Assembly (NCBI GenBank): GCA_018623135.1
Contig: JAAZVW010000009.1
Span: 1 to 42,637 of the forward strand
Source of the DNA: Pseudomonadota bacterium
GTDB lineage: Bacteria > Pseudomonadota > Alphaproteobacteria > UBA1280 > JAAZVW01
DNA: 42,637 nucleotides
Direction of reading: 5' to 3'
In this document: piece after piece, positions 1 through 42,637 of the stretch
Numbering within the stretch: the stretch's first letter is position 1
Layout of the letters: every line of letters starts with the position of its first letter
Notes under the pieces: generated by a model
The model's database searches: none
Told to the model about the DNA's origin: nothing
What the model saw: only the letters and a program-made list of their open reading frames with translations
Position numbers and translations under genes: made by a program

Positions 1-2826
1 AATGCGCTTGATACAGGCGCAGGTGGCGATGTACTTTTAATTGCCGATAAAGTAGCTGTGTACCGCAATGGCGCGCAAACGCAGGCCAAAGGTGGCGATA
101 TAAGCGGCAATGGTGGTTTTATTGAGTTTTCCGGTTACGAGCGCTTGCATGTACTAGGCGCAGGCTTTAACACCACAGGCGCAGATGGCAACGGTACTGT
201 GCTTTTTGATCCGCAGGATATTATTGTACAAACAGGTGGCGGCGGCTCTTATGCCGATGTTGACTTATTTAGTGATAATTCAGGCGTAGATATTACAATT
301 GACCCTGCAACATTAGATGCGGTTGCTGGTGATGTTGTTTTAGAAGCAACGCGTGATTTATTAATAAACGATAGCATTACATTAACGACCGCAGGTGCGA
401 GTTTTACAGGTCGTGCAAATAACAATATTACAATGGCTGTAGGTACATCAATTACCACAAACAATGGTGATATAACCTTAGCTGCCGATTATGATTTTAG
501 TGGCGCAGGTGGTGCAGCACCAGATGATGTGGGGGATGTTTCCTTAGCTAGCGGTGTTACCGTTGCTACAAATGGCGGTGATTTTACCCTAACATCAACA
601 GGCGGTAATGTGCATTTTGGATCATCGGTCGGCTTAACCACTTCTGGCGGTGATATTAGCGTTACCAAAACAAGCGGACAAATCTGGATTGATTACAATG
701 CCGTATTAAATGCAGGCACTGGTGATGTTACCTTAAATGTAACCCCTCTAAGTGGTGATTATTCTACATTAAATCTTTTTAACGATGAAATTTTTAATAA
801 CGGTTCTGTTATTGGTGAAAATCTAGATTTACGAGCGCGTAGATTAAGAGATGCAAACACAGGGTATACAGTAGGTTACACAGGCAACAACAGTATTTAT
901 ATGTTAGGTGATACCTATGGTCAGCGTAAACAGTATATGGATGGTTTACGTATTTATGCTTTAAATATTCATACACCAACACTTACATATGATAATGCGC
1001 ATAGCTTAAATGCCTTTTTGAATGTACGAAACAACCAAAGCTTTACTTTAAATACAACCTCTAATACAGATGGTTTTGGTTATATTCAATCAGCCGGTGA
1101 TTTAACCTTTAATGGTCAATTTTCTGGTACATCAACGCAGGGTGCCTTTTATGTAAGAGACAACATTTATTTTGGCGCAAATTCTTATATAGAAACAACA
1201 TCAGGTGGTTTAAGTTTGTACGACTTTAGTGCCGATACGAATAATGATGGTGTGGGTAATATTATTATGGACCCAACCAGTTACCTAAATTTAACCCGAA
1301 ATCATCTTATTTATTTTACTTTTGTAGATGAGTTTCGTGTGTCTTCTGTTACAGGCTCAAATCTAATTGGTTTGCAGCCACGCAATAATAATGCTTCTGT
1401 TATAGATAACAATGGTGCTGCAGTAAACTTTACTGGGTCACGACTTTCTGTGTCCCAAGTGTTTGGCACGCATCCGCATAGCATGTCTTTAGGCTCTCAG
1501 GCTGATGCATTAGAAACAAACATACAAACACTACGGCTTACTCAAGACACGCCAAATATTTATATTAATGAAGTAGATGATTTGTTGCTCCACCAGAAAC
1601 CGTCAACAGATTTTACAGAATTTGGCATATTAGATATTACTTTGGCTGGTAACTTGTCATCAGAAGATAACTCTTCTAATACCCTGCCTATTATATCAAG
1701 CGCAGGGGATATCAGAATAGAAAAAACCGCAGGTGATTTTATAATACCAGAAATCATAACAGATAGTGGTGATATTACCCTTATTTCTGCCAATAATTTG
1801 GATGTTACAAATATGCCAACAACCACAAGCGGTAATATTACATTGGTTGGTAACGATATTATTAACTTTAATGATGTTATAACAACAACATCAGATGTAA
1901 ACCTTACATCGGGCACACTTACGTTTGGCGGTTCTGCAGGTATTCATGCAGATAAAATCAGCCTTAATGTACCAAATTTAGTAGATGTTCAAAATGTGGT
2001 GGCAACCTCTACAGATGCCGATGCTATTACCTTGCAAAACCTTGCAAACTTTACAGATATTAACGATGGTAATGCACAAATCACAGCATCAGCGGGTGGT
2101 GTGATTATTCAAAACGCAACAGCAGCTGTTGATATGCATGTAAATTCTGCTTCGGCGGCTTTTGATAATATTCAAGGCGATTTGAATTTTGTGAATGATC
2201 AAGTGTTCTCAATAGGTAGCTCAACGGTAAATGGTCATGTTGATATTACCATGGGCGATGGCACTCCATTAGAAAGTGATGCACCAGAACTAGAATTAAT
2301 CAAAGATAATCTAGTTGTTGCCGATGGTTTTGATACCCTTGTAAACGGTGAAGATCCATTTTTTGTACCTGTAAACGATACAACAATTGTTGATGATGTG
2401 ATTAATCAAACACCAGATCGTTTGAATGATGGTTCAAAAGGTAAGCCAATTGTAACAGGGCCAACCACAGCACCAAATACAGAAGTAAGCGGACAGCCTC
2501 AAACAGAACCTGAAGGCACAACAGTAGTTGATTTAGGTGGTTTTGAGCTAGAAATAGAAGTGTCTGAAACACCAACCTCAACAGAAATCGCAGATGATAC
2601 AGTAACAGAAAATACAGATGCGAATAAACTTGCGAAGCAAGAAGATGAAGAGGTATTGGTTGCCGAAGAGGGCCAATCTGTTGAAGGAAGTGAATCAACA
2701 GTTGCCTTAGAAGTAGACGACACCTTCAAAAAACTTTTATTAGGTTTAGTGCCAGATCGTGCTCTTAATCTAAAAAATTTAAAGGCGTATTTAGAAGGTT
2801 CTATAACCGCGCGCGTGTTTAAATAA
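1..2826 (+). CDS. Filamentous-haemagglutinin-type exoprotein (TpsA), 3' part
   Basis: This is the secreted partner of a two-partner (type Vb) secretion system, probably a surface adhesin. The reading frame is open from the first base, so the N-terminal signal and TPS domain lie outside the window; the GTG at 58 is internal. The first residues are typical of FHA-like beta-helix proteins: a GGDVLLIAD stretch, GNGGFIEFSG, then GTVLFDPQDI around residues 60-75 of the visible part. Short Gly/Asp/Thr/Asn-rich strands suited to a right-handed beta-helix follow. The last ~130 residues are acidic and Glu/Thr-rich and end in a short basic helical segment. I see no CdiA-like toxin domain or immunity gene, so contact-dependent inhibition is unlikely. 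A terminator follows, and the transporter gene lies 470 bp downstream. Family assignment is strong; ligand and exact length are unknown. Confidence 0.85.
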   Translation, partial: NALDTGAGGDVLLIADKVAVYRNGAQTQAKGGDISGNGGFIEFSGYERLHVLGAGFNTTGADGNGTVLFDPQDIIVQTGGGGSYADVDLFSDNSGVDITIDPATLDAVAGDVVLEATRDLLINDSITLTTAGASFTGRANNNITMAVGTSITTNNGDITLAADYDFSGAGGAAPDDVGDVSLASGVTVATNGGDFTLTSTGGNVHFGSSVGLTTSGGDISVTKTSGQIWIDYNAVLNAGTGDVTLNVTPLSGDYSTLNLFNDEIFNNGSVIGENLDLRARRLRDANTGYTVGYTGNNSIYMLGDTYGQRKQYMDGLRIYALNIHTPTLTYDNAHSLNAFLNVRNNQSFTLNTTSNTDGFGYIQSAGDLTFNGQFSGTSTQGAFYVRDNIYFGANSYIETTSGGLSLYDFSADTNNDGVGNIIMDPTSYLNLTRNHLIYFTFVDEFRVSSVTGSNLIGLQPRNNNASVIDNNGAAVNFTGSRLSVSQVFGTHPHSMSLGSQADALETNIQTLRLTQDTPNIYINEVDDLLLHQKPSTDFTEFGILDITLAGNLSSEDNSSNTLPIISSAGDIRIEKTAGDFIIPEIITDSGDITLISANNLDVTNMPTTTSGNITLVGNDIINFNDVITTTSDVNLTSGTLTFGGSAGIHADKISLNVPNLVDVQNVVATSTDADAITLQNLANFTDINDGNAQITASAGGVIIQNATAAVDMHVNSASAAFDNIQGDLNFVNDQVFSIGSSTVNGHVDITMGDGTPLESDAPELELIKDNLVVADGFDTLVNGEDPFFVPVNDTTIVDDVINQTPDRLNDGSKGKPIVTGPTTAPNTEVSGQPQTEPEGTTVVDLGGFELEIEVSETPTSTEIADDTVTENTDANKLAKQEDEEVLVAEEGQSVEGSESTVALEVDDTFKKLLLGLVPDRALNLKNLKAYLEGSITARVFK

Positions 2827-2832
2827 AAAACT

Positions 2833-2861
2833 AAGAAGAGGTTATAAAACCTCTTCTTTTT
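2833..2861 (+). terminator. Rho-independent terminator after the exoprotein gene
   Basis: An 11-bp inverted repeat (AAGAAGAGGTT / AACCTCTTCTT) with an ATAA loop runs into a T tract just after the stop codon. It suggests that the exoprotein gene and the downstream transporter gene are at least partly separate transcripts. Confidence 0.8.
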
Positions 2862-3009
2862 ACGATGCAGATAGGACACAGTTGCTTGTTTAATCAGGTT
2901 TTAATCAAAAGAACAGGGTGTACAAGTCGCTATCTATTCAGCTAATATAATATTTTAGAGTTTTAAAACTTTAAAAAGACGAATAAAAATAAATTTAAGG
3001 AATAAATAT

Positions 3010-3279
3010 ATGCGCTATGCCTTCTATCTTGTCGCAATTCTAGGAATTATGCCAGCAATGGCCATTGCGGGAGAAGACCCAGATTTTATGGAATATGAAG
3101 CTCAAAATGAATATGAAACAGAGGGCGTATATACAACAAGTCAAGGCCGCGTTTTTATTGTAGCTGGCGATAAAGTCTACCTACGACAAACGCAAGACTT
3201 AAACGATAAACGCTTAGATTTATTAAAAAAGTATATCGACCAGCATGATCAAGAAACACTTGTGTTTAATCAACAATAG
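3010..3279 (+). CDS. Small secreted protein between exoprotein and transporter
   Basis: An 89-residue protein of no family I recognise. It has a clear signal peptide: a basic N-terminus, a hydrophobic core over residues 4-18, and a probable cleavage site after AIA at about residue 20. The mature part is ~69 residues, acidic at first (Glu/Asp/Tyr-rich), then a stretch resembling a small beta-sheet (GRVFIVAGDKVYLRQ), then a basic helix. A good ribosome binding site (AAGGA) sits 8-9 bases before the ATG. The tpsB gene starts 18 bp after its stop, so the two are probably co-transcribed. By position it could be a periplasmic helper of the exoprotein or transporter, but nothing in the sequence proves that. 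Confidence 0.75.
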   Translation: MRYAFYLVAILGIMPAMAIAGEDPDFMEYEAQNEYETEGVYTTSQGRVFIVAGDKVYLRQTQDLNDKRLDLLKKYIDQHDQETLVFNQQ

Positions 3280-3297
3280 ATAAGACTGGATAGGATA

Positions 3298-4980
3298 ATG
3301 TCTCTTAAATTAAAAGTTAGTTTAGCAAGTTTATGTTCAGTTTTGTTGGCCGTGCCTGCATATGCGCAAAGCCTTCCAGAATCTGCCCTGCCTGGCGTTC
3401 TTCAAAAAAACTTGGAGCAAATGAAGCTGCCAGAAAAAGCAAAAACATATGCACCTGAAAAACAAAAAGCCCCTCAAAAAGAAGTGCTGCAAACTAATCA
3501 GCAATTAAGTGTTGAGCTTAAAGAAATTCGTTTGTCAGGCGTTACAAAACTTGCTCAAGATGAGCTAGATCCTATTATTAAGCCATTTATTGGCAAACCT
3601 TTAACAGAGCAAATGCTTAGTGATATTAAATACGCGATAGCGTTTAAATATTTTGATAAAGGTTACATACTTATTAAAGTCTTTTCTCCGCCACAGGTTG
3701 TTTCCGACGGTATACTAGATCTTCTTGTTGTAGAAGGTCGTATCGGTAGCGTTGTTGCCCCTAATATTGAACAATCAGGCGTAAGCCAAACACTTATTGA
3801 AAACCGTATTAAAGACTTGCCTCTAGATATGGTGTTTAATCAAGATGATGTAGAAACAATTATTGCAGACTTAGATAACTTGGCAGATCTAGATGCCCGT
3901 GTGCGTTTAAGCCCAGGTCAAGAATTTGGTCGTACAAACCTAAATATTCTTCTAAGCCCTGCAGAAGATGAAGTGCAAAGCATTTACGTTAATAACCATG
4001 GTTCAAGCCTTACAGGGCAACTACAAGCCGTGGCCGATTTACAAAAAACAAACCTTTTTGGCTTAGGTGAAACACTAAGTTTTACAGGCAACATGTCTAA
4101 AGGCCGAGATTCTCAGCAATATGCATTTTCTGCTAAGTTGCCAACAGGCTACAAAGGTATTACAGCGGATGTTAGCTACCGCCAGTCGAACCAAGATATT
4201 GGTTGGTTGTTTAAAACACTTCGTTCACGTGGTGAAAGTGAAATTTTTGAAATTGCTGCAAGTAAATATCTTGTAAATACAGCACGCCGTAGTGTTAATT
4301 TACGTGGTGGTTTAACAAAACGTACGCATAGCTCAGCTATCGCCAATGTACCAGATACAAAAGATGATATTACACAGCTATTTGTGGAAGCATCTTACCT
4401 TAAACGTCGTACAAATGCGGTTATGTATGCACAAGCACGCTTAAGTCGTGATATCGCAATTTGGGGTGCAAACGATGAAAACGATATCGATGGTACACGT
4501 GCAGGTGCACAGCGCGCGCTTATTTTTGAACCAACAGTTTACTATAGCCAACGCTTAAGTAATGCTTCTAGCTTTAATGCGACAGTTCGCGGTCAAATTG
4601 CATCGCATCGTTTGCCATCTTCTAATCTATTTAGTGTTGGTGGTTATGGCTCTGTTCGTGGTTTTGAACCCTCTTACGCATCTGCAGAAGCAGGTATAAG
4701 CGCAACGTTAGAATATAAACACATGGTTTATAATAATGGTCGCGCTGTTGTAGAGGTTATCCCATTTGTGGATTGGGCTGCAATTAAAAGCCGTGTACAA
4801 GGCAGTACACCAGATAGGCATCTAAAATCAGTAGGTCTTGCGGCAGAAGCAACTTTCCGCCCATCAGAATACGCAAAAGAAATTACCTTGCGTACAGATG
4901 TTGCCACACCAATTGGTGATTATCAAAACAGTTCTTTTGAAGGTGCACGCCTATACTTTAGCTTAGGCACTAAGTTTTAA
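3298..4980 (+). CDS. TpsB outer-membrane transporter (ShlB/FhaC/HecB family)
   Basis: The outer-membrane beta-barrel that exports the upstream exoprotein. Its 560 residues match the usual 550-590 of the family. The order is signal peptide (residues 1-23, ending AYAQS); a Lys/Gln/Pro-rich linker; a POTRA region at about 73-150 (VELKEIRLSGVTKL start, EGRIGSVV near its end); a second POTRA-like segment to about 225; then a barrel of alternating strands. The Omp85/TpsB signature VRGFEP is at residues 453-458, within the loop that reaches into the barrel. The protein ends in an aromatic residue (GTKF), as outer-membrane barrels do. The start ATG follows a weak GGATA site. Pairing with the upstream FHA-like protein makes the assignment firm; substrate specificity is inferred from adjacency. 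Confidence 0.92.
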   Translation: MSLKLKVSLASLCSVLLAVPAYAQSLPESALPGVLQKNLEQMKLPEKAKTYAPEKQKAPQKEVLQTNQQLSVELKEIRLSGVTKLAQDELDPIIKPFIGKPLTEQMLSDIKYAIAFKYFDKGYILIKVFSPPQVVSDGILDLLVVEGRIGSVVAPNIEQSGVSQTLIENRIKDLPLDMVFNQDDVETIIADLDNLADLDARVRLSPGQEFGRTNLNILLSPAEDEVQSIYVNNHGSSLTGQLQAVADLQKTNLFGLGETLSFTGNMSKGRDSQQYAFSAKLPTGYKGITADVSYRQSNQDIGWLFKTLRSRGESEIFEIAASKYLVNTARRSVNLRGGLTKRTHSSAIANVPDTKDDITQLFVEASYLKRRTNAVMYAQARLSRDIAIWGANDENDIDGTRAGAQRALIFEPTVYYSQRLSNASSFNATVRGQIASHRLPSSNLFSVGGYGSVRGFEPSYASAEAGISATLEYKHMVYNNGRAVVEVIPFVDWAAIKSRVQGSTPDRHLKSVGLAAEATFRPSEYAKEITLRTDVATPIGDYQNSSFEGARLYFSLGTKF

Positions 4981-5000
4981 GTAATTTGTACCACTTAGTA

Positions 5001-5028
5001 AAAAAGGCGATTTTTAAATCGCCTTTTT
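5001..5028 (+). terminator. Terminator after tpsB
   Basis: A stem of AAAAAGGCGAT pairing with ATCGCCTTTTT, with a T tract, starts 20 bp after the tpsB stop. It ends the two-partner secretion locus. Confidence 0.85.
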
Positions 5029-5055
5029 ATATGTAAAAACAAAGGGTATTAAAAG

Positions 5056-5550
5056 ATGAAACCCCAAATGGTGTCTCTAGATTTTTTCAAAACCGTTTTT
5101 GAGCAGAACATTACCGTGCTTTTAAATTGGGATGCTTTAAGTCATTCTCGTGCTCAAGCAAGAGTGAATGTAAAACTACTGACCTCACGAGAAGAACTTG
5201 AAAATTTATACACGCCTTGGCATTTGAATGCTCAGCAACAAGAAGTGGGTTACGATGGCACAACAGATGCCCCACTTAAAATTTCTCAGGTGCAAACATC
5301 TTTATCTTCTTTGAATCCGAAAAGACAAAAAGCAATTACAGAACTTGCGCAAAGTTTTTCTCAATACACTAAAGCTGTGGAGTTTTATGTGCCCCTTTAT
5401 AAGTTTTCAGAATCTCAATATTTTGTTTTAGATGCCAATCATAAACTTTCAGCACTTTATATGTCGGCGGTACCGTTTAAAATTATTGCTTTTGTTGTAG
5501 AAGCCCCAGCGACAACAGATATTTTGCAAGATTTAGAAAACCTGATTTAG
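5056..5550 (+). CDS. Hypothetical protein with ParB/Srx-like DxNHK motif
   Basis: A 164-residue soluble protein without signal peptide or membrane segment. I do not recognise a full-length family. Residues ~128-150 read FVLDANHKLSAL followed by hydrophobic strands (PFKIIAFVV). This resembles the DGxHR-containing segment of the ParB/sulfiredoxin fold, where a buried strand leads to a conserved Asp-x-Asn/His-His-Arg and a helix. An earlier strand-turn (FYVPLYKF) would fit the preceding part of that fold. The Arg is replaced by Lys here. It is flanked by terminators on both sides, so it is monocistronic. The function is unknown and the fold suggestion is only a motif-level inference. Confidence 0.6.
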   Translation: MKPQMVSLDFFKTVFEQNITVLLNWDALSHSRAQARVNVKLLTSREELENLYTPWHLNAQQQEVGYDGTTDAPLKISQVQTSLSSLNPKRQKAITELAQSFSQYTKAVEFYVPLYKFSESQYFVLDANHKLSALYMSAVPFKIIAFVVEAPATTDILQDLENLI

Positions 5551-5573
5551 CCCGATTTAGCCCGATTTAGCCC
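5544..5573. repeat. Three tandem copies of a 10-bp unit (GATTTAGCCC)
   Basis: The unit GATTTAGCCC occurs three times head to tail. The first copy contains the TAG stop of the preceding gene, so copy-number change would not alter the protein. A transcription terminator follows directly. It is probably a local slippage product. Confidence 0.85.
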
Positions 5574-5575
5574 AT

Positions 5576-5605
5576 AAAAAAGCCGCCCCTAAGGGCGACT
5601 TTTTG
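5576..5605 (-). terminator. Terminator shared by flgE (leftward) and the 164-residue gene
   Basis: A-rich flank, GCCGCCC / GGGCGAC stem with a CTAA loop, then T-rich flank. Read leftward the one imperfect pair is a G-U wobble; read rightward it is a C-A mismatch. The hairpin therefore suits flgE transcripts better but may act in both directions. Confidence 0.75.
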
Positions 5606-5633
5606 AGGAGAGATAGTATGCTTAAAGTATATC

Positions 5634-7346
5634 TTAACGTAGGTTAAGAAGTTCGTTAAGCATTTGGTCAACTGTAGATACAATCTTAGAGCTAGACTGA
5701 TACGCACGTTGGCTAATAATCAGGTTAGAGAACTCAGAGGCAATATCTACTGTTGATGACTCCAGCGAACCACTTTTAACAGTCGCTGTGTTACCAATAC
5801 CTGCTTCTTTAAATAACACACGTCCAGAATCATCTGTTTCTTGGAAGATGTTACCCGTAATTGCAGATAGTGAGTTAGGGTCTTGGAATACACCAATTTG
5901 CAGTTTGTATAGTTTTTTCGTTTCACCGTTTGTGAATGAACCTGTCACGAAACCTTCATCGTCAACAGATACACCCGCCAAAGTACCAGAACCGAAACCA
6001 TCTTGTGTAGAGAACAATGTGTTATATGCCGAAGCGAACTGAATCACACCATCGGTACCTACACCTGTACCAAACTCGTCTTGAATTCCAAGGTTAAAGT
6101 TAAAGGCTGTACCACCAGATGCCGCAAGCTGCGGTTGGTCTAGTGTAACAGTCATACCATTACCAAAGTTTACAACGTTTGTAATACCTGGCGTAATTGT
6201 AATTGGGCCTGCAATTGCCGCACCCGCACCGGCAGAACCGTCTTGCGCGTCATAAAGTGTTACTTCTTGCGTTGCAGAGTTATAGTCAATAGACCATGTA
6301 GAACCTGGGCCAGGGGCAATACCTTGCCATGTTGAATCTAGGTAGTCTACATATACGTCTTGCACACCATTGCCAAATGTGGCTTGTAAGTTTGTACCTG
6401 CTGTTGGCGCAGCTGCTGGGTCAACAAAACCAACAATTGGGCCTGCTGTTGTTTGTGTACCTGTGTAATCACCAAAGTCTAATGTAATTTGACCCTGTGG
6501 TACACCACCTGTCCAATCTACGTTAAACGATTGACCACCAACATAGTTCAAAGAACCATTTTCATTAAAGCGCACAGTACCGTTATGAATACGTGTATTC
6601 ACGCCCGATGTACCACCAGGTACGTTAGCACCATCTGTGTACACGGCAAAGTCCCATAAGTTTTGCGAACGCTTTACAAAAGCAACCGAAATATCTCGTG
6701 CACCACCTTGCGCATCAAAGAAACGATCATCAATCACAAAGTCAGCAAGGTTCGGGTCAGCCACAACGGCGTCTAACGAGTTTGCTAAACTTGTTGGGTC
6801 AGAATATAGATGCGGTGTTTCTGTAGATGTTAAGTTCAAACCTAGTTCTAAAGATTGTGTTGCACGTGCAGAGGCACCTACTGTTTGTAGCTCTACAGGT
6901 TCAGGGTTTTGTCGGTCAATAATTGTACCGTCAGATTCTGTACGCCAGCCCATTAAGTAGTTACCAGATGGGTGTCTCAAGAAACCACGAGAGTCTTCAC
7001 GAAAGGCACCATCACGTGAATAAAAGAATGCTGTGTCAGATGTAATATTACGTTCCGATGATAGTACAAAGAAACCGTTACCAGAAAGCGCAAGGTCTGT
7101 TGCGTTATCTGTTGCGGTTAAAGAACCTTGTACGTTTTGGTTGGTAATAACATCTGTATTTACACCACCAGAGTTAAAGGCAACGCCCGAAACACCAGCA
7201 GTTGTTACAAGTTGGTTAAATAGGGCAGAAGATGCCTTATAACCTGTTGTGTTTACGTTAGCTAAGTTATCAGAAATAACACTAATAGCTTCCGATTGGG
7301 CGTTAAGGCCCGATACACCTGTTGATAGAGATCCAAATAAACTCAT
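5634..7346 (-). CDS. flgE: Flagellar hook protein FlgE
   Basis: Forms the curved hook joining the flagellar rod to the filament; it is exported by the flagellar type III apparatus. The N-terminus (MSLFGSLSTGVSGLNAQS, then NLANVNTTGYKA) is the flagellar rod/hook N-terminal motif. The C-terminus (VDIASEFSNLIISQRAYQS) is the matching C-terminal domain, and the two form the inner coiled coil. Length is 570 residues against about 400 in E. coli; the extra length is in the Gly/Thr/Asp-rich outer domains (roughly residues 150-440). A strong GAGGAGG ribosome binding site lies 8 bases before the ATG. It is the last gene of a leftward fliK-flgD-flgE operon; flgD ends 14 bp upstream of its start. Confidence 0.95.
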   Translation of the reverse strand: MSLFGSLSTGVSGLNAQSEAISVISDNLANVNTTGYKASSALFNQLVTTAGVSGVAFNSGGVNTDVITNQNVQGSLTATDNATDLALSGNGFFVLSSERNITSDTAFFYSRDGAFREDSRGFLRHPSGNYLMGWRTESDGTIIDRQNPEPVELQTVGASARATQSLELGLNLTSTETPHLYSDPTSLANSLDAVVADPNLADFVIDDRFFDAQGGARDISVAFVKRSQNLWDFAVYTDGANVPGGTSGVNTRIHNGTVRFNENGSLNYVGGQSFNVDWTGGVPQGQITLDFGDYTGTQTTAGPIVGFVDPAAAPTAGTNLQATFGNGVQDVYVDYLDSTWQGIAPGPGSTWSIDYNSATQEVTLYDAQDGSAGAGAAIAGPITITPGITNVVNFGNGMTVTLDQPQLAASGGTAFNFNLGIQDEFGTGVGTDGVIQFASAYNTLFSTQDGFGSGTLAGVSVDDEGFVTGSFTNGETKKLYKLQIGVFQDPNSLSAITGNIFQETDDSGRVLFKEAGIGNTATVKSGSLESSTVDIASEFSNLIISQRAYQSSSKIVSTVDQMLNELLNLR

Positions 7347-7360
7347 TTAACTATCCTCCT

Positions 7361-8044
7361 CTAAAAATAACGAACGGTATCAATCTCATCTGGAGAAAGT
7401 AGACTACCGTCTTCTAGTACAAGAGAGGTCAAACCACCTCTTGTTTCAACGCCAACAGCGGTCTTAAACGTTTTTTGTTCTAACGTTACAGGGTCGCCTT
7501 CAGCATCAATTGCTTCAATTATAATTTTATATTCACCGCTTGGTTGCTGTTCGCCATCATCATTGGCACCAGCCCAACGGAATACATGTTCACCGGCTTT
7601 TACTTCACCGTTTTCTTCAAATATTTTTTCACCATCAGCATTATAAATACTAATGACTGTCTTAGCGGCTTGTCCGGCAAGTTCGTAAGTAATGTCAGAA
7701 GTCTGACCTTCGGTAAACGTGAACTTGTCTTTCATCGGCGCAAGTACTTCTGCACCTAGGTAACCTAGTAAGTCTGTTTGTGCTTGTAAGCCTGCCGCAT
7801 CAGACATTTTCTCTAGGTATTTATTACTCTGAATTTGTTGTTCTACTGCAGAATACTGGGCAATTTGGTTTGTAAACTCAGTAGGGTCTTGCGGGTTCAT
7901 CGGGTCTTGGCTTTGTACCTGTGTTACAAGTAAGTTTAAGAATGTTTCAAAGTTAATATTAGCCGCAGCAGAAGCTTCTTCTTTGCTTTTAACGACAATA
8001 TTACCGTCTCTATCTACTGCGTTTGATGGATCAAATGTAAACAT
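7361..8044 (-). CDS. flgD: Flagellar hook cap/assembly protein FlgD
   Basis: FlgD caps the growing hook and allows FlgE subunits to polymerise. The conserved N-terminal region is plain: FLNLLVTQVQSQDPMNPQDP, followed by FTNQIAQYSAVEQQIQSN. The C-terminal half holds the FlgD Ig-like/tudor region (FRWAGANDDGEQQPSGEYK). The frame is open to an ATG at 8065, but that ATG overlaps the fliK stop and has no ribosome binding site. The ATG at 8044 is preceded by AAGGAGATAAAGATA, so I place the start there, giving 227 residues, normal for the family. It lies 13 bp after fliK and is co-transcribed with it and flgE. Confidence 0.93.
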   Translation of the reverse strand: MFTFDPSNAVDRDGNIVVKSKEEASAAANINFETFLNLLVTQVQSQDPMNPQDPTEFTNQIAQYSAVEQQIQSNKYLEKMSDAAGLQAQTDLLGYLGAEVLAPMKDKFTFTEGQTSDITYELAGQAAKTVISIYNADGEKIFEENGEVKAGEHVFRWAGANDDGEQQPSGEYKIIIEAIDAEGDPVTLEQKTFKTAVGVETRGGLTSLVLEDGSLLSPDEIDTVRYF

Positions 8045-8057
8045 TATCTTTATCTCC

Positions 8058-9857
8058 TTAAACATCCATGTCCACTAAAGCGTCCGGACGTACCCATTTA
8101 TCATTTATTTGCTGTGTACTATCTAAAGCAATATCTTCTGCTTCTTCTTGGTCGTTACCATTGTTTTGGTTTTGACCTTGCTGATCTTGTTGTTGATCAT
8201 CTTCCATAACAGCAAATGTCATGTTTTCATCTTTTAGTTCAACACCAGCTTCCGCTAGTCCTTGTTGTAGTACTTTCAAGTCTCGTGCCAATTGTTCTAA
8301 AACCTCAGGATTTTTTACAGAAATTTTACCCGTGGCCAAACCTTCCTGAATATCGAGCTCAACCTCAATCTCACCTAATTCTGGCGGATTTAGGTCAATT
8401 CTAATTTTACCGCCACCTTGTTCAGCAAGGGGCTTAATAGAAAGTTTTGTTTGCTGTGCGACCTCTGCAGTTTGTGCACTCTGGCGTAATTGCTCAGAAA
8501 AAGTAGGCTGTTGTGCAGAAGGCCTCGGCAAATCTTGCTGGGTAATAATGTCACCTGTCTGTACATCAACATAAGCCATGCTACCATCTGCCTGTATTTG
8601 TGGCTGTACTTCAATGGCTGTAGGTCTTAAATTTTGTACAGGCTCAACTTTGGCTTTGGATTGGTCTGCCGCTGTTAATTGAGAGCGCTCACCTTGCCAA
8701 TCTATCTTCTGTTCAACTGGAGCACGTTGGTCTTTTCTATCGCTATAGCTAGAAGAGGTGTTTTCTTGAGATAAATCAATACCTTCTTCTGTTTTTTTAG
8801 CAGAATCCGCTGTTGCTGATTGTTCTCCAACTGTGACTTTTTCCGACTTATCTTTAGGGCTTAAAATTTGTGCTTGCTGCTGTGGGGCAATTTCTTCAGT
8901 TGCTTTTGTTGTTGCCTTGGCATCCGCTAAACTTATCGGCTCTGCTTTATTTATTTCTTCAGAAACTTTTTCACTTTGCGCCAGGGCAGGGTCTAAATCA
9001 GCTAATGAAACTTTCTTCGGCTCGTACGCTTTTATATTACGCTCTGCCATGTTTGTGTTTGCAGTTGCTTCTGCTCCGTTGTTCGGCTCGGCAGGCTTTT
9101 TCTTATTGTCTTGAGAAAGCTCAGCAATAAGTTGTTGCACAGCTTCCGAATCGGCCAAGCTTTCTTCTGTTTGCTCAGTTGTTAAAGTTGCTTGTATTTC
9201 TTCGGCAGGTTTTTGCGCAAGGTCACCTAATTCAAGCTGTTGAAATTCAGGTGCATCCATAGGTGTATCCACAAGAGGCTCTTTATTTAAGATGCGTTGT
9301 TTTAAAGTCGCTACAATTTCAGCTTCTGTGCGAACATACTTAAAGGCAGAAACCGCGCGCTGTTCTGTCCATATATCTGTTTTGGCTGTGTCTTGTGTTT
9401 CTGTATTTGTTTCAGCAAGTAGGGGAGAGGCAATAGGCTCAATTAGGCCAGATTTCATGGCTTCAATAAATTTATCCATGCGTTTTAGCATAAGATCAAC
9501 TTTATCGGCACGAGCTTTCGCTTCTGCGGGGTCTAGTCCTAATTTTATATATGCAGCTTCAAGGTCTGAAACATCTTGTAGGCTGCTTACATCTATACCG
9601 CCTTTGCTTAAAAATTGGATTTCCTCAACAGTTACCTGCATGCGTACATCTAGTGTAGCAGATGAAGAAAGTGCAGAATCAAGATTTGGTAGTTGTGCTT
9701 GACCTTCTGTTAATGGCCCAAAAAGATCACCTGTTTGACCAAGGCTAGAAAGCTCAGCAAACAAAAGTTGAAATAGGTCTAAACCAGCGTCACCGCTTTG
9801 GCCTGTAATACCTTGTACAGCGCCTTGTGGTAATTGTGGTGCAACAGATATTGTCAT
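8058..9857 (-). CDS. fliK: Flagellar hook-length control protein FliK
   Basis: A molecular ruler that is exported during hook growth and switches the export gate from hook to filament substrates. Only the C-terminal hook-length domain is conserved. It reads KIRIDLNPPELGEIEVELDI at about residues 480-500, then a helix-rich segment to about 560. The long N-terminal part is Gln/Glu/Lys/Ala-rich and low in complexity, as usual for FliK. The tail is very rich in Gln, Asp and Asn. The frame extends to 9926, but that would overlap the divergent operon; the ATG at 9857 has an AGGGAA site upstream and is taken as the start (599 residues). It is the first gene of the leftward operon, with flgD and flgE next. 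Confidence 0.88.
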   Translation of the reverse strand: MTISVAPQLPQGAVQGITGQSGDAGLDLFQLLFAELSSLGQTGDLFGPLTEGQAQLPNLDSALSSSATLDVRMQVTVEEIQFLSKGGIDVSSLQDVSDLEAAYIKLGLDPAEAKARADKVDLMLKRMDKFIEAMKSGLIEPIASPLLAETNTETQDTAKTDIWTEQRAVSAFKYVRTEAEIVATLKQRILNKEPLVDTPMDAPEFQQLELGDLAQKPAEEIQATLTTEQTEESLADSEAVQQLIAELSQDNKKKPAEPNNGAEATANTNMAERNIKAYEPKKVSLADLDPALAQSEKVSEEINKAEPISLADAKATTKATEEIAPQQQAQILSPKDKSEKVTVGEQSATADSAKKTEEGIDLSQENTSSSYSDRKDQRAPVEQKIDWQGERSQLTAADQSKAKVEPVQNLRPTAIEVQPQIQADGSMAYVDVQTGDIITQQDLPRPSAQQPTFSEQLRQSAQTAEVAQQTKLSIKPLAEQGGGKIRIDLNPPELGEIEVELDIQEGLATGKISVKNPEVLEQLARDLKVLQQGLAEAGVELKDENMTFAVMEDDQQQDQQGQNQNNGNDQEEAEDIALDSTQQINDKWVRPDALVDMDV

Positions 9858-9880
9858 AACTATAATTTCCCTGTTATACT
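9851..9880 (+). promoter_or_regulatory. Candidate promoter of the rightward flagellar export operon
   Basis: TTGTCA, a 17-18 base spacer, then TTATACT. The -10 ends 36 bp before the FlhB-like gene. The -35 overlaps the fliK start codon on the other strand, so the 58-bp divergent gap must serve both operons. Confidence 0.4.
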
Positions 9881-9915
9881 CAAATACAAATTTAATCTGC
9901 GATAAGTAATGCAAT

Positions 9916-10191
9916 ATGGATGCCAAAAATAAAAAACCTATAAAAGCGGCGGCTTTAAAATATGATAAAGAAGGCCAAGATGTACCCCGCGTGGTAGCTA
10001 AGGGTAAAGATGAAATTGCCCGCAGAATTATTGAGATTGCAGAAGAAAATGGCGTGCATATTCATAAAGATGCTGACCTTGTAGAAATTTTAGAAAAAGT
10101 AGAACTTGATGATGCGATTCCGCTAGAAGTTTATGCTGTTGTTGCAGAAATTTTTGCATATTTATATCGACTTAATAAAGAAAAGGCTTGA
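9916..10191 (+). CDS. FlhB C-terminal-domain homologue (FlhB2/YlqH type)
   Basis: A 91-residue soluble protein resembling only the cytoplasmic C-terminal domain of the export-switch protein FlhB/YscU. It opens with AALKYDKEGQDVPRVVAKGK, then IARRIIEIAEENGVHI, a DLVEILEKVELDDAIP segment and the closing helix VYAVVAEIFAYLY. All are typical of the part of FlhB after the autocleavage site. The NPTH cleavage motif and the four membrane helices are absent. Stand-alone copies like this occur beside flagellar genes in several bacteria and can contribute to substrate-specificity switching. Divergence from fliK, its functional partner in switching, fits that role. Confident for the family, inferential for the role. 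Confidence 0.88.
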   Translation: MDAKNKKPIKAAALKYDKEGQDVPRVVAKGKDEIARRIIEIAEENGVHIHKDADLVEILEKVELDDAIPLEVYAVVAEIFAYLYRLNKEKA

Positions 10192-10198
10192 GTTAAAA

Positions 10199-10492
10199 AT
10201 GTCTTCTTACCTTACAAAATTACAAGAGCTAAAAAGGCAAATTGCCCGTGCTCAGAATTATTTAGCAACAGAGCCTGAAAAAGCCTTGCTTGAATTGGAA
10301 AGCTTAGATAAATCATTGCAAGAGCTGGGGCAAATTCCGTTAGAAACAGCCGCAGAAAAAGAATTGCATATGAGTTTGCTTGCTGATATGGAACTGCTAC
10401 TGGTTAAAATTGATAAAAATAAAGCAGAAATAAAGCAAAAACTTACAGGCCTACAACAGGGTGCGAAAGCAGCAAAAGGTTACGGTGGTTAA
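10199..10492 (+). CDS. Small helical protein in the flagellar export operon
   Basis: A 97-residue protein of no recognised family, almost entirely helical and rich in Leu, Glu, Lys and Gln, with heptad-like spacing suggestive of a coiled coil (LTKLQELKRQIARAQNYLA at the start; LADMELLLVKIDKNKAEIKQ further on). It has no signal peptide or membrane segment. The frame is open from 10133, but the ATG at 10199 lies just after the FlhB-like gene stop and avoids a long overlap. Its stop overlaps the region just before fliO. Size and helicity recall flagellar export chaperones such as FliT/FlgN, but this is an inference from position and composition only. Confidence 0.65.
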   Translation: MSSYLTKLQELKRQIARAQNYLATEPEKALLELESLDKSLQELGQIPLETAAEKELHMSLLADMELLLVKIDKNKAEIKQKLTGLQQGAKAAKGYGG

Positions 10493-10493
10493 T

Positions 10494-10784
10494 ATGGCAA
10501 CAGAAATTGATTTAATGCGTTGGATGCTTGCTATTGCGGTGACCGCTGGTTTGCTTGGTGTATTTGCCTATGTCTTAAAAAGATTTAACCCTGTTTTAGG
10601 GCAAGTAAAGAAGTTTCAGAAAGAAGATCGTCAGCTTAAAATTATAGAAACATTGACTTTAGATACAAAACGTCGTTTAGTCCTATTAGATTGTGCGGGC
10701 GAGAAGCGTCTGATTTTAATGGGTGGACAAACAGATATAGAGCTACAGCCTCTGTCGTCTATAAAAGGTAAAGAAGATTCATGA
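10494..10784 (+). CDS. fliO: Flagellar biosynthesis protein FliO
   Basis: A bitopic inner-membrane protein that helps FliP assemble into the flagellar export gate. There is one membrane helix near the N-terminus (residues ~8-24, LAIAVTAGLLGVFAYVL), followed by a cytoplasmic domain with the FliO pattern LKIIETLTLDTKRRLVLLDC and LILMGGQTDIELQPL. Length 96 residues, short but usual. The frame is open from 10461; the ATG at 10494, immediately after the preceding stop, is the natural start. Its stop overlaps the fliP start (ATGA), indicating translational coupling. Confidence 0.85.
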   Translation: MATEIDLMRWMLAIAVTAGLLGVFAYVLKRFNPVLGQVKKFQKEDRQLKIIETLTLDTKRRLVLLDCAGEKRLILMGGQTDIELQPLSSIKGKEDS

Positions 10785-11545
10785 AGGCTCTTTTATTTAG
10801 TTTAGCGATTTTTGCATTTATAGCTGTTTTTGGTGCGGATGCTTTTGCCCAAAACACACCGATTAATGTAAATGTAGATGATGAGTTGCTTTCTAGCCGT
10901 CGTTTGTTCCAGCTTATTGTTATTACAACGGTCTTATCTTTAGCGCCATCTATATTAATGATGGTGACATCCTTTACCCGTATTATTGTGGTTTTTTCTT
11001 TTTTAAGAACAGCTTTAGGTTTGCAAACAACACCACCAAATAGCGTACTTATTTCTTTAGCACTCTTTTTAACATTGTTTGTTATGGGCCCAACCTTAGA
11101 AAAATCTTACACAGAGGGTGTGGTGCCTTATTTAGATGAGCAAACAAATGAAGAGCAGGCTATGCGTGCAACTATTGCGCCTTTTAGAACCTTTATGGCC
11201 GCACAAGTCGTGGAAAAGGATTTAGATCTCTTTTTAAATATGTTGCCAGAAGATGAACAAAGGGAAGAACCTTATGCATCCGCGCAAGATATTCCGCTTA
11301 AGGCGCTTATTCCTGGGTTTATGATTAGTGAATTAAGGCGTGCTTTTGAAATTGGTTTTATGATTTTTATTCCATTTTTGGTGATTGACTTAGCTATTGC
11401 TTCTATTTTGATGTCGATGGGTATGATGATGCTACCGCCTGTTATCATTTCGTTACCATTTAAGGTTATCTTTTTTGTATTGATTGATGGTTGGGCGCTT
11501 ATCAGTGGCTCTCTGGTGCAATCCTTTAATGTAACAACACCTTAA
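10781..11545 (+). CDS. fliP: Flagellar export gate protein FliP
   Basis: Core subunit of the FliP/FliQ/FliR export channel at the flagellar base. 254 residues with an N-terminal signal peptide (residues 1-23, ADAFAQ cleavage region), as in other FliP proteins. Four hydrophobic segments follow. Signature stretches are MMVTSFTRIIVVFSFLRTAL, the LIPGFMISELRRAFEIGFMI region and LMSMGMMMLPPVIISLPFK. It overlaps fliO by 4 bp and is followed by a terminator, so it closes this short operon; fliQ, fliR and full-length flhB are not in the window. Confidence 0.95.
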   Translation: MKALLFSLAIFAFIAVFGADAFAQNTPINVNVDDELLSSRRLFQLIVITTVLSLAPSILMMVTSFTRIIVVFSFLRTALGLQTTPPNSVLISLALFLTLFVMGPTLEKSYTEGVVPYLDEQTNEEQAMRATIAPFRTFMAAQVVEKDLDLFLNMLPEDEQREEPYASAQDIPLKALIPGFMISELRRAFEIGFMIFIPFLVIDLAIASILMSMGMMMLPPVIISLPFKVIFFVLIDGWALISGSLVQSFNVTTP

Positions 11546-11577
11546 AATAAGCAGCTAATGGCTGCTTATTTTTTTAT
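11546..11577 (+). terminator. Terminator between fliP and the histidine kinase gene
   Basis: AATAAGCAGC / GCTGCTTATT with a TAATG loop followed by TTTTTTT. The two genes converge here, and the A-rich other flank may let it also stop kinase transcripts. Confidence 0.8.
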
Positions 11578-11582
11578 TAGGT

Positions 11583-12803
11583 TTAAATGTCGCTTAATAA
11601 AATATCAAAGGTAAAAGTTGAGCCTTTACCTTCTGCTGAACTGACAGATATAGAGCCGTTAAAAGCTTCTGCAAGTCTTTTACAAATATACAAGCCTAAG
11701 CCTGTGCCTTTTTGCTGACCTGCTTTGGCTTGCTGGTATGGCTCAAATAAATCGTTTAGTTTTTCTGCTTCAATGCCTACGCCTGAATCTTCTATTGTTG
11801 TTATAAGGTGGAATTTTCTGTTTGCCTCGGCTTTCCCTTCTAGGCTGATATGTATTGTACCTTCTTCAGTGAATTTTACGGCATTGGAGATAAGGTTGAT
11901 AAGAATTTGCTTATAACGCAGGGCATCCCCTATTAAATACTGTGGTACATCTGCTGAAATATTAACTTTTGTGGTGAGCTTTTTGTCGCGTACTTCTTTT
12001 TGAAATATTTGCACAACATCGAGCAGTGTTTGGCTAATGTCAAAAATTTGTTCCTGAAGTTCGAGTGTGCCTGCGTTGATTTTACTGACGTCTAAAATAT
12101 CATTTAAAATTTCAAGTATTGTACGGCTGCATTTTTGTGAAGCTTCTATATATTCGTGTTGTTGTTGGTTAACGCCTTCTTCTAGCATCATTTGTAAACA
12201 GCCTGTGATACCGTTCATTGCGGAGCGGACGTCGTGGCTGACAGAGGCGAAGAATTTCGTTTTTTCAGCATCTTCTTCTGCTAAATTATCATGAGCTTTT
12301 TTGAGTTTTTTAAGATGCCGTCTTAATGAAAACTGCATAGAAATTTGCTCACCCAAAGTTTGTAAAGCTTCTTTTTGAAAATCTGTGAGCTCTTTGGGTT
12401 TATGGTCAATCACACAAAGAGTACCAAGATTGTTGTTTTTGTCGGATTTTAAAACGGTGCCTGCATAAAAAATAACTTTAGGGTCACCAGTAACAAGTGG
12501 GTTATCCGCAAAGCGTTCATCTTCTAGAGCGTTGGGTACACTAAAAACATCATCACCTAAAATGGCGTGGGCACAAAAGGCATATTCTCTGGGGGTTTCT
12601 GTGGCGTCTAACCCGTGATGTGATTTAAACCACTGCCGCTCTTTATCTATAAGGCTAATAAGGCAAATAGGTACTTCACAAATTTCAGCTGCAAGTTTCG
12701 TGATTTTGTCATAAGAGGCTTCTACGGCGGTATCGAGAAGCTCTAGCTCCTGTAAATCTTGCAAGCGTTCTTTTTCATTACTTGGGAGAGGTGCCGAAAT
12801 CAT
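11583..12803 (-). CDS. GAF-domain sensor histidine kinase, soluble, orphan
   Basis: A 406-residue cytoplasmic kinase with no membrane segment. Residues ~15-165 form a GAF domain of the type with the opening NEKERLQDLQELELLDTA and the motif RQWFKSHHGLDATETPRE. A short coiled linker follows. The HisKA H box is SHDVRSAMNG with the phosphorylated His at 190. The HATPase has an N box (LINLISNAVKF, 301-311), G1 box (DSGVGI, 339-344) and G2 box (GTGLGL, 366-371). No receiver or HPt domain is attached and no response regulator lies nearby, so its partner is elsewhere. The GAF ligand is unknown. A good AAGGTAAG site precedes the ATG. It is separated from folD, upstream on the same strand, by a terminator. 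Confidence 0.9.
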   Translation of the reverse strand: MISAPLPSNEKERLQDLQELELLDTAVEASYDKITKLAAEICEVPICLISLIDKERQWFKSHHGLDATETPREYAFCAHAILGDDVFSVPNALEDERFADNPLVTGDPKVIFYAGTVLKSDKNNNLGTLCVIDHKPKELTDFQKEALQTLGEQISMQFSLRRHLKKLKKAHDNLAEEDAEKTKFFASVSHDVRSAMNGITGCLQMMLEEGVNQQQHEYIEASQKCSRTILEILNDILDVSKINAGTLELQEQIFDISQTLLDVVQIFQKEVRDKKLTTKVNISADVPQYLIGDALRYKQILINLISNAVKFTEEGTIHISLEGKAEANRKFHLITTIEDSGVGIEAEKLNDLFEPYQQAKAGQQKGTGLGLYICKRLAEAFNGSISVSSAEGKGSTFTFDILLSDI

Positions 12804-12896
12804 AGTCTTACCTTTGTTTATGTTTAGATGTTTTTAGCTACTTAAATAATGCTGTCTTTTTTTTTAATTAAGCGCAAGTGTAGCGGATACAAGATA

Positions 12897-12924
12897 CAAA
12901 AAAAGAGCCTAAAAAGACTCTTTT
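12897..12924 (-). terminator. Terminator after folD
   Basis: On the minus strand, AAAAGAGTC pairs with GGCTCTTTT (one G-U pair) and runs into a T tract about 40 bp after the folD stop. Confidence 0.7.
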
Positions 12925-12964
12925 GATGTCATAAAATAATATGAATAAAAAATATGATAAATGT

Positions 12965-13858
12965 TTATTTTGAATACTGTTGTGTATGCCAAGCTAGTGG
13001 TTCTTGGTTATTTTGTAAAAGGTAGGCATCAACTGTATTCGTCATTAAAGAGGCAACAGTCATAGGGCCAACGCCGCCAGGCACTGGTGTAATACGGCTT
13101 GCTTGTTCGAGGCAGCTTTCAAAGTGGGCATCGCCTACAATGCCTTGAGTACCATCTGTATTGGTAATAGGGTTAATACCAACGTCTATAACAATAGCGT
13201 CTTTTTTAAGGTCTTCACCTTTAACGAGGTTAGGGTGCCCTGCTGCAATAATAACAATATCGCTGCGTTTAATGTGTTGGGAAATAGATTCAGTAAACCT
13301 ATGGCACATGGTTACGGTCGCATCTTTATAGGCCAGCAAATTGGCAATAGGGCGCCCGACAAGTCTTGATCTTCCTACAACTGTTATTTCTTTGCCTTGT
13401 AAATTTACCTGCTCATTTTCTAGAATACGTAAAATACCTAAAGGTGTGCAAGGGAGCAATTTATCTGGCATATCTTCTAATTTACCCACATTGGTAGATG
13501 TTAAGCCATCAACATCTTTTAGAGGATCTATTTGATTGATTGCCTGAAGAGAATTTAGGCCTTCTGGCAATGGCAGTTGTAGTAAAATACCATTTGTATG
13601 CTGATCCTGATTTAATTTGTTAATTTCCAACTCAAGCTGTGCTTGCGTTGTGGTTGCGCTAAGCTGGATAAGTGTACTTTTTATGCCTACTTTTTCTGCC
13701 GCTTTGATTTTATTTTTAACATATAATTGTGATGCAGGATTATCGCCCACTAAAATAACAGCAAGCTGAGGCTGTGTTGCCTCTTTTTCTGTAAATTCAG
13801 AAACTTGGTTTAAATAATGTTGGGCAATATGTTTACATAAAATGATTTTATTGTTCAT
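12965..13858 (-). CDS. folD: Methylenetetrahydrofolate dehydrogenase/cyclohydrolase FolD
   Basis: A bifunctional cytoplasmic enzyme interconverting 5,10-methylene-, methenyl- and 10-formyl-tetrahydrofolate with NADP, feeding purine and formyl-methionine synthesis. 297 residues, normal size. Visible motifs are the catalytic YVKNK (Tyr46, Lys50), QLPLP (94-98), DVDGL (116-120), the nucleotide-binding VGRSRLVGRP (161-170) and PVPGGVGPMT (258-267). All expected catalytic residues seem present. It stands alone, with its own terminator, and diverges from the repeat-tailed oxidoreductase gene. Confidence 0.96.
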   Translation of the reverse strand: MNNKIILCKHIAQHYLNQVSEFTEKEATQPQLAVILVGDNPASQLYVKNKIKAAEKVGIKSTLIQLSATTTQAQLELEINKLNQDQHTNGILLQLPLPEGLNSLQAINQIDPLKDVDGLTSTNVGKLEDMPDKLLPCTPLGILRILENEQVNLQGKEITVVGRSRLVGRPIANLLAYKDATVTMCHRFTESISQHIKRSDIVIIAAGHPNLVKGEDLKKDAIVIDVGINPITNTDGTQGIVGDAHFESCLEQASRITPVPGGVGPMTVASLMTNTVDAYLLQNNQEPLAWHTQQYSK

Positions 13859-13902
13859 GTGAGGCTGTTCATATGTTGTTTGTGTTGCTTAATTGCCATC
13901 GC

Positions 13903-13932
13903 AGTATGCCTTTAAAAGGGCTTATACGTCAA
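13903..13932 (-). promoter_or_regulatory. Candidate folD promoter
   Basis: On the minus strand, TTGACG, an 18-base spacer and CATACT, with the -10 about 45 bp before the folD ATG. It sits in the 122-bp gap between divergent genes. Confidence 0.4.
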
Positions 13933-13980
13933 GCCTTGCATATATACATATAAGTGCTTACTTGTTTTTTAGTAAGAAAA

Positions 13981-16386
13981 ATGTCTACAATAGGTTGGAC
14001 AAAGAATAAAAAAAGGAAGCCAAGGTTGAGCGAATCTAAAGTAGATGTTTGTATAGTTGGTGGTGGTATTGTAGGGCAAATGACAGCCCTTGAGCTTGCT
14101 CTATCAGGTAAAAAAGTACATCTTATTGATAAAGTGTATATCGGTTCGTCTCGCCATAATATTGGTGAAGCGATTGATCAAAATATAGAGTCTCAAACAC
14201 TTCCTTTTATTAGATACTCCCATGAAATGTGGCAAAACACAGCCGAACAGTATGGGCAAGATTTAGGTTTTGAAATTTGTGGTAGTGCAACATTTGCAAC
14301 TTCTGAGCTTGAATCGGATATTCTAAAAAAGCGCGTTGAATCCGATAAAACAAACGGTTTGGTTACTCAATTTATTGATACCTCTGCCGCTCTTGCTACT
14401 TTGCTGGGTGTAAATGAATTGCCAGCAGAAGTCTGTTCTGCACGTTATGCACCTAAAGATGCGGCCATTGATACATCACGCGCATTAGATAATTTACGTG
14501 TGTTACTTATTAGACATGGCGTTAAAATTTGGTCTTCCGACGAAGTTGAAGAAATTTTATTTGATGGGGATCGTGTTATTGGTGTGCGTGCTGCTAATGA
14601 GAAAATATATGCAGAGCATACAGTATTAAGTGCAGGTGTTTGGACAACTAAACTGATAAATCAAATTGGCTTACATGCACCTGTAAGGCCTGCTCGTGCG
14701 CATTTGATAGAAGTATCTCCATTTAGAAAATTTCCAAATCAGGTGCTGGCATATAATACGCCAACAGGTGATATTATTATGAAAAGATTGCGCACAGGTC
14801 GTGTGCTTATTACATATACAGGTGTTTCGGATCAAGCGCAGGCCACGTATTCCACTCAGCCAGATTATGATGCTGTAAGGTCTGTCTTACAGCAATGTAC
14901 AAAGCTAATTGAGGGGTTGCGTTATGCTCCTGTACAAAAGCTGACGGTTATATCTTTAGCTGTAACGCCAGATAATAACCCTTATGTGGGGCCAGTTTCT
15001 AAGCATCCTGGGCTTATTTTGGCGATTGGGTTTAATGGTAAAAGCTATGCTTTTGCAGCAGGTGTAGGTAAATTTATTCGCTCTGTTGTTACAGGCGAAA
15101 AATTCCCAATAGATATGTCATCTCTTTCTCCTGATCGTGTGCATTCAGCTGCACAAAAAATTGAAGAACAGCATATGGATGCAATGCCAGATGTTGCTGA
15201 AGAGGTTGTTGAGACAGAAGAAAATGATGAGGCTGCTGATGGTACCACTGTTGAAAAAGCACAAGAGATGCTAGATGGTGAGCGTGAAGGCGGTGATTGG
15301 GAATCGGAAGTTATAGAAAAAGGTGAGCATGATGCCACAATGGCTGACGCTCCAGATGTTGTACAAGCAGAAAAGCAAAAGACAGATTGGGATACAGATG
15401 CTGAGGTGTTAGACCAAGACGTTACAATGGCTGAAGCACCAGAGGTACTGCAAGCCAACAAAGAAGGTGGCGATTGGGAAGATAATGTAGAGCGTGCCAA
15501 TAATGATGTGAAGATGGCAGATGCACCAGAGGTGTTACAAGCGAACAAAGAAGGTGGCGATTGGGAAGATAACGTAGAGCGCGCCAATAATGCTGTGAAA
15601 ATGGCTGATGAACCAGAAGTATTGCAAGCGAACAAAGAAGGTGGCGATTGGGAGCGTGATGCGAAAGGTAATAATCCAGAGGCAGATATGTCTTATTCTC
15701 AGCAAGAAAAAGAGCAGTATGAAGCTGTAGATACAGCGGCTGAGAAGCCGTTGCCGCAGGATGAATTTCAGGCAGTAGATACAGCAGCAGAAAAGAGTTT
15801 AGATCAGCCAAATCCTGAAGCAGGTACTGTAGATACAGCGGCCGAGAAGCCATTACCACAGGATGAATTTCAGGCAGTAGATACGGCAGCGGAAAAGAGT
15901 TTAGATCAGCCAAATCCTGAAGCAGGTACTGTAGATACAGCGGCCGAGAAGCCGTTACCGCAGGATGAATTTCCGGCAGTAGATACAGCAGCGGAAAAAA
16001 GTTTAGAACAACCAAACCCTGAAGCAGGTGCGGTGGATACAGCGGCAGAATCCCGTGGGCCAAGAAAAGGCACTGTTATTGAAGATGAAGAGGCTTATAA
16101 GGCCGAAGCAGAAAAACTTGCCTCTATGGGTTCAAGCTGGGGACGAGAAAAAGTATCAGCCGAAGAGCAAGAAAAGAAGCGTGAAGAAGCGCAACAAAAA
16201 TTAAAAGAAGCGCAAGAGCGCGCTAAATTAGAAGAAGAAAAAAGACGTGTAGATGCTCAGCATAAGTTTGCTATGGCGCAAGAAAAATCAAAGTTAGAGC
16301 AGCAGAAGCGTGAGCAAGAAGAGCAGAAAAAGCGTGAAGAAATGCGCATAAAAGCTGAGAAGAGATTAGAAGAAACTAACTCTTAA
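13981..16386 (+). CDS. FAD-dependent oxidoreductase (DAO family) with long repeat tail
   Basis: The first ~390 of 801 residues are an FAD-dependent amine/glycine-oxidase-like domain (DAO superfamily). The Rossmann dinucleotide motif GGGIVG is at 27-32 with the acidic residue after the second strand (LIDK). The late segment LAVTPDNNPYVGPVSKHPG leads to AIGFNGKSYAFAAGVG, which closes the FAD site. From about residue 400 the protein changes character. It has a Glu/Asp-rich linker, five ~29-residue repeats centred on Asp-Trp, three 34-residue repeats containing VDTAAEK twice, and a ~100-residue highly charged Lys/Glu/Gln coiled coil to the end. No signal peptide is evident; the N-terminus is basic. 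The frame is open from a GTG at 13954, but the ATG at 13981 is the better start, despite a weak ribosome site. Substrate unknown; the tail may scaffold or tether the enzyme. Confidence 0.85.
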   Translation: MSTIGWTKNKKRKPRLSESKVDVCIVGGGIVGQMTALELALSGKKVHLIDKVYIGSSRHNIGEAIDQNIESQTLPFIRYSHEMWQNTAEQYGQDLGFEICGSATFATSELESDILKKRVESDKTNGLVTQFIDTSAALATLLGVNELPAEVCSARYAPKDAAIDTSRALDNLRVLLIRHGVKIWSSDEVEEILFDGDRVIGVRAANEKIYAEHTVLSAGVWTTKLINQIGLHAPVRPARAHLIEVSPFRKFPNQVLAYNTPTGDIIMKRLRTGRVLITYTGVSDQAQATYSTQPDYDAVRSVLQQCTKLIEGLRYAPVQKLTVISLAVTPDNNPYVGPVSKHPGLILAIGFNGKSYAFAAGVGKFIRSVVTGEKFPIDMSSLSPDRVHSAAQKIEEQHMDAMPDVAEEVVETEENDEAADGTTVEKAQEMLDGEREGGDWESEVIEKGEHDATMADAPDVVQAEKQKTDWDTDAEVLDQDVTMAEAPEVLQANKEGGDWEDNVERANNDVKMADAPEVLQANKEGGDWEDNVERANNAVKMADEPEVLQANKEGGDWERDAKGNNPEADMSYSQQEKEQYEAVDTAAEKPLPQDEFQAVDTAAEKSLDQPNPEAGTVDTAAEKPLPQDEFQAVDTAAEKSLDQPNPEAGTVDTAAEKPLPQDEFPAVDTAAEKSLEQPNPEAGAVDTAAESRGPRKGTVIEDEEAYKAEAEKLASMGSSWGREKVSAEEQEKKREEAQQKLKEAQERAKLEEEKRRVDAQHKFAMAQEKSKLEQQKREQEEQKKREEMRIKAEKRLEETNS
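15286..15657 (+). repeat. Protein-coding tandem repeat A (~87 bp, five units)
   Basis: The Asp-Trp codons recur with ends at 15300, 15390, 15477, 15564 and 15651, so the spacing is 90, 87, 87 and 87 bp. The later three units are nearly identical (GGDWEDNVERANN..., MADAPEVLQANKE), the first two degenerate. All units keep the reading frame. Confidence 0.92.
15727..16056 (+). repeat. Protein-coding tandem repeat B (102 bp, three units plus a partial)
   Basis: GTAGATACAGC-type starts recur at 15727, 15829, 15931 and 16033, exactly 102 bp apart. Each 34-residue unit has two sub-units beginning VDTAAEK (16 and 18 residues). Unlike block A, every interval is the same length and the sequence is near-identical, suggesting recent expansion. 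Confidence 0.93.
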
Positions 16387-16430
16387 ATGTACGATAAATT
16401 ATTATTAATCCATTGTTTTTTATTTAATTG

Positions 16431-16459
16431 TTGCATTGCACAATAATTGTGCTTACACT
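16431..16459 (+). promoter_or_regulatory. Candidate phasin promoter with operator palindrome in the spacer
   Basis: TTGCAT (16431-16436), a 17-base spacer and TACACT (16454-16459). A perfect palindrome GCACAATAATTGTGC (16438-16452) fills the spacer, a typical place for a repressor to block polymerase. TTGCATTGCA-like sequence is typical of PhaR targets; that link is inferred. Confidence 0.5.
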
Positions 16460-16540
16460 TTATTTAAGCGCCTAAAAATGAATATATGCTTATGTGTTAT
16501 TTAGGTTGTTTAAGAAATAATAAATTTATGGAGTTATGCA

Positions 16541-16978
16541 ATGATGGATATGTCTCAAATGATGTCAGCTTGGAACAAGTCTGTTTCACTTGAATCTTTA
16601 ATGGAAATGAACCGCCAAAATATTGAAGCGGCTTCGGAAGCTTCTCAGTGTATGGCGCAGGGTTGTTCACGTCTTATGACACGTCGTATGGAACAGCTAC
16701 GCGATACAATGGAATCTTACACAGAATCTACACGAAAAATGGCAACAGCTAAAACTTTTGATGAGCTTATGAGTGCGCAATCTCAAGTTATGCAATCTGC
16801 TATGCAACAATCTATGAACAACTTCCGTGAACTTGCGGAAATGACACAAGATATGGCTCAAGAAACATCTAAAATTCTTGAAGATCAAATGCAAAGTTCT
16901 GTGTCTGCTGCTCAATCTGCAGCAAAATCATCTTCAGCTAAATCGGCAACGGCTTCAAAATCTACACGCGCTGCGTAA
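16541..16978 (+). CDS. Phasin family protein
   Basis: A 145-residue helical protein resembling the phasin-2 family, which coats polyhydroxyalkanoate granules. The core MNRQNIEAASEASQCMAQGC, followed by TRRMEQLRDTMESYTEST and an AKTFDELMSAQSQVMQSAMQ segment, fits the amphipathic-helix pattern and the usual length. The last ~30 residues are an Ala/Ser/Lys tail. It is unusually Met-rich. GGAG lies 7 bases before the ATG at 16541; a second ATG follows at once (16544). No PHA synthase or depolymerase is nearby, so granule formation is inferred from the family only. The upstream promoter carries a palindrome that could be a regulator site. Confidence 0.85.
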   Translation: MMDMSQMMSAWNKSVSLESLMEMNRQNIEAASEASQCMAQGCSRLMTRRMEQLRDTMESYTESTRKMATAKTFDELMSAQSQVMQSAMQQSMNNFRELAEMTQDMAQETSKILEDQMQSSVSAAQSAAKSSSAKSATASKSTRAA

Positions 16979-17030
16979 GGTTTGGAGTTTGCCTCTTTAT
17001 AGCTTAATAACCATCAGAGCTTAAAACTTA

Positions 17031-17062
17031 AAAATAAGTCACCCATAGGGTGGCTTATTTTA
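17031..17062 (+). terminator. Terminator after the phasin gene
   Basis: A 13-bp stem AAATAAGTCACCC / GGGTGGCTTATTT with one G-U pair and an ATA loop. The T run is short and interrupted. It ends only ~25 bp before the recJ start codon. Confidence 0.65.
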
Positions 17063-17086
17063 TTGGAATTAGGTATACTCTGCTTT

Positions 17087-18859
17087 ATGGAGAAATTATC
17101 AGTTTCAGGAAATCGTTGGGCACTTGTAGAAAACAAGCTTTCAGAAAGTTTAAAGCTTGCTCAACAGCATGACTTGCCAGAAGTTGTTGCAAGCTTATTG
17201 GCGAGCCGTGGGGTGCCATCTTCTCAGGTGCAAGATTTTCTTTCACCAAGCTTAAAGCAGCTACCAGATCCGAGCGTTTTTAAGGATATGGATGTGGCGA
17301 CAGAGTGTTTGTATCAGGCTGTTTTTGGAGGACAGAAAATTGCTATTTTTGGCGATTATGATGTAGATGGTAGTTGTGCGACTGCGATTTTATTGCGTTA
17401 TTTTAGAGCTTTGGGTTTAGACCCTATTCTTTATATTCCTGATCGTCTTACAGAGGGTTACGGCCCAAATGAAGTGGCTATGGCACGTTTAAAAGATCAG
17501 GGTGCGGAAGTACTGATTACAGTAGATTGCGGGTCGGTTTCATTTGACCCTATGGCCAAAGCGAAAGAGCTGGGTATTGATGTTATTGTGACAGACCACC
17601 ACCAAACAGAAACAAAATTGCCAGATGTTTGCGCTGTGATAAACCCAAATCGTTTTGATGAAACTTTAGAATATGGTTATCTCTGCGGTGCAGCTGTGGC
17701 TTTCATGCTTTGCGTGTCTCTTAACCGAAAACTGAGAGATGCGGGGCATTTTACAGAAATTAAAGAACCAAATTTAACTGATTTGCTTGATTTGGTTGCC
17801 GTTGCTACAGTTTGTGATGTGGTGCCTCTTGTGGGTGTAAACCGTATGTTGGTTGAGCGTGGTTTAAAGGTATTAGCAACAAGGCGTAATATTGGGTTAC
17901 GTGCCCTAAGCGATGTTGCAGAAATTAATGAACGTCCGCGTAGTTTTCATTTAGGATTTATGCTTGGCCCACGTATTAATGCTGGTGGTCGTATTTCTAA
18001 GTGTACGTTAGGGGCGGAGCTTCTTGCGGCGACAGATCTTACAAAAGCAGAAAAACTGGCAGACGAATTAAACGAACTAAATATACAAAGGCGAGAAATA
18101 GAAGCCCTTGTTTTAGAACAGGCGCAAGAACAGGCAGAGCTTGAAATGAAGCAAGATCCTTTTGCCTTGGTGCTTTCAGGTGAGGGTTGGCATCCCGGTG
18201 TTATTGGCATTGTTGCTAGCCGTATAAAAGACCAGTTTAATAGACCAACTTTTATTATTGGTTTAGATGAAAATATAGGCAAAGGTTCTGGGCGTTCTGT
18301 TTCGGGGATCGATCTTGGTCAGGCTGTTATGCGTGCCCGTAAAGCAGGGTTGTTGGTGGCAGGTGGCGGCCATAAAATGGCTGCAGGCTTAACAGTTGAA
18401 AAAGAAAAATTGGCAGCCTTTAAAAACTTTTTAGAAAAAGATGTGGCAACGCAAGCGGGTGATTCTGGCAAATCTGCGTTTATACCGCGTATTAAGGTAG
18501 ATGCTCTTTTAACGGTACAAGGTGCTAAAATTGATTTGCTAGATGCTTTGGAGCAATTAGAGCCGTTTGGTATGGGTAATCCGGAGCCTAAATTTGTAAT
18601 TAAAGATGCAAAAGTAGGTAAAGTTGTACCGATGGGAGATGGCTCTCATTTACGTTTGCACCTTACAGATATAACGGGTAGCCATAAACTTACGGCTGTT
18701 GCCTTTAAAGTGATGGATTCAGACCTTGGACCATATTTATTGAATAAACAAGGGCAAACAGTAACATTACTAGGGCAACTTAAGCGTAATCAATGGAATG
18801 GGTATCAATCTGCACAGTTCCAGCTTGTTGATGCGTGGGAAGGGATTTGGAATGGTTAA
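17087..18859 (+). CDS. recJ: Single-stranded-DNA-specific exonuclease RecJ
   Basis: A 5'-3' single-strand DNA exonuclease of the DHH family, acting in RecF-pathway recombination, mismatch and base-excision repair. 590 residues, normal length. The first DHH motif (GDYDVDGSCA) begins at residue 89, the name-giving DHH is at 170-172 (VTDHHQTE), and the DHHA1 motif GGGH is at 426-429 followed by KMAAG. The frame runs back to a TTG at 17063, but the ATG at 17087 is the sensible start; it has no clear ribosome binding site, and a TATACT hexamer lies 8-13 bases upstream. The next gene overlaps its end by 8 bp, implying a recJ-M23 operon. Confidence 0.95.
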   Translation: MEKLSVSGNRWALVENKLSESLKLAQQHDLPEVVASLLASRGVPSSQVQDFLSPSLKQLPDPSVFKDMDVATECLYQAVFGGQKIAIFGDYDVDGSCATAILLRYFRALGLDPILYIPDRLTEGYGPNEVAMARLKDQGAEVLITVDCGSVSFDPMAKAKELGIDVIVTDHHQTETKLPDVCAVINPNRFDETLEYGYLCGAAVAFMLCVSLNRKLRDAGHFTEIKEPNLTDLLDLVAVATVCDVVPLVGVNRMLVERGLKVLATRRNIGLRALSDVAEINERPRSFHLGFMLGPRINAGGRISKCTLGAELLAATDLTKAEKLADELNELNIQRREIEALVLEQAQEQAELEMKQDPFALVLSGEGWHPGVIGIVASRIKDQFNRPTFIIGLDENIGKGSGRSVSGIDLGQAVMRARKAGLLVAGGGHKMAAGLTVEKEKLAAFKNFLEKDVATQAGDSGKSAFIPRIKVDALLTVQGAKIDLLDALEQLEPFGMGNPEPKFVIKDAKVGKVVPMGDGSHLRLHLTDITGSHKLTAVAFKVMDSDLGPYLLNKQGQTVTLLGQLKRNQWNGYQSAQFQLVDAWEGIWNG

Positions 18860-19970
18860 TATAGCACCAAGGCTTACGGCTGTTATGGCAATGTTGTTTG
18901 CTTTTTCTTTTCAAGGGCAAGCAGAAGAGAGGGCGTCTCAAATACATGGAGATATGCATGATCATTCACAGGAAGATCGTTTGATTTCTTTCACAAAAGA
19001 AGAAGCGGCCCTTATTCCGGAACTTCATGCGCCTGTTGATTGCTCAGATGCTTCGGTTTGTTTTGTGCAAATTTTGCCAGACTGGGCAGAGTCTAAAAAT
19101 AATGTAGAAGATTTTAAAGAAGGTGTTTTATCTGTAGAAGGGGCTCGCTCTACTGTGTTTAGAGCAACTTCTGTTGCGCAAATGTATAAAGGTATTCCTG
19201 TGAAAGCGGTGGGACGAGGTCTTGTACGTTCTGTGCGTGCAAATATGCCTGATTTTGTTCAAAAGGATGAAAACTATTTACGCTGGCGCGAATGCGGCAA
19301 CGGTATCTTGCTGGATTTAGATAGAGGTTGGACGGTGCAATATTGTCATCTTAAAGAAGGTTCTTTAACGGTACGACCGGGTGATGTTGTTAATGCAGGT
19401 GATGTTATTGGCTATATGGGGGCATCGGGCCTTGCAGCTTATCCGCAGCTTGAAATAACTGTTAAGCATAATGGTAGATTTATAGACCCTTACCATGTAA
19501 CCGATTATACGGATATGTGGAAAATAGGTGAAGTTGAAAAAATACCCTACAGAAAAGCAGGTGTACTTCATATGGCGTTTTTAGAACGTGTGCCGACAAA
19601 AAAAGATATGTTTGAAGGTTTTGAAGAAAGTGAAGTCCAAGAAGTTTTAAGAACAGCAAAGCAGTTGTTTTTCTGGGCGCATGTTTTTGGTGCTGAAGAA
19701 GGTGATATTCTAGAATTAGAAATAGAAGATTCTATTGGTGAGTCTTTTGTTAAAAAACGCACACAAATTAATCATAGTTCTAAAACACATTATTCTTACG
19801 TGGGTAAACAAGTTAAAATATTGGAACTTGCACCTGGTACTTGGGTGGGTAAACTACGTGTGTATCGCCCCACTTATTCACAAAGAGACTTTAGAGAAGG
19901 TAAGTTAAAAGATGAAGATTTAACTTATGAGGTTTTACTCGCTTACGACAGAAAAATAGAAGTAAAATAA
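18852..19970 (+). CDS. Secreted M23/LytM-like protein with degenerate zinc site
   Basis: 372 residues with a signal peptide (residues 1-25, cleaved near GQAEE). A LytM-like domain lies at about residues 100-215: the beta-strand GIPVKAVGRGLVRSV, GNGILLDLDRGWTVQYCHL, then VRPGDVVNAGDVIGYMGASG and GRFIDP all follow the M23 layout. However, the position of the HxH ligand pair reads PQLEITV, and the upstream HxxxD ligands are not seen. So it is probably a non-enzymatic, binding or activating domain, as in EnvC/NlpD-type proteins. The C-terminal ~150 residues are a beta-rich domain I do not recognise (EGDILELEIEDS, APGTWVGKLRVYR). The start at 18852 has AAGGGA at good spacing and overlaps the recJ end. 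The mature N-terminus is His/Asp-rich (HGDMHDHSQED). Confidence 0.78.
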   Translation: MVNIAPRLTAVMAMLFAFSFQGQAEERASQIHGDMHDHSQEDRLISFTKEEAALIPELHAPVDCSDASVCFVQILPDWAESKNNVEDFKEGVLSVEGARSTVFRATSVAQMYKGIPVKAVGRGLVRSVRANMPDFVQKDENYLRWRECGNGILLDLDRGWTVQYCHLKEGSLTVRPGDVVNAGDVIGYMGASGLAAYPQLEITVKHNGRFIDPYHVTDYTDMWKIGEVEKIPYRKAGVLHMAFLERVPTKKDMFEGFEESEVQEVLRTAKQLFFWAHVFGAEEGDILELEIEDSIGESFVKKRTQINHSSKTHYSYVGKQVKILELAPGTWVGKLRVYRPTYSQRDFREGKLKDEDLTYEVLLAYDRKIEVK

Positions 19971-20001
19971 AAGAAACAAGAAGAAAAGAAAGAAACGTTA
20001 T

Positions 20002-22911
20002 ATGTCTATACCGCATCATAAAGCATTTAAGCTGATTAAATCAGATAAAATAGAAAGCCTTAATATTGAAGTGCAGCAGTTTGAGCATGTTAAAACAGGT
20101 GCTCAACATATTCATTTAGCGAGTGATAATTCTGAAAACGCTTTTATGGTAACTTTGCGCACAATGCCAGAAGATTCAACAGGTGTTGCTCATATTCTGG
20201 AACATACAGCCTTGTGTGGTAGTAAAAATTACCCTGTACGTGATCCATTTTTTAGCATGATTAAACGTTCTTTAAATTCTTTTATGAATGCGATGACATC
20301 AACAGATTGGACATCTTACCCATTTGCAACACCAAATAAAAAAGATTACGACAATTTACTTAAGGTGTATGTGGATGCTGTTTTCTTCCCGCTGCTTGAT
20401 AAGCGTGCATTTGCACAAGAAGGCCATCGTTTGGATTTTGAAAAAGATGGTGATCCATCTTCAGACCTTATTTTTAAAGGCATTGTTTTTAATGAAATGA
20501 AAGGCGCAATGGACGAAAATTCTTATTTGTATAAAGAAGTTTTTGCCCAGCTGTTCCCGAATGATACTTATGCGAATAACTCGGGTGGTGAACCAGAGAA
20601 TATTCCGGAGTTAACCTATGAAGAGTTTGTTGCTTTTCATAAAAAACATTACCATCCAACGAATGCAATTTTTATAACTTTTGGTGATATTTCTGCGCAA
20701 GAAAATCAGGCCAAGCTAGAAGAACTTGTTTTGCAACATTTTGATCGTTTAAATGTGAAGTTGGAAGTAAAGAGCCAACCTGCGTTTGATGCACCGAAAG
20801 AAGTTGTAATGCCATATGCTTGTGATGAGGAAGATTTATCTAAACGCACATATTTGCAGTATGCTTGGTGTTTAGGTGAGGCAACGGATACTTATAATGC
20901 GCTTAAAGCTGAATTTTTAGAAATGGTTCTTCTTTCTGATAGTTCTGCACCGCTACGCGCTGCTTTAGAGCAAACGGATATTGCTAAAGCACCATATATG
21001 AGCGGTATGTCAGATCGCCAAAAGCAAATTGTTTTCTTAACAGGTGTGCAAGGTTCGGAAGTTGAACATAAAGAGGCTTTTGAAAAACTTGTTTTTGATG
21101 TGTTACACAAAGTGGCCGCAGAGGGTGTTTCTAAAGCACGTATAAATGCGCTTTTGGATCAGTTAGAATATGCGAGCCGTAATTTAGAATCAGGCAGTTA
21201 TCCATTTGGCTTGAGTTTAATGATGGCAGGCTTGAACCAACCAACTCATTATGCAGATATTGTTGATGCTCTTAATATTGAGCCAATGCTAAATAAATTA
21301 CGTGAAGAAGCTCAAGACCCAGCATTTATTAAAAACTTAGTTCAAGACTTTTTAATTGATAATATGCACCGCGTTTTGGTGGTTGCACCAGCGGATAATG
21401 AATTGCGACAACAACGTGTGGAAAAAGAAAAAGCACGATTGGCTGAAATTAAGAAGCACTTAACAGAAGCAGATGTCGAACAAATTTTAGCACAGGCTAA
21501 GGAACTTGAAGCTTACCAGCAAGAAGATGAAGATTTATCTGTGCTGCCTAAAGTAGCTTTAGAAGATGTGCCTGCAGGTTTTAGTCGTGTTAAAGCGAAA
21601 AAGACAGAAGTAAATAATATTAAGACAGATATTTACGCTGTACCAACAAATGGTATTGTCGCACAGCGTATTACTTACAAACTACCAAAGCTTTCTGTGG
21701 AAGAACTTAAGTTGTTGCCTTGGTATCGTACCTTTGTAACCTCTTTAGGTGTTGCGGATAAGAGCTATGCAGAAATTGCTGAAAAACAAACAGAAATTGC
21801 ACGCAGTTTTTACTTTGCTGAGCAGATTACGAATGATGTAGATGATTTAAGTGCTATGCAAGGATATTTACATTTTTCTGCAAGATCTTTAGCACGCAAG
21901 CAAGAAGCTGTTTCTGCTTTAATGGTCGAAACAATGAATAAAGTGCGTTTTGATGAATTTGATCGTATGCGTGAAATTTTGGTGCAGCATACAGAATCTG
22001 CAGAAAAATCTGTGGAATCGAGCGGGCATCAGGTCGCGCTTGCTGTTGCGATGCAGGGGCAGACAAAATCATCTTATATCAACCAACTGACATCGGGTGT
22101 GCAATCAATTGTTTATGCAAAAGAGCTTATTAAAAAACTTGAAGATGATAAGCAAATGAAGATTTTTGCCAAGCAATTGCAAGAATTACATGAAAAAATC
22201 CAAAAAGCAGAGCGTCGTGCTGTTGTTGTGGCGGATAATGATTTGGTAACTGAAGTGGCTGAGTGCTTAACTCAACAGATGCAGGGTTTAACAGCTGTTG
22301 ATAGAATTGGTGCATTTGATATTGAGTTGGAAAAAGTCACAAATAAAGAGGCTTGGGTGATTAACACATCGGTTAATTTCTGCTCTAAAGCTTATAAAGC
22401 GGTGCCTTATGGTCATCCGGATGCGGCTGCGCTTGCTGTGCTTGCGCCTTACATGACGCAAACTTACTTGCACCGTGAAATCCGTGAAAAAGGTGGCGCT
22501 TATGGTGGGGGTGCTGTGTTCAGGCATTCTGGTGGTTTTGGTTTCTATTCATACCGAGATCCAGAAATGGCACGCACACTTAATGTATACAGTAATGCTA
22601 TTGATTGGGTGTTGACAGCTGAACATAAGGCAGAAGATTTAGAATCAGCCATTTTAACGGTTGTTTCTAATATAGATAAGCCTGCTACGCCAATTGCGGA
22701 TGCTTATTCATCTTACTCGGGTATGATTACAGGGTATACGGATGAAGAGGTTGCAAAATACCGTAAGCGTATTTTGTCGGTACGTATAGAAGATTTAAAA
22801 CGTGTGGCAGAGAAATACCTAAAAGGTAAAGAGCCAAATGTTGCTGTCATTACAAATGCTGCCCGTGCTGAAGAGGCAGAAGGCTTAGGTTTAACACTAC
22901 ATAAGCTTTAA
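20002..22911 (+). CDS. M16C peptidase, presequence-protease (PreP/Cym1) type
   Basis: A large zinc protease of the pitrilysin superfamily, C subfamily, which degrades short peptides in a closed chamber formed by two homologous halves. 969 residues, the size of PreP/Cym1. The inverted zinc motif HILEH is at 64-68 with the following LCGSKNYPVRDPF typical of M16C; the third ligand is probably Glu165 in FNEMKGAM. The M16C-associated region covers roughly residues 480-730, and the C-terminal half shows REKGGAYGGGA near residue 830, the usual substrate-binding Arg/Tyr element. No signal peptide, so it is cytoplasmic. A purine-rich leader lacking a strong Shine-Dalgarno precedes the ATG, and a strong terminator follows. 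Confidence 0.94.
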   Translation: MSIPHHKAFKLIKSDKIESLNIEVQQFEHVKTGAQHIHLASDNSENAFMVTLRTMPEDSTGVAHILEHTALCGSKNYPVRDPFFSMIKRSLNSFMNAMTSTDWTSYPFATPNKKDYDNLLKVYVDAVFFPLLDKRAFAQEGHRLDFEKDGDPSSDLIFKGIVFNEMKGAMDENSYLYKEVFAQLFPNDTYANNSGGEPENIPELTYEEFVAFHKKHYHPTNAIFITFGDISAQENQAKLEELVLQHFDRLNVKLEVKSQPAFDAPKEVVMPYACDEEDLSKRTYLQYAWCLGEATDTYNALKAEFLEMVLLSDSSAPLRAALEQTDIAKAPYMSGMSDRQKQIVFLTGVQGSEVEHKEAFEKLVFDVLHKVAAEGVSKARINALLDQLEYASRNLESGSYPFGLSLMMAGLNQPTHYADIVDALNIEPMLNKLREEAQDPAFIKNLVQDFLIDNMHRVLVVAPADNELRQQRVEKEKARLAEIKKHLTEADVEQILAQAKELEAYQQEDEDLSVLPKVALEDVPAGFSRVKAKKTEVNNIKTDIYAVPTNGIVAQRITYKLPKLSVEELKLLPWYRTFVTSLGVADKSYAEIAEKQTEIARSFYFAEQITNDVDDLSAMQGYLHFSARSLARKQEAVSALMVETMNKVRFDEFDRMREILVQHTESAEKSVESSGHQVALAVAMQGQTKSSYINQLTSGVQSIVYAKELIKKLEDDKQMKIFAKQLQELHEKIQKAERRAVVVADNDLVTEVAECLTQQMQGLTAVDRIGAFDIELEKVTNKEAWVINTSVNFCSKAYKAVPYGHPDAAALAVLAPYMTQTYLHREIREKGGAYGGGAVFRHSGGFGFYSYRDPEMARTLNVYSNAIDWVLTAEHKAEDLESAILTVVSNIDKPATPIADAYSSYSGMITGYTDEEVAKYRKRILSVRIEDLKRVAEKYLKGKEPNVAVITNAARAEEAEGLGLTLHKL

Positions 22912-22935
22912 TTTGAATGCGCAAACGCTTAATAG

Positions 22936-22967
22936 AAAACCCCAAGCTTAAGGCTTGGGGTTTTTTA
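22936..22967 (+). terminator. Bidirectional terminator between M16C and SapC genes
   Basis: CCCCAAGC / GCTTGGGG stem flanked by A and T tracts, between convergent genes. The longer T run serves the rightward M16C transcript. Confidence 0.85.
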
Positions 22968-22986
22968 TATACGGGCTTAAAGTAAA

Positions 22987-23727
22987 TTAAGCGGCGTCGG
23001 TTGCTTTTGTTTTTAGGTAGCGTTGCATAAGTTGGTTAAAGTTACCTAGAGAAAGGAGATGTGTGTGAATAAGGAAAAGCAGACCAGATTTGTTGAGTTC
23101 GGCTACTTTTTCTGCTTCTAGATTTTTAAGTTTATCTTCATCTACAATGCGCATGCCACGTAGGGTAATTTTTTCACCATTACCAAGTTCAAAGTGGCCT
23201 TCGATATCTTTAAACAAATCAAATTCAGCAAGCTTTTTAACCATAAGGTCAGAAAGAGCAACTTCCTTTTGTACTTCTTTAAAGAAGTTTAGCAGGTTTT
23301 TTGTTGTTTCTGTTTGTTCGCCTTTTTTATCAAACAAAGCTTCGCCTTTAATTTTGGCACCAATGCATTTGGCTGTTTTATCAAAACATAGGGCGTAGTC
23401 CGTCGCATCTTTGTTAGCGCGTGCCAGAATAAAAGGGTACTGCCTTAGTGTTGCTGGCATGTAGTTGCCTGTCCATTTACCATCTTGTAAAAATAGGTTT
23501 TGGCTATCTTTAACGGCCATGGCAACAACGGCTTCGAGGCCGCCTTCTGCGTTTTTAGCGAATATGATAGGCATGTCGCGGCAAACTTGTGGAAATTCGC
23601 TTGGTAGAACTTGTGTGTTGCTCCATTTTTCTGCGAATTCTGCTTTATCTAGGGGTGCGAGTTTGTAGTTTTTATGTGTTTCGGCGTTAAGAACCTCTAG
23701 ATTGTCAATAAAGTTTGTAGCTGTCAT
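22987..23727 (-). CDS. SapC family protein
   Basis: 246 residues matching the SapC family, named after a gene of the Campylobacter surface-array locus but widespread in Proteobacteria, where its function is unknown. Visible family features: LNAETHKNYKL near the N-terminus, the DMPIIFAKN segment, and WTGNYMPATLRQYPFILA, close to the conserved YIPAYLRRYPF. The end is IHTHLLSLGNFNQLMQRYL. There is no signal peptide or membrane helix. It is convergent with the M16C gene and has its own transcript. Confidence 0.85.
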   Translation of the reverse strand: MTATNFIDNLEVLNAETHKNYKLAPLDKAEFAEKWSNTQVLPSEFPQVCRDMPIIFAKNAEGGLEAVVAMAVKDSQNLFLQDGKWTGNYMPATLRQYPFILARANKDATDYALCFDKTAKCIGAKIKGEALFDKKGEQTETTKNLLNFFKEVQKEVALSDLMVKKLAEFDLFKDIEGHFELGNGEKITLRGMRIVDEDKLKNLEAEKVAELNKSGLLFLIHTHLLSLGNFNQLMQRYLKTKATDAA

Positions 23728-24050
23728 TTGTGTTATGTCTCTTTATTATTATCATTTTTTTGAATAAATAGCCCTTATAGGGTATCGGTCTTCTTTGTTA
23801 AATTCAAGTTTTAATCTCATAAAGAAACTAAACAGACTGTTGTGTGTATGAGGCTAGGGGGTGATTTTGGGTATTATTTATTTGTTTAATTTTAAAGGTT
23901 GTTTTGTGCTTTAGAGCCGATAATTAAAAAAATACTGCTTTTAGTGATTGTTTTTGTTTGTTTTTTTAAAAAAAGTTGTGCTGTGGTCTTGCAGTTGGAG
24001 GCAACTTAGTATATATCTAGTGCACATTAGTAACAGTATGGTGTGATTAT
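23728..24050. other. Gene-free interval before tRNA-Gly
   Basis: 323 bp, very A+T-rich, without a credible coding frame. It holds the SapC upstream region and, at its right end, a candidate promoter for tRNA-Gly/tuf. A T7A7 block lies at about 23961-23974. I see no repeat, attachment site or other RNA gene here. Confidence 0.7.
23989..24017 (+). promoter_or_regulatory. Candidate tRNA-Gly/tuf promoter
   Basis: TTGCAG, a 17-base spacer and TATATC; the -10 ends 33 bp before the tRNA. It could drive tRNA-Gly and tuf together. Confidence 0.45.
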
Positions 24051-24124
24051 GCGGGTATAGCATAGTGGTAATGCACTGGCCTTCCAAGCCAGTTAGGCGG
24101 GTTCGATTCCCGCTACCCGCTCCA
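24051..24124 (+). tRNA. tRNA-Gly (anticodon TCC)
   Basis: A full cloverleaf: acceptor GCGGGTA pairs with TACCCGC, the D arm is GCATAGTGGTAATGC, the anticodon stem CTGGC/GCCAG encloses CTTCCAA with anticodon TCC, and the T arm is GCGGGTTCGATTCCCGC. CCA is encoded. tuf starts 101 bp later, the usual alphaproteobacterial neighbour. Confidence 0.96.
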
Positions 24125-24225
24125 ATTAATATATATATATTCGTTGGAGACATACTCATATGAGGAAAGTATGAGACATTATGTCTCTTAAACTATTTTA
24201 ATCTTAGTAAATTAGGATAATAAAA

Positions 24226-25416
24226 ATGGCTAAAGAACAATTTGACCGCTCAAAAGCCCACTGTAATATTGGTACTGTAGGTCACGTCGATCACGGTAAA
24301 ACAACTCTTACAGCGGCTATCTCTAAAGTATTAGCTGAAAAGAACAACGCTGAAGCTACTGACTTTGCAAACATTGACGCTGCTCCTGAAGAGCGCGAAC
24401 GTGGTATTACAATTAACACAGCTCACATTGAGTACGAAACAGACACACGTCACTACGCGCACGTTGACTGCCCAGGTCACGCCGACTACGTGAAAAACAT
24501 GATTACTGGTGCTGCTCAAATGGACGGCGGTATCCTAGTAGTAAACGCTGCTGATGGCCCAATGCCACAAACTCGTGAGCACATCCTTCTTGCACGTCAA
24601 GTAGGTGTACCTGCTCTTGTAGTATTCTTGAACAAAGTTGACCAAGTTGACGATGAAGAGCTACTTGAACTAGTTGAAATGGAAGTTCGTGAACTTCTTT
24701 CTGAATACGACTTCCCAGGTGATGATATCCCTGTGATCAAAGGTTCTGCACTAGCAGCTCTTGAAGGTCGTGATGATGAAATCGGTAAAGATCGTATTCT
24801 TGAACTTATGGACGCTGTAGATGCTTACGTTCCTCAGCCAGAACAAGAACTAGACAAACCATTCCTAATGCCAGTGGAAGACGTATTCTCTATCTCTGGT
24901 CGTGGTACAGTAGTAACTGGTCGTATCGAAACTGGTATCGTTAAAGTTGGTGAAGAAATCGAGATCGTTGGTATCCGCGAAACTCAAAAGACAACATGTA
25001 CTGGTATCGAAATGTTCCGTAAACTTCTTGACGAAGGTCGTGCGGGTGATAACGCTGGTATCCTACTACGTGGTCTTAAGCGTGATGACGTTGAACGTGG
25101 TCAAGTACTTGCTAAGCCAGGTTCTGTTAACCCACATACTAAGTTCACTGCTGAAACTTACGTACTATCTAAAGATGAAGGTGGCCGTCATACGCCGTTC
25201 TTCGCGAACTACCGTCCTCAGTTCTACTTCCGTACAACTGACGTAACTGGTGCTGTTACTCTACCTTCAGGCGTAGAAATGGTAATGCCAGGTGATAACG
25301 TTGAGCTTACTGTAGAGCTAATCGCTCCTATCGCGATGTCAGAAGGTCTACGTTTCGCGATCCGTGAAGGTGGTCGTACTGTAGGTGCTGGTGTTGTATC
25401 TAAAATCTTAGACTAA
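24226..25416 (+). CDS. tuf: Elongation factor Tu
   Basis: GTPase that delivers aminoacyl-tRNA to the ribosome. 396 residues. The P loop GHVDHGKT is at 19-26, the switch I motif [11 protein letters not shown] at 59-69, DCPGH at 81-85 and the guanine-specific NKVD at 136-139; domains 2 and 3 are complete to the terminal VSKILD. An AGGATAATAAAA ribosome site precedes the ATG. Codons are strongly biased: Leu is CTT or CTA with no CTG seen, and Asn/Asp/Tyr are mostly C-ending, as expected of a very highly expressed gene. A second tuf copy is possible in the str operon beyond the window. Confidence 0.98.
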
Positions 25417-25445
25417 TACAACATTAGAATCTATATTCTGATTGA

Positions 25446-25474
25446 AAGGGCTCACTTAGGTGAGTCCTTTTTTT
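25446..25474 (+). terminator. Terminator after tuf
   Basis: AAGGGCTCAC / GTGAGTCCTT with a TTAG loop, one G-U pair, and seven T's. It separates tuf from the tRNA-Trp/secE/nusG unit. Confidence 0.85.
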
Positions 25475-25536
25475 ATGTGAAAGAATGCAGCTTGAAAAAT
25501 GGATGCATAAAAATTGTTATTTTTAAATTAAACTGC

Positions 25537-25565
25537 TTGAAATATGTTGCAAATCGCTGTATATA
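25537..25565 (+). promoter_or_regulatory. Candidate promoter for tRNA-Trp-secE-nusG
   Basis: TTGAAA, a 17-base spacer and TATATA, the best -35/-10 pair I see in the window. The tRNA begins 49 bp after the -10. Confidence 0.55.
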
Positions 25566-25578
25566 TAGGTCTACAAGT

Positions 25579-25598
25579 CCCCGATAGGGGTCTTTTTT
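25579..25598 (+). terminator. Short hairpin with T tract between promoter and tRNA-Trp
   Basis: CCCC-GATA-GGGG followed by TCTTTTTT. The stem is only 4 bp, so it is a weak terminator or attenuator candidate. It lies 13 bases after the candidate -10. Confidence 0.35.
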
Positions 25599-25614
25599 AA
25601 AGCTTACTGCTTAC

Positions 25615-25690
25615 AGGGGTATAGCTCAGTTGGTAGAGCACTGGTCTCCAAAACCAGGTGTCGGGAGTTCGAGTCTCTCTACCCCTGCCA
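25615..25690 (+). tRNA. tRNA-Trp (anticodon CCA)
   Basis: Acceptor AGGGGTA / TACCCCT, D arm GCTCAGTTGGTAGAGC, anticodon stem CTGGT/ACCAG around CTCCAAA (anticodon CCA), T arm GGAGTTCGAGTCTCT, encoded CCA. It is followed 31 bp later by secE, as in most Proteobacteria. Confidence 0.97.
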
Positions 25691-25721
25691 GTAAGATTTT
25701 ACAGAATTAAAAAGGTGAAAT

Positions 25722-25919
25722 ATGGCTGCATTAATTAAAAAACCATTAAAGTTCTTAAATGAAGTTAAAGCTGAAACACGTAAAGTGGTTTGGGCGTCTG
25801 GTAAGCAAACACGTATGATGACGCTTATGGTATTTTTATTGGTTGCTTTTGTTGCTGTATTTTTAACGCTGACGGACTGGGTTTTAGGTAGCCTTGTTCA
25901 AAGTATTTTATCTTTATAA
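25722..25919 (+). CDS. secE: Preprotein translocase subunit SecE
   Basis: Small inner-membrane subunit of the SecYEG channel that clamps SecY. 65 residues, the single-helix form found in alphaproteobacteria. The cytoplasmic amphipathic helix (FLNEVKAETRKVVWASGKQT) precedes one membrane helix (about residues 35-58). An AAGGTGAAAT ribosome site is well placed. It lies between tRNA-Trp and nusG and is probably processed from the same transcript. Confidence 0.96.
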   Translation: MAALIKKPLKFLNEVKAETRKVVWASGKQTRMMTLMVFLLVAFVAVFLTLTDWVLGSLVQSILSL

Positions 25920-25931
25920 GTAGGGGATGGC

Positions 25932-26561
25932 ATGATGTCTAAAGAAACACAAGTGACTGAAGCTGAATCTAACCAAACAGAAGCGGTTTCATCTGCGAAA
26001 GAAGAATCTGCAGTTAAAATGCGTTGGTATGTTGTTCAGGCTCAAAGTAACTATGAAAAGCGTGTGCAGGCGGCCATTCGTGAAAAAACACTTATTCAGA
26101 ACCTAGAACACCTTGTTGAAGAGGTGCTTATTCCTGTTGAGGAAGTTATTGAAGTGCGTAAAGGTAAAAAGGTTAAGTCTGAGCGTAAATTCTTCCCTTC
26201 ATATGTGCTTGTTCGTTGCCAAATGACAGATGATGTGTGGCACTTGATTAACTCGATTTCTCATGTGACAGGTTTTGTAGGTGCGGCTAAGGGTATGAAG
26301 CCAATCCCGATTTCTAATAAAGAAGCAGAGCGCATCTTGAAGCAAGTGACAGAGGGTGTAGAAAAACCTCGTCCAGTCATCAACATTGAAGTTGGTGAAA
26401 GCATTAAAGTTACAGATGGTGCTTTTGCAAACTTCCAAGGTGTGGTTGAAGCTATTGATGAAGAGAAAGCGAAGCTTCGTGTATCTGTATCAATCTTTGG
26501 TCGTGCAACGCCGATTGAGCTTGAGTTTACACAAGTTGAGAAGCTTGCTGAAGAAGAGTAA
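25932..26561 (+). CDS. nusG: Transcription antitermination factor NusG
   Basis: Binds RNA polymerase, reduces pausing and couples transcription to Rho or to the ribosome. 209 residues. There is a ~29-residue Glu/Thr/Ser-rich N-terminal extension before the conserved MRWYVVQAQSNYEKRV. The core NGN motif FFPSYVLVRCQM and the HVTGFVG segment follow, then the KOW domain with GESIKVTDGAFANFQGVVE near residues 155-175. The start may be 25932 or the next ATG at 25935; AGGGG lies at 25922-25926. A terminator follows, so rplK is not read through strongly from this unit. Confidence 0.96.
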   Translation: MMSKETQVTEAESNQTEAVSSAKEESAVKMRWYVVQAQSNYEKRVQAAIREKTLIQNLEHLVEEVLIPVEEVIEVRKGKKVKSERKFFPSYVLVRCQMTDDVWHLINSISHVTGFVGAAKGMKPIPISNKEAERILKQVTEGVEKPRPVINIEVGESIKVTDGAFANFQGVVEAIDEEKAKLRVSVSIFGRATPIELEFTQVEKLAEEE

Positions 26562-26574
26562 TTTCTTAAATTAT

Positions 26575-26601
26575 AAAAAGCGCCCTTGAGGCGCTTTTTT
26601 T
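26575..26601 (+). terminator. Terminator after nusG
   Basis: AAAAAGCGCC / GGCGCTTTTTT with a CTTGA loop, starting 14 bp after the nusG stop. Confidence 0.88.
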
Positions 26602-26605
26602 GTGC

Positions 26606-26634
26606 TTGTTTTTGTGTGGTTGGTTTGGTATACA
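26606..26634 (+). promoter_or_regulatory. Candidate promoter of the 170-residue gene
   Basis: TTGTTT, a 17-base spacer and TATACA directly after the nusG terminator. It would make the following gene an independent unit. Confidence 0.4.
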
Positions 26635-26720
26635 GTTTTTACTTAACTTTATTTACCGTTTCAATGATGATGAACGCTTAAGGCTAATAAAAGCTTTAAG
26701 GGCGGTATAGTGGTGATAGT

Positions 26721-27233
26721 TTGTTAGATGTCCAAAAAATTTTGGTGAATTCTGTAACGGCCTCGGATGGGCATGTTGAATATGTTCAACGGCTTTTTGT
26801 AAATGGAGAGTCTGTAGCTGAGGCGGATCTTTTATTGGGTGGGCTGATTGATGCTTGCATGATTGATTCTGTGCTTGAGCGATATTCTTTGCCTAAGCTG
26901 TCTGCTTGGTCTAAGAGTCAGGTGGAGGTGTTTTCTTTATTTGCATTGGTTAAGCTTTGTTTGGATGGGCTGTTATTGAAAATGCCTTATGAAAAGCGAT
27001 TGGCTGATGAGATTGCGGATCGTATTCCTTATTTGCCTCAGCACATAAAAAGGGCGTTTGCTTTTCAGTTGTTTGTGTTTATGAAAGAATCACTCAAGGA
27101 AAAAGAGGGTTGTTTATCTGCAGATGAAAAATTAGAGTATCTGGAATCTGGTGGATTTTTTAAAGATGCCTATGAGCAATGGTGTTTGTATTGTGATGCA
27201 ATGCATTTTGAAAAGCCACCAGCTATTTTTTAA
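26721..27233 (+). CDS. Hypothetical protein between nusG and rplK
   Basis: A ~170-residue protein that I do not recognise. It is mostly helical and hydrophobic-patterned but has no signal peptide and no clear membrane helix. Leu, Val, Phe and Glu are abundant, and four Cys are scattered. The start is uncertain: TTG at 26721 follows an in-frame stop at 26697 and a GGTGA that is rather close; TTG at 26742 or GTG at 26745 are alternatives. Codon use is T-rich and unlike the ribosomal genes nearby. It has its own candidate promoter and a terminator, so it is a monocistronic insertion in the nusG-rplK interval. Function unknown. Confidence 0.6.
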   Translation: MLDVQKILVNSVTASDGHVEYVQRLFVNGESVAEADLLLGGLIDACMIDSVLERYSLPKLSAWSKSQVEVFSLFALVKLCLDGLLLKMPYEKRLADEIADRIPYLPQHIKRAFAFQLFVFMKESLKEKEGCLSADEKLEYLESGGFFKDAYEQWCLYCDAMHFEKPPAIF

Positions 27234-27245
27234 GAATGCGATTAT

Positions 27246-27281
27246 GAAAAGGCTGTGACGTGATGTCACAGCCTTCTTTTT
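27246..27281. terminator. Bidirectional terminator
   Basis: An 11-bp stem AAGGCTGTGAC / GTCACAGCCTT with A-rich and T-rich flanks, between the convergent 170-residue and M50B-like genes. Confidence 0.85.
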
Positions 27282-27930
27282 ATGTGCTTTGCTGCCAGAG
27301 CCAAAAAATGGTATAGCTAGAGCAGGTGCCCCAAACTAAAATCCAAATATAGCTTGGGATAAGGGTGGCGCGTGCCAGTTGGCTGGCATCGCCTTTTTCT
27401 TGGCTATGCCAAAGTTCAAAAGGTGCTTTAATGGCGTTTATACAAATGTGTAGCCCGAAGAGTGCTAAGAGGTAGTTGGTGTATTCTGGTAAAATTTGCG
27501 TGGGTAAAAGTAGGGCGAGGCAAATGAATGTGCCTGTTATGTAGCTACTAAATCCTTTTGCCCAAAATAAGTGGCAGAGAATAATAAAGCCTGCGATGAG
27601 TTCTGAGAGTGGTAGTTCTAGCTGTAGGGCGTTACTTTTAGCGGCTAAAAAGATAAGAGCACCCCAAATGCTTGCGCCAAGGTAGCCTGCAAAGGAAATT
27701 GGGATAAGCCATCCCCCTAGCGTTGTGCAGTAACCGCTGCCGTTGAAATTGATTTTAAAATCTTTAATTTTGCCACCTGTTATAATAGCGGCGAGGCCGT
27801 GTGAGATTTCATGAAAAAATGTCTCCGCCCAGAGGAATGGTCTGCGGATGAGGGGGATGACAGATATAACGAAAGCCATCATGAGTAGAGAAAAAAACTC
27901 TACATTGCTCATAAAGGTTAAATTATTCAT
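27280..27930 (-). CDS. M50B-like membrane metallopeptidase
   Basis: A polytopic inner-membrane protein with a zinc-protease HExxH motif (HEISH, residues 40-44) at the end of the first membrane segment. It is followed by GLAAIITGGKIKDF and later GGWLIPISFAGYLGASIWGA. This layout (HExxHaxxxxxtGG..., then a Gly-rich hairpin and GYLG) is that of the M50B-like family related to site-2 proteases. About six hydrophobic segments are visible. The frame is open back to 28089, but the first ~50 residues there are not protein-like; I choose the ATG at 27930 (216 residues), with 27912 as an alternative. Neither has a strong ribosome site. Substrate unknown; it is an unusual tenant of the nusG-rplK interval. 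Confidence 0.75.
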   Translation of the reverse strand: MNNLTFMSNVEFFSLLMMAFVISVIPLIRRPFLWAETFFHEISHGLAAIITGGKIKDFKINFNGSGYCTTLGGWLIPISFAGYLGASIWGALIFLAAKSNALQLELPLSELIAGFIILCHLFWAKGFSSYITGTFICLALLLPTQILPEYTNYLLALFGLHICINAIKAPFELWHSQEKGDASQLARATLIPSYIWILVWGTCSSYTIFWLWQQST

Positions 27931-28156
27931 GTGAAATATAATAGGCGTTATTGGTGCTTTTTGCGAATTTAAAAAATAAAAAAGTAAATATCCTGTCTTG
28001 AAAAAATCACAGTAAAACTTATTTTGCTCTTTACAATGCGTTGCATACAGGGTATAAGACCTGACTACATAGCATAAATTTAAAAACAAGCTTCTGAAGA
28101 AATTCCTTCAAAAATCAAGGAATCCTTTGGTTGCGTTTTATGTTATCTATACTGAG

Positions 28157-28185
28157 TTGCCTTACCCAATGTGGCTTGGTATAAC
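28157..28185 (+). promoter_or_regulatory. Candidate rplK operon promoter
   Basis: TTGCCT, a 17-base spacer and TATAAC; the -10 ends 34 bp before the rplK ATG. It lies in a 289-bp gene-free gap whose left part shows nothing else I can support. Confidence 0.5.
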
Positions 28186-28219
28186 GCAAATTTTAACTTA
28201 AATAATAGGTTTGAGAACG

Positions 28220-28654
28220 ATGGCTCCAAAGCAAAAAATTATTGGCTTTATTAAGCTACAAGTTCCAGCAGGCCAAGCGAACCCATCTCCACCAGTAGGT
28301 CCGGCGTTGGGTCAAAAAGGTCTGAATATTATGGAATTCTGTAAAGCGTTTAATGCTAAAACGCAAGGTATGGAACCAGGTGCACCAGTGCCTGTGATTA
28401 TTACAGCATATGCTGACCGTACATTTACATTTGAAATGAAAAAGCCGCCTGTTTCTTACTACTTGAAGAAAAAGGTTGGTATTAAGTCTGGCCACGGCGC
28501 GCCAAACACAGGTTCTTTCGCTGGTAAAATTACTCAGGATCAGATCCGTGAAATCGCCGAAGAAAAGCTTGTTGATATGAACACTACAGACGTTGCATCT
28601 GCAATGCGCTCTATTGAAGGTAGCGCAATTGCGATGGGTCTGGAAATTGTATAA
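28220..28654 (+). CDS. rplK: 50S ribosomal protein L11
   Basis: Binds the GTPase-associated centre of 23S rRNA with L10/L12. 144 residues. The N-terminal [20 protein letters not shown] and the C-terminal RNA-binding GTARSM-equivalent region ([19 protein letters not shown]) are both intact. The frame is open from a TTG at 28211, but the ATG at 28220 gives the standard MAPK start. First gene of the rplKA pair; rplA follows after 15 bp. Confidence 0.97.
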
Positions 28655-28669
28655 TTAAGGATTAGTTAA

Positions 28670-29365
28670 ATGGCTAAGCTCACGAAAAACCACAAAGCGA
28701 CTGCTAACAAGGTCGACCGCAATAAGCTGTACACAGTTGAAGAAGCTGTGAAGCTATTGGGGGAGTGTGCAACTGCTAAGTTCGACGAATCTGTTGAAAT
28801 TGCGATGAATCTAGGTGTTGATCCGCGTCATGCAGATCAAATGGTTCGTGGTACAGTTGCTCTTCCAAATGGTACAGGTAAAACTGTTCGCGTTGCTGTA
28901 TTCGCTAAAGGCGATGCTGCTGAGGCTGCTGAAAAAGCAGGTGCGGATATTGTAGGTGCTGAAGATCTTGCTGATAAGATCATGAAAACGGGTGAAATTG
29001 ATTTTGACCGTGTTGTTGCTGCACCTGACTGTATGGCAATTGTAGGTAAATTGGGTAAAATTCTAGGTCCTAAAGGCCTTATGCCAAACCCTAAAGTTGG
29101 TACAGTAACTCCTAAGCCTGAAAAGGCGGTTGCTGAAATCAAAAAAGGTATGGTTGAATTTAAAGTTGATAAAACTGCTATCGTGCATTGCATGATTGGT
29201 AAAGTTTCATTTGGTGAAGAAAAAGTTGCTGAAAACGTTACTGCGTTTGTTGAAGCAATTAAAGCTGCAAAACCTTCTGGTGCTAAAGGCGTGTACATGA
29301 AGCGTGCAACAGTTTCTTCTACAATGGGTCCTGGTATTAAGCTTGACCTTTCTACTTTAAACTAA
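28670..29365 (+). CDS. rplA: 50S ribosomal protein L1
   Basis: Forms the mobile L1 stalk at the E site and, in other bacteria, represses its own operon by binding the L11 leader. 231 residues, normal. Visible motifs: [20 protein letters not shown], the [15 protein letters not shown] block and a closing [19 protein letters not shown] gives the ribosome site. No clear L1-target stem was identified in the short rplK leader. Confidence 0.97.
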
Positions 29366-29544
29366 TAAAGTATTAGAGCTGCCACTTAGTGGTGGCTCTT
29401 TCATGCTTGCTCTTACTGGTAAGCATGAGCCTGCCCGAGACTGATGGTGTTGTATTTTATATGACTTAATTTCCATCATAGGAAGGTAGGCGAACGAAGC
29501 GGCATATTTATATGCTAAACCGTAACTTGACGATCCGGAGGTAG
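29366..29544 (+). promoter_or_regulatory. rplA-rplJ intergenic leader (candidate L10 regulatory region)
   Basis: A 185-bp gap (to the rplJ GTG). A 10-bp hairpin, AGAGCTGCCA / TGGTGGCTCT with two G-U pairs, lies near 29377-29401 with only a short T run, so at most a partial terminator. The rest, including GGTAGGCGAACGAAGC, is structured-looking. In many bacteria the L10-L12 complex binds here to repress translation; this is inferred from position. Confidence 0.35.
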
Positions 29545-29550
29545 ATGATC

Positions 29551-30060
29551 GTGAATAAACAACAAAAGCAAGCTTTTGTAAAAGGCTTTAATGCCAAGAT
29601 TGCAGAAGCAGGTACTGTCGTTGTAGGTCACTATCGTGGTCTGACTGTTCCGGAATTTGAAGGTCTGCGTAATGATCTTCGCCAAAACGAAGCAACTATC
29701 GAAGTTGTTAAAAACCGTTTGGTGAAGCGTGCTGTTGAAGGCACTGACTTTGCGTGTATCGAAGAATTCTTGAGTGGTCCAACGGCGATTGCTATGTCGT
29801 CAGATCCGGTTTCTGCTGCAAAAGTTGCGCAAAAGTTCGCCGACAGTAACGATAATTTTGTTATTATTGGTGGCGCCATGGGCGCTGAGAAGTTGGACGC
29901 TGCTAGTGTGAAAGCACTTGCATCTATGCCATCTCTTGATGAACTACGTGCGAAACTTATCGGTCTTATCCAAGCTCCTGCTACTAAGATCGCAACACTT
30001 GCAAAAGAACCTGGTTCTATGGTGGCACGTGTATGTGCAGCAAAAGGTGCACAAGCTTAA
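29551..30060 (+). CDS. rplJ: 50S ribosomal protein L10
   Basis: Base of the L7/L12 stalk. 169 residues from the GTG. The body is typical: GTVVVGHYRGLTVPEFEGLR, EVVKNRLVKRAVEGT, FLSGPTAIAMSSDPVSAAKV, and a C-terminal L12-binding helix. An ATG at 29545 is in frame but only 3 bases from GGAGG (29537-29541); the GTG at 29551 has 9-base spacing and gives the usual short N-terminus, so I choose it. rplL follows after 78 bp with no terminator. Confidence 0.95.
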   Translation: MNKQQKQAFVKGFNAKIAEAGTVVVGHYRGLTVPEFEGLRNDLRQNEATIEVVKNRLVKRAVEGTDFACIEEFLSGPTAIAMSSDPVSAAKVAQKFADSNDNFVIIGGAMGAEKLDAASVKALASMPSLDELRAKLIGLIQAPATKIATLAKEPGSMVARVCAAKGAQA

Positions 30061-30138
30061 TTTTTTGGGCTTGAACTTTTTGTTACATAAACTATATATG
30101 ACAACATCTAATTGATTATAGATAAAGGAAATTAAGAA

Positions 30139-30510
30139 ATGGCTGATGTAGCTAAACTAATTGAACAACTTTCTGAGCTAACTGTGATGGAAGCAGCTGA
30201 ACTTGCTAAAGGTCTTGAAGAAGCTTGGGGCGTATCTGCAACTGCTGTTGCTGCTGCACCTGCTGCTGGCGGCGCTGATGCTGCACCTGCAGAAGAAAAA
30301 ACTGAATTTGACGTTGTACTAGCTGAGGCTGGTGCAAGCAAAATCAACGTAATTAAAGTTGTGCGTGGCGCAACAGGTCTTGGTCTAAAAGAAGCTAAAG
30401 AACTTGTTGAGTCTGCTCCTAAAGCGATTAAAGAAGGCGTATCTAAAGATGACGCTGAAGCGCTTAAGAAAGAACTTGAAGAAGCTGGTGCTAAAGTTGA
30501 ACTTAAATAG
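30139..30510 (+). CDS. rplL: 50S ribosomal protein L7/L12
   Basis: The multicopy acidic stalk protein that recruits translation GTPases. 123 residues. The N-terminal dimerisation helices ([20 protein letters not shown]), an Ala/Pro/Gly hinge (around residues 35-53) and the C-terminal domain with [20 protein letters not shown] are complete. AAAGGAAATTAAGAA gives a good ribosome site. rpoB lies 147 bp downstream. Confidence 0.98.
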
Positions 30511-30558
30511 TTCCTCTTTGAACCATGTTAAGCTTGCTTAACAAAATTTAAGGCATTT

Positions 30559-30582
30559 GCGAGTGGAAATTGTTCCGCTCGC
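30559..30582 (+). promoter_or_regulatory. rplL-rpoB intergenic hairpin
   Basis: A 10-bp stem GCGAGTGGAA / TTCCGCTCGC with an ATTG loop and one G-U pair. No good T run follows, so it is more likely a processing or partial attenuation element than a full terminator. In E. coli this interval holds an attenuator and an RNase III site. Confidence 0.55.
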
Positions 30583-30657
30583 AGGTGTCGTTTTATTGTT
30601 TGATGTTTACAATTTAGCCCGCGGGCACTTAATTTATACACGAAGGGGTATTTAAGC

Positions 30658-33600
30658 ATGTCATACTCGTTCACCGGGAAAAAGCGCATTCGTAAAAGCT
30701 ACGGCCGTGATTACTCTGTAGCGCAGATGCCAAACCTTCTTGAGGTGCAAAAAGATTCTTATCAAGCATTCCTAGATAAGCCAGAAGATCGTAAAACAAC
30801 AGCTGACGGTTTACAGGAAGCTTTTGAAAGTATTTTCCCAATTCAGGATACAGCTGGTATTGCAGAACTTGATTTCGTGAACTACGAAATCTCTAAGCCA
30901 AAATTTGATGTAGATGAATGTCTGACTCGTGACATGACATTTGCAGCCCCACTTAAGGCGACTCTTCGTCTTGTCATCTATGAAACAGATGAGGACAGTG
31001 GTGCACGTTCGGTTAAAGATATTAAAGAACAAGAAGTATATCTTGCAGATCTTCCTATGATGACTGAGCACGGTACATTCGTTATTAATGGTAACGAGCG
31101 TGTTATTGTCTCTCAAGTACACCGTAGCCCTGGTGTGTTCTTTGGCCATGATAATGGTACAACACACGCATCTGGTAAGCTGCTATTTAACGCACGTATT
31201 ATCCCACACCGTGGTTCTTGGTTCGATTACGAATTTGACCATAAAGATAATGTGCATGTGCGTATTGACCGTCGCCGTAAATTACCTGCGACTTACGTAC
31301 TACGTGCTTTAGGTATGACGTCTCAAGACATTCTAGATAACTTCTATGACAAAGTAAAAGTTAAAGCCGGCTCTAAAGGCACTTGGCATATGGAATTTAC
31401 ACCTGTCTTCTTCGAAGGTGTGAAACAAATTAATGATGTTTTAGATGCTGAAACAGGCGAAGTTATTGCTAAAGCTGGTAAAAAACTTACAAAGCGTGGC
31501 ATTAAAAAGGCTCAAGAATCTGGCTCTGGTTGGGTGCTTCAGTCTGACGCTGATGTTTGTGAGCGTTACTTGGCTGAGCAAATTGTAGATAAGTCTACAG
31601 GTGAAGTGCTGTTCGAAGCTGGTGCTGAAATTACAGCAGACATGCTAGAAAAGCTTCGTGAAGCTAAAGTTAAAGAATTTAATATTCTTAAAGTAGACTT
31701 CTTGAATATTGGTGCATATGTGCGTAATACACTACAGATTGATAAAGTTGATTCTAAAGAAGAAGCTTTAATTGAAATCTTTAAAGTTATGCGCCCTGGT
31801 GAGCCACCAACAGTAGAAGCTGCTGAAACACTATTTAATAACATGTTCTTTGATGCGGACCGTTATGACCTTTCTCCAGTAGGTCGTATGAAACTTAACG
31901 CGCGTCTAGAATATAATAATGATGAAATTGACCAACGTACACTACGTGAAGCAGATATTATTGATACGCTTAAAAAGCTATTAGATATCCGTGATGGCCG
32001 TGATGTGATTGATGATATTGATCACTTAGGTAACCGTCGTATCCGTTCTGTTGGTGAGCTTATGGAAAACCAAGTGCGTATTGGTCTTCTACGTATGGAA
32101 CGTTCTGTACGTGAGCGTATGGCGAACTCTGAAATCGCGAGCATGATGCCACGTGACGTTGTGAATGCACGTCCACTTGCTGCTTCTATGCGTGAATTCT
32201 TTAGTTCTACACAACTCTCACAGTTTATGGACCAAACAAACCCACTTTCAGAAGTTACGCATAAGCGTCGTATTTCTGCCTTGGGCCCTGGTGGTTTAAC
32301 ACGTGAACGTGCAGGCTTTGAAGTTCGTGACGTACATACAACGCACTATGGTCGTATTTGTCCGATTGAAACGCCAGAGGGTCCAAACATTGGTTTGATT
32401 AACTCTTTCGCGAACTATTCTAAAGTGAATAAATATGGTTTCATCGAAACACCTTACCGTAAAGTTGTAGATTGCAAATCAACTGATGAAGTTGTTTACC
32501 TTTCTGCGATTCATGAAAAAGGTTACAACATTGCCCAAGCTGGTACTGAGCTAGATGATAAAGGCAATATTGTTGATGAAATGGTTATTGTACGCCGTGA
32601 TGGTGAAACAATTATGGTGCCACGTGAGCAAGTTGACTTTATGGATGTTTCTCCGCGTCAAGTTGTATCTGTTGCCTCTGCACTTATTCCATTTTTGGAA
32701 AACGATGATGCCAACCGTGCCTTGATGGGTTCTAACATGATGCGTCAGGCTGTACCACTTATGCTGCCTGAAGCGCCGCTTGTTGGTACTGGTATGGAAG
32801 CAAAAGTTGCTAAAGACTCTGGTGCTGTTATTGTTGCTAAACGTGGTGGTGTTGTAAACTATGTAGATGCTGGCCGTATTGTTGTTCAGGTAACTGACGA
32901 AGTGAAGGCTGGTGAATCTGGTGTAGATATTTACCGTTTGACGAAGTACAAACGTACAAACCACAACACAAGTACAAACCAACGTCCGCTTGTTAAAGTA
33001 GGTGATACTGTTTCTGCTGGTGATATTATGGCAGATGGTGCGGCTACTGAAATGGGTGAGTTAGCTCTTGGTCGTAACGTATGCGTGGCATTTATGCCTT
33101 GGAACGGTTACAACTTTGAGGACTCTATCCTAATTTCTGAGCGTATTGCACGTGATGATGTCTTTACATCTATTCATATTGATGAAATGGAAGTAATGGC
33201 ACGTGATACAAAACTTGGTTCTGAAGAGATTACGCGTGATATCCCTAACGTAGGTGAAGAAGCGCTTAAGAACTTGGATGAAGCTGGTATTATCCGTATC
33301 GGTGCAAACGTGAAACCTGGCGATATTCTTGTTGGTAAAATTACACCTAAAGGTGAAACACCAATGACACCAGAAGAAAAACTTCTGCGTGCTATCTTTG
33401 GTGAAAAAGCTGCTGATGTACGTGATACTTCTTTACGTATGCATGCGGGTGTAGAAGGTACAGTTGTAGGTGTTAAAGTATTTAACCGCCGTGGTGCAGA
33501 AAAAGATGCACGTACACTACAAATTGAAGAGCAAGAAGTTGCGAAGCTTTCCAAAGATATTAAAGACGAACGTGAGATTCTTGAATCTGATGCTTTGGCG

Positions 33601-34809
33601 CGTCTATCTAACCTATTCTTAGGTCAGAAGTCTGCTGCTAAAATTGCTGATATCTCTAAGGGTGCTAAGATTGAAAAATCTCACCTAGATGGTCTAAAAC
33701 GCACTGAGTGGTGGAAGCTATCTGTAGAAGATGAAGCAGTGATGCAACAAGTTGATGATATTAAAGCACAGCTTGATTCAAGCCTAGACGAACTGCAAAA
33801 ACGCTTTGACGAAAAAGTTGAGAAAATTAAAGGTGCAGATGAACTTTCACCTGGTGTTCTTAAGCTTGTTAAAGTATTTATCGCCGTTAAGCGTAAGCTA
33901 CAACCTGGTGATAAGATGGCTGGTCGTCATGGTAACAAGGGTGTAATCTCTCGTATTTGTCCGCTTGAAGATATGCCGTACATGGAAGATGGTCGTCCAG
34001 TAGATATCTGCTTGAACCCTCTTGGTGTACCTTCTCGTATGAACGTGGGTCAAATTCTTGAAACACACTTAGGTTGGGCTGCTGCTGGTATTGGTCGTAA
34101 GATCTCTGAGAAACTAGAAGTTGCTAAATCTTCAGGTGATACACAAGATCTACGTGAGTACTTGGCGTCTGTTTATAAAGATGGTGCCGACCTTACAACG
34201 CTTAAAGCATTTTCTGATGAAGAAGTGCTAGAGCTTGCTAAAAACCTACAAAAAGGTGTGCCAATGGCAACGCCAGTGTTTGATGGTGCATCTGAGGATG
34301 ATATTTCTACTGCCTTAGAAGAAGCAGGTTTTGAGCGTGATGGTCAGTTAACACTGTTTGATGGCCGTACAGGTGAGAAGTTTGACCGTAAAGTAACTGT
34401 TGGTTACATTTACATGCTTAAACTACACCACCTTGTGGATGAGAAAATTCACGCCCGTTCTATTGGTCCTTACTCGCTGGTTACTCAGCAGCCACTTGGT
34501 GGTAAGGCACAGTTCGGTGGTCAGCGTTTTGGTGAGATGGAAGTATGGGCTCTTGAAGCTTATGGTGCTTCTTACACGCTACAAGAAATGCTTACAGTGA
34601 AATCGGACGACGTATCAGGTCGTACGAAGACATACGAAGCCATCGTACGCGGTGAAGATAACTTTGAAGCTGGTGTGCCAGAATCTTTCAACGTACTTGT
34701 GAAAGAGATGCAAGCGCTAGGTCTTAATGTAGAGACAAAATCTATTGAAGAGATCGCGCAGGCAGATGCCCCTGCTGAAGAAGATAGTTTGAGTGCGCAA
34801 GCGCTTTAG
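30658..34809 (+). CDS. rpoB: DNA-directed RNA polymerase beta subunit
   Basis: Forms one half of the catalytic cleft with beta prime and is the rifamycin target. 1383 residues, a little longer than E. coli, with alphaproteobacterial-type lineage inserts. The rifamycin region includes [19 protein letters not shown] and RISALGPGG; the key Asp, His and Ser positions (E. coli 516, 526, 531) are wild type. Differences from the common sequence are Ser516 and Thr518 in FFSSTQ (usually FFGSSQ) and Thr561 in DVHTTHYGR (usually DVHPTHYGR). The C-terminal [20 protein letters not shown] is intact. It ends in an acidic tail. CGAAGGGGTATTTAAGC supplies the ribosome site; rpoC follows after 33 bp. Confidence 0.98.
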
Positions 34810-34842
34810 ATTCAACGGTTCATGAAAGGTAAAGGATTAGCC

Positions 34843-37800
34843 ATGAAGAACCTAGCTAATTTGTTTAAAAAGCCGACAAACGAACAAGAAATGTTCGATG
34901 TCATCCGTCTGTCAATTGCGTCTCCTGAAAAGATTCGCAGCATGTCATACGGTGAGGTTAAAAAACCAGAAACAATTAACTACCGTACATTTAAGCCAGA
35001 GCATGGTGGTCTTTTCTGTGCCCGTATTTTCGGTCCTGTAAAAGATTACGAATGCTTGTGCGGTAAGTATAAACGTATGAAACACCGCGGTATCGTTTGC
35101 GAAAAATGTGGTGTAGAAGTTATTGAATCTAAAGTGCGTCGTGAACGTATGGGTCACATTGAGCTTGCTGCTCCTGTTGCGCACATTTGGTTCTTGAAGC
35201 TGTTGCCATCTCGTATGGCAACACTGCTTGATCTTACTCTTAAAGATATTGAGAAGATCTTGTACTTCGAAAACTTCGTTGTGATTGATCCAGGTATGAC
35301 GACTCTTGAAAAAGGTCAGCTTCTTTCTGAAGAAGAATACATGGATGCACAAGATGAATTTGGTGAAGATGCATTCCAAGCTGAAATTGGTGCTGAAGCG
35401 ATTCGTTACCTTCTGAAAGAAATTAATCTTGCAGAAGAGTACCGTGATCTTTCTGAGCAGTTAACTGATGACATGCCTGCAATGCGTCGTGCTAAAGTTG
35501 TTAAACGTCTTAACCTAGTGAGTGCTTTCCTAGAATCTGGTAATGATCCAGCCTGGATGGTGCTAGATGTTATTCCGGTATTGCCACCAGAATTACGTCC
35601 GCTTGTACCGCTAGATGGTGGTCGTTTTGCGACTTCTGACTTGAACGATTTATACCGTCGTGTTGTTAACCGTAACAACCGTCTAAAACGTCTATTAGAA
35701 CTACGTGCACCTGAAATTATTGTACGTAACGAGAAGCGTATGCTTCAAGAATCTGTAGATGCGTTATTCGATAACGGTCGTCGCGGTCGTGTGATTACAG
35801 GTGCGAACAAACGTCCGCTTAAATCTTTAGCTGATATGCTTAAAGGTAAGCAAGGTCGTTTCCGTCAGAACCTACTTGGTAAGCGTGTTGACTACTCTGG
35901 TCGTTCTGTAATTACTGTAGGTCCTGAACTTATGTTGCACCAATGTGGTCTACCTAAGAAGATGGGTCTTGAGCTATTTAAACCATTTATCTATAACAAA
36001 CTAGAAAAACGTGGTTTAGCGACAACAATTAAAGCTGCGAAACGCATGGTAGAACGTGAACTACCTGAAGTATGGGATGCATTAGACGAAGTAATTCGTG
36101 AGCACCCAGTTATGCTTAACCGTGCGCCAACACTTCACCGTTTAGGTATTCAAGCTTTTGAACCTAAGCTTATTGAAGGTAAAGCGATTCAATTACACCC
36201 GCTTGTATGTACAGCCTTTAACGCCGACTTTGACGGTGACCAAATGGCCGTTCACGTACCGCTTTCTTTAGAAGCGCAAATTGAAGCACGTGTATTGATG
36301 ATGTCTACAAATAACATTCTTTCACCTGCAAGTGGTAAGCCTGTTATTGTACCTACACAGGATATTATTTTGGGTCTTTACTACCTATCTATCGCACGTT
36401 GGGGCGAAAAAGGTGAAGGTATGATCTTCTCTGATATCGGTGAAATTGAGCACGCATTGGCTGAAGGTTTGGTAACATACCAAACACGTATTAAAGCGCG
36501 TTTCCGCGGTAAGCTATGGGATACTTCTGTTGGTCGTATGATTATTGCACAAGTATGGCCTGAACACGAACAGCTACCATTTAGCATGATTAACACAACA
36601 ATCACGAAGAAAGTAATGGGTGAACTTATGCATAAAGTTTACTTAATTGCTGGCCAGAAAGATACATGTATCTTTGCTGACCGTGTGATGGCGATTGGTT
36701 TCAAACATGCGGCGAAAGCTGGTATTTCGTTCGGTAAAGAAGATATGCGTATTCCTGATGAGAAATACACGCTTGTTGAATCTGCAGAAGAAGAAGTACG
36801 TCGTTTTGAACAACAGTACATGGACGGTCTGATTACTTCTGGTGAGAAATACAACAAAGTGATTGATATTTGGACACGTACGAACGAGAAGATTTCTGAT
36901 GCTATGATGAGTGGCATTGCCGATACAGAAATTGATTATAACGGTGATAAAGTTGTTCAACCTTCTATGAACTCTGTTTATATGATGGCGAACTCTGGTG
37001 CCCGTGGTTCTGTAACGCAAATGCGTCAGCTTGCTGGTATGCGTGGTCTGATGGCGAAACCAAATGGTGAAATTATTGAAACACCAATTACAGCGAACTT
37101 CCGTGAAGGTTTGAACGTATTACAATACTTCATCTCTACCCACGGTGCGCGTAAAGGTCTTTCGGATACAGCCCTAAAAACAGCCAACTCTGGTTACTTA
37201 ACACGTCGTTTAGTAGACGTATCGCAAGACTACGTTGTTGCTGAGCCTGACTGTGGTACAGACCGTGGTGTGATTTTACGTGACCTAACTGATGGTTCTA
37301 ACGTAATTGAAACACTTAAAGAGCGTGCGCTAGGTCGTGTGCCTCTACATGATGTAGTTAGCCCGCTTGATGGTTCTATTATTGCTGCTGAAGGCACAAT
37401 TTTAGAAGAGACACATGTGTCTGAAATTGAAAAAGCTGGTATTGAAACACTTAAAGTACGCTCAGCTCTAACTTGTGAAACACAAGGTGGTGTTTGTGCG
37501 AAGTGTTACGGCCGTGACTTGGCTCGTGGTACTGCTGTTAACCTTGGTGAAGCTGTTGGTATTATTGCCGCTCAATCTATTGGTGAGCCGGGTACTCAGC
37601 TTACGATGCGTACCTTCCATATTGGTGGTACGGCTTCTGGTTCTGCTGCGCAAAACACAGCTGAATCTGAAAGCAAAGGTACAGTTAAGCTACATAATAT
37701 CTCAACACTTACAAACTCTGATGGTTTAGATGTTGTGATGAGCCGTAATGGTGAAGTGCGCCTTGTAGATAGTAATGAGCGTGATCGTGAACGTCATAAA

Positions 37801-38964
37801 GTGCCATACGGTGCTGTGCTGTTTGTGAAAGATGGTCAAGAAGTTGATAAAGGTGAGAAACTTGTAGAGTGGGATCCATATACAGTGCCGATCTTAACTG
37901 AGATTCAAGGTAAGATTCACTTCCTTGACTTGGTTGATGGTGTATCTATGGAAGAATCTACGGATGAAACAACAGGTATCTCAAGCCGTCAGGTTGTTGA
38001 CTGGAAGATGTCGACTCGTGGTGCAGATATGAAACCTTCTATTGTTCTTATGGATGATAAAGGTAGCATTGTAACACTACCAAATGGTGCACAAGCTGTT
38101 TACCAGTTGCCTGTAGGTGCAGTTCTTTCTGTTGAAGAAGGTCAGGTTGTTTCTCATGGTGACGTAATTGCACGTATGCCTAAGGAAAGCTTGAAGTCTA
38201 AGGATATTACCGGTGGTCTACCACGTGTTGCTGAACTATTTGAAGCACGTAAGCCTAAAGACTCTGCGGTTATTTCTGAAGTATCTGGTACAGTAACATT
38301 TGGTAAAGACCTTAAAGGTAAGCGCCGTATTATTGTAACGGGTACACGTTTAGACGGTACTGAAGATACAGTTGAATACTTGATCCCGAAAGGTCAGCAT
38401 TTATCTGTGCGTGAGGGTGATTACATCGAAGCCGGTGACATGATCCTTGAAGGTAACCGCGTGCCACAAGATATTTTACGTGCACAAGGTATTGAAGCGC
38501 TTGCTGATTACATGGTTTCTGAAATTCAACAAGTATACCGTTTACAAGGTGTAGGCATTAACGACAAACACATTGAAGTGATTGTGCGTCAGATGCTTCG
38601 TAAAGTAGAAATCACACGTCCGGGTGAGTCTACGTTCCTTGTTGGTGAGCTTGTAGATATCTCAGACGCGGAAGAAGTAAACCGTAAACTAGAAGCTGAA
38701 GGTAAAGTTCCTTGTGAATTTGAAGTACAGCTTCAGGGTATTACTAAAGCATCGTTAACGACTAAATCATTCATCTCTGCGGCGTCGTTCCAAGAAACGA
38801 CTCGTGTACTAACATCTGCTGCTGTAGCAGGTAAAGCTGATGATTTGGCTGGTTTGAAAGAAAACGTTATTGTTGGTCGTCTGATCCCTGCGGGAACAGG
38901 TCGTGCTTTACGTGGCATGCGTGAAGAAGCGATTGAGCAGCAATCACAAGAAGCTCTTTCTTAA
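34843..38964 (+). CDS. rpoC: DNA-directed RNA polymerase beta prime subunit
   Basis: Carries the catalytic magnesium site. 1373 residues. The N-terminal zinc finger has Cys at 71, 73, 86 and 89; the absolutely conserved NADFDGD (three catalytic Asp) is at 460-466; the second zinc site shows [15 protein letters not shown]; the bridge-helix/trigger-loop region includes [20 protein letters not shown]. The frame extends to an ATG at 34822 without a ribosome site, whereas AAAGGATTAGCC precedes the ATG at 34843 giving the usual MKNLANLF start. A terminator follows, separating it from the secreted-protein cluster. Confidence 0.98.
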
Positions 38965-38993
38965 AAACGTGCTTTAAAAAGCACATGCTTATG

Positions 38994-39022
38994 AAAAGAC
39001 GGCCTTAAGGCCGTCTTTTTTT
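38994..39022 (+). terminator. Terminator after rpoC
   Basis: AAAAGACGGCC / GGCCGTCTTTTTTT with a TTAA loop. A smaller hairpin, GTGCTTT / AAAGCAC, lies just before it (about 38969-38984). Confidence 0.88.
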
Positions 39023-39097
39023 GTGGAAGGTTGATTATATCCTTATAAACACTTACCTTTTATGTGTTAGGGATAATAAGTTGTTAGGTATACAGGT

Positions 39098-40105
39098 ATG
39101 AAGTTTTGGCTATTTATAATTTTATTAAGTGTGAGTGCAACTGCTTATGCAGAGCCTAAAGCGATGAATGTAAAGGATTTGGTTCAGCAAGTTTTGGCTG
39201 AAAAAGAAGTTGATCCGAGACTTATTGCCGAGGCTGCTGAGCGCGAAGAAAAAGCAAATTATTCTACAAAAAATCCTGATAAAACAGAAGGTAAGGGCTT
39301 TAATTTTTTTGGGTTATTTGGTGGTTCTGATAAAAACAAAGTGGTTGAAGACTCTAGAAAATTTATTGAGACAGAAGATTTCCGTAAGTTACCGCAATCA
39401 GTTCAAGAAAAAGTACGTCAAGAATTAGAAAAAGCTCAAAAAGAAGCGAAAAATTCTAGAGATAATAAAAATCCATCTAAACCATATACAACAGGTCAGA
39501 AAGGTAATGCTAAAGACAAAGCTACAGTAGCTGGCCGTGTAAAAGTAATTGAGATTTCTAATGAAAAATTAAATATGCAACGTTATTTAGATGGTACGCA
39601 AGATTTAGAGGATTTACGTGCAGAGCTTGCGAATATGTTGGCCATGTTAAAGAGCCAAGTGACATCAACAGAATCGGCAGTGAATCTTGAACGCACAAAA
39701 CTAAGGTCATTAGAGTCACGTGCAAGGAACTTGTATAACCAGATGACAGGTATTCAAAACTCTAAGAATTCATTAAATAATCGTTATCAGAATGCGCAAC
39801 GTCGTTTAGCTGCGATTAATGCAGAAAAACAACGCCGTGCAGAGGCGGCAAGGCTGGCAGCAGAAGCTGCACGAAAAGCGGCTGAAGCGGCAGCTAAGCC
39901 TAGTGGTACAACTTCTGGCACAAAGAAATATTGCTCAGCATCTGCAAGGCGTTCTGTTGAAGCGCAACCTGCAGCTTGTTTGTTAACGGCTGTGGCACAC
40001 GGGCGTACATCAGGAGCCTGTGAAAGTAGGGCTTTAGGTAGCTGTGCTTATTTATGTAATAATGGCGTTTGGGTAAAGATGCGTAATGACTGTGAGTATG
40101 ATTAG
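39098..40105 (+). CDS. Secreted coiled-coil protein with C-terminal Cys/Trp motif
   Basis: 335 residues of no family I recognise. A signal peptide covers residues 1-19 (cleavage near AYAEP). The mature protein begins with Glu/Lys-rich helical segments and a Gly/Phe patch (FNFFGLFGGSDKN). A charged Lys/Asn linker follows, then a long coiled coil over about residues 165-265 (DLEDLRAELANMLAMLKSQV onward, ending in Ala/Glu/Arg repeats). The last ~60 residues form a small six-Cys domain ending in CAYLCNNGVW (nt 40043-40072), a motif shared with the third gene of the cluster. It is followed with zero gap by the next gene. The composition suggests a periplasmic or surface fibrous protein; the role is unknown. 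Confidence 0.75.
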   Translation: MKFWLFIILLSVSATAYAEPKAMNVKDLVQQVLAEKEVDPRLIAEAAEREEKANYSTKNPDKTEGKGFNFFGLFGGSDKNKVVEDSRKFIETEDFRKLPQSVQEKVRQELEKAQKEAKNSRDNKNPSKPYTTGQKGNAKDKATVAGRVKVIEISNEKLNMQRYLDGTQDLEDLRAELANMLAMLKSQVTSTESAVNLERTKLRSLESRARNLYNQMTGIQNSKNSLNNRYQNAQRRLAAINAEKQRRAEAARLAAEAARKAAEAAAKPSGTTSGTKKYCSASARRSVEAQPAACLLTAVAHGRTSGACESRALGSCAYLCNNGVWVKMRNDCEYD

Positions 40106-40123
40106 ATGATAGGGATGAAGAAA

Positions 40124-40507
40124 ATGAAAAAATATTATGTTGTTTTGATTGCTGTTTTTGTCCTTGTATTTTCACCTGTTGTTTATGCACAGCAAGTTAT
40201 GGGTGGCGGTGTAAATGATTTATCTAATAACGAGATTATGAACAAGAATAGAAGTTCGGATTTACAAGGTAAATTTACAGATTTTGAAAATAGTATTAAT
40301 CAGCAAAAAACGGCAATTGAAGCAGCAGAGGCTGACAATGCTGCTAATCTTGCAAATGCACGTGGTCGTATTAATGGCTATGAATCTAGGTTGAATCAGG
40401 TGGAGTCGCGTATGAATGCTATGCGAAGTCAAATTTCTGCAGGTGGGCGTACAATGTCTTTGATTGAGGCAAAGCTTAAGCAAATGGAAATTAGCTTAGG
40501 TTTATAG
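40124..40507 (+). CDS. Small secreted coiled-coil protein
   Basis: About 127 residues, unrecognised. A strong signal peptide (residues 1-22, ending VYAQQ) precedes a mature domain that is almost wholly helical, with Asn/Gln/Ala-rich heptads (QQKTAIEAAEADNAANLANA, RINGYESRLNQVESRMNAM). There are no Cys in the mature part, unlike its neighbours. The frame also has ATGs at 40106 (directly after the previous stop) and 40115; I prefer 40124 because AGGG lies 9 bases upstream. It is probably co-transcribed with, and perhaps an assembly partner of, the proteins on either side. Confidence 0.7.
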   Translation: MKKYYVVLIAVFVLVFSPVVYAQQVMGGGVNDLSNNEIMNKNRSSDLQGKFTDFENSINQQKTAIEAAEADNAANLANARGRINGYESRLNQVESRMNAMRSQISAGGRTMSLIEAKLKQMEISLGL

Positions 40508-40526
40508 GCAGAAGAGGGGTAATGAC

Positions 40527-41822
40527 ATGATTAAATTAAGTTTATCTTTACTAGGGTTTGCGTTTATAGCATCCTCTGCTTTTGCTCAGCAAAAAGTTGA
40601 GGAGACCGTACAAGATTTTACATCTGGGGAATCTAAAACAAAGTTCCAACATAATCAACTGGAAGCAACCTTTAAATTTTTACAGGATGATTTTGCAAAT
40701 CGTGCTGGTGATATTAATACTAAAATTACCCAGACAAGGCAGAGTTTACAAGGGCTTGCTACAGATGAGGTTTCGGTGAATAATCGTATATCAGCAGCAG
40801 AGGGTAGGGCGAGTTCAGTCGGTTCTTCTGTATCTTCTCTGATTAACTCTATTAATGCGTTGGCGAGCCAATTGGGTATTGGTTCTCAAGGGCGAGATCA
40901 GGCATTGCTTAATCGTATTGATCAATGGTATCAGACGAATGCTTGTCGACCAGCAGATACTTCAGGTAAAAATTATTGGCACGATAAATATCAAGATATA
41001 GGTGAAGAAATTTGGACGCATATGAACTTTATTGTTCAACGTGATGGCCCAGACGGTACAGATTGCGATTGCTTATATAATAACAGAAACAGAAGTGCCG
41101 CTTATATGGAAGACTTTAATGCAAAATGTGGCAACTTATCTGCTTGCCCGCAGGTTGCACGTGGTACTGTTTATACAGCGAATGATGATGATAATAATAG
41201 ATTGCTTAAGCCGTTGTTTTCGGTGAATCATGGTCAGTCAGGCTCTGTTTCCGTTTCGGACGACGGTACTGTGAAGACAGAATCTTTTTCCTGTAAAAAT
41301 GGTGTATGGATGCTGGGTTCGCAGGCTGCACGCTGGAGAGCTGCCGCATGTACAGATCAATCTGGTACAGCATTTACAGTTAGTGAAAAAGCGGATCGTA
41401 TTAAATCTTCATTTGGCGGTGGCACGTTTATTAGAGCTAAAGGTGCGCCTTTCCCAATTGGTAATTATATGAATGAAGTCGTTTGTCAGGCTTCTGGTTG
41501 GGTCGATATTGAAGTGCCTAAAAAAGCTTGTGCTGCTGGTAATGCTACAGTTTCTATTGGCGGCGCTGTTGCGGGTGCGCCAATAGGAAACTATACGGCT
41601 AAGCTCTCTGGTGCAAATCATGGAGGTGTTGTTACAAGCTCTTGCGAATATAAGCTTGCTTGTATGACAGAGAATAATTACCATATCGCGCGTTACAGTA
41701 GTTGTTCGTTTTCTTGTAATGATGGCACTTGGGCGTTGAAATCAGCGTCTGGGCAATCTATTGTAAGAAAATGTAAAGCGATGAATATGAATATAGACCT
41801 TGGAATCGATTTAGGATTTTAA
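40527..41822 (+). CDS. Secreted coiled-coil protein with two Cys/Gly/Trp modules
   Basis: 431 residues, unrecognised. Signal peptide at 1-20 (cleavage near AFAQQ). A helical, Gln/Ser-rich coiled coil spans about residues 22-120. The remainder is a Cys-rich, Gly/Asn-rich domain with beta-type composition. It contains ESFSCKNGVW (nt 41280-41309) and CSFSCNDGTW (nt 41703-41732), matching the motif at the end of the first gene. A GAPFPIGNY / GAPIGNY pair suggests an internal duplication. Such G-x-W cysteine motifs resemble those near the ends of some pilus-tip or fibre adhesins, but I cannot claim homology. The start ATG is preceded by AGAGGGGTAATGAC. A strong terminator closes the cluster. Confidence 0.75.
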   Translation: MIKLSLSLLGFAFIASSAFAQQKVEETVQDFTSGESKTKFQHNQLEATFKFLQDDFANRAGDINTKITQTRQSLQGLATDEVSVNNRISAAEGRASSVGSSVSSLINSINALASQLGIGSQGRDQALLNRIDQWYQTNACRPADTSGKNYWHDKYQDIGEEIWTHMNFIVQRDGPDGTDCDCLYNNRNRSAAYMEDFNAKCGNLSACPQVARGTVYTANDDDNNRLLKPLFSVNHGQSGSVSVSDDGTVKTESFSCKNGVWMLGSQAARWRAAACTDQSGTAFTVSEKADRIKSSFGGGTFIRAKGAPFPIGNYMNEVVCQASGWVDIEVPKKACAAGNATVSIGGAVAGAPIGNYTAKLSGANHGGVVTSSCEYKLACMTENNYHIARYSSCSFSCNDGTWALKSASGQSIVRKCKAMNMNIDLGIDLGF

Positions 41823-41850
41823 ACAAAAAGTACTTTTAATACTTGACTTT

Positions 41851-41891
41851 AATGCGACAGAGCCTTATAAAAACTCTGTCGCATTTTTTTA
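41851..41891 (+). terminator. Terminator closing the secreted-protein cluster
   Basis: A 12-bp perfect stem AATGCGACAGAG / CTCTGTCGCATT with an 11-base loop and seven T's. Very strong. Confidence 0.92.
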
Positions 41892-41929
41892 TGCGGCGTT
41901 TTTGCATATTTTATAAAGGTTCAAAAATG

Positions 41930-41959
41930 TTGCAGGGTAGGGGCAAGAACCCGTTATCT
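41930..41959 (+). promoter_or_regulatory. Candidate rpsL (str operon) promoter
   Basis: TTGCAG with an 18-base spacer to TTATCT (or 17 to GTTATC). It lies ~100 bp before rpsL, after the cluster terminator. Confidence 0.4.
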
Positions 41960-41977
41960 TTTTAGATTTAGATAACG
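41952..41977. repeat. Inverted repeat upstream of rpsL
   Basis: CGTTATCT and AGATAACG, 8 bp each, separated by 10 bases. It overlaps the candidate -10, so it could be an operator or an RNA hairpin. Confidence 0.6.
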
Positions 41978-42056
41978 AAAACGCCCATGCCATATTGTGT
42001 ATTTTGTATGCTGCAGAATAGACAGATAGCAAATATTAAAATTTAAGGTGAATTAA

Positions 42057-42428
42057 ATGCCAACTATTAACCAATTGGTTCGTAAGTCGCGTCAAAGCAA
42101 GCCTGTACGTAATAAAGTGCCTGCTATGGAAGCATGCCCACAAAAACGTGGTGTTTGTACGCGTGTATATACAACAACTCCTAAAAAACCTAACTCAGCG
42201 ATGCGTAAAGTAGCTCGTGTACGTTTGACAAACGGTTTTGAAGTGACAAGTTACATCCCTGGTGAAGGTCATAACCTTCAAGAACACGCTGTTGTTCTTA
42301 TCCGTGGCGGTCGTGTAAAAGACTTACCTGGTGTGCGTTACCATACAGTACGTGGTGCGCTTGATACAGCAGGTGTTGAAGGCCGTAAGCAGTCTCGTTC
42401 TAAATATGGCGCTAAGCGTCCTAAATAA
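42057..42428 (+). CDS. rpsL: 30S ribosomal protein S12
   Basis: Decoding-centre protein and streptomycin-resistance locus. 123 residues, normal. [10 protein letters not shown] and [16 protein letters not shown] carry the two Lys residues (43 and 88 in E. coli numbering) of the sensitive form. An AAGGTGAATTAA ribosome site precedes the ATG. First gene of the str operon here; rpsG follows after 21 bp. Confidence 0.98.
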
Positions 42429-42446
42429 GCATTAAGGGAGATATAA

Positions 42447-42637
<191 letters not shown>

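Follow-up and report, generated by a model that had tools for sequence, protein, structure and literature searches.

On sequence grounds, the three collinear genes that lie 3' of rpoC and 5' of rpsL in the analysed stretch of DNA (the window; 42,637 nucleotides) are a single transcription unit of predicted secreted, paralogous modular proteins, here called P1, P2 and P3 (Table 1). We consider it rather probable that this trio constitutes a modular secreted unit of stalk plus variable head, an adhesin-like surface fibre with heads that are swapped between clusters and between lineages. Membership of the trio in a recurring family is well supported by the profile comparisons described below, and the family itself probably consists of adhesive surface fibres.

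Table 1. Features of the trio locus, and related clusters in other genomes
Feature	Position	Strand	Size and composition
Intrinsic terminator after rpoC	38993-39020	+	-19 kcal/mol, z -4.08
P1	39098-40105	+	335 aa; signal peptide (1-18), then a linker rich in K and E, a coil with heptad periodicity (residues ~150-262) and a Cys module at the C terminus that ends CEYD
P1 C-terminal Cys module	39926-40102	+	59 aa; has homologues among the repeats of contig-end genes L008 and L009 and in large UBA2136-type proteins
C-x3-C-x2-G-x-W motif, P1	40043-40072		
P2	40106-40507	+	133 aa; signal peptide followed by a helix; Cys-free; N terminus of mature form QQVMGGGV
P3	40527-41822	+	431 aa; signal peptide, then a helical stretch (residues ~30-138), a middle part rich in Cys and a beta domain at the C terminus that ends IDLGF
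Motif variant ESFSCKNGVW, P3	41280-41309		
P3 C-terminal domain	41499-41819	+	residues 325-431; common to the 258-aa C26 paralogue; predicted all-beta
C-x3-C-x2-G-x-W motif, P3	41703-41732		
Intrinsic terminator after P3	41851-41890	+	-17.7 kcal/mol, z -4.30
L088 trio, UBA2136			190/120/821 aa
L089 trio, UBA2136			817/195/123 aa
L109 trio, UBA2136 congener	downstream of era, same site as L088 trio		130/132/796 aa
L143 trio, same-order genome G005			483/142/135 aa
L142, same-order genome G005			five tandem genes

The three reading frames are closely packed. The P1 stop codon (40103-40105) is followed at once by an ATG (gap of 0 bp), and 19 bp separate P2 from P3. GAGGGG lies 7 bases 5' of the P3 ATG, and the ATG at 40124, with AGGG 9 bases 5' of it, is a possible true start of P2. 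The hairpins on either side were each more stable than all of their shuffles (0 of 200 as good). Sec-type signal peptides were clear by inspection in all three proteins (AYA/E, VYA/QQ and AFA/QQ, the slash marking cleavage), and the mature N termini that follow these AxA-type signals are hydrophilic. The consecutive ORFs, signal peptides, tight spacing and flanking terminators described in an earlier note on this DNA are thus all as it stated. The GC content of the interval (0.38 to 0.41) is slightly below that of rpoC (0.41 to 0.44), and a sharp foreign signature was not seen. Elsewhere in the window, FlgE-like and FliK-like flagellar genes lie on the minus strand (5634-9926), and therefore the organism is probably motile; a SapC-family gene (22987-23727; Pfam E 7.5e-65) lies directly 5' of tuf.

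The location had struck the earlier note as odd, being among the most conserved intervals of bacterial genomes. The survey of relatives that it had proposed speaks against this view: the gap between rpoC and rpsL is about 0.3 kb at its shortest and 4.7 kb at its longest, and unrelated genes are often found in it, among them a CysQ/SuhB-like gene (named by eye) in genome G002. Likewise, tusDCB is inserted between rpoBC and str in Gammaproteobacteria (PMC8046335). Insertions are tolerated at this site, which lies between two operons. In genome G001, rpoC and rpsL are on separate contigs, and pilin-like genes (named by eye) adjoin both. In family f2 of the same order, repeated pilin-like genes (GAMFGLDARIALAIFGALSVISGAALYSAI) adjoin rpoC, rpsL and rpsI (L078 729-5063, L079 810-1415, L077 6957-7556), and one of them neighbours an 899-aa ankyrin/protease-like gene (named by eye).

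The assessment of the helical parts depended on a crude test of heptad periodicity, in which each protein was compared with 1000 shuffles. Periodicity was significant for P1 (reached by 20 shuffles), marginal for P3 (71) and absent from P2 (261). Hence, the long coiled coil that had been assigned to each protein is firm for P1 alone, because only there is the periodicity significant. An AlphaFold model of full-length P3 was poor (pLDDT 42), and a PDB search with it was uninformative. The cropped C-terminal domain gave an all-beta model (pLDDT 78, pTM 0.62) for which no fold match was found in the PDB or among the viral models of BFVD.

The Cys modules of P1 and P3 are related yet separate domains. 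Genome-wide, the exact DNA pattern of their motif occurs at the two sites of the trio, in one paralogue and at one site on contig C9 that we regard as chance, since an unrelated 390-aa ORF occupies the other strand there. So that the test would not be circular, the HMM of the module was built without P1 or P3, from six modules of other proteins, of which three belong to other genomes. This independent profile scored P1 at 35.7 bits (E 4e-13), P3 at 10.3 bits (E 3.5e-5) and the C26 paralogue at 10.9 bits, and none of 420 background ORFs or 500 shuffles of these three proteins did as well. The shared modules of the earlier note therefore hold as motifs, and their relatedness survives an independent profile test, but they are not one domain. 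P2 carries no Cys module. A middle subunit free of Cys, as described in that note, is specific to this cluster, the small subunits of other trios carrying Cys.

All three proteins have partial relatives in the same genome; the N terminus of P1 did not score with the family N-terminal profile. Over its last ~100 residues, P3 is matched by a secreted protein of 258 aa from a solo gene on contig C26 (47% identity across 101 aa, E 9.5e-19), and both proteins terminate in I-x-LGF. Weak matches of this paralogue in other genomes were rejected, one (G304) because a 1007-aa ORF of the opposite strand encloses it and the others (G101, G204, G265) because they contain internal stops. The P1 module matches repeats of long Cys-rich genes that run off contigs C30 and C47; one of these genes ends CEWD. 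Long Cys-repeat genes at L008 6079-7758 and L009 6124-6972 break at contig ends, and one of them may continue a fragment on C61. The mature N terminus of P2 is akin to those of three more secreted proteins (on C26, C30 and C61), and an HMM of own-genome N termini gave P2 13.5 bits versus 5.9 for the best of 420 background ORFs. The N-terminal score of P3 (7.6) is not clearly above those of unrelated coils. With the cross-genome N-terminal profile, tested against the same number of background ORFs, an ATP-synthase b-like coil reached 14.3, higher than P2 and P3, and we discount those two scores as proof. A further stalk protein of this genome (L149 1-749) is truncated by a contig end; the LamG/concanavalin-like head that we suspected in it by eye was unsupported by Pfam at 0.01 or by a PDB sequence search.

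None of the three proteins had a match at or above the curated cut-offs of Pfam or NCBIfam, TSP1, H-type lectin and Hint domains included, or a credible match in PHROGs, PDB sequences, or phage or plasmid collections; only sub-threshold, coil-type matches appeared. Searches with P3 by tblastn in phages and plasmids found nothing, nor did a scan of viral contigs and GTDB contigs at the sensitivity used, and direct P3 homologues were not found in 59 other relatives' genomes. When three relatives were searched by tblastn in plasmids, the sole match was a Hint domain. A literature search for a family of stalk plus head found nothing. The profile search suggested by the earlier note thus brought up no characterised family that claims the three proteins, and its statement that no family could be recognised is correct for the databases, but relatives do exist both in the same genome and across genomes.

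Among 385 genomes of the class, a 52-position profile of the module found only the window's own genome and a UBA2136 genome (G087; E 1.8e-9). The two UBA2136 trios L088 and L089 carry the Cys module, and all their proteins have signal peptides, short coils and Cys. A profile of the N-terminal stalk, a coil closed by two invariant Cys (C-x(5-13)-C in 16 aligned members, including one on the genome's own C61), matched 12 of the 385 genomes, including two more of the window's order. In a sample of 399 genomes of the phylum it matched only the window's own genome, and the family therefore seems to be unevenly scattered and to centre on Alphaproteobacteria with small genomes. Its genes form clusters of two to five in tandem, as pairs in genome G201, and the trios include a small subunit of 119 to 142 aa, a layout into which the window's trio fits. 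The closing Cys pair is absent from P2 and P3 in the alignment; the trio is therefore a divergent branch, tied to the family by its head modules and its own-genome paralogues.

The stalks of these relatives bear a variety of heads, namely TSP1 repeats (3e-43), H-type lectin (H_lectin, 7.5e-9) and Hint (2.7e-8; C-terminal in two relatives from trio or tandem clusters), and collagen-like or fibre-like heads are also seen. A surface fibre fits the TSP1, H-type lectin and Hint heads on related stalks. Each protein is a predicted Sec substrate with cleavage after A-x-A, and the Cys heads of P1 and P3 would fold oxidatively in the periplasm and be stabilised by disulphides. Probably, the helical stalks associate via their coils, with the small subunit P2 acting as stalk, spacer or linker partner, and the Cys-rich beta heads of P1 and P3 are displayed on the outside of the cell, where they would bind a surface, a cell or a polymer. 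The periplasmic or surface fibre of paralogous subunits envisaged in the earlier note agrees with secretion, modularity, recurring trios and fitting heads, but its assembly and surface location are what we infer.

Neither a route of export across the outer membrane nor an anchor was found for the trio, and the proteins might instead stay in the periplasm as structural components, their Cys heads binding parts of the envelope. This would be consistent with signals for Sec only, with the lack of an adjoining outer-membrane export partner and with the weak coil similarity that P2 shows to proteins of the envelope, among them an Lpp-type lipoprotein (E 0.0077, well short of the cut-off). However, the TSP1, H-type lectin and collagen- or fibre-like heads on related stalks point to targets outside the cell, and the heads differ strongly between clusters, so that we regard a purely periplasmic role as unlikely. 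A bolder interpretation, which we advance tentatively, is that the trio belongs to an undescribed multi-subunit secreted surface apparatus, a stalk of three proteins of which one is small and whose heads (Cys modules, TSP1, lectin, Hint) can be interchanged. Such an apparatus would have spread across alphaproteobacterial orders, with duplication and the swapping of heads as the sources of its diversity.

Less probable still is a role for the proteins at the tip, or as minor subunits, of a pilus for type IV secretion or conjugation, VirB5- or PilV-like, with a coil and an exchangeable adhesin head. PilV-type adhesins also have variable C termini, and two relatives have suggestive neighbours: L114 adjoins a gene for a VirD4-like coupling protein and L111 lies near a VirB2-like gene (both named by eye). 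At the former locus (156-3304, genome G381), both the stalk protein and a protein with a TSP1-like motif (both seen by eye) adjoin the coupling protein gene. However, the other clusters examined, including that of the window, lie among housekeeping genes, and secretion genes were not recognised nearby. Furthermore, the trio has no Pfam match to pilin and none to VirB5 at E 1, and a prepilin cleavage motif with a hydrophobic mature N-terminal helix is absent. That the trio encodes secreted interbacterial effectors, with heads as cargo and a fragment set free from the Hint relatives in the manner of polymorphic toxin systems, is very improbable: two relatives do end in Hint and a two-partner secretion transporter is present in the window, but Hint is the last domain and no toxin follows it, neither a toxin domain nor an immunity-like gene was seen, and the trio itself lacks Hint. 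The transporter gene (ShlB/FhaC type, 3298-4980) follows a large ORF (1-2826) whose 5' end is outside the window and which has no Pfam match at 1e-5; nothing ties the transporter to the trio.

In summary, a seemingly orphan cluster can be tied to an unnamed, recurrent type of gene cluster of poorly cultured Alphaproteobacteria, which supplies a family definition missing from profile libraries. Its related heads include types better known from animals, such as TSP1 repeats and H-type lectins, as well as autoprocessing Hint domains, and the family gives a handle on possible attachment to hosts or other cells.

Compared with known systems, P2 resembles the VirB5-type pilus-tip proteins in its plan, being small, secreted and helical, but VirB5 belongs in a VirB/Tra operon, whereas the trio has rpoC and rpsL as neighbours and no adjacent secretion genes. 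TSP1-repeat and H-type lectin proteins (PF19030, PF00090, PF09458) correspond to heads found on related stalks elsewhere, and proteins with a C-terminal Hint or Vint domain (PF05203, PF14623, PF07591) to the two relatives that end in Hint; the trio proteins match neither group. The variable-tip adhesins and fibre proteins of the PilV type with C-x-x-G-x-W ends seem to resemble the trio in being secreted and in combining a helical N-terminal part with exchangeable C..G.W heads, but they have a prepilin signal, whereas the trio has Sec signal peptides cleaved at AxA and is organised as a three-gene cluster.
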